A stretch of 46,302 nt of DNA from Methylococcaceae bacterium (GTDB lineage: Bacteria > Pseudomonadota > Gammaproteobacteria > Methylococcales > Methylomonadaceae): assembly GCA_947506155.1 (NCBI GenBank), contig CANNNV010000003.1, positions 1 to 46,302 on the forward strand, given 5' to 3'. Each line of letters opens with the position of its first letter. The first letter of the stretch is position 1. Positions 1 to 46,302 of the stretch are shown one piece after another. The notes beneath the pieces were generated by a model. That model was not told the origin of the DNA. It searched no databases and was given only the letters and a program-made list of their open reading frames with translations. The position numbers and the translations under genes are program-made.

Positions 1-351
1 CCTCACGGGTTGACCGCTTGGAAAGACAAGCACCTAATTTTTTAAAGATAGCAAACGCAATAGGAGCTGCATGAACTGGGTCGGCTAACACCGACGCGCT
101 ATCCCTCCCCGACCTAAAGGACGGGGTATCTCGCGCAAAAACCGATGAATATGTGGCACTAAATAGTCTCCGCCTAGGCAGAGACCAAGCAGGGACAATG
201 CGTTTGCGGCGTGTATTTTTATTTGAATTTTCTTCAACCGGAAATGAGCGCTATAACGGTATGTGCATTATGCTGGGGCGACGGGTTGAATCCATTCAGA
301 TGGAACCATACCGATTTGAAGATTTCTAATAATATTTTTGTGGAGGATGGT
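1..351. other. Hairpin-rich left edge, possible IS200/IS605-type element end
   Basis: No complete gene is supported here. A short frame open from the window edge ends at a TGA at 72-74 and could be the tail of a protein encoded outside the window. It is followed by two tandem stem-loops: GTCGG (80-84) with CCGAC (91-95), and CCCCG (107-111) with CGGGG (122-126), the latter followed by TATCTCGCGC. From memory, this arrangement after a tnpB-like gene is typical of IS200/IS605/IS1341 right ends and their omega-RNA scaffold. A further near-palindrome, GTCTC-c-GCCTAGGC-a-GAGAC, lies at 166-185. The transposase itself is not in view, so the assignment stays tentative. Confidence 0.4.
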
Positions 352-639
352 GTGGATAAATGTTCAGTCTGTGGTTATAAGCGTCATGATCTCGATATCA
401 AATGCCCGGAATGCGGCCATTTTTATTCAAAAATTATCGAGCTCATCGCCGAACAAGAAGCGCAAGAAGAAATGCAAACCTTACGTGGACACTGTAAAAA
501 AATTCTGAATTCAGGAAATGCTAAGCAGGCATTGCTGGCCGAACTGAAGTTGGCACAGGCGGGACTGACAAATAAGGGCAAGTTTGCACTTTTTGTGATT
601 TTCGTTTTTGTATTTGCTTTGGTTGTTTCTGTTTTGTAG
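352..639 (+). CDS. Small zinc-ribbon protein with C-terminal membrane anchor
   Basis: Function not recognised. The protein has two CxxC-type knuckles near its start (CSVCG and CPECG), which together look like one zinc ribbon. A charged Glu/Gln-rich helical stretch follows, and the last roughly 20 residues are a hydrophobic membrane anchor ending at the C-terminus. I chose the GTG at 352 (95 residues) because an excellent GGAGG lies 5 bases upstream and the product then begins right at the zinc ribbon. The same frame stays open to an ATG at 244 and to an upstream start at 211 (142 residues), but that extension does not look like conserved protein. A tail-anchored zinc-ribbon protein could act as a membrane-linked adaptor; this is inference. 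Confidence 0.6.
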   Translation: MDKCSVCGYKRHDLDIKCPECGHFYSKIIELIAEQEAQEEMQTLRGHCKKILNSGNAKQALLAELKLAQAGLTNKGKFALFVIFVFVFALVVSVL

Positions 640-644
640 CACTG

Positions 645-679
645 TAGGATGTGTTGATCAATGCGTTCAGCACACCCTA
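645..679. repeat. REP-like imperfect hairpin between convergent genes
   Basis: An inverted repeat TAGGATGTGTTGA / TCAGCACACCCTA, with one mismatch, one G-T pair and a 9-base loop, sits between two convergent genes. The sequence resembles the short palindromic repeats of the type 'GGTGTGCTGAACG' found dispersed in many proteobacterial genomes. It may also act as a bidirectional terminator, although no T-run follows. Only one copy is visible in the window. Confidence 0.5.
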
Positions 680-695
680 TGATCCCTGCAAACTG

Positions 696-1019
696 TTATC
701 TTTCTAATAGATTGAGCTTGCCTTCTTTTCCATTCCACTCATCAGCATCGGGCAAAGCCGATTGCACATCAGTAATGACCGGCCATAACTTGGCCAATTC
801 TGCATTTAATGCGATAAAAACGTCTTGACCTTCCGGTAATTCATCTTCTGCAAAAATTGCGTTGGCAGGGCATTCAGGCTCGCATAAGGTGCAATCTATA
901 CATTCATCCGGGTCAATAACTAGAAAATTAGGGCCTTCATGAAAGCAATCTACAGGACATACATCGACACAATCAGTAAATTTGCATTTAATACAGTTTT
1001 CGGTGACTACAAAAGTCAT
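696..1019 (-). CDS. fdxA: 7Fe-8S ferredoxin FdxA
   Basis: A 107-residue soluble ferredoxin. The N-terminal part carries C-x2-C-x4-C-x3-CP, where the spacing after the second Cys is typical of a [3Fe-4S]/[4Fe-4S] seven-iron ferredoxin. A second [12 protein letters not shown] cluster supplies the other [4Fe-4S] ligands. The acidic C-terminal extension of about 45 residues (ending near NLLER) is characteristic of FdxA from Azotobacter, Pseudomonas and relatives. It carries low-potential electrons in the cytoplasm; its redox partners cannot be told from context. It is a short single gene downstream of a CYTH-domain gene and converges on the zinc-ribbon gene. The length is normal and all cluster ligands are present. 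Confidence 0.93.
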
Positions 1020-1110
1020 AATTATTACCCGGAAAGTTTATTTTAATTAAAAACATCATTTTAACAGAAAGCCAGACACGATTGAATGCCAAGTTTGTTA
1101 AAGACAGTAT

Positions 1111-1593
1111 TTAGCTGGTTTTTTCAGACCATTCTGAATAAGGATGTATTGCAAGATTGTTGTTGTAATAACGCAAATCATCGGTAACTTCCAAACCTAG
1201 CCAAAGTGGTTTTGCAAAAGAAAAACCTGTTGTAGCCAATTCAATTTCAGCGACTATCAAGCCCTGATTGTCGCCTTCAAACTCATCTATTTCCCAAACA
1301 TGGCCCTCATTAGTGACAAAATGACGAGTTTTTTCGATTAACGGTTTTTTGCAAAGATAGGTTAATATCTCGTTGGCATCCTTCATCGGAATTTCATATT
1401 CGTATTCATGCCGGTGAGTGCCGATCGTTGCCGTTTTTATGTTCAACCAGGCATGGTCATTGCTGATGCGTACCCGGATTGAACTGGTTGGTTGGGAGCT
1501 TAAATAACCTTGTCGATATTTTACCGAATGACTAACGTGTTTACGCCAGTCATCGTTGGCGAGTAAAAATTTATGTTCTATTTCTATGGCCAT
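1111..1593 (-). CDS. CYTH-domain protein (triphosphate tunnel metalloenzyme)
   Basis: A 160-residue protein that starts with the CYTH signature ExExK (EIEHK, residues 4-8), the metal and triphosphate binding strand of triphosphate tunnel enzymes. Alternating Arg/Lys and Glu strands follow (RQGYL, RVRIS, KTRH, WEIDEFEG, EIEL), as expected for the eight-stranded tunnel. Single-domain bacterial members of this subgroup generally hydrolyse inorganic triphosphate; a few are class IV adenylate cyclases. Substrate cannot be decided from sequence alone. No HD or CHAD domain is fused. The gene lies just downstream of yacG and may be co-transcribed with it. Confidence 0.88.
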   Translation of the reverse strand: MAIEIEHKFLLANDDWRKHVSHSVKYRQGYLSSQPTSSIRVRISNDHAWLNIKTATIGTHRHEYEYEIPMKDANEILTYLCKKPLIEKTRHFVTNEGHVWEIDEFEGDNQGLIVAEIELATTGFSFAKPLWLGLEVTDDLRYYNNNLAIHPYSEWSEKTS

Positions 1594-1620
1594 GATTGAA
1601 TTTTTTAAAGTAGTGAGTAG

Positions 1621-1815
1621 TTAATGGAAAAAAAAACTCTCATCCTCGCTTTCCAGCGCTAAGGATTCTCCGGGAATCCTCTTTTCTTCCATAGCCCATT
1701 CTCCTAAATCTATCAATTTACAGCGCTCGGAGCAAAAGGGTTTCGAGCGCTGTTCAGCAACCCAAAGCACTGAACTGTGACAGTTAGGGCATTTGACACG
1801 AAGTAGCGTCTGCAT
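1621..1815 (-). CDS. yacG: DNA gyrase inhibitor / zinc-ribbon protein YacG
   Basis: A 64-residue protein with a zinc finger formed by C9-x2-C12 and C28-x3-C32 (CPNC...FCSERC), followed by the family signature [13 protein letters not shown] and an acidic tail. YacG in E. coli binds GyrB and inhibits gyrase. The chosen ATG shares its A with the TGA of zapD (TGATG), indicating translational coupling. The same frame could start five codons earlier, but the protein would then be longer than usual and overlap zapD further. The coaE-zapD-yacG order is the standard gammaproteobacterial arrangement. Confidence 0.92.
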
Positions 1816-2585
1816 CAGAAGGTGCAGCAAGTTAAGGTGAAAGCAATATTATTTGGGCTTTGCATCGACCGTTTATTATCGGAAGACGGCACCATAAACC
1901 TGATGGTGCAGCGATGTTTGCCACCACTGATTTCTGCAAAGCAGGGTATGGATTTATCCAGGCTGACTCTGAGCAGTTGATGGGGTTGGTTGGTGTCCAG
2001 CAAAAATTGAAAAAAACCAGCTTCAGCAAGCTTTTGAGTGGGGGAACTGCAATTACGTATAAAATTAAGAATTAAGTCAATTGCAATACGAATATCCTCA
2101 AATGGGCTGCTCCAGTGTTCTAGGTCTTTTAAGCGAATAGATTCATTTTGTTCCAGCCAAAAATGGAACTCGGGTAAATCAAAAGAACAGCTACCACCAG
2201 GTATGGAACTGCGTTGAGCGATACTCTGAAACAGATCGCTTTCCATGACTTGATTGCCGATTTTTCCGTTAGTTGCATAGAGTTTTTTGCTAGTTTGGTT
2301 CAGTTTGCTCAGTAATTCTTCTAGTTTTTCAGCATCAACACCTTGATTGTTGGTGATTTTATTGAGCACTTTGGTATGGCGATCGAGTTCTTTCAGTATC
2401 TCTGATTTTAAATTATTGCGTCTGAAAATAGTCATGATATCAAGCAGTACGCTAAGCGCGGCGCGTTTGTCAGCGACGGACTCTCCGGTTAGAAAATGGC
2501 TGAATTGTTGAAACAGCTGTTCTAACCGTATGAAAACCCGGATGCGTTCATTTAAAGGTAATTCATAGGTAATTGTGGTGTTCAC
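1815..2585 (-). CDS. zapD: Cell division protein ZapD
   Basis: A 256-residue cytosolic protein (formerly YacF/DUF1342) that cross-links FtsZ filaments and helps assemble the Z ring. The beginning, [18 protein letters not shown], matches the well-conserved ZapD N-terminus, and the rest is mostly helical as in the family, with a short beta-rich C-terminal part. Translation begins at GTG, only 3 bases downstream of the coaE stop codon, and ends overlapping yacG, so coaE, zapD and yacG form one translationally linked unit. Length matches the family (about 250). Confidence 0.93.
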
Positions 2586-2588
2586 AGA

Positions 2589-3197
2589 CTAGTTAATCCT
2601 GGCAGGGGCGCTTAATGAAAGGTACAAATTGTGCAGTTTTTTTACTTGTTCTGCAAGTCTATAACCTGTACTTGAGTTATTAATGAGATCGTCGGCTTTT
2701 GATTTTCTGTAAGCTCGCGAGACCTGACTGTTAATTATGAAGTGTATTCTTTCCGTGGTCAGCTTGTCTCGGCTCTGGACGCGCTCAATCTGCGTTTCAA
2801 CAGAACAGTCGATAACCAGTACCCGGTCAATAAGATCAGTCATATTGGTTTCGAATAATAAAGGAATACTGATGATGCAATACGGGGCGCTTAACTGTCC
2901 AAGTTTCACTTGCAAACTAGCATAAATCAACGGATGCAGTATCGATTCAAGCTGTTGCTTTTGTAAAGAATCAGAAAACACCAGATCCCTCAGAGCATTT
3001 CTATTCAGCGAGCCATCCGAATTAAGAATGGTAACGCCAAAGATCTGTTGTATCTGAGACAGAGCTGGCTGTCCTTTTTCAACCAGGCTATGGGCTATTG
3101 CATCGGCATCAAGCACTGGGATATTCAGACCAGAAAAGATTTCAGCAACCGTTGACTTTCCACAGCCTATACCTCCAGTTAGTCCAACTTTTAACAT
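2589..3197 (-). CDS. coaE: Dephospho-CoA kinase
   Basis: A 202-residue kinase for the last step of coenzyme A synthesis: ATP-dependent phosphorylation of the 3'-hydroxyl of dephospho-CoA. The P-loop GLTGGIGCGKST lies at residues 6-17. The DADAIAH substrate motif and the IPLLFE segment of the lid region follow, and then the R-x-R-containing region near VQSRDKL. Length is normal. It lies 4 bases downstream of the prepilin peptidase gene, so a pil-coaE-zapD-yacG transcript is likely, as in Pseudomonas and many relatives. Confidence 0.95.
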   Translation of the reverse strand: MLKVGLTGGIGCGKSTVAEIFSGLNIPVLDADAIAHSLVEKGQPALSQIQQIFGVTILNSDGSLNRNALRDLVFSDSLQKQQLESILHPLIYASLQVKLGQLSAPYCIISIPLLFETNMTDLIDRVLVIDCSVETQIERVQSRDKLTTERIHFIINSQVSRAYRKSKADDLINNSSTGYRLAEQVKKLHNLYLSLSAPARIN

Positions 3198-3201
3198 GAT
3201 A

Positions 3202-4077
3202 TTACAGACCCACTGTGGTCAAATAGAGTTGATTCAACTCAGCGCCCCATAACAGAGTTATCCATCCTGCAGCGGCTAAGTAGGGACCAAAAGGAATAGG
3301 AATATTACGATCGTGTTTGACAAAAACAATCATGGCCGAGCCAACAATGGCACCAACTAGTGAAGATAATAAAATAATAATCGGCAAATATTGCCAACCA
3401 ATCCAAGCACCGAATACAGCTAATAATTTGAAATCACCATAGCCCATGCCTTCTTTGCCGGTTACTAGTTTAAACAGATGAAATACCAGCCAGAGAGCGA
3501 TGTATCCAGCCGCAGCGCCGATGATACTGGCACGAGGATCGATAAACACATTAAACAGGCTTAGACACAGCCCCAGCCAAAGCACGGGCAGGGTGATCGA
3601 GTCAGGTAACAGCTGATGATCTATATCAATGAAAATTAACGCAATCAATGACCAGGTTAGCAGCAGTGCAAAACCAGCCTGAGCTGTGTAGCCAAAATGC
3701 CAAGCCACTAGAACTGAGCTTAGAGCTGTCAAGGCTTCAACAATAGGATAGCGCATTGAAATAGGGCTGTCACATGTTGCACAGCGACCTTTTAAAAAAA
3801 CATAGCTGAGGAGCGGAATATTCTGGTAAGGCTTGATCGGCGTATTACAATCAGGGCAACGAGATAAAGGAAGCACCAAATTGAAAGGTTCTGGCTCTAT
3901 AAATATTTCGAGATTAAGTTGTAAATATTCCGTGCATTCCTTACGCCAGTTTCGTTGCATCATGAGTGGCAATCGATAGATAACCACATTCAAAAAACTG
4001 CCAACCAGCAAGCCGATAACACCAACAAGAGTTACAAATAGGGCGGGGGAATTTAAAAAAATATTAAGCTGTTGCAT
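3202..4077 (-). CDS. pilD: Type IV prepilin peptidase / N-methyltransferase PilD
   Basis: A 291-residue inner-membrane aspartyl protease that removes the leader peptide of type IV pilins and pseudopilins and methylates the new N-terminus. The cytosolic loop has the zinc-binding pair C74-x2-C77 and C99-x2-C102, which marks the bifunctional form with methylase activity. The catalytic aspartates are in FIDID (D151/D153 region) and in the GxGD motif GMGYGD (D215). About eight hydrophobic segments can be seen. The gene follows pilC by 68 bases in the usual pilB-pilC-pilD order. No pilin gene is present in this window. Confidence 0.96.
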   Translation of the reverse strand: MQQLNIFLNSPALFVTLVGVIGLLVGSFLNVVIYRLPLMMQRNWRKECTEYLQLNLEIFIEPEPFNLVLPLSRCPDCNTPIKPYQNIPLLSYVFLKGRCATCDSPISMRYPIVEALTALSSVLVAWHFGYTAQAGFALLLTWSLIALIFIDIDHQLLPDSITLPVLWLGLCLSLFNVFIDPRASIIGAAAGYIALWLVFHLFKLVTGKEGMGYGDFKLLAVFGAWIGWQYLPIIILLSSLVGAIVGSAMIVFVKHDRNIPIPFGPYLAAAGWITLLWGAELNQLYLTTVGL

Positions 4078-4145
4078 GATTTTTTGGCTATATCATTGTT
4101 AATTATGTATTTGTGATTTAGGCGCGTATTAATCATCTGTCGGAT

Positions 4146-5366
4146 TTAACCCACAGCCGCGCCCATTTTAAAGATAGGCAGATACATTGCGACAATCAGG
4201 CCACCGACCAGTATACCTAAAATGACCATGATAATAGGTTCCATCAAGCTGCTCAAATTGTCGACCAAATTATCGACTTCCTCATCGAAAAAATCAGCAA
4301 CTTTTAACAGCATAGTATCCATAGAGCCTGATTCCTCGCCTATAGCCACCATTTGTATAACCATGTGCGGCCAAATATTGGCTTGCTGCATTGCAAATTG
4401 CAGCCGTTGCCCCGTTGCTACTTCTTCACGCATTTTTAACACCGCTTCGGTGTAAATAATATTACCGCAGGCACCGGCCACTGATTCCAATGCTTCTACC
4501 AGCGGCACTCCCGCTGCCGACATAGTGGCTAAAGTTCTGGCAAAACGCGCAACAGCGGATTTGTTTAAAATCATGCCTACTATGGGTAATTTAAGCATGG
4601 TTTTATCCAAGAAATGATTAAATGCCTTAGAGCGTTTTTTGAAATAGCCAAAGGTATAAACTGCGCCGACTACTATGCCCACAACAATATACCACCAGGC
4701 TTGCATCCATTCAGACATGCTGACCACCATTTTAGTAAAGGCAGGCAAATCTGCACCAAAGCTTTTGAACATATCGGAAAACACCGGTACCACAAAAATC
4801 AGTAAGATAGTGGTGACGATAAAGGCCACGACAATGACGGCGATCGGATAGGTCAGCGCCTTTTTGATCTTTTTCTTCATTGACTCGGTTTTTTCTTTGT
4901 AGGTCGCGATCTTGTCCAGCAGTGTTTCCAACACCCCAGCCTGTTCACCTGCGGCAACCAAGTTGCAAAATAGCTCGTCAAAATACAGTGATTTTTTGTT
5001 CAGCGCTTCCGCCAGGGTGTCGCCGCCTTCAATGTCAGCCTTAATACCCATCAATAGCTCTTGCATACTGTGATTATCGTGGCCTTTACCTACAATGTCA
5101 AAAGACTGAACCAAAGGCACGCCCGCTTTAAGCATAGTGGCTAATTGTCTAGCAAAAACCGCTATATCACCCGGCGTGATCGCCTGAATTCTTTTCGAAA
5201 ATAAAGGTTTGGATTTTTTCTTGAATTTAATAACCCGATAGCCCTGCCGCCTCAACTCAGTTTTAGCAATGGACTCGCTTTTTGCCGAAATTATGCCTCC
5301 AGTTTTCTTTTTATTCCTGTCGGTTCCGGCCCAAATGAAATCGATTTGTTCGGTTTGTTCTGACAT
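4146..5366 (-). CDS. pilC: Type IV pilus inner-membrane platform protein PilC
   Basis: A 406-residue polytopic protein with two copies of the T2SSF domain. Each begins with the signature F-RQLATMLKAGVPL / FARTLATMSAAGVPL, at roughly residues 87-102 and 275-290. Three hydrophobic segments near residues 172-196, 222-243 and 375-400 place it in the inner membrane, where it couples the PilB motor to pilin polymerisation. The N-terminal soluble part (residues 1-80) has the usual basic, beta-rich character. The gene follows pilB by only two bases, so the two are co-translated. Length is typical. Confidence 0.96.
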   Translation of the reverse strand: MSEQTEQIDFIWAGTDRNKKKTGGIISAKSESIAKTELRRQGYRVIKFKKKSKPLFSKRIQAITPGDIAVFARQLATMLKAGVPLVQSFDIVGKGHDNHSMQELLMGIKADIEGGDTLAEALNKKSLYFDELFCNLVAAGEQAGVLETLLDKIATYKEKTESMKKKIKKALTYPIAVIVVAFIVTTILLIFVVPVFSDMFKSFGADLPAFTKMVVSMSEWMQAWWYIVVGIVVGAVYTFGYFKKRSKAFNHFLDKTMLKLPIVGMILNKSAVARFARTLATMSAAGVPLVEALESVAGACGNIIYTEAVLKMREEVATGQRLQFAMQQANIWPHMVIQMVAIGEESGSMDTMLLKVADFFDEEVDNLVDNLSSLMEPIIMVILGILVGGLIVAMYLPIFKMGAAVG

Positions 5367-5368
5367 GT

Positions 5369-7078
5369 TTATTCCTTGGTAATTCGATCAATTTCTTCCA
5401 GACTGGTCACGCCCATGCGTACCTTATTTAGCCCGGATCTGCGCAAATCATTAAAACCTTCAGCCAACGCACACTCCGCTAGTTGATCGGTGTTGCCGCC
5501 ATTTAATATCAAGGTACGCATTCTTTCCGTTAATGTCAGGACTTGATAGACACCAACCCGACCTTTATAGCCATTGGTGCAATGCTCACAGCCTATTGCA
5601 CTGAATATTTTAAGGTCTCGCAGCTCTTGTTGTATAAAACCTGCCTCGAGCAGAAGTTTATCGGGAAAGTTGGCCGGTAGTTTACAGTATTCACAGAGTC
5701 GTCGGCCTAAACGTTGCGCCATAATTAAATTAATCGCAGACACAATATTGAAAGCAGGTATGCCCATTTGTAGCAGTCGATTTAAGGTTTGTGGCGCGTC
5801 ATTGGTATGCAGAGTTGAAAGAACTAAATGTCCAGTTTGTGCGGCTTTAACGGCAATTTCAGCCGTTTCCAGATCACGAATTTCACCGACCATGATGATA
5901 TCGGGATCCTGCCGTAAAAAAGCCCGCAACGCGCTGGCAAAAGTTAAGCCGGCTTTAGGATTCATATTGACCTGATTGATACCTTCCACAGTAATTTCAA
6001 CCGGATCTTCAGCAGTGGAAATATTACGCTCAATGGTATTTAGAATATTTAACCCGGTATAGAGAGTAACTGTTTTTCCGCTACCGGTAGGTCCTGTGAC
6101 CAATACTAAACCGTAAGGTTTATTAATCGCTTCAAGAAAAATACGTTGTTGTTCTGGCTCAAAACCCAGTTTTTCTATGCCTAGTTGAGCGCTAGTGGGA
6201 TCGAGAATACGCATTACAACTTTTTCGCCGAACAGTGTGGGGCAGGTATTTACCCGAAAATCAATTGCACGATTTTTAGATAAGGTCATTTTGATGCGGC
6301 CGTCCTGTGGAACCCGGCGTTCAGCAATATCCATTTTAGACATGACTTTAATGCGGGACACGAGTCGACCAGCGATGCTGGCAGGTGGCGTGGCAACTTG
6401 GCGAAGTATGCCATCCGAGCGATAGCGAATACGGAAGATTTTTTCGTAGGGCTCCATGTGAATATCGGATACCCCCTGTTTTATAGAATCCAATAGTATT
6501 TTGTTCACATAACGCACTATCGGCGCATCATCAATATCCGAGTTTACATCAGACTTAGGGGCCTCTTGTTCTCCCCCAGTAATATCCAGATTTTCTAGAT
6601 CCTCGTCCATGTCGGATATTGAAGTATCCGCTGCCTCTAGGGCAACTTCAATGGCTTTACTAAGTTTGTCATCCTCAACCAAAATAGCTTCAGGATTTAG
6701 GCGGCTGTGAAACTTGATGTCATCTAAGGCATTAAAATTAGATGGATCAGATAAAGCAATGAATAGTGTTCGCCCCCGGGTGAAAAGCGGTAGCATATGG
6801 CATTGCCGAATAAACTTTTCACCAAGTAGATTGATAGGAAGTTTACGACAGTCAATTGCATTGAGATCAAAAAATGGTACACCGAACTCAACTGAAGCTT
6901 GGTAAGCTAACGCTTTACTCTCAACGAGCTTATGCGTAACTAAGTAACGTATTAATGGGACTTTGTTTTTTTGTGCCTCGTGACTATAAGATTGCGCGTC
7001 GCTCTCGGTTAACAGACATTTTTTAATCAAGCATTGTATGAGTCCACTAAATTGTAAATCGGTTGATGCGCTAGTCAT
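5369..7078 (-). CDS. pilB: Type IV pilus assembly ATPase PilB
   Basis: A 569-residue hexameric ATPase that powers pilus extension. It has an N-terminal MshEN-like domain (about residues 30-150), an acidic linker, and then the secretion ATPase core. Motifs in the core are Walker A GPTGSGKT (329-336), Walker B with DPDIIMVGEIRD (391-402) and the His box STLHTND (421-427). A C-terminal tetracysteine zinc site follows: CEYC (462-465) and CEHC (497-500). The zinc site is typical of PilB and GspE and absent from retraction ATPases such as PilT. It is the first gene of the pil operon, separated from valS by a terminator. Confidence 0.96.
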   Translation of the reverse strand: MTSASTDLQFSGLIQCLIKKCLLTESDAQSYSHEAQKNKVPLIRYLVTHKLVESKALAYQASVEFGVPFFDLNAIDCRKLPINLLGEKFIRQCHMLPLFTRGRTLFIALSDPSNFNALDDIKFHSRLNPEAILVEDDKLSKAIEVALEAADTSISDMDEDLENLDITGGEQEAPKSDVNSDIDDAPIVRYVNKILLDSIKQGVSDIHMEPYEKIFRIRYRSDGILRQVATPPASIAGRLVSRIKVMSKMDIAERRVPQDGRIKMTLSKNRAIDFRVNTCPTLFGEKVVMRILDPTSAQLGIEKLGFEPEQQRIFLEAINKPYGLVLVTGPTGSGKTVTLYTGLNILNTIERNISTAEDPVEITVEGINQVNMNPKAGLTFASALRAFLRQDPDIIMVGEIRDLETAEIAVKAAQTGHLVLSTLHTNDAPQTLNRLLQMGIPAFNIVSAINLIMAQRLGRRLCEYCKLPANFPDKLLLEAGFIQQELRDLKIFSAIGCEHCTNGYKGRVGVYQVLTLTERMRTLILNGGNTDQLAECALAEGFNDLRRSGLNKVRMGVTSLEEIDRITKE

Positions 7079-7120
7079 GGGATGATTGCTGGTTCCGGTT
7101 GTTTAGGCAAATATAGATGG

Positions 7121-7172
7121 AAAAAATACAAGGTACAAGGCTAGTGAATTAATTCGCCAGCCTTGTACCTTG
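7121..7172 (-). terminator. Rho-independent terminator after valS
   Basis: A perfect 14-base inverted repeat, CAAGGTACAAGGCT (7129-7142) and AGCCTTGTACCTTG (7159-7172) with a 16-base loop, lies just beyond the valS stop codon. Read on the minus strand, the stem is followed by TATTTTTTCC, the expected U-run. It separates valS from the pilB operon, so pilB should have its own promoter in the short stretch between the terminator and its start. Confidence 0.85.
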
Positions 7173-7183
7173 CGCCTGTTTTC

Positions 7184-9979
7184 TTATAGTGCCTGAATTT
7201 TGCGTTGCTGTTGCTCAAGGTTGTTCAGCATGGAACGAAAATCAGCCAACTTAGCTTTTTCTTTTTCAATAACGTCCGGCGGCGCTTTATCGACAAACGC
7301 CGGGTTATTCAATTTACCTTCCACCCTGGGCAAATCATTGTGGATTTTCTGGATTTCTTTTTCAAGGCGCGCCAGTTCTGCTTCCTTGTCGATTAAACCG
7401 GCCATCGGAATCAAAATATTCATCTCGCCAACCAGTACAATCGCTGACTCCGGTGTAACCTCATCGGAATTCAACCAGGTAATCGACTCCAATCTTCCTA
7501 GCTTTTGTAAATAAATCCGGTTATTGGCCAAACTTTGCTGATCAGCCTCTGAGCCGTTTTGCAGCAATATCGGCAGTGGTTTGCCTGGTGCTATATTCAT
7601 TTCACCGCGTATGCGGCGCACCCCGAGAATAAAGTTCATCACCCAGTTGGTATCGCTAATTGCGTTAGAATCGATTTGGGACTGGTCTGCCACCGGGTAG
7701 GGTTGCAGCATGATGGTATCGGCATTAATCCCGGCTAGAGGCGCGACCCGCTGCCAGATTTCTTCGGTGATAAACGGCATGATTGGATGCGCCAAGCGTA
7801 AAATCGATTCCAAAACCATCAGCAAAGTTTTGCGGGTGCCACGTTGTAGCGCCTCATCATCTGACTGCAAGGATATTTTTGACAGCTCCAGATACCAGTC
7901 ACAGTACTCATTCCAGGTAAACTCATAAATAGCTTGCGCGGCCAAATCAAACCGATAGTTATCAATAGCCTCAGAGGTAACCGCCGTGACCTGATGCAGC
8001 CGGGAGACAATCCATTTATCAACTTGGGTGTATTCGCAAGGCGCAGCGGATAAGCCGTTATCCTGTTCTTCGGTGTTCATCAGCACGAAACGCGCCGCGT
8101 TCCAGAGCTTGTTACAAAAGTTGCGATAACCTTCGGTGCGGGCTAGGTCAAAACGAATATCGCGTCCGGTAGAGGCCAGTGATGCAAACGTAAAACGCAA
8201 GGCATCGGTACCGTAAGACTGGATGCCGTCTGGAAAATGCTTACGGGTATCCTGCTCGATTTTTTTAGCCAGATGCGGCTGCATCATACCGGACACCCGT
8301 TTTGTAACCAAAGTCTCCAGTTCTATGCCGTCGATAATGTCTATAGGATCGAGCACATTGCCTTTAGATTTGGACATTTTTTGTCCTTCCGCATCGCGCA
8401 CCAAGCCATGAATATAAACTTCCTTGAATGGAACTTCGCCCTGGAATTTCAAGCCCATCATAATCATCCGAGCGACCCAGAAGAAAATAATATCAAAGCC
8501 AGTCACCAACACGCTGGTCGGATAATGCTTAGCCAATTCTTCGGTTTTTTCCGGCCAGCCTAGCGTAGAAAAAGGCCAAAGTGCAGAAGAAAACCAGGTA
8601 TCCAGCACATCTTCGTCCTGTTTCAGCGCATAGTCTTCGGGCAAGTTGTGTTTGATCCGAATGTCCTGCTCCGAGTTACCGACGTAAATATTGCCTAACT
8701 CGTCGTACCAGGCCGGGATGCGGTGGCCCCACCAAATTTGCCGGGAGATACACCAGTCCTGAATATTGCGCATCCAATCAAAATAGGTATTTTTCCAGTT
8801 ATCCGGCACAAATTTAATGTCACCGTTTTCGACGGCGGCAATCGCAGGTTCCGCCAACGGTGCGACTTTCACATACCACTGGTCAGTCAACAAGGGTTCG
8901 ATAACGCTGTTAGTACGATCACCTCTAGGCACCATCAATTTATGATCAACAACTTTTTCCAGCAAACCTTGGGCGTCGAGATCGGCAACCATTTGTTTTC
9001 GTGCTACGAAACGATCCAGGCCTTGGTATTGAACCGGAATCAGTTCATCAGTACAAATGCTCGCATCGACTGTTAAGATGTTAATCAAACCGCCCTGCGG
9101 CAACGCTTGAATAACCGAAACATGGCGATGGCGGGTCCAGACTTCGTAATCGTTAAAGTCATGGGCAGGGGTAATCTTGACGCAACCGGTGCCAAACTCG
9201 GGATCAACATATTCGTCGGCAATAATCGGAATGCGCCTGCCGGTCAACGGCAATTCCACGAACTCACCTAGCAGATGTTTATAGCGTTCATCGCTTGGAT
9301 GTATCGCGACCGCCGCATCACCGAGCAAGGTTTCAGGACGGGTGGTGGCGACGATCAAATGTCCCTGACCGTTGGACAGCGGATAACGCAGATGCCACAT
9401 GAAACCGTTTTCTTCTTCGGACAACACTTCCAGATCGGAAACGGCAGTGTGTAAAACCGGATCCCAGTTAACTAAGCGCTTGCCACGGTAAATCAAACCT
9501 TCTTCATATAGCTGGATGAATACGGCCTGCACCGCATCGGACATGCCGTCGTCCATAGTGAAGCGCTCTTTTTCCCAATCCAGGGAAGAACCCATACGCC
9601 GTAATTGACGGGTAATAGTGCCGCCGGATTCTTCCTTCCATTCCCAGACTTTTTCCAGAAATTTTTCCCTGCCTAGGTCATGACGGGTCTTGCCGTCAGC
9701 GTTGCATAAACGCTCAACCACCATTTGCGTAGCGATGCCCGCATGATCAGTGCCTGGTTGCCAAAGCGTGCTGTAGCCTTTCATCCGGTGATAGCGAGTT
9801 AACGCATCCATAATGGTGTCCTGAAAGGCATGGCCCATATGCAGACTGCCGGTGACATTGGGTGGCGGAATCATAATGCAATAGGATTCACCCTCGGATT
9901 TGGCAGCAAAATAGCCTTTTTCTTCCCAAGTTTGATACCAGCGTTGTTCGATTGAATGTGGTGCGTAGGTTTTTTCCAT
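7184..9979 (-). CDS. valS: Valyl-tRNA synthetase
   Basis: A 931-residue class I aminoacyl-tRNA synthetase that charges tRNA-Val. The ATP-binding HIGH motif appears as [14 protein letters not shown] near residues 38-51 and the KMSKS loop as QKMSKSKGN around residues 550. Between them lies the CP1 editing domain, containing [10 protein letters not shown], which removes mischarged threonine. The C-terminal part holds the anticodon-binding domain and a final coiled coil ([15 protein letters not shown]) typical of ValRS. Length is close to that of the E. coli enzyme. It is a single gene, transcribed away from the membrane protein on the other strand. Confidence 0.97.
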
Positions 9980-10255
9980 AGATGCTAAATTATTGTGCGT
10001 AAAAAATTAGGCATTTTAACAGGATTAAGCGTGGGAATCAGGATGGTGGATTTTATTATCCTGATCCAATATTTTATTGAGCTTGACGTATTGTTAGTGT
10101 TGATAATGTGCAAATCAATGTAGGCCAAATTTTTGACATGGCAGAGCATCAAACTTTTTTTATATCTGCATTATTTTGCCCCCCTATACATCCATAAATG
10201 CTTTATCATTAGCGCATTAAAAAATTAAAAGCCACTAAGGCTACCTATAAAAATA
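9980..10255. other. Divergent intergenic region with dyad
   Basis: This 276-base region separates valS (leftward) from a membrane protein gene (rightward) and must carry both promoters. It contains a dyad ATCAGGAT (10037-10044) / ATCCTGAT (10058-10065). A TTGACA stands near 10130 on the plus strand, followed by an AT-rich -10 zone, a plausible sigma-70 promoter for the rightward gene. No tRNA or other RNA gene was recognised. Confidence 0.4.
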
Positions 10256-12484
10256 ATGAGCCATCCTTCAGAAGCTACCACCGACCGCAATTTATCTCTG
10301 ATTTTCTTATTTGCCCTAACCTTGTTTGCCAGCGCGTCACTGATGTTTGTGCTGCAACCGCTGTTTGGAAAGATTTTATTGCCTTTACTGGGCGGTTCAC
10401 CTGCAGTCTGGAATACCTGTATGGTGTTTTACCAGAGTATTTTATTTCTGGGTTATTTATACGCACATTATCTTTCTACGCGCTACAGCCACCGGCGCCA
10501 AATTCTAATTCATACTGTGCTGATATTAATCAGTTTTTTCGCACTGCCGTTGGCTTTGCCTGAAAACACCACCCCCCCAACTGACAGCAATCCGACTTTC
10601 TGGCTACTCTGGACCTTATTTTTGGCTATTGGCCTGCCTTTTTTCGTGGTTTCAACCACTGCACCACTGATTCAAAAATGGTTCGCCAGTGTCGGCCACC
10701 ATACCAGCCACGATCCTTATTATTTGTATGCAGCTAGTAACACCGGCAGCCTGATTGCGTTGCTCAGTTATCCGTTTCTGCTGGAACCCAATATTGGCTT
10801 GGCTAATCAGAAAAGCTATTGGGGCATCGGCTATCTGCTGCTTTGTCTATTAATTGCAGGCTGTGCTTTTGTGTTATGGAAAAGCCAACAAATAAATTCG
10901 CCCCTACAAGATTCAGAAGCCGTTATCGATGAACCTAAGCTTAGTCTTGCCACGCAATTACACTGGCTAGCATTGGCTTTGGTACCCTCCAGTCTATTGC
11001 TGGGCCTGACCAACTTCATTAGCACCGATATTGCTTCAGTACCGTTACTGTGGATCATCCCGCTAACCCTGTATTTATTGTCTTTTGTGATCGTTTTTTC
11101 CAAATGGAATGACAAAATACATCCGTTAATGGTAAAGCTGCAACCGATGTTCCTGTTGCCGTTTATCGCTTATGCCTTTATTAATCCGGCAGATTTGCCT
11201 TATTGGGCTTATCTGATTCTACACTTGATTGCTTTTTTCTTCGCGGTCATGGTGTGTCACGGTGAACTGGCAAAGTTAAGACCGCATACCCGGCATTTGA
11301 CTACTTTCTATTTGATCATGTCTTTTGCGGGTATGTTAGGCGGGATGTTCAATACCTTTGTTGCGCCCTTTGTGTTCAATGCCGTTTATGAATATCCAAT
11401 CATGATTATTGCGGCGCTGCTACTGCGTCCTGGGCGAATGACTTCGCCGCTACAACAAGTCATAGCCCCGGCATTACTGGTGCTCGTAGGAATTATTCTT
11501 TATTCTTCTGTTAATAATTTACTCGAGTATTTCGATACCACTGTCATCTGCCTGATTATCGTTACCTGCCTAAGCTATCTGCTCAGAGCGCGGCCTGTTG
11601 GCTACGCGTTAACGAACGGCGTGATTATTTTTCTGGCGCTGAGCTTGCATGGTCTATCATCACATACGCTGTATCAGCAACGCAGTTTTTTTGGCGTGCT
11701 TGCTGTACGTGAAGCGGTGTTACTTGATGAACAAGACCAACTTGAAAATTATCACGAATTATTTCATGGCACGACTAAACACGGCGCTCAGCGTCTGGCT
11801 GCCAATTTAAGCCAAATACCACTAACCTATTACAGTCGTCCCGGGCCTATGGGGCAATTATTTAAGGAATATGACAATAACGATCAAAACTGGAATATTG
11901 GCGTAGTCGGACTGGGGGCTGGTGCTTTAGCCTGCTATGCCCAGCCCCAACAAAACTGGACCTTGTACGAAATTGATCCGCTAATGGTAGATATTGCCAG
12001 TAACCCCGCTTATTTTAGTTACTTAAGCCAATGCGCGCCAAATGCCACAATACGCATCGGTGATGCCCGCTTATCATTGGAAAAAGAGCCTGACCAGCAC
12101 TTTGATTTGTTAGTCATGGATGCATTTAGTTCCGATTCGGTGCCTACCCATTTACTAACCAAGGAAGCATTGACTCTTTATTTCAACAAACTAAAGCCCA
12201 ATGGCATATTGGCATTTCATATGACTAACCGCCATTTGTCGTTGAAAAAAGTCTTGTCAATTAATGCAGAAGCTTTGCACCTAGCCTCGCTGATTCAAGA
12301 ATTTAAACCGGAACTGGAGATCCCGCTGGTGATTGCGACAGACTGGGTGGTTATGGCCAAGCAACCAGAAACACTGGAACCGCTAAGTCTAAGCCGTCTT
12401 GGCAATTGGAAAAAAATGCCCTTATATTTTGATATGAAACCTTGGACCGATGACTTCACCAATATCGTCAGCATCTGGAAGTAG
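10256..12484 (+). CDS. Multispanning membrane protein fused to spermidine-synthase-like domain
   Basis: A 742-residue two-part protein. The first roughly 480 residues contain about a dozen hydrophobic segments arranged like an MFS-type or speE-like membrane module, starting with the conserved ASASLMFVLQPLFGK-LLPLLGG motif. The C-terminal part is a Rossmann-fold methyltransferase/polyamine-synthase-like domain with the glycine motif VVGLGAGALACYA (from about residue 548) and DAFSSDSVP (from about 622), the counterpart of the D-x-x-x-D-P loop in spermidine synthases. Such fused proteins are widespread and their substrate is generally unknown; true spermidine synthesis is not shown. It is a single gene, 71 bases before the Hsp70-like gene. 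Confidence 0.82.
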   Translation: MSHPSEATTDRNLSLIFLFALTLFASASLMFVLQPLFGKILLPLLGGSPAVWNTCMVFYQSILFLGYLYAHYLSTRYSHRRQILIHTVLILISFFALPLALPENTTPPTDSNPTFWLLWTLFLAIGLPFFVVSTTAPLIQKWFASVGHHTSHDPYYLYAASNTGSLIALLSYPFLLEPNIGLANQKSYWGIGYLLLCLLIAGCAFVLWKSQQINSPLQDSEAVIDEPKLSLATQLHWLALALVPSSLLLGLTNFISTDIASVPLLWIIPLTLYLLSFVIVFSKWNDKIHPLMVKLQPMFLLPFIAYAFINPADLPYWAYLILHLIAFFFAVMVCHGELAKLRPHTRHLTTFYLIMSFAGMLGGMFNTFVAPFVFNAVYEYPIMIIAALLLRPGRMTSPLQQVIAPALLVLVGIILYSSVNNLLEYFDTTVICLIIVTCLSYLLRARPVGYALTNGVIIFLALSLHGLSSHTLYQQRSFFGVLAVREAVLLDEQDQLENYHELFHGTTKHGAQRLAANLSQIPLTYYSRPGPMGQLFKEYDNNDQNWNIGVVGLGAGALACYAQPQQNWTLYEIDPLMVDIASNPAYFSYLSQCAPNATIRIGDARLSLEKEPDQHFDLLVMDAFSSDSVPTHLLTKEALTLYFNKLKPNGILAFHMTNRHLSLKKVLSINAEALHLASLIQEFKPELEIPLVIATDWVVMAKQPETLEPLSLSRLGNWKKMPLYFDMKPWTDDFTNIVSIWK

Positions 12485-12555
12485 GACAGCGCTTTTTGAG
12501 CGTGGATTAAAACATCATTTTTAATTATTTAGAATCATAAAGCCGCAATAGTATC

Positions 12556-15324
12556 GTGAAAAATTCCCCAGAAAACTACCTAGTCGGCATCGACCTAGGC
12601 ACTACGCATACCGTTGTTGCTTACGCCAAAGTTGATAACACCGCGCAAAAAATTCAGCTTTTCCAAATCGAGCAGTTAGTAGCTCCAGGTCAGGTTGCCG
12701 CGAGGCCCTTGTTGCCATCGGTGCGCTATCATCCAGCGGTCGGTGAATTATCCGAGACTGATCTTGCCTTTCATTCCGGCATATCGCCAGATGATGGACT
12801 AGCCGTGATAGGCGAGGCCGCTCGTCTTTTGGGTGCTAAAACCCAAGGCCGATTTGTGACCAGCGCCAAAAGCTGGCTATCTCACCCCTCGGTTGATCAT
12901 AGTGCTGATATTCTGCCCTGGGGCAGCAGCGATGAGATCAGCAAGGTTTCGCCTATCGCCGCCAGTGCCAGCTATTTATCACATATTCGCACCGTGTGGG
13001 GACATAAATTCCCTGAAGCGCCGCTGGAAAAACAGGACCTTGTGTTGACCGTTCCTGCCTCGTTCGATGAGGCGGCTAGATCGTTGACTTTAGAGGCAGC
13101 CAGGCTGGCCGGGTTGCCGAAGGTCAGGTTGCTGGAAGAACCGCAAGCGGTTTGTTATGACTGGTTAAGGCGGGAACTTGGCAACCAGGTGCTCGCCAAG
13201 GTTCATCTATTACTGGTTTGTGATGTCGGTGGCGGCACTACCGATTTAACGTTGATCAAAGTAGAGCAGGGCGAACTTGAACCCAAATTAACTCGGATTG
13301 GAGTTGGCGATCATTTAATCCTGGGTGGGGATAATATTGATTTGGCTTTGGCGCATCTGGTTGAGGGTCGCTTGGGCTCGAGTGGCAAGCATTTGTCGGC
13401 TGCCGATTTGTCGCAATTGATCGAACAATGCCGGCTCGCCAAAGAGCAATTGCTGGCAGAAGATGCGCCAGAGCAAGTTAACGTCACTTTGCTGGGCGGT
13501 GGTTCCAAACTGATCGGCGGCTCCCGTTCGGTGGTGTTGAGCCGAGAAGAAGTCAGAAGTCTTGCCTTGGATGGCTTTTTCCCCTTATCAGGGCTGGATG
13601 AGTTGCCGGATAGAAAACGCAGTGGTGTGGTCGAATTCGGTTTGCCGTATGCGGCCGAGCCTGCGGTCAGCAAACATATCGCGGCATTTTTAAAACAGCA
13701 TAATGTCGCTTGCCGTGAGGCTTTTGCCGATGCGCAAACGGAGAGTTGCGTACCGGACGCGCTGTTGCTTAACGGCGGCGTGTTTCGCAGTCCGTTGATT
13801 ACTCAACGCATTATCGATCTAATCCAGTCCTGGCGCTCTACAACTCCACTATTGCTGGAAAACAAGCATCCCGAATTGTCGGTTGCTTTCGGTGCGGTCA
13901 GTTATGCATTGGCCCGTCATAACAAGCAGCTTAAGATCGGTGGTGGCTCGGCACGCAGTTATTTTCTGCTGGTCGATACTGATAATGCCGCTGGACAGCA
14001 AGGCATCTGTATATTGTCCAAAGGCAGCGAAGAAGGTAATGAAGTCATCCTGAAAGACCGGCGTTTTGCCTTACGCTTGGGTGTGCCGGTACGCTTTCAT
14101 TTAGTTTCCTTGTCCGGTGATGGTGACTTCAAGCCGGGTGATGTGACCCAAATTACCGACGCGTTTCATTCCCTGCCGCCCTTAGCAGTGGCGTTTGATG
14201 CTGATAGCAAGCCGAACACCGAAGTGATTGTTGAACTGGCTGCCGAGCAAACTGAACTGGGCACGCTCAAAATTCAGTGCATTTCGGTTGACGATAGTCG
14301 GCAGCGCTGGGATGTTGAATTTCAACTCAGGAACAAAGCGGCGAGTTTGCAAACCGATGCCAACTTGCCTGGAAATATTAATCAAGTTATCGAACAGATA
14401 CAGGCTGTTTTTGGTGCCAGATCCCGGCAGATTGATCCTAAAGCGGTCAAAAATCTACGCGCTAATCTAGAAAAAACTATCGGTATTTCCCGTAGCGAAT
14501 GGACGACGCCATTACTTAGAACCTTGTTCGCAAGCTTGCTAGAGGGCGGAAAATACCAGCGTCGCTCCGAACATCATGAACGCGTCTGGCTGAGTTTGGC
14601 TGGATTTTGTTTGCGCCCAGGCTTTGGTTATCCGCTGGATGACTGGCGTGTCGAGCAGCTTTGGAAAAGCTATCCACAAGGCATACAGTTTATTAATGAA
14701 ACGCAAAATTGGACCGAATGGTGGACCTTGTGGCGGCGAATTGCCGGCGGTTTGGATGCGGCTGCGCAAGAAAAAATATTTATTGATATTGCCAAATTTT
14801 TAAATCCGGCGGCAGCAAGGCAACCTGGGATTATCAAGCAAATCAAGAATCGCGGTTACGATGATATGGTGCGACTGGCCGGTGTTCTGGAACGTCTTCC
14901 GGTAGACAAAAAAATACAACTCGGCGAATGGTTGTTAAAGCGCTTGCAAAAAGCCGGTGAGCCTAACCAAACTTGGTGGGCTATTGGCCGTATCGGAGCG
15001 CGGATGCCGTTCCACGGCAGCAGTCATAACGTAATTCCAGCCGAGCGCGTCAGTATGTGGCTAACACAGATACTGGAGGTAGACTGGAAAAAAGTTCCGC
15101 AGGCCGGTTTTGCTTCCACCTTGATTGCCAGGATGAGCGGCGATAGGGCAAGAGATATTGATGAAACCATGCGGCTGAAAATCATTGAAAAATTGAAATT
15201 CAGCAAAGCCCCCGCCTCCTGGATAGATATGGTTGAACAGCTCAAGGAACTGGATGAAAAGGAAGAACAACAAATTTTTGGCGAGGCCTTGCCGCCAGGA
15301 TTAAAACTCATCAACGAAGCCTAG
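12556..15324 (+). CDS. Long Hsp70-family protein with C-terminal DUF3731-like region
   Basis: A 922-residue protein whose first half is an actin/Hsp70 ATPase. It shows phosphate-1 motif GIDLGTTHTVV (from residue 11), phosphate-2 motif DVGGGTTDL (from 223) and adenosine motif LLNGGVFRSP (about 404). The canonical DnaK substrate domain is replaced by a beta-rich segment and then a long helical, Trp-rich C-terminal half that matches my memory of the DUF3731 region of non-canonical Hsp70 proteins. It lacks the EEVD-like or DnaK acidic tail, and no DnaJ or GrpE gene is nearby. The start is GTG with a weak ribosome-binding site. Client and role are unknown; it is probably a specialised cytosolic chaperone-like ATPase. 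Confidence 0.85.
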   Translation: MKNSPENYLVGIDLGTTHTVVAYAKVDNTAQKIQLFQIEQLVAPGQVAARPLLPSVRYHPAVGELSETDLAFHSGISPDDGLAVIGEAARLLGAKTQGRFVTSAKSWLSHPSVDHSADILPWGSSDEISKVSPIAASASYLSHIRTVWGHKFPEAPLEKQDLVLTVPASFDEAARSLTLEAARLAGLPKVRLLEEPQAVCYDWLRRELGNQVLAKVHLLLVCDVGGGTTDLTLIKVEQGELEPKLTRIGVGDHLILGGDNIDLALAHLVEGRLGSSGKHLSAADLSQLIEQCRLAKEQLLAEDAPEQVNVTLLGGGSKLIGGSRSVVLSREEVRSLALDGFFPLSGLDELPDRKRSGVVEFGLPYAAEPAVSKHIAAFLKQHNVACREAFADAQTESCVPDALLLNGGVFRSPLITQRIIDLIQSWRSTTPLLLENKHPELSVAFGAVSYALARHNKQLKIGGGSARSYFLLVDTDNAAGQQGICILSKGSEEGNEVILKDRRFALRLGVPVRFHLVSLSGDGDFKPGDVTQITDAFHSLPPLAVAFDADSKPNTEVIVELAAEQTELGTLKIQCISVDDSRQRWDVEFQLRNKAASLQTDANLPGNINQVIEQIQAVFGARSRQIDPKAVKNLRANLEKTIGISRSEWTTPLLRTLFASLLEGGKYQRRSEHHERVWLSLAGFCLRPGFGYPLDDWRVEQLWKSYPQGIQFINETQNWTEWWTLWRRIAGGLDAAAQEKIFIDIAKFLNPAAARQPGIIKQIKNRGYDDMVRLAGVLERLPVDKKIQLGEWLLKRLQKAGEPNQTWWAIGRIGARMPFHGSSHNVIPAERVSMWLTQILEVDWKKVPQAGFASTLIARMSGDRARDIDETMRLKIIEKLKFSKAPASWIDMVEQLKELDEKEEQQIFGEALPPGLKLINEA

Positions 15325-15340
15325 TGTTTAAGGGAAATCA

Positions 15341-15724
15341 ATGAAATTAATCAGCATTATCATTACCGTAGGGCTAATCCTACTCTATTTTATCGATGTG
15401 GCGTTTAAATTAGATCTGTTTACGTTGGAAATGTTAGTCCACAGTGGTCTGAGATTCATGACCGGCTTTCTGGTTCTCGGTATCGGCGTTTTTTATGCGC
15501 ATAAAATCAAACTCAAAGTTGCGCTTACACTAATATTAGTGCTGTTTTTAGCCGATGACATCTGGGATTACACCAGAGATGTTAACAGTTTTAATTTTGA
15601 AGTCATGCTACACAGCATTTATATGCTGGTATGGGGAGCTTTAACTGGATACGCGCTGCTGAAATGGTGGATGAATGGGCTGGCGGCGTGGCAACGATAC
15701 AAAACAGATGAAAATCATGACTGA
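15341..15724 (+). CDS. Small four-helix membrane protein, unknown function
   Basis: A 127-residue hydrophobic protein with about four transmembrane segments: residues 3-19, 36-53, 58-75 and 88-107. A charged patch (LADDIWDYTRD) sits between the third and fourth. A good AAGGGA ribosome-binding site lies 6 bases before the ATG. It starts 16 bases after the Hsp70-like gene and overlaps the start of the flavoprotein gene, so the three are probably co-transcribed. I do not recognise the family. The position suggests it serves in the same unit as its neighbours, but no function can be inferred. Confidence 0.72.
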   Translation: MKLISIIITVGLILLYFIDVAFKLDLFTLEMLVHSGLRFMTGFLVLGIGVFYAHKIKLKVALTLILVLFLADDIWDYTRDVNSFNFEVMLHSIYMLVWGALTGYALLKWWMNGLAAWQRYKTDENHD

Positions 15725-16895
15725 AATCGATGTCATTATTATCGGCGCTGGCGCATCGGGCCTGATGTGCGCAATTGAAGCGGGCAAGCGCGGTCGTAAA
15801 GTGCTGGTTTTAGATCATGCCAACAAGGCTGGGAAAAAAATCTTGATGTCCGGCGGCGGTCGCTGCAATTTCACCAACTATACTATTGAGCCTAATAACT
15901 TTATTTCGCAGAACCCGCATTTTTGTAAATCGGCGTTGAGCCGTTACACCCAATGGGATTTTTTGGCTTTAATTGGGCGCTATCAGATTCCTTTTCATGA
16001 ACGGGAGCACGGGCAGTTATTTTGCAATGACAGCGCCAAGGATATTCTGACGATGCTGTTGGCAGAATGTGACAAATTTAGCGTGGTTGTGCAGCTGAAC
16101 ACCACTATCGAGCATATTGAAAAGCAACCTGAGCAATTTCAGCTTAAAACCAGTGAAGGACATTTTTCCTGTCAGTCATTAGTGGTTGCAACGGGTGGCT
16201 TGTCGATACCGAAAATGGGTGCAACCCCGTTGGGCTATAAAATTGCCCAGCAATTTGGCATTAAGGTCTTGCCTACCAGAGCCGGTCTGGTTCCGTTTAC
16301 CTTGCAGCCGGACGATAAAGAAAAGTTTTCGGTCTTAGCGGGCATAGCTGTGCCCTGTATAGTCAGTACTAAAGTGCAGAGTTTTAGCGAAAATCTGTTG
16401 TTTACCCATAGAGGCTTGAGCGGTCCGGCAATTTTGCAGATTTCGTCCTATTGGTCGGCAGGAGCAGAAGTCTTGATCAATCTATTGCCTCAGCTTAATC
16501 TAGAGTTCGAGTTGAAAGCTAAGCGCCAGCAAAAACTCAAAAACAAGTTAAAGACGATTCTGGAAAGCTATTTACCGAAACGAGTGCTTAGCAGTTTTTT
16601 GCCTGAAGCGTTGCTGGAGACTGCATTACCGGATTTGTCTGATAAGCAAGTCTTGCAAGTTGCCGATCGACTACAGCACTGGATCATCAAACCCAATGGT
16701 ACTGAAGGTTATCGTACTGCCGAAGTCACCGCAGGCGGTGTTGACTGCGCCGCTATTTCATCAAAAACTCTGGAGAGCAAGCAAGTCCCAGGGCTTTATT
16801 TTGTGGGTGAAGTGCTCGATGTGACCGGCTGGCTGGGCGGCTATAATTTCCAGTGGGCCTGGTCGTCCGCATGGTGTGCTGGGCAGTTTTGTTAA
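15717..16895 (+). CDS. BaiN/HI0933-family NAD(P)/FAD-dependent oxidoreductase
   Basis: A 392-residue flavoprotein with an N-terminal dinucleotide-binding motif DVIIIGAGASGLMCAIEA and the family hallmark GGGRCNFTN (about residues 46-54). The conserved C-terminal FAD-contact segment is GLYFVGEVLDVTGWLGGYN. This is the HI0933/YhiN/BaiN family; the in vivo substrate of most members is unknown. I took the ATG that overlaps the end of the preceding gene (ATGACTGA), since the product then begins at the beta strand of the Rossmann fold as in relatives. Starts 9 or 42 bases upstream are possible. It is the last gene before the AT-rich island. Confidence 0.9.
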   Translation: MTEIDVIIIGAGASGLMCAIEAGKRGRKVLVLDHANKAGKKILMSGGGRCNFTNYTIEPNNFISQNPHFCKSALSRYTQWDFLALIGRYQIPFHEREHGQLFCNDSAKDILTMLLAECDKFSVVVQLNTTIEHIEKQPEQFQLKTSEGHFSCQSLVVATGGLSIPKMGATPLGYKIAQQFGIKVLPTRAGLVPFTLQPDDKEKFSVLAGIAVPCIVSTKVQSFSENLLFTHRGLSGPAILQISSYWSAGAEVLINLLPQLNLEFELKAKRQQKLKNKLKTILESYLPKRVLSSFLPEALLETALPDLSDKQVLQVADRLQHWIIKPNGTEGYRTAEVTAGGVDCAAISSKTLESKQVPGLYFVGEVLDVTGWLGGYNFQWAWSSAWCAGQFC

Positions 16896-17514
16896 CAACA
16901 TCGTGCTGATCTGTGCCAACATATCAACTCTCTTATGGCGAAAATCTGATCAATGTAAGTTTTTATCGCATTTTAGATAAATAATTATTCACTTTTCATC
17001 GTAAAAGCTCCAGGATACCCCGTCGAAGGAATCGAGCGCTCTTAACTTTGTAGCTGCATTGTCGTCTCTTGTATGTTGAATTTTCCTGATTTTTCTTATA
17101 ATAACTATGGTCACTTAGCCCATAGCGATGTCAATGCGCGTCGAATATCGCTAAGTTGGATAGGCTGGGGCAATGTAAGCTGCCCTCTAATTACCATAAA
17201 TTTAATTCCTTTAGGTAAGGAATTGTTTACGTAAACAACTTCTTAAATTTTAAAAAATTATACTGCGCACAAAATACTATATTTTGATAAAAAATCACAT
17301 CCTACCGTGAAAACTAAAAAATAAATTCTAGTTATGGGTATAAAACCATGTGATTTTTAATCTCTAGAATTTTCCTCTTTAATTCCCAAGCTATTTATAT
17401 TTTTAAAAATCCACTTTTTTCTTTTTTAAAATTAATGGGTATTGATAAAACGTGTACTAAACCAGAACTTGAATATTACCTTACGTAAAAAAACAAACAA
17501 CCAAGGAAAAAAGT
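16896..17514. other. AT-rich gene-free leader of the GTPase operon
   Basis: This is a 619-base stretch with no credible gene and a sharp rise in A+T compared with the flavoprotein gene before it. It holds several perfect dyads. One is TAGCGAT (17123-17129) / ATCGCTA (17147-17153). Another is an 11-base inverted repeat AAAAATCACAT (17290-17300) / ATGTGATTTTT (17348-17358), whose inner parts resemble CRP half-sites. Two more lie at 17204-17238 and are listed separately. A candidate -10 TATACT is at 17259-17264, but with only a weak -35. No tRNA or known small RNA was recognised. The region most likely contains the promoter and control sites of the GTPase operon. Confidence 0.55.
17204..17238. 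promoter_or_regulatory. Double dyad, candidate operator
   Basis: Two perfect dyads abut. AATTCCTT-taggt-AAGGAATT occupies 17204-17224 and overlaps the 16-base perfect palindrome TTGTTTACGTAAACAA at 17223-17238. The inner TTACGTAA core recurs at 17481-17488, about 30 bases before the first start codon of the GTPase operon. Repeated symmetric sites flanking a possible promoter are what a dimeric repressor would use. No regulator gene is in the operon, so the binding protein is unknown. Confidence 0.45.
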
Positions 17515-19662
17515 ATGAGTAGCTTTCTAAAGAATAAAATTGATGAAATTATTAATAAAAGACAACCATTGGTGATGCAGATTGAGCGCGTTGAAACACA
17601 ACTTACCGAACTAAATAGTTATTTACAAGAAATTGATTGTTATCGTAACCTGGATGAACAGTTAAAAAATGAGAGGTTACAAGCCTTAAATATTGACCAT
17701 TTAACACAAGCCATTAGCGTTATTCAACATGATATGCAGCAATTAAAAATACGATTTACCCGTAACACCCTAAATTTAGGTGTAGTAGGTCGTGCACGTC
17801 AAGGTAAAAGTCGCTTATTACGGAGTATTACTGGATTAAATCAGGCAGAAATTCCTGATGGTAATAGCACTCATTGTACTGGGGTACGCAGTACCATTCG
17901 ACATATACCCAATATTACGCCTTACGCAGAAGCTTATTTTTATTCTGAAGATGAATTTTTACAGCAGATTATCAAACCCTACTTTACCGAATTAGTTTTA
18001 GGCAAGGCACCGACAACGCTTGAGCAACTCGCGAGCATAAAACTCCCTACTCTTGCAAAAGCCGGGGCGGAAGCCAACGCAAAATTTGAACATCTAAAAA
18101 AATATATAACTCATCTCGATAAATATCGTAATTTTCTTCACGAGCCCTCACCTAAGCGCATTATGCGTGAACAAATTCCGGAATTTGTCGCACAGCATAA
18201 TATCAACGATTCCAGTCAGCCTTATTTCAATTATCTAGCTGTTAAAGATGTACATATATTTTGTTCATTTCCCAATGCGGACGTCGCGCAAATTGCAGTA
18301 ATTGATATGCCCGGTTTAGGTGATACCGGAATTGGTGATGAAGATCGCTTAATAGCGACCCTAGGGCAAGATATTGATATTGTGTTATTTGCAAGAATGC
18401 CAAAATCAACCGGTGATTATTGGGCAGATGTTGATACTAAACTTTACGATACGGCATTTAAAGCTTTACCGGATATTCCTCTGGAAAAATGGTCATTTCA
18501 AATTATCAATCAGTTAGAAGATTATTCTAATAAAAAACAATGCGAGGATTTGTTGCGCACTATGACAGATAAGCACATTCATGTTGTTGATACCATTATC
18601 ACCAATTGCGCCGATACTCAGGATGCTTACGACAAAGTTTTAATGCCTATTTTAGAATATATGAGCACACATATTACTATTTTAGATGAGCGTTTTACGC
18701 TAGCCAAACAAATAAAACTGGAACAATTACGTCAAGATGTTTTACATTTTTTTGCCCAAATAGGCGAAGAGCTCAATATTAATTCACAACCTAACGATCA
18801 CGAACATAAGATTTTCCGCCCTAAATTTGATCATTTCTGGATATTGCTTACCTCTGCGGTTAGCAAGTTGACAACTGAATTAAATGAAAAAAGTAAACGT
18901 GGTAAAGATGAAAATTTTGAAGAAAGCTTGAAGGAAGCTATAAATCAAGCCAAGCTAAATACTGGCATTCCAAATTTATCTGATATTGAATTTTTTATTA
19001 TCAATAAAGGCTCTGCGGCTAACGCCTTCCCTGATTTATTAAACACAGTACGCACCACGCTAACCAGCCATTTACAAAGTTTAGATACCTGTTTAGTAGC
19101 TACGGTAGAAGATGCTAAAAATCAAGTCGTGCAGAGTTTACGTGACGCTGGTTTAGCACCGCTTAGCAACAAAACTGATATTGGTTTTTTACACCATATG
19201 GTTAAGTTAACTTGTGATAACGAGGGTTATCGAACCTTACACGAGAGTTTTAGTAATCTGGCTAATTTTAATTTGTTATACCGGGGATTTGCACAACATC
19301 GGATCCATCATCATTTAGATTTTTTATCCGCTGATAACGATATTGCCAAAGACTATAAACCGACCCCAGAGGGTGTAGAAGAAAAACTAAAACTATTGCA
19401 TCGTATGACCTTGGAACCTATCGAGCAATCACTGTCAGAATTACTTTGGGAACCGAGTACCGCTATTTTCGCCGTCGTAGAAGAATTTCAGGGCAGAATT
19501 TTACGAGCCGATAAAGTAAAAAGCTACGAATGGGAAAATTTACTCATGGATCATTGTGCCGAAATTTGGGCTACAGATTCGGATTTTGTCTGGCACAAAT
19601 TATTAAATCAAATCAGTAACGCCTGTCAGATCGACCGGTTATCACTAACCGTCCACGCTTAA
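17515..19662 (+). CDS. Dynamin-like large GTPase, first gene of GTPase island
   Basis: A 715-residue protein with an N-terminal coiled-coil region (residues 1-85) rich in Leu, Glu and Gln. A GTPase core follows: P-loop GRARQGKS (92-99), a Thr-containing switch region (STHCTGVRST, 118-127) and G3 motif DMPGLGD (264-270). INQLED (331-336) stands where NKxD is expected, so base recognition may be relaxed or altered. The remaining 380 residues are largely helical, as in the stalk of dynamin-like proteins. No transmembrane helix is evident. A clear AAGGAA precedes the ATG. This fits the dynamin-like/SrfC-like class of bacterial GTPases in outline, but I cannot place it in a named family. A membrane-remodelling or signalling role is inference. 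Confidence 0.8.
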   Translation: MSSFLKNKIDEIINKRQPLVMQIERVETQLTELNSYLQEIDCYRNLDEQLKNERLQALNIDHLTQAISVIQHDMQQLKIRFTRNTLNLGVVGRARQGKSRLLRSITGLNQAEIPDGNSTHCTGVRSTIRHIPNITPYAEAYFYSEDEFLQQIIKPYFTELVLGKAPTTLEQLASIKLPTLAKAGAEANAKFEHLKKYITHLDKYRNFLHEPSPKRIMREQIPEFVAQHNINDSSQPYFNYLAVKDVHIFCSFPNADVAQIAVIDMPGLGDTGIGDEDRLIATLGQDIDIVLFARMPKSTGDYWADVDTKLYDTAFKALPDIPLEKWSFQIINQLEDYSNKKQCEDLLRTMTDKHIHVVDTIITNCADTQDAYDKVLMPILEYMSTHITILDERFTLAKQIKLEQLRQDVLHFFAQIGEELNINSQPNDHEHKIFRPKFDHFWILLTSAVSKLTTELNEKSKRGKDENFEESLKEAINQAKLNTGIPNLSDIEFFIINKGSAANAFPDLLNTVRTTLTSHLQSLDTCLVATVEDAKNQVVQSLRDAGLAPLSNKTDIGFLHHMVKLTCDNEGYRTLHESFSNLANFNLLYRGFAQHRIHHHLDFLSADNDIAKDYKPTPEGVEEKLKLLHRMTLEPIEQSLSELLWEPSTAIFAVVEEFQGRILRADKVKSYEWENLLMDHCAEIWATDSDFVWHKLLNQISNACQIDRLSLTVHA

Positions 19663-19687
19663 ATTTCAATTCAAGGAGCTATACCCT

Positions 19688-20692
19688 ATGTTAGAAAACA
19701 ACATCGAATTACACATTACCATGTTGGGGGCGCGTGGTGCAGGAAAAACCAGCTTACTGGCTTCTGTTTATGGACAATTTGAAAAACATGTCAAAGATCT
19801 TTACTTGCAACTTACTCCCGACTTTAAAACCAGTAGTGTGTTACGTGATAAATTAGGGGAACTAGAAAGTGCGCTAGACGACCTGATTGTAAGCGGCCCA
19901 ACAGGCGGGGGAGTAATGCAGACGTTTAATTTTGGTATCGGAATTCCATTTAAAACAGTGAATTTTAAATTAATTTTTCGTGATTATCCGGGGGGGTGGG
20001 TAAAAAACAAACCCACAGAAGTGATTTCTTATATTAAAAAAAGTGACGTTATATTTTGGGCAATTGATACCGCCGCTTTAGTAGAAAATCGAGGACGATT
20101 TTGCGAAGCAATCAATTCCATTGACACGATTACCGATTTTTTTAAACGTGCTCTGAAAGAACTACCGTGTGACCAAAAGAAACTTATTTTACTGGTTCCC
20201 ATTAAATGTGAAAAGTATATGAGGAATACCGATGACATCAAAAAATTATGTTTACTGATTGAAGATAAATGGAGTGAGTTTCTCAATCTAATTAAAACTA
20301 ATGATCCCTCTGAAGAGCGTTTTGCCCTTGCCATTACACCTGTGCAAACCCTAGGAAACGTACAATATGCTTACACTGATGATAGTGACGCAGATAATCC
20401 TAAATTTGTATTTACTCGAACCTCAAAAAATCACCCTTATCAACCAAAGCATGTCGAACAGGTATTATTTTACAGTTTAGCATTCTTGGTTCGACGCTAT
20501 ATGCAAATCAAACAAGAACGCATAAGCTGGTTAGACTCGATGAAATACAGTTGGTATAGGTTCTTTGGTGGAAAACCGAATCAACATTTTGGTGCAGCAG
20601 TGCTACATCTAGTGAGCCATCAAAATCGTAATGAGCGCGAGGGGTTTAAAATTTTACATGGCAAGAATTTGCTCGAACCACCTAGCAAGTAA
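19688..20692 (+). CDS. Divergent small GTPase, cytosolic paralogue
   Basis: A 334-residue GTPase-like protein: P-loop GARGAGKTS (14-22), G3-like DYPGGW (99-104), PIKCE (171-175) in the place of NKxD, and TPVQTLG (217-223) in the place of the G5 SAx loop. No membrane segment is present. It shares order and wording of all motifs with the next gene, including the C-terminal tail EGFKILHGK, so the two arose by duplication. It has a strong AAGGAG ribosome-binding site and follows the dynamin-like gene by 25 bases. From memory the DYPGG and PxKCE motifs resemble the divergent TRAFAC GTPases (Pfam DO-GTPase type) found in multi-GTPase conflict-type operons; this needs a profile search. Confidence 0.8.
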   Translation: MLENNIELHITMLGARGAGKTSLLASVYGQFEKHVKDLYLQLTPDFKTSSVLRDKLGELESALDDLIVSGPTGGGVMQTFNFGIGIPFKTVNFKLIFRDYPGGWVKNKPTEVISYIKKSDVIFWAIDTAALVENRGRFCEAINSIDTITDFFKRALKELPCDQKKLILLVPIKCEKYMRNTDDIKKLCLLIEDKWSEFLNLIKTNDPSEERFALAITPVQTLGNVQYAYTDDSDADNPKFVFTRTSKNHPYQPKHVEQVLFYSLAFLVRRYMQIKQERISWLDSMKYSWYRFFGGKPNQHFGAAVLHLVSHQNRNEREGFKILHGKNLLEPPSK

Positions 20693-20700
20693 AGTCTAAT

Positions 20701-21894
20701 ATGGAATCTTTTTTTAAATCAATAATAATGTTGACTTCGTCATCCCTAATAGTTATTTTTTTAATTGCTTTAGTCTACAGATGGATGGAGGGGGATCTCA
20801 CTATTGCTCCATTTTTATTATCCGGATTTGTAATTTTTATCAGTTATAAGAGCTTTAGGTGGGCTAAGTCCTCAACAGAGGAAAGTCGAAAAAGCAAATC
20901 CAATAAAACTTTAGAAAATAATTTATTAAAAAACCGTTATAAAGCTTTTCCAAAAACGCGTAATAAATTTCAGATTACTGTGTTAGGCGGACGTGGTGTT
21001 GGTAAAACCAGCTTACTGGCGACTGTTTATGGTGAATTTGAGCGGCATTTAACACGTGGATTACAACTACAAATAAATCCCAGTACTAGCTTAATGCGCA
21101 CTAGTTTAAGTGAAAAACTCGGCGAACTAGAAAGTACTCTAGATGATGAAATTGTGCAGGGTATTAGTGTTGGTGAAAGTGATAAACGTAGTTACGAATT
21201 TGATGTTGGTTTGCCATTGAAAGCACCTGATTTTCAACTCGTGTTTAATGATTATCCGGGCGGTTGGTTGCGAGATGAGATTCACTATAAGGAAGTTGAA
21301 ATATTTTTACGTAACAGTGCGGTGATTTTATGGGTACTTGATGCTTCTGCATTGCTGGTGCGTGGTGACAAAGCGGAATCTTACTCAACCAAAATAAACC
21401 AAACAGGATATATTACGGATATTTTTAAATCTGCATTCAAAGAGTTACCGCAAGATAAGATTAAAAAAACAATTTTGTTAGTACCGATAAAATGTGAAAC
21501 ATGGACAACTACTAAGCTAGATAATCAAAAATTACGCACACATATTGAAGATGAGTGCGGATCAGCTGTTAATTTAATTAAAAATTTTGACCCCGAGGGT
21601 AAGTATTTTTCTATCGCTATTATTCCTGTTCAAACACTAGGTGGCGTGCATTTTGATCGTTTACAAACCAATGCGGATAATCAACCGGAATTTGTTTTTA
21701 AACGCAAAAATGAGCAAGCTTTCTATCAACCACGCTATGCAGAACAAATATTTTCGTATGGTCTAGCTTCCATCTTACAACGTTATAGTGAACAGAGTGG
21801 CAGTAACAAATTTAACGCCGCTCAAAAAAAGTTAGAGCAACGACGAAATACTAAAGAAGATGAAGGCTTTAAGGTATTACATGGTAAGTTCTAG
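20701..21894 (+). CDS. Divergent small GTPase, membrane-anchored paralogue
   Basis: A 397-residue protein that adds a membrane module of two hydrophobic helices (about residues 5-26 and 33-50) and a basic linker (51-88) to a GTPase domain paralogous to the preceding gene. Motifs are P-loop GGRGVGKTS (96-104), DYPGGW (184-189), VPIKCE (261-266) and IPVQTLGG (308-315), with a final EGFKVLHGK tail. With two N-terminal helices the GTPase domain most likely faces the cytosol from the inner membrane. The gene starts 8 bases after its paralogue, without a strong Shine-Dalgarno, so translation is probably coupled. A soluble and an anchored copy suggest a heterodimer switching between cytosol and membrane (inference). 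Confidence 0.8.
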   Translation: MESFFKSIIMLTSSSLIVIFLIALVYRWMEGDLTIAPFLLSGFVIFISYKSFRWAKSSTEESRKSKSNKTLENNLLKNRYKAFPKTRNKFQITVLGGRGVGKTSLLATVYGEFERHLTRGLQLQINPSTSLMRTSLSEKLGELESTLDDEIVQGISVGESDKRSYEFDVGLPLKAPDFQLVFNDYPGGWLRDEIHYKEVEIFLRNSAVILWVLDASALLVRGDKAESYSTKINQTGYITDIFKSAFKELPQDKIKKTILLVPIKCETWTTTKLDNQKLRTHIEDECGSAVNLIKNFDPEGKYFSIAIIPVQTLGGVHFDRLQTNADNQPEFVFKRKNEQAFYQPRYAEQIFSYGLASILQRYSEQSGSNKFNAAQKKLEQRRNTKEDEGFKVLHGKF

Positions 21895-21911
21895 CGTAGT
21901 CGGGAGATAGT

Positions 21912-22727
21912 ATGCAAACATTCGTAAAAAGTGCAGGTAAAAGTTCAAACATGGATTACAGCTGGTGGCAGCTTTCAGCTGACCATTCATTAGTTACCAT
22001 TACTAGCATCACCAACATTATAGGCGTAAATAATTTAAATCTGATAGATGAAAAATTTACGGTATTATTACTACGCAAAAATCAAAATTTGTGCTTATTG
22101 TTATATTTACCTGCGCAAAAACCAATTATTGCCAAAAAAAAATCACAACGTATCGATTTTACGGGGCAAAGATCTATTCGAAACGGCTTTATTTGGCTAG
22201 CCGAATGCGAAGTAGATAATGAGCAACTAAAAAAGTTAGTAATCGGATTACTCAACGTGCCTCTAGGTGAATTAATTGATGCCATGGAAATGTGTTTTAG
22301 CTTTACCCAGGAACCAGAAAATCAGAAACGCTTACCTGGTTTTAACATTGATGTAGAATGTTTCTCTGAGGTTATAAAAAAACTCAAAATGATAGACCTA
22401 TCTTACGAAACTGATGTTATAAAAGACGATGTGTTACAAATGGCGCATGACAATCCCGAGCGACGTCGTGAATTTAGCGCTCGTTTACGTGAGGATACGC
22501 CATTACCTGAGCGGGAATTATTGCTGTTAGTTGATTATTATGCTGATCCGTCAGAAATACAGGAAAAACATCATGATCGACTATGGTGTTTACTGACGGC
22601 CCAACCATATACAAATGATTGGCAAGTTGTTCAACATAGTATTCCTATAGATCCTAGTATAAATACAGATTTGATAAAAGATATTAAATTAACACTCAAA
22701 AATTGGTCTGCACGCTTTATTGGTTAA
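21912..22727 (+). CDS. Unrecognised 271-residue protein of the GTPase island
   Basis: I do not recognise this protein. It has no P-loop, signal peptide or transmembrane helix. The first half is beta-rich with aromatic residues (DYSWWQLS, residues 15-22) and hydrophobic strands (TVLLLRKN, CLLLYLP). The second half is helical and charged (ERRREFSARLREDTPLPERE) and ends near a Trp-rich part (LKNWSARFIG). A good GGGAG lies before the ATG. It is the last gene of the operon, 17 bases after the membrane GTPase, with the same AT-rich codon use. It is therefore probably a dedicated partner: a regulator, adaptor or effector of the three GTPases. This is inferred from position alone. Confidence 0.7.
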   Translation: MQTFVKSAGKSSNMDYSWWQLSADHSLVTITSITNIIGVNNLNLIDEKFTVLLLRKNQNLCLLLYLPAQKPIIAKKKSQRIDFTGQRSIRNGFIWLAECEVDNEQLKKLVIGLLNVPLGELIDAMEMCFSFTQEPENQKRLPGFNIDVECFSEVIKKLKMIDLSYETDVIKDDVLQMAHDNPERRREFSARLREDTPLPERELLLLVDYYADPSEIQEKHHDRLWCLLTAQPYTNDWQVVQHSIPIDPSINTDLIKDIKLTLKNWSARFIG

Positions 22728-22745
22728 TTATTGGTTAATTATTGG
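22720..22745. repeat. Tandem 11-base duplication at operon end
   Basis: TTGGTTAATTA occurs twice head to tail (22720-22730 and 22731-22741), followed by a truncated third TTGG. The first copy contains the stop codon of the unrecognised gene, so each repeat would end the reading frame with the same Gly-stop. It lies in the short convergent gap before flgL and looks like replication slippage or the trace of an insertion junction. Confidence 0.75.
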
Positions 22746-22780
22746 TGTACGACCATTAATTTTTATACGTCTATCCAGTG

Positions 22781-24109
22781 TCAAAGATAATTAAACAAAG
22801 ACAAGCCTTTTATCTTTGCAAACGTCTGTTGAGCAGCCTGCAACGCCGTGGATTGCAGCTGAAACTTGCTGATGGCATCGGCATAATCGAGATCCTGAGT
22901 TTGAGACAGCGTAGATTGCGTATCTAACACAAACTTTCCATTTTGAGCTTCCTGATTATCCAAAGCATTCTGCCTCACTCCGACACTGGTCGTTGCTTGC
23001 AAAATAGAATTTTGTGCGGCATCAAGATCGGTTAACACATCACCCAATTGACTCTGAAAGACTTGCAAGGGCGCCACCGGCAAGTCGGCTCCAGTCTTGG
23101 TTTGCCCCTGGGTAAAACCGGCATCGGTTAAAAATGTTCCAAAGGTATTATTAATAGTTAGGCTGGAAGTCGAACCAGTGGCTACCGAAACAAACTCAAG
23201 CCTATTGCCATTACTCCTCGCCTGAATGGTAGCCGGTAAAGGTAAACTGCTGGCTGCAAGTTGCTTATTAACTTCGGTGACTATAGCCTCGACACCGGAA
23301 AATTTTTTACCGCTCAAGTCTATAGTCGATGTTGTGGAGACTACCTTAGCCGGCAGCGTTTGCACACTGGAAACCAAATCAAATACCGTTGTAGCCGTAG
23401 AATAATCCAAACCATAGCGCAAAAATCTGTCGCCGCTTATTTTTCCGGAACTGGCACTAAAAGTGGCATTCAAGCCTTCAGACAATGCCTTTAGGGTATT
23501 AAAAACACTACGATTACCGTTCTGATCAGCCGCAGGACTGCTGGAGGTGATATTTTCAAACACATTGACACCTAACTCGCCATCCGCAACCTGCCGGGTA
23601 GGACTGATTTGCACTGCTCGCTGCCCAGCTCCGCCTTGATAAACGTACTCCCCGGTAGTTGGATTTTGCATAAAGGCGGGCACGGTCGAAAGATCGCCTG
23701 AAAAAATAAACTCACCATTCGCATTTTTGGTATTGGCTACGCCTGCTAATTCCTGAATCATTTGATCCACTTCAGCTTTTATCGTTAGACGATCACTGCT
23801 ATTGAGCGTGGCGTTCATCGCCTGAGTCGTCAGCTCTTTAACGCGGGTTATTATATTTCCTGACGTCGTCAACGCAGATTCTTCGATATTCAAGCGCCCG
23901 CGAACCGTTGCAATATTACTTTGATACTGGTTTGTTTTTGCGATCGTTCCATTCAAATCCAAAATTCTTACTGCGGCCGCCGGATCATCAGCAGGCGTGG
24001 AAACTTTAACTCCAGAGCTCATTTGCTGATTCAGTTTGGCCAACTTGGTTTGCTGAACGTTCATCGCATCAACACTTAGCTGCTGCGCCCAAGTTGTTGA
24101 GATTCTCAT
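22781..24109 (-). CDS. flgL: Flagellar hook-filament junction protein FlgL
   Basis: A 442-residue junction protein (HAP3) that links the hook-associated FlgK layer to the flagellin filament. The N-terminal helix region (MRIST-W-QQLSVDAMN...LAKLNQQMSSGVKVSTPADDPAA) and the C-terminal helix (YADAISKFQLQSTALQAAQQTFAKIKGLSLFNYL) are the flagellin-like D0/D1 parts. The middle forms a variable beta-rich domain, somewhat longer than in E. coli FlgL (317). It is the last gene of the long flg operon, 11 bases after flgK, and it converges on the GTPase island. Confidence 0.94.
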   Translation of the reverse strand: MRISTTWAQQLSVDAMNVQQTKLAKLNQQMSSGVKVSTPADDPAAAVRILDLNGTIAKTNQYQSNIATVRGRLNIEESALTTSGNIITRVKELTTQAMNATLNSSDRLTIKAEVDQMIQELAGVANTKNANGEFIFSGDLSTVPAFMQNPTTGEYVYQGGAGQRAVQISPTRQVADGELGVNVFENITSSSPAADQNGNRSVFNTLKALSEGLNATFSASSGKISGDRFLRYGLDYSTATTVFDLVSSVQTLPAKVVSTTSTIDLSGKKFSGVEAIVTEVNKQLAASSLPLPATIQARSNGNRLEFVSVATGSTSSLTINNTFGTFLTDAGFTQGQTKTGADLPVAPLQVFQSQLGDVLTDLDAAQNSILQATTSVGVRQNALDNQEAQNGKFVLDTQSTLSQTQDLDYADAISKFQLQSTALQAAQQTFAKIKGLSLFNYL

Positions 24110-24120
24110 GGCGATAACCC

Positions 24121-26571
24121 CTATCTAATTGCGCCGATTAAAGTATCAAACAAGGACTTAGTCACAGCAATAGACTGTGCGGAAGCCTGATAAGCTTGTT
24201 GAAACTTAATCAAATTAGCGGCTTCCTCATCCAGATTAACACCGGACACACTTGCCTGTGCTCCCTTGGCCTGATTTAATAAAGTTTGCTGCGCGGAAGA
24301 ACTCAATTCGGCTGCCCGCGTCAACGTGCCAACACCGGAAACAATTTGCCCGTAAACATCATTAAACGAGGCTTTTCCTCCCAGCATATTTAATTTATTT
24401 TGAAGATTGGCCAATAACAATCCATTTCTATTATCACTGGGCATTGGCCCTTTGATAATTGATACTGGCAAATGGGTCACTGGATCCATTTCTATGTTGG
24501 TGGCGAGTGCAATTTTTCTCGGATCATCAATAGCAAGTCCAATTAGCCCCGCCGTACTATAGGTCGGCCTGATGACTGATTCATCGCCGATAGCTATGGT
24601 TTTGCCTCCGGTCAAATCAACCTGTATATCAAGACCGGCCGGACTGGCCGCCGCACCATTAAGCGCTCCGGAAAAAGAGCCAACGGAGCTGGCAAAGTTG
24701 CTGGTAATCACCAAGGTAGTTGCCGTGCCGTCTAGCTTGCTAAGCACCAGATCGTTATTAGCAAACGATCCGGTTTTGGTGTACAAACCGGCTCCTAAGC
24801 CGGAGGTTAGAAAGCTATTCATCGCTGTATCAAGCTCAGCCTTGGTGACAGTGCCACCCGGTGTCGCAGCTTCGGTATAAATCTGCACGTTGTCGATACT
24901 GAGGGTAAAGGCGCCTGGGGTAGCAATCGAGCCTAGAATATTAAAGGTATTGGCTGCGAAAGTACCGGGGGTTGTAATGAAATTGCTGGTGATATTAGGG
25001 ACAATAGGCGTGCCGTCGAGCTTGCGGAGCCGCAGGTCATTGGTGGCAAAAGAGCCTGAAACTTGCCGATAGCCAGGGTTGGCGGTCAGAAAAGCTGGTA
25101 ATGCTGCATCCAAATTAGCACTGGTTACGGTGTCTCCAGCCACCCCACTGGCCTTGCTGTAGAAGGCATTGCCGTCGATATTCATCGTGAACGTCTCCCC
25201 GGCAGCACTGGCAACAGCCGGTGTAAACACACCTAAAGTTGTCTCAGTTGCCCTACCATCCGAAACTGCTGGGGTAAAAATTCCAGGAGATACCGTACTG
25301 ACCATCGAATACGCTGTTGGATCAAAACCTGCCGGTTGCGTGGTTGCAAACGACAAAGTAGAGATACCAGCCACGGTGGTGGCCGTCAAATTAATCACCT
25401 GATTATCCCTGGCCCTGGTCAGAGTGTAATCAACCCCGTTACCGGCATTAACATACTTCAAGCTAAAATCACTGTAATCCAGATTACCCGAGGCAAAAGG
25501 ATGTACATTGACATCCTGAAACTTAGCCGTAACAAGTGCATTACCGATATTAAGTGTGTTTGGCATAACAGGAACAGCGCCAACACCGGAAAACAAGTCT
25601 AATCCTGGCATACCGCTAAGATCAAAACCGTTTTTATGCAGCGCATTAATATCCATGGCCAAACCAGCGGCGACCCGGCCCAATTGTTGTTGTGCAGGAT
25701 CCAACACCTCATCCCTGAATCGTAATGAGCCCGCCAACGAACCGCCGGTGATCTGACTGGTTATATCTATGGCGCCATTAGCTGTATTAATTCCGACTTC
25801 CAGTTTATTGGGATCAAATTGCGACTGCAGCGTGGTAAAAGTTGCCGAACCACCATTTTGTACTAGGGTCTGGCCATTGCCGATAAAAACACTGGAACTG
25901 CCGTCTTTCTGAGGAACGACAGAGACATTGACTATTCCGGCTAAGGTTGACAGTAAGGCATCCTGCTGGTCCAGTAAGTCATTGGGCTGTTTCAAGCCTT
26001 GGGTTCGGCCTAAGCCTGCTGTGATTTGCACATTAAGATCCGCTATGGACTTAGCTAAATAATTAATTTCATTAACATTAGCTGCCATATCATTATTATT
26101 CTGTGTACGTATCGCTTCAAACTGGCTGCTCATCGTATTAAAGCTTTGCGTCAAATTATTGGTTTGAGATAACAAAACCTGCCGGGAAGGAATCGAGGTC
26201 GGGTCATTCGCAACCTCATTTACTGCGTTAAAAAAATTATTCAACACCGGAGCAATGCCGGTACTGGGATCGGCCATAATGTTATCAACACGAGTAGCAA
26301 GCTGATGATAATGATCCACTTCGCCAAAAGCCGACAAACTGGAACTCAATTGCTTATTAATAAACTGATCATAACTACGTGAGACATTGGTAACATTGAC
26401 GCCCTGCCCAATATACCCATCACCGGTAAATTGCGCTAGCTTAGTGCCCTGCTCTACTCGTTGACGACTATAGCCGTCTGTGTTTACATTGGAAATGTTG
26501 TGCTGCACCGTTTCCAAGGAGCGCTGGGCAGCCATCAAACCCGATAATGACGTTGCTAATAAGCCACTCAT
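24121..26571 (-). CDS. flgK: Flagellar hook-associated protein FlgK with duplicated inner domain
   Basis: An 816-residue HAP1, much longer than the 547 residues of E. coli FlgK. Conserved ends are visible: SLSGLMAAQRSLETVQHNISNVNTDGYSRQ-style N-terminus and GVNLDEEAANLIKFQQAYQASAQ plus the terminal helix. The extra length lies in the middle, where two repeats of about 75 residues (458-531 and 553-626) share the pattern FT-x-IDxx-x-Y...L-x-KLDGT...ITSNF. These should form extra outward-facing domains at the junction. It lies between flgJ and flgL with short gaps, co-transcribed with the rod and hook genes. Confidence 0.94.
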   Translation of the reverse strand: MSGLLATSLSGLMAAQRSLETVQHNISNVNTDGYSRQRVEQGTKLAQFTGDGYIGQGVNVTNVSRSYDQFINKQLSSSLSAFGEVDHYHQLATRVDNIMADPSTGIAPVLNNFFNAVNEVANDPTSIPSRQVLLSQTNNLTQSFNTMSSQFEAIRTQNNNDMAANVNEINYLAKSIADLNVQITAGLGRTQGLKQPNDLLDQQDALLSTLAGIVNVSVVPQKDGSSSVFIGNGQTLVQNGGSATFTTLQSQFDPNKLEVGINTANGAIDITSQITGGSLAGSLRFRDEVLDPAQQQLGRVAAGLAMDINALHKNGFDLSGMPGLDLFSGVGAVPVMPNTLNIGNALVTAKFQDVNVHPFASGNLDYSDFSLKYVNAGNGVDYTLTRARDNQVINLTATTVAGISTLSFATTQPAGFDPTAYSMVSTVSPGIFTPAVSDGRATETTLGVFTPAVASAAGETFTMNIDGNAFYSKASGVAGDTVTSANLDAALPAFLTANPGYRQVSGSFATNDLRLRKLDGTPIVPNITSNFITTPGTFAANTFNILGSIATPGAFTLSIDNVQIYTEAATPGGTVTKAELDTAMNSFLTSGLGAGLYTKTGSFANNDLVLSKLDGTATTLVITSNFASSVGSFSGALNGAAASPAGLDIQVDLTGGKTIAIGDESVIRPTYSTAGLIGLAIDDPRKIALATNIEMDPVTHLPVSIIKGPMPSDNRNGLLLANLQNKLNMLGGKASFNDVYGQIVSGVGTLTRAAELSSSAQQTLLNQAKGAQASVSGVNLDEEAANLIKFQQAYQASAQSIAVTKSLFDTLIGAIR
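24694..25200 (-). repeat. Two-copy domain repeat inside flgK
   Basis: This DNA encodes two homologous copies of a domain of about 75 residues, spaced about 95 residues apart. Matching segments are TVTSANLDAALPAFLT / TVTKAELDTAMNSFLT, GSFATNDLRLRKLDGT / GSFANNDLVLSKLDGT, and NITSNF / VITSNF. The copies differ at many positions, so the duplication is old. Shorter duplicated wording (IFTPAVSDGR / VFTPAVASAA) precedes them. Confidence 0.85.
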
Positions 26572-26581
26572 GAATGCATGC

Positions 26582-27565
26582 TCATTGATTCATTGCCACG
26601 ATCAACTCCGGCTCAAAACCAGCAATGGTATTGCCTTGATAAATACTCATAACCTTATCGGCGTATTTCGGATCGGTTGCATAACCTGCCCTCTGTAATT
26701 CAGCCATGTATTGTTCGGCATTGCCCGCTTTTTTCAACGCATCGCCATAACGCGGATTATTTTTTATAAAAGCCACATAATCCTTAAAACTTTCCTGAAA
26801 GGAATTGTAGGATCTAAAACCAGCATTGATTTTTTTGGGAATGCCCTGATCAAATTCCAGCGTGGCGACTTGGGCCTGCTTGCCCTGCCAAGCTTTATCA
26901 GCCTTAATGTTGAACAAATTAAAACTGTTGTCACCGTTACTGTTTTTTATTGTCGAACGGCCCCAGCCGCTTTCCAGCGCCGCTTGCGCCAAAATCACCT
27001 TGGGTTCCACACCCAATTCATGGCCTGCCTGAACCGCTAAAGGATATAAGCGTCGAATAAATTCTTCTACCGACTGTATCGGTTGCCTGTCGCTTTCCTT
27101 TACTGTAGTCATCGGAGCTAGTGGACGTCTATCGTGAACATAAGGTGTGACCATAACCTGGCCATCAGCAAAGCCAGTGCTTACCTGCCGAACCGGCTCA
27201 GCTCCACGCGCAACACTAGCTAATTTATTCAGATAATCTTCAACATCCGGTTTGGTATTTTCAGCTTTATGGCGACTCAATTGCTTGGCGATTAAGTCTG
27301 CCAAACCAACGCCGGGGGAACCCGACAAATGCACCGCCAACTGCTGGTCATACATGTCGTTGTAAAACTTGCTTTGATCATTATCCATCGCACCATCAGC
27401 CAGCTTTGCAGCGCGCATACTTTTAAGCACATTACTGATAAAAATGGCTTCAAATTGTTTAGCAACTTCTTTCAACGCTTCCGGCGAGTCTTTTCTGGCC
27501 TGGTTTTTTAATTTAGCTAGGCCATTAAAATCGGTATACACATCGGCATTTTGTGCAGTTAACAT
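26582..27565 (-). CDS. flgJ: Flagellar rod cap and peptidoglycan hydrolase FlgJ
   Basis: A 327-residue dual-function protein. The N-terminal third (about residues 25-100, with VAKQFEAIFISNVLKSMR and DMYDQQLA) is the rod-capping domain. The C-terminal half (about 165-320) is a glucosaminidase-type muramidase with the catalytic Glu198 in AALESGWG and the FNLFNIKAD motif. It works in the periplasm, scaffolding the growing rod while opening the murein layer. It has no cleavable signal because it is exported through the flagellar apparatus. Both domains are present, as in gamma- and betaproteobacteria. Confidence 0.95.
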   Translation of the reverse strand: MLTAQNADVYTDFNGLAKLKNQARKDSPEALKEVAKQFEAIFISNVLKSMRAAKLADGAMDNDQSKFYNDMYDQQLAVHLSGSPGVGLADLIAKQLSRHKAENTKPDVEDYLNKLASVARGAEPVRQVSTGFADGQVMVTPYVHDRRPLAPMTTVKESDRQPIQSVEEFIRRLYPLAVQAGHELGVEPKVILAQAALESGWGRSTIKNSNGDNSFNLFNIKADKAWQGKQAQVATLEFDQGIPKKINAGFRSYNSFQESFKDYVAFIKNNPRYGDALKKAGNAEQYMAELQRAGYATDPKYADKVMSIYQGNTIAGFEPELIVAMNQ

Positions 27566-27584
27566 AACAACCTCTGAGCCAACT

Positions 27585-28688
27585 TTAAATAACCATTAAC
27601 TCCGCATGTAAGGCACCGGCTGACTTCAACGCTTCAAGTATGGCCACTAGATCACTTGGTGCCGCACCAACTTCATTAACCGCTTTAACAATCTCATCCA
27701 ACGATACACCGGGATTAAACACAAACATGTGATTTTTTTCTTCTTCAATCTTGATGTTGGATTTCGGCGTAACCACTGTTTGACCGCTAGACAAGGCGTT
27801 GGGTTGGCTAACTTGAGGAGATTCGCTGATAGTGACGATCAAACTGCCGTGAGATACCGCCGCAGGTTGCACCCTGACCTTGCCGTTAATCACCACAGTC
27901 CCGGTTCGCGAATTAACAATCACGCGGGCCGGTGCATCATCAGGGATCACCAGCATATTCTCGACCACTGAAGCAAAGCTCACTTTCTGGCTGGGATCTA
28001 CCGGCGCACTCACTCTCACGGACGTCGCATCAATCGCTTTTGCGGTATTAGCACCTAATACCTTGTTAATAGACTCCGCCATCCGATTAGCGGTGGTAAA
28101 GTCCGAGCTATACAGATTAAAAATCAAGGCATCGCCTTCAGTAAAAGAGGTATTAACTGTACGCTCGACTATCGCCCCATTCGGTATACGGCCTACGTTG
28201 GGATTGTTGACGGTAATGCTGGAACCATCCTGGCCTGCTGCGCTCAAGCCGCTCACAATCAGACTTCCCTGGGCGATGGCATAAACCTGACCATCAGCCC
28301 CCTTCAACGGACTCATTAACAACGAACCGCCGCGCAAACTTTTGGCATCACCTATAGAAGAAACAGTTACATCAATCGCTTGGCCTGACTTGGCAAAAGC
28401 CGGAAGATCAGCCTGGATAGCGACAGCTGCAATATTTTTTGCTTTAGGATCAACGCCGGGAGGCAAGGTAATGCCGAGTCGCGTCAACATGCTACGTAAA
28501 CTTTGCCCGGTAAAGGTGGTTTTATCACCGGAGGTTCCCAGCCCAACAACCAAGCCATAGCCTACCAACTGGTTACTGCGTACACCCTCAATAGAGGCAA
28601 TATCCTTAATCCGTTCAGCACAGACTGAACCACTGTAAATCAAGAAAATCACCAGTAAAAAACCAACCAGTTTAAACAGCATATTCAC
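27585..28688 (-). CDS. flgI: Flagellar P-ring protein FlgI
   Basis: A 367-residue periplasmic protein that forms the P ring around the rod in the peptidoglycan layer. A Sec signal peptide is evident (hydrophobic residues 8-21, cleavage probably after SVCA). The mature part begins with the conserved [25 protein letters not shown]-type sequence. Translation probably begins at GTG with AAGGA seven bases upstream; an in-frame ATG lies two codons further on. It is needed together with FlgA, its periplasmic chaperone, which is encoded at the far end of this locus. Confidence 0.96.
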
Positions 28689-28703
28689 ATCAAAATCCTT
28701 ATG

Positions 28704-29384
28704 TTAAAAGGGAAACCAGGGGCTTTGAACTATCCTTGCCAGCCAGCCCATTTTGCTCGCATCAGCCATAGATCCCTCACCGACGTACATAATGGTGACA
28801 TCAGCTACTTTGTCCGACGTAATAATATTGGTTGAATTGATATCGACCGGCCTGACGATGCCAGATAACCGGATAAACTCATCACCCTGATTTAACGTGA
28901 CTCGTTTCTCGCCCCGTACACTCAAGTTGCCGTTGGGTAACAGTTCGACCACCGTAACCGAAATATTGCCGCTTAAGCTGTTGCTTTGATCGGCCGCACC
29001 CTTGCCGGTAAAGGCTTTTTTTGATTCCAGCGTGGTCGTAACATCATTACCTGTGAGGACTTTTGCCGCCATGCCAAACAAGGTAGGCGCTGTAACCGAC
29101 ATCGTCGTATCTTTTTGCGTGGAAAAATCGTCATCCTTTTTCGCCTGGGTTTTCTCCAGCAGCGTAATGGTCAGAATATCCCCGACTCTTTTTGCCGTTT
29201 GGTCTTCAAACAAGCGAGTATCGTAACCGGACTGGTAGATGGAGCCGCTGCTTTGTGGTGGCGGTCTTAAATCGGCGGGAGCTACCGGCGCAAAAGCTGG
29301 ATCTCTTTGGGGTATTGTGGTGCATGCTGCTAAAAATAACAGCATGACCGAAATAGTCCAGAAACCAAAATAATTGCCCATCAT
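28704..29384 (-). CDS. flgH: Flagellar L-ring lipoprotein FlgH
   Basis: A 226-residue outer-membrane lipoprotein that forms the L ring. A lipoprotein signal with lipobox LAAC (Cys at about residue 21) is clear. The mature part contains the family motifs SIYQSGYDTRLFEDQTAKRVGDILTI and GNLSVRGEK. Two adjacent ATG codons could serve as the start; the purine-rich AAGGGGGG upstream serves either. It lies 15 bases downstream of flgG and before flgI in the usual order. Confidence 0.96.
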   Translation of the reverse strand: MMGNYFGFWTISVMLLFLAACTTIPQRDPAFAPVAPADLRPPPQSSGSIYQSGYDTRLFEDQTAKRVGDILTITLLEKTQAKKDDDFSTQKDTTMSVTAPTLFGMAAKVLTGNDVTTTLESKKAFTGKGAADQSNSLSGNISVTVVELLPNGNLSVRGEKRVTLNQGDEFIRLSGIVRPVDINSTNIITSDKVADVTIMYVGEGSMADASKMGWLARIVQSPWFPF

Positions 29385-29399
29385 GCCCCCCTTTTTGAT

Positions 29400-30188
29400 T
29401 TACAATTGTTGCGTCACAAAAGACAGCATCTGATCGGTCGTTGAAATCGCCTTAGAGTTCATTTCATAAGCACGTTGCGTTTCAATCATATTGACCAGCT
29501 CTTCAACGACATTGACGTTAGAGGTTTCTAGAGAACCTTGGTTCAAGGTTCCGAATTCGGCTTGACCCGGTGTTCCAATAAGCGGCGCGCCACTGGCACC
29601 AGATTCGCGATAAAGGTTGGAGCCTACCGCTTCCAAACCGGTGGGATTGATAAAATTGGCGGTCTGAATTTGCCCTAATACGGTCGGTGTCGTTGTGCTC
29701 GGTATCAAAGCGGATACCGTACCGTCAGTTCCGATGGTGACACTCAAGGCATCGGCTGGCACGGTGATCGCCGGGTTCAATGTCAACCCGTCTGTAGTGA
29801 CTAACTGGCCAGTTGCATCCAATTTTAGCGATCCATCACGGGTATAATTAATATCACCGTTAGGCATGGTCACTTGCAAAAATCCCCGACCATTAATGGC
29901 CACATCCAGCGCGTTACCTGAAGGCTGAATATTGCCCTGGGTATGCAGCTTTTCAGTGCCCACCGTTTTCACTCCGGTTCCTAACTGCAGGCCGGTGGGT
30001 AGCTGGGTATTTTGCGTGGCTGGTGCGCCGACCTGCCGAATATTCTGATACATCAGATCTTCAAAAATGGCCCGCCCGCTTTTAAAGCCTGTAGTATTGA
30101 CGTTCGCTAGGTTATTGGAAATAACAGCCATTCTGGTTTGCTGCGCATCCAGTCCGGTTTTAGCCACCCATAGTGCACGTTCTGTCAT
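29400..30188 (-). CDS. flgG: Flagellar distal rod protein FlgG
   Basis: A 262-residue rod protein secreted through the flagellar export apparatus. The N-terminus ([16 protein letters not shown], then [16 protein letters not shown]) and C-terminal helix ([30 protein letters not shown]-type) are strongly conserved, and the family length of about 260 is kept. It builds the straight distal rod inside the P and L rings. An AGGAGA ribosome-binding site precedes the ATG. An 87-base gap separates it from flgF. Confidence 0.96.
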
Positions 30189-30275
30189 GGTAATCTCCTA
30201 AGTGCCAATTTATTGTCTTACTTGAATCCAAAGCAGGGTTCATGCCAAGCTAGTTTTAAAGATTTACCTAGGCAC

Positions 30276-31016
30276 CTACATTTGCATCAGCTTAGCGCTA
30301 GCAGCGGAGTTTTCATCGACACTTTTCATCACCTTGGTTTGCAACTCAAAATTTCTTGCCAGTTCGATCATGTCGACCATTGCGGTCAACGCATTCACAT
30401 TACTACCTTCCAAAACGCCCTGCGCCAAGCTAACATCAGCACTGGCAGCCACCAGCTTGCCATCTTTAGCACGTAACAAAACATCAGCAGATTTTTCCAG
30501 ATTCTCCGCTGCCAGCTTAACCATTTTGATCCGACCGACCTGTACCTGGGTTGTCGCATTACCGGAACCTAATGGAATAATACTGATGGTACCGTCACTG
30601 CCTATACTCAGCTTTTCCGATGGCGGAATGGTAATAGGGCCGTCTTCCCCCAGCACTTGCAATCCCGCACCTGTCTTTAACAAACCTTCTGTCGTAACCC
30701 TAAGATCACCGGCACGGGTATACGCTTCCTTACCGTCAGCCCCTTTAACCGCAAAATAACCTTCACCGTTAATAGCGACATCCAGATCACCACCGGTGGT
30801 CTGCATCGCGCCAGTAGCAAGATCTAGCCAGGGTTTTTCATTCATGGCATAAACTCGAGTGGGAAAGCCTGCTCCCGTTAATGGCCTGCTGCAAAACTGT
30901 TCCAGGTCTGATTTAAAACCCGTAGTTTGGGCATTTGCCAAATTATTAGCGTTTGTCGATTGAGCTATTAGCGTCTGCTTCGCGCCGCTCATGGCAATAT
31001 ATAAACTACGATCCAT
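30276..31016 (-). CDS. flgF: Flagellar proximal rod protein FlgF
   Basis: A 246-residue rod protein of the FlgF/FlgG group. It starts with DRSLYIAMSGAKQTLIAQSTNANNLAN-like sequence, in which the NNLAN motif is followed by A-TTGFKSDLEQF. It ends with the helical LEGSNVNALTAMVDMIELARNFELQTKVMK-type segment. FlgF forms part of the proximal rod with FlgB and FlgC. It lies between flgE and flgG in the standard order and has the usual family length. Confidence 0.95.
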   Translation of the reverse strand: MDRSLYIAMSGAKQTLIAQSTNANNLANAQTTGFKSDLEQFCSRPLTGAGFPTRVYAMNEKPWLDLATGAMQTTGGDLDVAINGEGYFAVKGADGKEAYTRAGDLRVTTEGLLKTGAGLQVLGEDGPITIPPSEKLSIGSDGTISIIPLGSGNATTQVQVGRIKMVKLAAENLEKSADVLLRAKDGKLVAASADVSLAQGVLEGSNVNALTAMVDMIELARNFELQTKVMKSVDENSAASAKLMQM

Positions 31017-31045
31017 AATCCCCCCTTATCTTCAAAAACAACAAG

Positions 31046-33283
31046 CTAAGCTCGCAGTATCGTTTCTATCAGAGTTTTTTCGGTGGTGATCGTTTGAGAG
31101 TTAGCTTGATAAGCCTGTTGCGCAATAATCAACTTAACCAACTGTGCGGACAAATCGACATTGGAGCCTTCCAGGGCTGAGGATTGTATAGTCCCAAAAT
31201 TATTATCACCACCCGCGCCATAAATAGGCGAACCGGAACTTGAGGTCTGACCCCAGGTAGTATCGCCTAGCTTGGCTAACGCCTGATTACTTTGAAACCT
31301 TGCCAGCGCCACCTGCCCTAAAGCCTTAGAGCCGCCGTTACTGTACCGTGCAAACACCACCCCGGTACCATCGACATCAATACCGGTTAAATTACCGGCA
31401 GGCAAACCATCTTGAGTCAAACCATTCACGCTAAAAGGCGTGGCAAACTGGGTCGTACCAAAAAAATCAATATCAAAGGCCATCGGAGCCACTCTGGAAT
31501 TGGGATTAATTTTTGCTAAATCAATCGACCCAAAATCCACTTTGGTCGCAGGTGCAATTCCCGCACTGGCGGCGTTAACGGCAGCGTCATAGGCATTCGC
31601 AGCGGTTTGGGCAAGCACCGCATCAGCCGCCGAAGTAACGGCAAGAGCCGCAGCAGTCGTGGCCGTAGCATTGTCACTAACGGCCGCTGCTGCCGTCGCA
31701 TAAGCGGCAGCAGAAGCTGCTGCCGTTGCTGCCGTTGTTTTAGCCGTAGCAGCCAATGCTGTAGCGGTAGGCGTGGTATTAACCGTAGCCGCATCGGCGG
31801 CCAAGGTATTGGCAGATGCCTTGGCCACCAAGGCTCCTGCAACAGCAGATTGCTTGGCGGTGGTCACAGCAGCGGTAACTGCCGCGTTATAGTTAGTCAA
31901 CGCGGTCTGGGCAAGAACAGCGTCGGCGGCAGCAGTAGTGGCAAGGCCAGCTGCCGTAGTGCCTGTAGCAGCGTCAACAACAAGTGCTGCCGAAGTAGCA
32001 TAAGCAGTAGCAGAAGTAGCTGCAGTCGTTGCGGCAGTTACCCACGCTGTAGCGGCGGCAGAAGCCGAGGGAATAAGATTCGCTGTTTGTATTGCAGTAG
32101 CAGAGATAACCGCAGCTCCTGTAGAAGCTACAGCAGTACCGGCCGCAGTTACCGCTGCTGTTGCAAGAGCAGCGGCATATCCAATCCCCGCCGTTGCCGT
32201 TGCCGCAGCAGATGCCGCTGCAGTATCTGTTTGCGCGGTTACGGTATCAGCCGCCGCAGTGACAGCGATGGCGGTTGGTGGACTAACGGCGAGAGCATTG
32301 GTATAGACTGTCGGCAACGATGTAGCCGTACCGGGTAAAAGTAAAGTACCTAATGCAGCCGTGGTATCCGTAACCGCTTTATTAGCCGCCACCACAGTCG
32401 CAGCCGTAGCAATAGAGGCTGCACCGACACCGACGTCACTCAATAATCCCGATGCAGTAAAGGTCATCGGTATCGGTGCACCGGGAGTATTAACGGTTGC
32501 CGACACTGTCGATGCGGCTGCCGCTGCCGGTGGCACGGCAGGCCCACCACTGGTAATACCAAAGCCATCTAGAAATAAATAAGCATCCCATACATTAGCC
32601 ACTGGCGTTTTCACATAATAAGTCGAGGCTATATGGGCATTACCCTGAGTATCGTAAGTGGTGATTGAAGTGGTATTGTTATAAGACAATGGATCTTTAG
32701 GATCAAACAGCGCAACTGTCGGCGCGCTAGCAGCGCCGTTAATATTCAATTTCATCGCGATATTTTCAGTCGTGTTGGGCAAGCCCTGGGCGGTATCAAT
32801 CGTCAGTGGTCTAAAAACGCCGACACTAAAACCTTCCGCTGCAGTAGTACCGTTAGGAGCAAAAGCCAATAAATATTTACCTTGACTATTAATGACATTA
32901 CCTTTGCTATCCAGCTGAAAGGCGCCGTTGCGGGTATAAGCAGTAGGCAATGAAGGATCCACTGCGGCATTTAGATTAGCAGGATCAGGAAGATTGACGT
33001 TATCAGCTACCACAAAAAAACCATTACCACTGACAGCAAGATCAAGGCTGTTTTGGGTAGATTCTATATTACCCTGATTAAATTGTTGCGCTACTTCAGT
33101 GACTCTGACGCCTGCACCAGGCTGGGTTTTGCTGACACCACCGATACTAGATGCGTAGACATCAGCAAATTCCGCTCTTGATTCTTTAAAACCGGTGGTT
33201 TGCGAATTAGCAATATTATTACCGGTTACTTGTAAACTTGTTGAAGCAGCTTTTAAGCCACTTAATGCTGTTGCAAAACCCAT
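31046..33283 (-). CDS. flgE: Flagellar hook protein FlgE with large Ala/Thr-rich insertion
   Basis: A 745-residue hook subunit, almost twice the length of typical FlgE (about 400). Conserved ends are present: FATALSGLKAASTSLQVTGNNIANSQTTGFKESRAEF at the start, and the terminal GSNVDLSAQLVKLIIAQQAYQANSQTI region. Residues from about 250 to 580 are a low-complexity, helix-prone region dominated by Ala and Thr. It contains three related blocks with the wording ADTVTAQT or ADAVLAQT at residues 345, 453 and 553. The flanking hook domains are intact (YYVKTPVANVWDAYLFLDG before, SIDLAKINPNSRVAPMAF after), so the gene is probably functional with an extended surface domain. Confidence 0.94.
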   Translation of the reverse strand: MGFATALSGLKAASTSLQVTGNNIANSQTTGFKESRAEFADVYASSIGGVSKTQPGAGVRVTEVAQQFNQGNIESTQNSLDLAVSGNGFFVVADNVNLPDPANLNAAVDPSLPTAYTRNGAFQLDSKGNVINSQGKYLLAFAPNGTTAAEGFSVGVFRPLTIDTAQGLPNTTENIAMKLNINGAASAPTVALFDPKDPLSYNNTTSITTYDTQGNAHIASTYYVKTPVANVWDAYLFLDGFGITSGGPAVPPAAAAASTVSATVNTPGAPIPMTFTASGLLSDVGVGAASIATAATVVAANKAVTDTTAALGTLLLPGTATSLPTVYTNALAVSPPTAIAVTAAADTVTAQTDTAAASAAATATAGIGYAAALATAAVTAAGTAVASTGAAVISATAIQTANLIPSASAAATAWVTAATTAATSATAYATSAALVVDAATGTTAAGLATTAAADAVLAQTALTNYNAAVTAAVTTAKQSAVAGALVAKASANTLAADAATVNTTPTATALAATAKTTAATAAASAAAYATAAAAVSDNATATTAAALAVTSAADAVLAQTAANAYDAAVNAASAGIAPATKVDFGSIDLAKINPNSRVAPMAFDIDFFGTTQFATPFSVNGLTQDGLPAGNLTGIDVDGTGVVFARYSNGGSKALGQVALARFQSNQALAKLGDTTWGQTSSSGSPIYGAGGDNNFGTIQSSALEGSNVDLSAQLVKLIIAQQAYQANSQTITTEKTLIETILRA
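31544..32536 (-). repeat. Degenerate Ala/Thr-rich repeat region inside flgE
   Basis: About 1 kb of GC-rich, internally repetitive DNA encoding FlgE residues 250-580. The block ending in ADAVLAQTA-x-x-x-YxAAV occurs at residues 453 and 553, exactly 300 bases apart, and a weaker copy (ADTVTAQTD) lies about 108 residues earlier. Each block also has an AYATxAAxVxDxAT segment. The composition keeps the other frames largely free of stop codons, which creates long but meaningless antisense frames here. Confidence 0.85.
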
Positions 33284-33298
33284 GTCACACCTCCAACC

Positions 33299-33973
33299 CT
33301 AAAGAATTTGTTTAATCTGATTAACATTAACGCTGCCCAGTCCTCCGGCCAGATTAACTTTTATTCCGGTGCCGCCTGCGCCGACACTGACGCTGTCAAC
33401 TTGCGAATTAATATCTGTCGCTAACACCGTATTATTACCAGCAATAGTAGCTGTTGCGGCAATTTTATATACACCTGGACTTGCCATCACGCCTTTGGAA
33501 TTGGTACCGTCCCAGCTAAACGGTACGCTTCCTGTCGCCTGAGCCCCTAAGTCAACTGTTTGTACGACTGAGCCCGTGGCATCGATTACCTGAACCTTAA
33601 CATCCGGCGAACTGGCTGATAAATTAACATCACCCGTAATCGTGCCGCCGACAGCTAATAAGCCCTGAGTTCCTGGCGCTGATACCCGCCGTCCGACCAG
33701 ACTGGTTGCCTCTAGTGCCTGGCTGTCGGTGATTGAACTTGCAAATGAAGCAAATGATGATTGTAAGCTCTGAATTCCTGATACGGTTCCAAACTGGGCC
33801 ATTTGGGTTATGAAATCGCCATTTGTCATTGGGCTTGATGGATCTTGATGAGTCATTTGCGTAGTCATTAGTTTTAAAAAATCAGCTTGGCCTAATGACG
33901 TCGATTTAGCGGCTGTTGCCGTTGCTAATTTTGGCGTAGTAGTTAAACTACTGTAATCATTGACTATGGCCAT
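33299..33973 (-). CDS. flgD: Flagellar hook cap protein FlgD
   Basis: A 224-residue hook scaffolding protein. The signature FLKLMTTQMTHQDPSSP followed by F-TQMAQF-TVSGIQSL (about residues 33-70) is the conserved N-terminal region that directs export and cap formation. The C-terminal part is a beta-sandwich (FlgD Ig-like) with SFSWDGTNSKG-type wording (here PFSWDGTNSKGV). It caps the hook during FlgE polymerisation and is then discarded. It sits between flgC and flgE, 15 bases from flgE. Confidence 0.95.
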   Translation of the reverse strand: MAIVNDYSSLTTTPKLATATAAKSTSLGQADFLKLMTTQMTHQDPSSPMTNGDFITQMAQFGTVSGIQSLQSSFASFASSITDSQALEATSLVGRRVSAPGTQGLLAVGGTITGDVNLSASSPDVKVQVIDATGSVVQTVDLGAQATGSVPFSWDGTNSKGVMASPGVYKIAATATIAGNNTVLATDINSQVDSVSVGAGGTGIKVNLAGGLGSVNVNQIKQIL

Positions 33974-33982
33974 GTTATCCCC

Positions 33983-34396
33983 TTACTGTCCCATTTTTAA
34001 AGTCTGAAGCATCATCTGCTTTGCGGTATTCAAAACGTCCACATTATTTTGATACGAGCGGGATGCCGACATCATATTGGCCATTTCTTCAACGGTATTG
34101 ACATTGGATTTATAGATGTAACCGTTTTTATCAGCCAGAGGATGATTGGGGGCATACTCCATGACAGGAACTTCCTGGCTCTCAACCACACCCAATACTT
34201 TTACTTTACTGGTAGCATTTTGCTTATTGATCACATTATTTAATTCAGCGGCAAACACGGGTTGCCTGGATTTGTAAACATCAGCCTCGCTGTTACCGAC
34301 ACTGTTGGCATTGGATATATTACTTGCGACTAGATTGAGCCTTAACGATTGAGCGTTCATGCCGCTACCGGCAATATCAAAGATACTTAAGCTCAT
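33983..34396 (-). CDS. flgC: Flagellar proximal rod protein FlgC
   Basis: A 137-residue rod protein of standard length. The N-terminal motif IFDIAGSGMNAQSLRLNLVASNISNANS and the C-terminal helix VEEMANMMSASRSYQNNVDVLNTAKQMMLQTL identify FlgC. It has no signal peptide and is exported by the flagellar apparatus to form the proximal rod with FlgB and FlgF. It follows flgB by 2 bases, so the two are co-translated. Confidence 0.95.
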   Translation of the reverse strand: MSLSIFDIAGSGMNAQSLRLNLVASNISNANSVGNSEADVYKSRQPVFAAELNNVINKQNATSKVKVLGVVESQEVPVMEYAPNHPLADKNGYIYKSNVNTVEEMANMMSASRSYQNNVDVLNTAKQMMLQTLKMGQ

Positions 34397-34398
34397 GA

Positions 34399-34791
34399 TT
34401 ATTGTCCTCTGATTGCAGTCATTAAACCTGCAAAATCGTCACCAATAAAATGCAAACTGGCCTGATACTGCACTGCATTTTCAGCATATCTGGCCTGTTC
34501 AATATGGGGTTCCACGGTGTTACCATCTAATGACACTTGATTGGGATTTCGGTACATGACATTAGCACCAAACAGCTGTTGCTGTGGTGTAATATGTCCA
34601 GGCTGGGTGCGTTCCATACTAACAGCTGAAACCACGCTTTGTTTTAGAACTGATTTAAAATCCAGATCACGCGCCTTAAAATTCGGCGTATCTGCATTGG
34701 CCAAATTAGCAGCCAGTATCTCACCACGTTTTTCTCTAAAAGTCAGAAGCTTAGGTTCAATGCCTAGCGCTGTGTCGAAATTAATTGCCAT
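34399..34791 (-). CDS. flgB: Flagellar proximal rod protein FlgB
   Basis: A 130-residue rod protein, first of the flgBCDEFGHIJKL operon. It starts with INFDTALGIEPKLLTFREKRGEILAANLANADTPNFKARDLDF and ends with the QYQASLHFIGDDFAGLMTAIRGQ helix. I chose the internal ATG with AGGAGA upstream. The same frame stays open for 20 more codons, but that extension would run across the sigma-54-type promoter at 34827-34842 and is not FlgB-like. FlgB joins the rod to the MS ring. Confidence 0.95.
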   Translation of the reverse strand: MAINFDTALGIEPKLLTFREKRGEILAANLANADTPNFKARDLDFKSVLKQSVVSAVSMERTQPGHITPQQQLFGANVMYRNPNQVSLDGNTVEPHIEQARYAENAVQYQASLHFIGDDFAGLMTAIRGQ

Positions 34792-34826
34792 GATCTGTCT
34801 CCTGATTACTGGTACAAAACCAAAAA

Positions 34827-34842
34827 AGCACAGTGCATGCCA
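34827..34842 (-). promoter_or_regulatory. Sigma-54-type promoter for flgB operon
   Basis: Read on the minus strand the sequence is TGGCATGCACTGTGCT: GG and GC are separated by exactly 10 bases, as required for RpoN promoters (consensus TGGCAC-N5-TTGC). The GC element lies 36 bases before the flgB ATG, so transcription would begin about 25 bases before the start codon. RpoN control of rod-hook operons is known from Pseudomonas and Vibrio. The activator gene (FleQ or FlrC type) is not in this window. Confidence 0.65.
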
Positions 34843-35020
34843 CAAAATCACAACACATAAAAATCAATCAGATATAATTTTTAAAATTATTTCCTCTGCT
34901 CTGTAGTTAGATGGGCTTAGAATATTAAAAGGAACCGCTAATAACCATCTCGGTAATGTCAATAAATTGACCAGCATGATTCATGCTTGGTAAGTTAACT
35001 GAGCAATAGAGAAACGCTTG

Positions 35021-35722
35021 ATGATAAAAAATGCCCCACTCATGTTGATTTTGGCTTTTGTTGTTTTTGCTACAGCGCATGCAAAACAAGGTTCGCAATC
35101 ACATGAATCTATTGATGAAACCGTTAAAGCCTATATTGCAAAAAATATAAATTTACCGGGGGAATATGAAGTGACTGTAACGCCATTGGATAATCGCTTA
35201 GATTTGCCCCAATGTGACGAGCCACTAGAAGCCTTTACAACAACTGATGCAATCAAGGCCGGAAGAGTGACTATCGGCGTACGCTGTAATGATATGGAAA
35301 AGAAATGGTCAATTTTTACATCAGCGATACTTAAGACCTATCAAATAGTTGTAGTTTTATCTCAACCAATACAACGGGGAGAAATTATTACCCGAGCACA
35401 TCTTGCCATGGAAAAACGAGAAACATCTAATCTTAGAGATGATTTTGTCACTCAACTAGAACACGTTGAAAACAAACAGACCACGCGTCAACTCAAGGTC
35501 GGAACTATCCTTAGCCTAAAAAACGTGGTCGAACCTATATTGATCAAAAGAGGAGATAAAGTTGTTATTAGCACAAAAAAATCTGATTTTTCTATTAAAA
35601 TGAGCGGGATAGCCATAACCGACGGCATCAAAAATCAGCTAATCAAGGTTAAAAATCAGAATTCTGGACGAATTATTAATGCAACTGTCGTCGAACCTGG
35701 CCTGGTTTCTGTTGATTATTAA
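35021..35722 (+). CDS. flgA: Flagellar P-ring assembly chaperone FlgA
   Basis: A 233-residue periplasmic chaperone for FlgI. An N-terminal Sec signal peptide ends near AHA, followed by the SAF-domain region (about residues 110-225) with the wording RGEIITRAHLAMEKRE and the final NxxSGRIINATVVEPGLVSVDY. The C-terminal SAF part is the conserved core. The ATG is preceded in frame by TTG, which could add one residue. It is divergent from the flgB operon and starts the flgA-flgM-flgN set on the plus strand. Confidence 0.94.
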   Translation: MIKNAPLMLILAFVVFATAHAKQGSQSHESIDETVKAYIAKNINLPGEYEVTVTPLDNRLDLPQCDEPLEAFTTTDAIKAGRVTIGVRCNDMEKKWSIFTSAILKTYQIVVVLSQPIQRGEIITRAHLAMEKRETSNLRDDFVTQLEHVENKQTTRQLKVGTILSLKNVVEPILIKRGDKVVISTKKSDFSIKMSGIAITDGIKNQLIKVKNQNSGRIINATVVEPGLVSVDY

Positions 35723-35727
35723 ACTGT

Positions 35728-35754
35728 TAAAGTTTTCTATCCCATTGCCGACAA
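35728..35754 (+). promoter_or_regulatory. Sigma-28 (FliA) promoter for flgMN
   Basis: TAAAGTTT (35728-35735) and GCCGACAA (35747-35754) are separated by exactly 11 bases. The enterobacterial FliA consensus is TAAAGTTT-N11-GCCGATAA, so only one base differs. It lies between the flgA stop codon and flgM, about 35 bases upstream of the flgM ATG. This gives flgM the classic feedback arrangement, in which the anti-sigma factor is made from a promoter of the sigma factor it inhibits. Confidence 0.88.
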
Positions 35755-35788
35755 ATGTTGCACGTAAAGAGAGCTTAAGGAGTTTGAC

Positions 35789-36097
35789 ATGACTATAGGA
35801 ATAACCGGCAGAACAACCAGTTTAACAACACCAAAAACGCCCACAAAAACTGAGATTGAGGGTGAAAAAAAAACCGCTATTGCAAACACAGAAAAAAATG
35901 ACAGTATTGCACTGACAACTGCAACCCAGGAAATGAAAAAAACCATGGGGTCATCTTCTGCGTCCCCTGTAGATATTGACCGGGTTAATGCTGTTAAAAA
36001 AGCTATTACCGACGGCAATCACACCATCAATGCTGAAAATGTTGCAAAAAAAATGATTCAATTTGAGAAGTTAATACAACAAAAAAATAGTATCTAA
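35789..36097 (+). CDS. flgM: Anti-sigma-28 factor FlgM
   Basis: A 102-residue protein, unstructured and polar in its first half (Thr/Lys-rich). The C-terminal FliA-binding helices include VDIDRVNAVKKAITDGNHTINAENVAKKMIQFE, the typical V-x-x-I-x-x-G-x-Y/H-x-I/V pattern of FlgM. It inhibits FliA until the hook is finished and is then exported. A TAAGGAG ribosome-binding site precedes the ATG. It is translated just ahead of flgN, and a sigma-28 promoter lies directly upstream. Confidence 0.92.
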   Translation: MTIGITGRTTSLTTPKTPTKTEIEGEKKTAIANTEKNDSIALTTATQEMKKTMGSSSASPVDIDRVNAVKKAITDGNHTINAENVAKKMIQFEKLIQQKNSI

Positions 36098-36099
36098 CC

Positions 36100-36594
36100 G
36101 TGATAAAAAAAACTTACCCGATTATAGAACAGCTCATCATTAACGCCCTGAAAATGACAGAGCAACTACATCAGGAACTCAATAGGGAAGCCGATGCGTT
36201 AAAAAAAAACCCACAGGCGGCACTGATTAGTGACCTCGCCGCTAATAAAAAACAGCTGATTGAACAGCTAGAACAGTTCAACACACAACTTACACAAATA
36301 CTGGCAACTGAAAAATTGCCTAACAATCAGGACAGCATTAGAGAATATTTTAAACGCGCTGAAACAGCCTGCCTGTCAACCGCAGAATCGACAAGCAACT
36401 GGGCACAACTGATGCGTGTCTGTTTTGAATGCAGAGCACTCAATGAACAAAATGGTGCAAGTATTGATCTTTTGTCCCGTTACACCAAACGCTCACTGGA
36501 TATTTTAAAAGGAAAGCCAGACTTTCCTAATACCTATGGTGCTGATGGATCCACTCAAAGTGAGCGCTATAGCCACCGGCTGATTTCAGTATAA
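36100..36594 (+). CDS. flgN: Flagellar export chaperone FlgN
   Basis: A 164-residue helical protein beginning at GTG two bases after the flgM stop. The sequence is rich in Gln, Leu and Glu with heptad-like helices (residues 10-75), as expected for the FlgN chaperone that escorts FlgK and FlgL to the export gate. FlgN proteins vary strongly in sequence, so the call rests on length, helix content, the RCxxCRxLNxxNGxxI-like segment (FECRALNEQNGASIDLL) and its place after flgM. Confidence 0.88.
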   Translation: MIKKTYPIIEQLIINALKMTEQLHQELNREADALKKNPQAALISDLAANKKQLIEQLEQFNTQLTQILATEKLPNNQDSIREYFKRAETACLSTAESTSNWAQLMRVCFECRALNEQNGASIDLLSRYTKRSLDILKGKPDFPNTYGADGSTQSERYSHRLISV

Positions 36595-36650
36595 TCACTT
36601 GCACAGATATGTTAAATTTCACGCAATTATTATCAAACGAAGTTAAATAT

Positions 36651-38039
36651 TTATCCCCATTGTGATTTGTGAACATTAAAACTACGTCCCTTGATTTTGC
36701 CATGTTTCAAGCAAGCGTAGGCTTTGTCGACACTGTCACGCTTGATTGCCACATAAGCATGGCCATCAAAAATATCAATCTTACCTACTTCACTGCCTGA
36801 AATCCCGGCATCACCGGTTAAGGCGCCGAGTATGTCCCCGGGACGTACTTTGTTTTTGCGCCCGCCGTCTATCCATAAGGTCACCATCGGCGGCTCAAAG
36901 CGTTGCTCATAACCCAGATGAAATGGCGCGACTTCGTCCCACTTGGCTGGAATAGACTGATAGTCTTCGATCGCGCTGACCCGGTTTACTTCCTGTTCGG
37001 TACACAAACTGAGCGCCAAACCTTTTTTACCGGCTCGACCCGTGCGGCCGATTCGATGTACGTAAATTTCAGGGTCCCAGGGCAATTCATAATTAATCAC
37101 CGCCTGCATGTCCTTAATATCCAGGCCCCGCGCAGCGACATCGGTTGCCACTAGCACCGAGCAACTTTTATTGGAAAAACGCACCAGCACCTGATCGCGA
37201 TGTTTTTGTTCCAAATCGCCATGCAGGGCCTGAACCGAAAAGCCGCTGTTTTCAAGAGAGCTGGCCACATCCTGACATTCCCGCTTGGTGTTGCAAAAAA
37301 CCACAGTCGATTCGGGCCGGTGATAGGCTAAAAGATAACCCAAGGCATGAATTCTTTTGGATTTTTCGACCTGGTAAAAACGCTGCTCAATATCACTGTC
37401 GTGCTGATTACTTTCAATACTGACCGAAACTGGTTTAAACTGAAATTTCTGACTTATTTCCCGAATTGGATCTGTATAAGTCGCGGAAAACAACAAGGTT
37501 TGCCGATGGGTAGGCGCGTAGGAAACCACATCGGAAATCGCCTCTTCAAAGCCCATGTCCAGCATCCGATCGGCTTCGTCCAGCACCAGCACTTTTAAAT
37601 TACTCAGGCGCAGACTGCGTTTGCGCAAATGCTCCTGTAACCGTCCCGGCGTACCGACCACCACATGTACACCATGTTCCAATGAACCCAGCTGCGGCCC
37701 GAAAGGTACACCACCACACAAAGTCAGCACCTTGATATTTTGCGTGAATCGCGCCAGCCGCCGAATCTCCTTGCAGACCTGATCGGCAAGTTCGCGGGTC
37801 GGACAAATCACCATCGCCTGCACCCTGAAACTGTTCAAATCCAGCTTGGATAACAGACCGATACCAAACGCGGCAGTTTTGCCGCTACCCGTTTTAGCCT
37901 GCGCGATCACATCCCTGCCCTCAAGGATATGCGGCAAACTTTCCGCTTGAATAGGCGTTAAACAGGTGTAACCCAGGGATTCAATGTTTTCAAGCAGGGC
38001 GGGTTTTAAAGCTAGGGAGGAAAATTCAGCAGTGTTCAC
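36651..38039 (-). CDS. dbpA: DEAD-box ATP-dependent RNA helicase DbpA
   Basis: A 462-residue RNA helicase acting in large ribosomal subunit assembly. The Q motif is followed by motif I AKTGSGKT (48-55), DEAD (154-157), SAT (185-187) and, in the second RecA domain, the HRIGRTGRAG motif VI. The C-terminal RNA-binding domain (about residues 385-462, from GALTGDAGISG to GRSFNVHKSQWG) is the DbpA-type RRM that binds helix 92 of 23S rRNA. This domain separates it from other DEAD-box proteins. Translation starts at GTG. A hairpin lies 22 bases before the start. It converges with flgN. Confidence 0.95.
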   Translation of the reverse strand: MNTAEFSSLALKPALLENIESLGYTCLTPIQAESLPHILEGRDVIAQAKTGSGKTAAFGIGLLSKLDLNSFRVQAMVICPTRELADQVCKEIRRLARFTQNIKVLTLCGGVPFGPQLGSLEHGVHVVVGTPGRLQEHLRKRSLRLSNLKVLVLDEADRMLDMGFEEAISDVVSYAPTHRQTLLFSATYTDPIREISQKFQFKPVSVSIESNQHDSDIEQRFYQVEKSKRIHALGYLLAYHRPESTVVFCNTKRECQDVASSLENSGFSVQALHGDLEQKHRDQVLVRFSNKSCSVLVATDVAARGLDIKDMQAVINYELPWDPEIYVHRIGRTGRAGKKGLALSLCTEQEVNRVSAIEDYQSIPAKWDEVAPFHLGYEQRFEPPMVTLWIDGGRKNKVRPGDILGALTGDAGISGSEVGKIDIFDGHAYVAIKRDSVDKAYACLKHGKIKGRSFNVHKSQWG

Positions 38040-38061
38040 AAGGACTCTTTATGTAGAGGAA

Positions 38062-38084
38062 AATGACGGCGAACTGCCGTCATT
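38062..38084 (-). promoter_or_regulatory. Leader hairpin upstream of dbpA, like 23S rRNA helix 92
   Basis: A perfect 9-base stem AATGACGGC / GCCGTCATT closes a 5-base loop which, on the minus strand (the sense of dbpA), reads AGTTC. The RNA apex is GGC-AGUUC-GCC. Helix 92 of E. coli 23S rRNA, the DbpA binding site, has GGC-UGUUC-GCC. The hairpin ends 22 bases before the GTG of dbpA. It also lies downstream of the lpxA-type gene and could simply be its terminator, but the run of T after the stem is only four bases. Confidence 0.5.
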
Positions 38085-38165
38085 CAATTGTTCATGATAC
38101 CAGAAATCGGAGTATCTCGGAGATTGATTACAGGCCAAACTTAGCGACGAATAACACGCTAACAC

Positions 38166-38927
38166 TTAAATAAAGCCATGAACTCCGCGTCTGGATTTAA
38201 CCGCCAGCCAGTCTTTTAGTTGTTTTAACTCTGCGGTTTCTTCCAGACTCTCCAAACTTTGCTTGTTTTTTAACAAGCGAAAAGCCGCTGCCAACACTTT
38301 ATAGCGCTCGCCGATAATACCGGCACGCCTTAAGCCTACGGTGTTCAATTTGTAATGCTTAGCGGGACGCCCAGCTATCAGCATAAACGGCATCACATCC
38401 ATATTAAGACCGGTAGTGCCCTGCACTATTGCAAACGATCCTATCCGGCAAAACTGATGCACGACCACCGCCCCACCCATAAACACATGATTACCGACTT
38501 CGACATGCCCGCCAATCGCGACATTGTTTGCAAAAAGGGTATTATTGCCAACGTTACAGTCATGCGCGACATGGCTGTTATTCATAAAAAAGCAACCCGA
38601 ACCGATCTGTGTCACGCCCTGTGCTTTAGAGGATCGGTGTGCGGTAAAGCCCTCTCTAAATACATTATTGTCGCCACAGATCAGCCAGGAAACTGTTTCC
38701 GGCTCAAAACTCGTATCCTGCGGCAGGCCACCCAATACCGAATGTGGATGTAAAATATTGCCGTTACCCATTTTTACCTGACTGTGTACCACGGCGTGAG
38801 CACCCACCTGGCAGTCGGCCCCCAATTCTGCACCGGTTTCAATCACAGCAAAAGGTCCAACAGTTACATTGTTTCCCAGGATTACATCCGCTGCAATATA
38901 AGCGGTTGGGTGAATATTTTGAGCCAT
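38166..38927 (-). CDS. lpxA: LpxA-type acyl-ACP-UDP-N-acetylglucosamine O-acyltransferase
   Basis: A 253-residue left-handed beta-helix protein made of hexapeptide repeats (residues 5-190) with a helical C-terminus. The catalytic region SHVAHDCNVGNNTLFANN aligns with the E. coli LpxA segment that carries catalytic His125, and GGAVVVHQFCRIGSFA matches the following coil. The acyl-chain region differs (PFMLIAGRPAKHYKLN instead of the E. coli PPYVIAQGNHATPFGVN). The gene stands alone rather than between fabZ and lpxB. It may therefore be a second LpxA paralogue, with another acyl-length or sugar preference, rather than the main lipid A enzyme. Confidence 0.85.
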   Translation of the reverse strand: MAQNIHPTAYIAADVILGNNVTVGPFAVIETGAELGADCQVGAHAVVHSQVKMGNGNILHPHSVLGGLPQDTSFEPETVSWLICGDNNVFREGFTAHRSSKAQGVTQIGSGCFFMNNSHVAHDCNVGNNTLFANNVAIGGHVEVGNHVFMGGAVVVHQFCRIGSFAIVQGTTGLNMDVMPFMLIAGRPAKHYKLNTVGLRRAGIIGERYKVLAAAFRLLKNKQSLESLEETAELKQLKDWLAVKSRRGVHGFI

Positions 38928-39014
38928 TAGTTATCCTCTTAGATGATATTTTATCTGAATTTTTTCGACCTGTACGTCTGTCAATTGCTAAACAAATCTT
39001 TAATTATTAGCCAT

Positions 39015-39045
39015 AAAAAAAGGCAGCTAAAAGCTGCCTTTTTTA
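39015..39045. terminator. Bidirectional terminator after rplS
   Basis: AAAAAAAGGCAGCT and AGCTGCCTTTTTT form a GC-rich stem with a three-base loop, A-tract on one side and T-tract on the other. It lies 20 bases beyond the rplS stop codon and ends the rpsP-rimM-trmD-rplS transcript on the minus strand. Confidence 0.92.
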
Positions 39046-39065
39046 TTTGATAAAAACCAGTAGTA

Positions 39066-39407
39066 TTAAAGTTTTTCTTTAATACGAGCCGCTTTACCAG
39101 TCAAGTCACGCAAGTAATACAATTTGGCGCGACGAACATCACCGCGACGCTTGACAGTGATCTCGTTAATGATATGGCTATGAGTTTGAAATACACGCTC
39201 AACACCAGTACCATGAGAAATTTTTCTTACTGTAAAAGCCGAGTTTAAACCACGATTACGTTTTGCAATCACGATGCCTTCAAAAGCCTGAATTCTTTCA
39301 CGCTCGCCTTCTTTAACTTTAACCTGTACAACAACTGTGTCACCTGGACTAAAGTCAGGAATTTGTTTCAGTTGTTCTGCTTCCAATTCATCAATAATAT
39401 TGCTCAT
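39066..39407 (-). CDS. rplS: 50S ribosomal protein L19
   Basis: A 113-residue protein of the large subunit at the 30S-50S interface. It begins [25 protein letters not shown] and contains the family pattern [52 protein letters not shown] (here [17 protein letters not shown]) and ends in [10 protein letters not shown]. I chose the ATG with AAGGTG upstream; a GTG two codons earlier is also in frame. It is the last gene of the rpsP operon and is followed by a strong terminator. Confidence 0.97.
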
Positions 39408-39421
39408 TACCACACCTTAAT

Positions 39422-40159
39422 TTAAACCAACTCCACAATAAATTCTCTAAGCAAATTTTCCTGCTCTGCACTCAAATTCTTTTTTTTCAATAAATCCGGT
39501 CGCTTTTGCCACGTTCGACCCAACGCCTGCTTCATGCGCCAACGCTCTATCTCGGCATGGTTACCACCCAATAAAACCTGGGGTACCGAACATGCTGCAA
39601 TTTGCTCTGGCCGGGTAAAGTGAGGACAATCCAGCAAACCATCACTGTGAGAGTCCTGCTGGGCAGAATCCTCATCGCCAAGCACTCCGGGCAGTAACCG
39701 CGTCACGGCATCGATAACGACCAACGCTGCAAGTTCACCGCCGCTGATCACGTAGTCACCGATAGACCATTCTTCATCGCAATCTTGCTCAACAAAGCGT
39801 TCATCAATACCTTCGTAACGACCTGCAACTAAAATCAACTGTTCTAGCTCACAAGTCTCAGAAAGCAAAGCCTGCGTAATCGGCTTGCCTTGCGGACTCA
39901 TATAAACCACTTTAGCGGCTTTTACCCCAGCTTGTTTTGCGGCCTGAACCGCATCATGCAAAGGCTGATACTTCATGACCATACCAGGTCCGCCGCCGTA
40001 AGGACGATCATCAACAGTCCGGTGCCTGTCTAAAGTATAATCCCGAGGATTCCAGGCTGACAAACTGACAATATTGCGTTCAATTGCCCTGCCTGTGACT
40101 CCGCAACCTGCAGCGGCTATCACCATGTCAGGAAATAAAGTTACAACATCAAAACGCAT
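39422..40159 (-). CDS. trmD: tRNA (guanine-N1)-methyltransferase TrmD
   Basis: A 245-residue SPOUT-class enzyme that makes m1G37 in tRNAs reading CNN-type codons (Leu, Pro, Arg), preventing frameshifting. The trefoil-knot SAM site shows [12 protein letters not shown] (about residue 52), [11 protein letters not shown] (about 112) and [13 protein letters not shown] (about 133). The C-terminal helical domain includes the HYTRP-type motif as PHFTRPEQ. Length is normal. It lies between rimM and rplS in the widely conserved order. Confidence 0.97.
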
Positions 40160-40167
40160 GCAGCTAA

Positions 40168-40671
40168 TTAAAACTCAGGATCCCAGTCGACAATTATTTT
40201 GCCCGCATCCAGATCAACGCTGATGATTGTTTGTCCCTGTAAAAACGGAATAACCCGTTCTCGCTCTCCCTGGACAATCAACACATCGTTAGCGCCTGTT
40301 TCCAGCAGACTGTCAACCATTCCGAACTGAACGCCATCAATAGTTTCAACCGTCAATCCGATCAAATCAGACCAGTAATATTCGTCTTTAGCCGTTTTGG
40401 GTAATTGTTCGGGACTTATAAAAATATCCCAACCCATCAGACTCTCTGCTTGATTTCTATCATCGATACCGGCTAACTGGGCGACTATTGTCTTACCTTG
40501 TAGCTGTCCGTCAACGATAGTAACCGTCTTTGTTTCGTCATTTTTTTTCAGCAACCAGGGAGAATAGGTTAAAATATTTTCCCTCGGATCAGTGAAGGAA
40601 AATACCTTAACCCATCCCTTGATACCAAAAACGCCGGAAATTTTTCCAACGCTTATATGCTGTTCTGACAA
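40168..40671 (-). CDS. rimM: 16S rRNA processing / ribosome maturation factor RimM
   Basis: A 167-residue assembly factor for the 30S head that binds protein S19. The N-terminal beta-barrel has [26 protein letters not shown] and the PRC-barrel C-terminal half has [13 protein letters not shown]...[19 protein letters not shown]. Translation starts at a TTG codon with only a weak ribosome-binding site, 7 bases after the rpsP stop; no in-frame ATG gives a complete N-terminus. This matches the low RimM level seen relative to ribosomal proteins in the E. coli operon. Confidence 0.95.
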
Positions 40672-40678
40672 CTTAAAC

Positions 40679-40930
40679 TTATGCCGCTGCTTTTCGTGCG
40701 TCTTTAATCAACTTCACAACACGTTCAGAAGGTTGCGCGCCATTGGCTTTCCAGTAATCGACGCGTTCACAATCTAAACGCAATTTTTCTTCATTGCCAC
40801 GCGCCAATGGGTTAAAAAAGCCCAAGCGTTCAATATAACGACCGTCACGACTGCTTCTGCTATCAGTTACAACAACATGATAGAAAGGACGATTTTTCGC
40901 GCCACCTCTAGAAAGACGAATGGTTACCAT
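40679..40930 (-). CDS. rpsP: 30S ribosomal protein S16
   Basis: An 83-residue small-subunit protein needed for 30S assembly. It starts [40 protein letters not shown], the complete S16 signature, and has a normal Lys/Arg-rich end. An AAGGAA ribosome-binding site precedes the ATG. It is the first gene of the rpsP-rimM-trmD-rplS operon. Confidence 0.97.
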
Positions 40931-40970
40931 CTAAGTTCCTTAAAAAATTTTAGTCATTGTTAATCCGCCG

Positions 40971-40998
40971 ATTATACTCGATTTTTTGTGCAAGTAAA
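40971..40998 (-). promoter_or_regulatory. Sigma-70 promoter for rpsP operon
   Basis: On the minus strand a perfect -10 TATAAT (40976-40971) is preceded, after 16 bases, by TTTACT (40998-40993). Transcription would begin about 35 bases before the rpsP ATG. This is the only good match in the gap between ffh and rpsP. Confidence 0.7.
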
Positions 40999-41115
40999 GA
41001 AATGGGCGGCACTACTAGCATTTAATTCGTTGCTAGGCAGATGAAAATTAGCACGGGGATAACTGAAACTCGGCAAAATATCATCTGCATTTTATTTTTG
41101 ACAACAACCAAAAAG

Positions 41116-42477
41116 CTACCTTCGCATACCCATGCCGCGCACATTATTTTTTATGCCACGCATCATATTGGCCATATTGCCGGTTTTGAACCGTTTCATC
41201 ATTTTTTGCATCATCGTAAACTGCTTCAGAATGCGATTAACATCGGATAATTGCTGCCCGCAACCGTCAGCGATGCGCTTTTTCCGGTTGCCTTTAATCA
41301 AATCAGGATAACGCCTTTCCTTCATGGTCATTGAATTGATCACGCCAATCTGGCGCGACAATTCCTTGCCATTAACCTTGTCTTTCATTTCCTGAGGAAT
41401 CTCGTTCATGCCCGGCAATTTATCCAGCATCGAACCGACCCCACCCATATCCTGCATTTGCTGCAATTGCTCACGAAAATCTTCCAGATCAAAAGCCTTG
41501 CCTTTTTGTAATTTTTTGAGCAGTTTTTCAGCTTTTTCCTTGTCAACTTTTTGCTCAATATCTTCAATCAGACCCAGGACATCGCCCATGCCCAAAATAC
41601 GGGAAGCGATACGATCGGGATAAAAAGGTTCCAGCGCATCGGTTTTTTCACCCATACCGATAAACTTGATCGGTTTGCCGGTAATGTGACGTATGGATAA
41701 CGCCGCACCGCCACGCGCATCTCCATCCGCCTTGGTCAGGATAATCCCGGTTAACGGCAGCGCATCATTGAAGGCTTTTGCAGTAATCGCGGCATCCTGC
41801 CCGGTCATGCTGTCAACGACAAACAAGGTTTCAATGGGATTGATCGCTGCATGCAGAGCCTTGATTTCGCCCATCATTTCATCATCTACATGCAGACGAC
41901 CTGCGGTATCGATGATAATGACATCAAGAAATTTTCTCTTTGCCGCGTCTATCGCAGCCATCGCAATATCGACCGGATTTTGCGTTATATCGCTATCAAA
42001 AAATTCCAGCGAAACTTCGTTCGCCAGTATCTGCAATTGCTTGATAGCCGCAGGACGATAAACGTCGGTACTGACTACGCCAACTTTTTTCTTTTGATTT
42101 TCTTTTAGCCAGCGGCCCAATTTAGCTACCGTGGTGGTTTTACCCGCCCCCTGCAAACCGGCCATTAAAATAATAGCTGGTGGAACTGCGTTCAGGTTCA
42201 GCTTTTCATTAGCCTCACCCATCACTGCAACCAACTCAGCCTGAACCAGTTTAATCAACGACTGCCCGGGCGAAAGACTGGACTGGACTTCCTGACCCAA
42301 AGCACCTGATTTGATACGTTCAATAAAGTCCGTAACCACCGGCAAAGCGACATCAGCCTCAAGTAACGCCATGCGCACTTCGCGCAACGTGTCCTTGATA
42401 TTGTCTTCAGTCAAGCGCCCTTGACCCTTAATTTTTTTAAGCGTGCTACTCAATCGATCGGTTAAATTATCAAACAT
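41116..42477 (-). CDS. ffh: Signal recognition particle protein Ffh
   Basis: A 453-residue GTPase, exactly the length of E. coli Ffh, that binds signal sequences and 4.5S RNA and delivers nascent membrane proteins to FtsY. It has an N domain followed by the G domain with GLQGAGKTT, DVYRPAAIKQL, DTAGR and TKADGDARGG. The Met-rich M domain ends in MMQKMMKRFKTGNMANMMRGI. I chose the ATG that gives MFDNLTDRLSS, the conserved start; the frame is open for 11 more codons upstream. It is followed by the rpsP operon on the same strand, as in most gammaproteobacteria. Confidence 0.97.
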   Translation of the reverse strand: MFDNLTDRLSSTLKKIKGQGRLTEDNIKDTLREVRMALLEADVALPVVTDFIERIKSGALGQEVQSSLSPGQSLIKLVQAELVAVMGEANEKLNLNAVPPAIILMAGLQGAGKTTTVAKLGRWLKENQKKKVGVVSTDVYRPAAIKQLQILANEVSLEFFDSDITQNPVDIAMAAIDAAKRKFLDVIIIDTAGRLHVDDEMMGEIKALHAAINPIETLFVVDSMTGQDAAITAKAFNDALPLTGIILTKADGDARGGAALSIRHITGKPIKFIGMGEKTDALEPFYPDRIASRILGMGDVLGLIEDIEQKVDKEKAEKLLKKLQKGKAFDLEDFREQLQQMQDMGGVGSMLDKLPGMNEIPQEMKDKVNGKELSRQIGVINSMTMKERRYPDLIKGNRKKRIADGCGQQLSDVNRILKQFTMMQKMMKRFKTGNMANMMRGIKNNVRGMGMRR

Positions 42478-42698
42478 ATCAGTGTCTTTATTAAATCTTA
42501 AGGAAACCACTCACTAACGCAAATGCGCTAGGACTATTTAGCGGGATATATTAACATAGCCATTGAGGCCTTTGCATTAAACTCAAGGGAATTTGTCATG
42601 CCATGCTGATGCTGTTTGTCGCATCAACCAAAACTAACGCCTTATAGACGAAGCCCACACCTGTCAAGGGTGTTCTCTATTCCACAAAACTTATCCTA

Positions 42699-43490
42699 AT
42701 GAACACCACACTTGCTACCCTGTCAATTTGCACCTATCTACTCAGCGCCCTGTTTATTGCCCGGGATATTCAACAAAACAGAACCCAGCGTACACCGCTG
42801 TATCTGGCATGGATCGCCGTCTGTGCGCATACTTTATATATCAGCATTTTTTTAAGCCAGAACAACAGCTTTAATTTCAGCTTTATCAGCACCGCATCGT
42901 TAATTTCACTAATTGTCGCCGTGCTGTTACTAATCGCGACATTGAACAAACCGGTCGAAAAGCTGGGTGTTATCATATTCCCGCTGGCCGGACTGATGCT
43001 GGGATTGGTGCTTATTTTTCCTGAAAAACCCCATCTGCTGCACAACCACAACTGGCAGATGAGCGCCCATATTTTAACGTCAATTATCGCCTTCAGTCTG
43101 CTCAATATCGCCGCACTGCAAGCTATTTTGCTAGCACTGCAAGATCAGCAACTTAAAAGCCATCCACCCAAACGCCTGATCAGATCATTACCGCCGTTGC
43201 AAACCATGGAAACCTTGTTGTTTCAAATGCTAGGCACCGGACTTTTTTTTCTAACCTTGTCTCTGGTCAGCGGATTTATTTTTATTGAAGACTTATTTGC
43301 ACAGCATTTGGTGCACAAGACCGTGTTATCGATTATTGCCTGGATCATTTTCTCCAGCTTATTACTGGGCAGAGTGCGTTATGGCTGGCGAGGAAGAACA
43401 GCAGTTCGCTGGACATTAACCGGCTTTTTTTTGCTGCTGCTGGCTTATTTTGGCACAAAACTGGTGCTGGAAATTATTTTGCATCGATAA
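42699..43490 (+). CDS. CcsA/YpjD-type inner-membrane protein
   Basis: A 263-residue protein with about eight transmembrane helices belonging to the cytochrome c assembly (CcsA/CcmC-like) superfamily, subgroup YpjD. The conserved HILTSIIAFSLLNIAALQA segment and the final HKTVLSIIAWIIFSSLLLGRVRYGWRGRTAVRWTL region are typical. YpjD genes usually lie next to ffh, as here on the opposite strand. Function is not established; heme handling is suggested by family only. The start is the ATG directly before the first hydrophobic helix. Confidence 0.88.
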   Translation: MNTTLATLSICTYLLSALFIARDIQQNRTQRTPLYLAWIAVCAHTLYISIFLSQNNSFNFSFISTASLISLIVAVLLLIATLNKPVEKLGVIIFPLAGLMLGLVLIFPEKPHLLHNHNWQMSAHILTSIIAFSLLNIAALQAILLALQDQQLKSHPPKRLIRSLPPLQTMETLLFQMLGTGLFFLTLSLVSGFIFIEDLFAQHLVHKTVLSIIAWIIFSSLLLGRVRYGWRGRTAVRWTLTGFFLLLLAYFGTKLVLEIILHR

Positions 43491-43503
43491 GATCTTACTG
43501 ACT

Positions 43504-44964
43504 ATGCTTAAAACGTCCAAAGACACTCTTGATCCATCCGACTGGAATGCCTTGCGCTTACAAGGTCATAAAATGCTGGACGATATGCTCGACTATCTTG
43601 AACATCAACGAGATCATCCAGTCTGGCAACCCATGCCCGAGAAAGTACGCGAATCATTTTTGCAGCCCCTAGATGACGGACAACATGATCTGGCAACAGC
43701 GCATGAACTGTTCATGAAAAATGTACTTCCTTATGCTTTGGGCAATGTCCATCCCGGTTTTATGGGTTGGGTGCATGGTGGAGGTACCCCCGTCGGCATG
43801 CTTGCGGAAATGCTGGCAGGCGGACTTAACGCCAATCTTGGTGGCCGCGATCAGGCACCGATTGAAATTGAACGCCAGGTCGTACGCTGGGCACGAGAAC
43901 TGTTTAATTTTCCGGAAACCGCCAGTGGCCTGTTTGTCACCGGAACCTCAATGGCTAATCTGCTGAGTGTATTGATTGCCCGCACCTCAAACTTAGGCGA
44001 ACCATCACGCCAACAAGGCCTTGCAGGCCACAAGCAGTTGGTCGCCTATGCTTCAGCCAGCGCACATATTAGCCTGGCCCAGGCGATGGATATTGCCGGT
44101 TTTGGCAGTAATGCCCTGCGCAAAATACCGGTCAATGAACATTATCAAATGGATATGGCTGCGCTTGAACTAGCCATAGAAACAGACAAAAAATCAGGCT
44201 TGACACCGTTTTTCATTGCCGGAACAGCGGGTAGCGCCGATGTCGGCGCGATTGACAATCTCCAGGCTATTGCCAAATTATGTAGCCGAGAAAAGCTTTG
44301 GTTCCACGTCGATGGCGCTTACGGGGCACTAGGCATGTTATCACCTGATATTGCGCCGCGATTGCACGGCATAGCACGGGCCGATTCGATTGCGTTTGAT
44401 TTTCATAAATGGGGTCAAGTTCCGTATGATGCCGGATTTCTTTTAGTCCGTGACGGAAAATTGCATCAGGACAGCTTCGCCTCGCCCGCCGCTTACCTGA
44501 AACGCGAAGCCCGTGGCATGGCCGCTGGCTCTCCGTGGCCGTGCGACTTCGGGCCGGATCTTTCGAGAGGTTTTCGTGCGCTCAAAACTTGGTTCACCAT
44601 AACAGTGTATGGCGCGGAAAAATTAGGCCAGGTTATTTCCAATACCTGCACACTGGCCCAGTACCTGAAACAGCGCATTGAAGCTGAACCCCAGCTCGAA
44701 CTGCTCGCGCCGGTTGCGCTGAATATCGTCTGCTTTCGCTATCGCAGTGCAGATGCCAACCGAATCAACGCCGATCTGGTGGTTGCTTTGCAAGAATCCG
44801 GCATTGCCGCACCGTCAACGACGACTCTTAATGGCCAGCTAGCCATTCGAGCCGCAATCGTCAATCATCGTACCAGCGCCAGCGACATCGATGCGTTAAT
44901 CGCTGCGACGCTAGCACTGGGCAAACAAATCGCTAACTCAGGAATAACCCATGCAAGCCCATGA
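43504..44964 (+). CDS. PLP-dependent group II-type amino acid decarboxylase
   Basis: A 486-residue cytosolic enzyme of the aromatic-amino-acid/glutamate decarboxylase fold. Signature residues can be seen: HVDGAYG with Asp270 (pyridine nitrogen contact), DFHKWGQ with the PLP-binding Lys302, and the N-terminal HPGFMGWVHGGGTP substrate region. The sequence FDFHKW, where many members have NPHKW, marks a subgroup; substrate cannot be predicted. I use the ATG giving MLKTSKDTLDP; the frame extends upstream into the ypjD-type gene. It overlaps the ATP-grasp gene by 14 bases (ATG within its end), so the two are translationally coupled. Confidence 0.88.
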   Translation: MLKTSKDTLDPSDWNALRLQGHKMLDDMLDYLEHQRDHPVWQPMPEKVRESFLQPLDDGQHDLATAHELFMKNVLPYALGNVHPGFMGWVHGGGTPVGMLAEMLAGGLNANLGGRDQAPIEIERQVVRWARELFNFPETASGLFVTGTSMANLLSVLIARTSNLGEPSRQQGLAGHKQLVAYASASAHISLAQAMDIAGFGSNALRKIPVNEHYQMDMAALELAIETDKKSGLTPFFIAGTAGSADVGAIDNLQAIAKLCSREKLWFHVDGAYGALGMLSPDIAPRLHGIARADSIAFDFHKWGQVPYDAGFLLVRDGKLHQDSFASPAAYLKREARGMAAGSPWPCDFGPDLSRGFRALKTWFTITVYGAEKLGQVISNTCTLAQYLKQRIEAEPQLELLAPVALNIVCFRYRSADANRINADLVVALQESGIAAPSTTTLNGQLAIRAAIVNHRTSASDIDALIAATLALGKQIANSGITHASP

Positions 44965-46153
44965 ACTTAACCAAACGCTGATCGGTCTGACCAAGCTAAT
45001 GCGGATAGCTTACGCCGGCGGTGATCTTGCTCCGTTGGGCGCACGATTAATCGAACGCGCAGCAACAGATACCAGCGGCCATGCGTTGATGGATTTATCT
45101 ACCGTCTTGCAACTTCGTGGCGATCATGATCTGGCCTTGAGCTTGCAGGCCCAGGCCATAAAAATCCAGCAGCTTTATTCCATACCCACCAACTCGGAGC
45201 AAATTACTGTTCGATTGCTGGTAATCATGAGCGAAGGCGACTTAATGTCTAATACACCGGTAGAATTCCTACTGGAAGACACGGATGTTGCGGTGGACAT
45301 ACTTTACGTAACCCCTGAGTTTCCATTGCCCGAATCACTTCCGGAACACGATGTACTGTTTGTTGCAATGGCGCAATCCGATCAAAACATGATATTGCTG
45401 AACGAATTGGCAAAAACCTTATCCCGCTGGCCGCGTCCGGTACTAAACCAACCGGAGCGTATTGCTTTATTGTCGCGCAACCAAGCCTGCGCCTTACTAA
45501 AATCGGCCCAAGACATAGCCATGCCGATCACAGTACGCCTAGATCGGCATAGCTTGGAACAAGTTGCGACAAACCAGCTGCCGCTCACCGAGATGCTGGA
45601 GAATGGCGAATTTCCGCTTATTGTCCGTCCCGTCGATTCCCATGCCGGCAAAGACCTGGATAAAATTGAAGACACAAAAGCGCTGTTTAACTATTTGCAA
45701 GACCGGCACAATCAGGAGTTTTATCTCTCCCGTTTTATTGATTATCGCAGTCAGGATGGCTTATTTAGAAAATACCGTATCGTGCTAATCGATGGCAAAC
45801 CATTGATCTGCCATGTAGGCATCTCGGCGCACTGGATGATCCATTACCTAAACGCCGGCATGGCTGAAAGCGCAGAAAAACGCCAAGAAGAAGCGCATTT
45901 TTTCAGCGCTTTCGACAGCCAATTTGCGCTAAAACACGCAGCTGCTTTCAACGCCATTTACCAACGTGCGGGCCTAGATTATTTGGGCATTGATTGCAGC
46001 GAGACCGCTGATGGCAAACTGCTGATTTTTGAAATTGACAGCTGCATGATTATCCATGCGCTTGATCCTGTGGATATTTTCCCGTACAAACAGCCACAGA
46101 TGAGCAAGGTGTTTGCAGCTTTTCGCCAAATGTTGCTGGATGCGATGCGTTAG
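44951..46153 (+). CDS. ATP-grasp-fold protein with TPR-like N-terminus
   Basis: A 400-residue protein. Residues 1-75 form TPR-like helices (LMDLSTVLQLRGDHDLALSL). Residues 85-170 resemble the pre-ATP-grasp Rossmann-like domain. From about 180 on there is an ATP-grasp fold with PLIVRPVDSHAGKDL (222-236), FIDYRSQDGLFRKYRIVLIDGKPL (262-285) and the metal-binding C-terminal motif LGIDCSETADGKLLIFEID (345-363). ATP-grasp enzymes join a carboxylate to an amine through an acyl phosphate. Coupling to a PLP decarboxylase suggests that the decarboxylated amine is ligated to an acid. Product and exact family unknown. An AGGA precedes the ATG. Confidence 0.82.
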   Translation: MQAHELNQTLIGLTKLMRIAYAGGDLAPLGARLIERAATDTSGHALMDLSTVLQLRGDHDLALSLQAQAIKIQQLYSIPTNSEQITVRLLVIMSEGDLMSNTPVEFLLEDTDVAVDILYVTPEFPLPESLPEHDVLFVAMAQSDQNMILLNELAKTLSRWPRPVLNQPERIALLSRNQACALLKSAQDIAMPITVRLDRHSLEQVATNQLPLTEMLENGEFPLIVRPVDSHAGKDLDKIEDTKALFNYLQDRHNQEFYLSRFIDYRSQDGLFRKYRIVLIDGKPLICHVGISAHWMIHYLNAGMAESAEKRQEEAHFFSAFDSQFALKHAAAFNAIYQRAGLDYLGIDCSETADGKLLIFEIDSCMIIHALDPVDIFPYKQPQMSKVFAAFRQMLLDAMR

Positions 46154-46302
46154 GTCAATTACCCCGCCCTGAAGGGCGGAGCTTGAAAAACATCTCAAGC
46201 TCGGATTGACCAGGCTAAGTGCCAAAACATCGGTACTACGTTGCACAGAAGTACAAGACGCACCTTGGGATGCTTCCTTAGTCCCAAGCTCTGCAAGCGG
46301 CA
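46153..46302 (-). mobile_element. Possible IS200/IS605-type right end with tandem hairpins
   Basis: Immediately after the ATP-grasp stop codon come two adjacent perfect hairpins, CCGCCCT/AGGGCGG (46164-46179) and GAGCTTGA/TCAAGCTC (46179-46202), nested inside the arms GGTCAAT (46153-46159) and ATTGACC (46205-46211). The wording CAAGCTCCGCCCTTCAGGG, read on the minus strand, is familiar to me as the 3' end of tnpB-only IS605-family elements (end of omega RNA). The rest up to the window edge would then be element-internal. One frame is open to the edge, but no transposase motif is visible, so only the end can be claimed. Confidence 0.45.

Follow-up and report, generated by a model that had tools for sequence, protein, structure and literature searches.

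Several kinds of leader stem-loop are known from bacterial mRNAs. The stem-loops of ompA and papA are located at the 5' terminus and stabilise the transcript by slowing 5'-end-dependent decay, and the leaders of ribosomal-protein mRNAs represent autogenous leader sites. Helix 92 of 23S rRNA, also called the A-loop, is the ligand of the RNA-binding domain of DbpA and YxiN. An autogenous leader site also exists in the 5' UTR of rne, where a stem-loop is bound by RNase E (PMC3997798). Moreover, autoregulation has been reported for CrhR, an RNA helicase of Synechocystis (PMC3485376).

The locus considered here is situated in a stretch of 46,302 nucleotides from a Methylococcaceae bacterium, hereafter called the window, where a hairpin precedes dbpA, the gene of a DEAD-box RNA helicase that acts in ribosome assembly. 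Like the stem-loops of ompA and papA, the stem of this leader is expected only a few nucleotides from the 5' end and at a fixed distance to the promoter; unlike them, it has a conserved loop sequence. With the leaders of rne and the ribosomal-protein genes it shares that a structured leader near the ribosome-binding site belongs to the gene of one RNA-acting protein, however, across relatives the hairpin matches the known RNA target of DbpA poorly and is a candidate site only. Expression control of an RNA helicase gene is the feature in common with CrhR, whereas the helicase and the organism differ and the abstract on CrhR names no hairpin ligand (PMC3485376). According to our analysis, the hairpin is an RNA structure that belongs to the dbpA leader, is conserved among relatives and shows covariation.

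The dbpA leader in the window

The gene was identified as dbpA by the NCBIfam equivalog model NF008744 with 747.5 bits at a cut-off of 524, and the named DbpA proteins nearest to that of the window are labelled Methylobacter. The region comprises the following features, given in the direction of transcription:

38166..38927, minus strand: lpxA, the upstream neighbour on the same strand (TIGR01852, 249.5 bits, cut-off 231.05)
38094..38105, minus strand: TTCTGGTATCAT, the extended -10 element of the promoter, kept in the leaders of the family
38086..38093, minus strand: 8-nt spacer; transcript start expected at about 38087 from the usual -10 to +1 distance
38062..38084, minus strand: hairpin AATGACGGC-AGUUC-GCCGUCAUU, read from sequence, fold and covariation
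38085/38061, minus strand: G-U pair flanking the hairpin (RNAfold)
38071..38075, minus strand: pentaloop AGUUC; family consensus A-N-U-U-C with position 2 free
38045..38050, minus strand: AAAGAG, resembling a Shine-Dalgarno sequence; 82 of 83 leaders contain the GAG
36651..38039, minus strand: dbpA, ATP-dependent RNA helicase DbpA, 462 aa, GTG start (NCBIfam NF008744 and PF03880)

The leader DNA of the minus strand reads AATGACGGC-AGTTC-GCCGTCATT, with the 5' arm at 38084-38076, the loop at 38075-38071 and the 3' arm at 38070-38062, and 22 nt separate the hairpin from the GTG of dbpA (38039-38037). An earlier note on this DNA, the range of which (38039-38084) comprises hairpin plus spacer, had described a perfect 9-bp hairpin with an AGUUC loop 22 nt before the GTG, which is borne out by the sequence and by RNAfold; the latter adds the one G-U pair to give ten pairs. 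The free energy of the hairpin amounts to -17.6 kcal/mol compared with -8.24 (sd 2.4) for 200 dinucleotide shuffles (z = -3.9), only one of which was as good. Its position supports the view that the hairpin, at this short distance from the start codon, could influence initiation. A small second hairpin is found in the window at 38045-38059, where CUCU pairs with AGAG and would mask the Shine-Dalgarno sequence; since the spacer differs in the compared relatives, this second hairpin does not look conserved.

Distribution among relatives and restriction to dbpA

A covariance model built from 26 leaders (R1) matched 81 of 201 family genomes, belonging to 14 of 29 genera. One match was obtained per genome, a number that rests on a filter by which 18-150 first-look candidates were scored in each. 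All 81 matches are located at dbpA, as found for 76 loci by checking the downstream region and for five that had already been retrieved as dbpA loci; thus, the hairpin is conserved upstream of dbpA in relatives, which the earlier note had named as a test. Three of the matches (G026, G168 and G212) lack an entry in the protein list, their contigs ending within the gene, and dbpA sequence follows the match in each. The leader count omits two of 80 named loci: L217 starts within the gene, and L181 fails the -10 rule and has a leader that forms no stable hairpin (-0.3 kcal/mol).

DbpA was detected at E up to 1e-140 in 145 of the 201 family genomes. In 88 of them the protein (one of these partial) is 71-100% identical to that of the window, in the other 57 it is 53-61% identical. 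R1 matched 78 of the 88 genomes with DbpA at least 71% identical and none of the 57. In the remaining ten of the first set, every leader folds a hairpin downstream of a -10-like site; AATTC, CATCC, AAGCGC and ATAAA are among the loops. As an observation on the protein itself, one family harbours two clearly separate DbpA groups, and the leader element occurs only in the one closer to the window. Under strict filters, with 18-33 candidates scored per genome, R1 matched one of 274 genomes of the class, which is the window's own, and 35 of 151 genomes of the order, all 35 from the window's family; hence, outside this family nothing was found in the class and order samples.

A second covariance model restricted to the hairpin (R2) was applied to eight genomes with 150 candidates scored in each. 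The best match was dbpA in all eight, at E up to 8e-7 in seven of them and at 0.034 in G117, whereas the next site beyond dbpA reached E = 0.0845 and the others 0.2-10, which is chance level in these eight genomes. Within the candidates scored, the site is thus restricted to the dbpA leader, with 81 of 81 R1 matches and the best R2 match in eight of eight genomes. A wider regulon, in which genes besides dbpA would carry this hairpin, was considered and rejected, because the R2 matches other than dbpA in the eight genomes had E values of only 0.08 and above. The search of Rfam with window positions 34001-42000 at E up to 1 gave seven matches, none of which overlaps the hairpin. Among the matches listed for open-licence titles and beginnings of abstracts, none announces a dbpA leader element or autoregulation of DbpA, and one paper on Pseudomonas syringae helicases does not contain the terms 'autoregulat', 'stem-loop' or 'untranslated'. 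We file the hairpin as a gene-private leader stem-loop, with nothing matching it in Rfam or in the open-licence literature listed.

Register with the promoter

The dbpA leaders of the relatives align as one block upstream of the gene. It begins with the extended -10, from which 8 nt lead to the hairpin, and a spacer then separates the hairpin from AAAGAG and the start codon. The extended -10 of the relatives mostly reads TCTGGTATCAT or TCTGTTATCAT, and among 83 aligned leaders the block positions T5, G6, A9, A12 and T13 are invariant while T8 and T10 are nearly so. The extended -10 of the window is absent from the output of a two-hexamer promoter scan, which requires a -35. The spacing between -10 and stem is exactly 8 nt in 80 of the 83 leaders, whereas that between stem and GAG varies from 6 to 17 nt. 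This difference indicates that the position of the hairpin is tied more closely to the promoter, and hence to the probable transcript start, than to the ribosome site. The distance between lpxA and dbpA, which was compared only where the retrieved stretch reached lpxA, differs as well, with 126 nt in the window, about 170 in L031 and about 187 in L032.

Covariation of the stem and constraint on the loop

The alignment of 83 leaders (A2; 79 distinct) was made to follow the structure of the model and has rows in common with its seed. In this alignment 85.0% of the stem cells pair, and 60 double-change cells were counted compared with 19.9 in shuffles, none of 500 being as high, and with 6-15 for slid partners, so that covariation of the stem in relatives, which the earlier note had proposed as a check, could be confirmed. 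An alignment of 50 hairpins made from sequence only gave 29 double-change cells against 11.2 in shuffles (0 of 500 as high) and 7-13 in slid controls; its rows were chosen from 67 distinct hairpins by dropping most of those with loops of other length or kind, and the set of 67 was already without up to ten odd hairpins. Different stems carrying the same kind of loop are seen, for example, in the leaders L004, L084, L093 and L123. The pairs 5 and 6 from the loop are broken in 30 and 19 of the 79 distinct rows, respectively, and RNAalifold returned no pairs on alignment A2 and only three on alignment A3. When the 40 nt that follow the -10 were folded for 93 leaders, the mean z was only -1.88, with 88 values below zero and 56 below -1.5; in four leaders (L001, L069, L119 and L120) the minimum-energy fold is without a hairpin loop at the expected place.

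The change at each loop position was counted in parsimony steps on a tree built from the initial 390 nt of dbpA, on which the third codon positions of the gene take 18.9 steps on average. Loop positions 1, 3 and 5 take 3 steps each and carry A in 75 of 81 leaders (never U), T in 79 and C in 76, respectively; position 4, with T in 69 leaders, takes 7 steps, while position 2 is G in 39, C in 19, A in 17 and T/U in 8 of 83 leaders and takes 29 steps. These states and steps give the consensus A-N-U-U-C with a free second base. The commonest loop is AGUUC (32 of 83), followed by ACUUC (13) and AAUUC (11). NUUC is kept in 61 of the 83 leaders, among which the second base is G in 32, C in 14, A in 12 and T in three, and the loop is closed by C in 80 of 81 and by G in 82 of 83 cases. 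According to mutual information, loop position 2 is best partnered with the first base of the basal stem, the fourth-highest score of all column pairs, and the other loop columns have weak partners only. A pseudoknot joining the loop to a different stretch of leader was rejected, because for position 2 and its best partner only 26% of cells are pairable.

Possible functions of the hairpin

Judged from the sequence comparison, the hairpin very likely helps to control dbpA. The reading that we prefer, and regard as reasonably probable, is that of a dbpA-private, family-specific 5'-terminal stem-loop, which would control mRNA stability and/or translation as the cis-acting RNA element of this gene in Methylobacter and the methanotrophs related to it. 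The transcript would probably start about 7 nt past the extended -10, as suggested by the fixed 8-nt spacing, and the mRNA would then begin almost at the stem; accordingly worded for the group as a whole, the dbpA mRNA of Methylobacter and its relatives probably starts with the hairpin. The paired 5' end would most likely shield the mRNA from 5'-end-dependent decay, given that RNase E and RppH are less effective on base-paired 5' ends (PMC3997798), and a stem-loop 6-17 nt before the GAG would be well placed to set ribosome loading. The conserved bases of the A-N-U-U-C loop suggest an RNA-binding protein that reads them. DbpA itself is a candidate for this partner, given that no gene other than dbpA was found to carry the element, and small free-standing DbpA-type RNA-binding proteins of the same genomes might be a second one. 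The conserved loop sequence goes beyond the need of a plain 5' stabiliser and was counted against the reading as a 5'-terminal stem-loop. A hairpin that occurs only at dbpA and covaries over 14 genera with kept loop bases offers a testable handle in culturable methanotrophs.

A less likely alternative is a generic 5'-terminal stabilising stem-loop of the ompA/papA kind that acts without any sequence-specific partner. The constant 8 nt from the -10 at a variable distance to the ribosome site, the strong fold in the window and the hindrance of RNase E and RppH at base-paired 5' ends (PMC3997798) would agree with such a role, however, loop positions 1, 3, 4 and 5 change far below the rate of third codon positions while the stem compensates, which argues against a mere stabiliser.

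It seems rather unlikely that the hairpin mediates autogenous control in which DbpA or the free-standing DbpA-type proteins would read A-N-U-U-C and the closing C-G instead of G2553, the loop base recognised by the YxiN domain. One site found per genome, and only at dbpA, would be in line with such control, and conserved loop bases around one free base resemble protein recognition. Free-standing PF03880 proteins are indeed present in these genomes, but they also occur in genomes in which the element was not found, for example G032 and G033, and the recognition known for the YxiN domain is different (PMC3695512). A related possibility, which we consider unlikely, is that the dbpA hairpin owes a helix-92-like C-[ANUUC]-G loop to either descent or convergence and provides feedback without G2553 via DbpA or a free-standing protein. 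Small free-standing PF03880 proteins were observed in 36 of the 37 family genomes examined for them; two have 118 and 133 aa and a basic tail. It is possible that these proteins are trans-acting RNA binders. Two of their genes are:

L258:144-500, plus strand: free-standing PF03880 protein (genome G000, contig C192)
L257:500-901, minus strand: free-standing PF03880 protein (genome G019)

The earlier note had proposed that the hairpin mimics helix 92, so that the RNA-binding domain of DbpA would bind the leader loop and excess DbpA would block its own translation. The underlying letter match is right, because the window has the exact GUUC between GGC and GCC at 22 nt from the start codon, and a 23S probe allowing up to three mismatches matched in 19 of 61 genomes with GGC-UGUUC-GCC in all among the matches listed; the window's own genome gave no match with this probe, perhaps because the rRNA is missing from the draft. 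The family data also contain points in favour of mimicry, such as AGUUC as the commonest loop, the nearly constant closing C-G, U-U-C at positions 3-5 in 61 of 83 leaders and the restriction to dbpA. In the YxiN complex, though, it is the second loop base, G2553, that is bound by three main-chain hydrogen bonds, with further contacts to the uridines after it (PMC3695512). Binding of this type should strongly constrain position 2, which is observed to be the least constrained of the five loop positions. An invariant GUUC loop, as the earlier note had envisaged for relatives, is realised in only 32 of 83 leaders, and the G at position 2, present in 39 of 83, changes more often than the mean third codon position. 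The leader further differs from helix 92 in having A instead of U as first loop base and in a stem whose sequence is not kept. Three genomes (G008, G012 and G019) possess ACUUC leaders yet UGUUC in their 23S rRNA, and in Methylobacter tundripaludum the leader loop is ACUUC in strain SV96 and AGUUC in strain OWC-G53F. When the RNA-binding domains of 27 AGUUC and 24 A[CA]UUC records were compared, the majority state differed at four of 78 positions, and none of the 78 was fixed differently between both groups. Finally, a hairpin with NGUUC and at least 4 bp was present in 28 of the 83 element leaders, whereas by the same rule none was found in the dbpA leader of E. coli or in 21 leaders from genes of more distant DbpA proteins, which are 45-67% identical over the compared part. 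Taken together, mimicry is improbable, and the leader hairpin probably does not copy helix 92 of 23S rRNA; the case illustrates that a striking resemblance to a known ligand, seen in a single genome, may not hold up once relatives are compared.

Very improbable is a function at the DNA level, i.e. a repressor site with dyad symmetry that would lie directly behind the promoter. A palindrome at a fixed distance from the -10 would suit an operator, and over all nine pairs G-U and A-C are even with 41 and 42 cases, however, in the four apical pairs G-U exceeds A-C by 25 to 3, as is predicted for RNA and not for a DNA palindrome. Moreover, the arms vary and covary around a conserved centre, which is the reverse of an operator. 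An intrinsic terminator of lpxA, which might be suspected because ATTTTCCTCT follows the GC-rich part of the stem in the window, was rejected, since the conserved promoter lies between lpxA and the hairpin at a fixed distance to the latter, TTTT occurs within 8 nt past the stem in only four of 83 leaders, and the terminator scan of the window does not list it.

Other observations in the window

The gene lpxA (38166-38927) stands alone between rplS and dbpA, with no further lpx gene among the identified neighbours. Between rplS and lpxA, an inverted repeat AAAAAAAGGCAGCTAAAAGCTGCCTTTTTT was noticed by eye at 39015-39045, which looks like a two-way terminator and coincides with sub-threshold matches to Rfam sRNA families.
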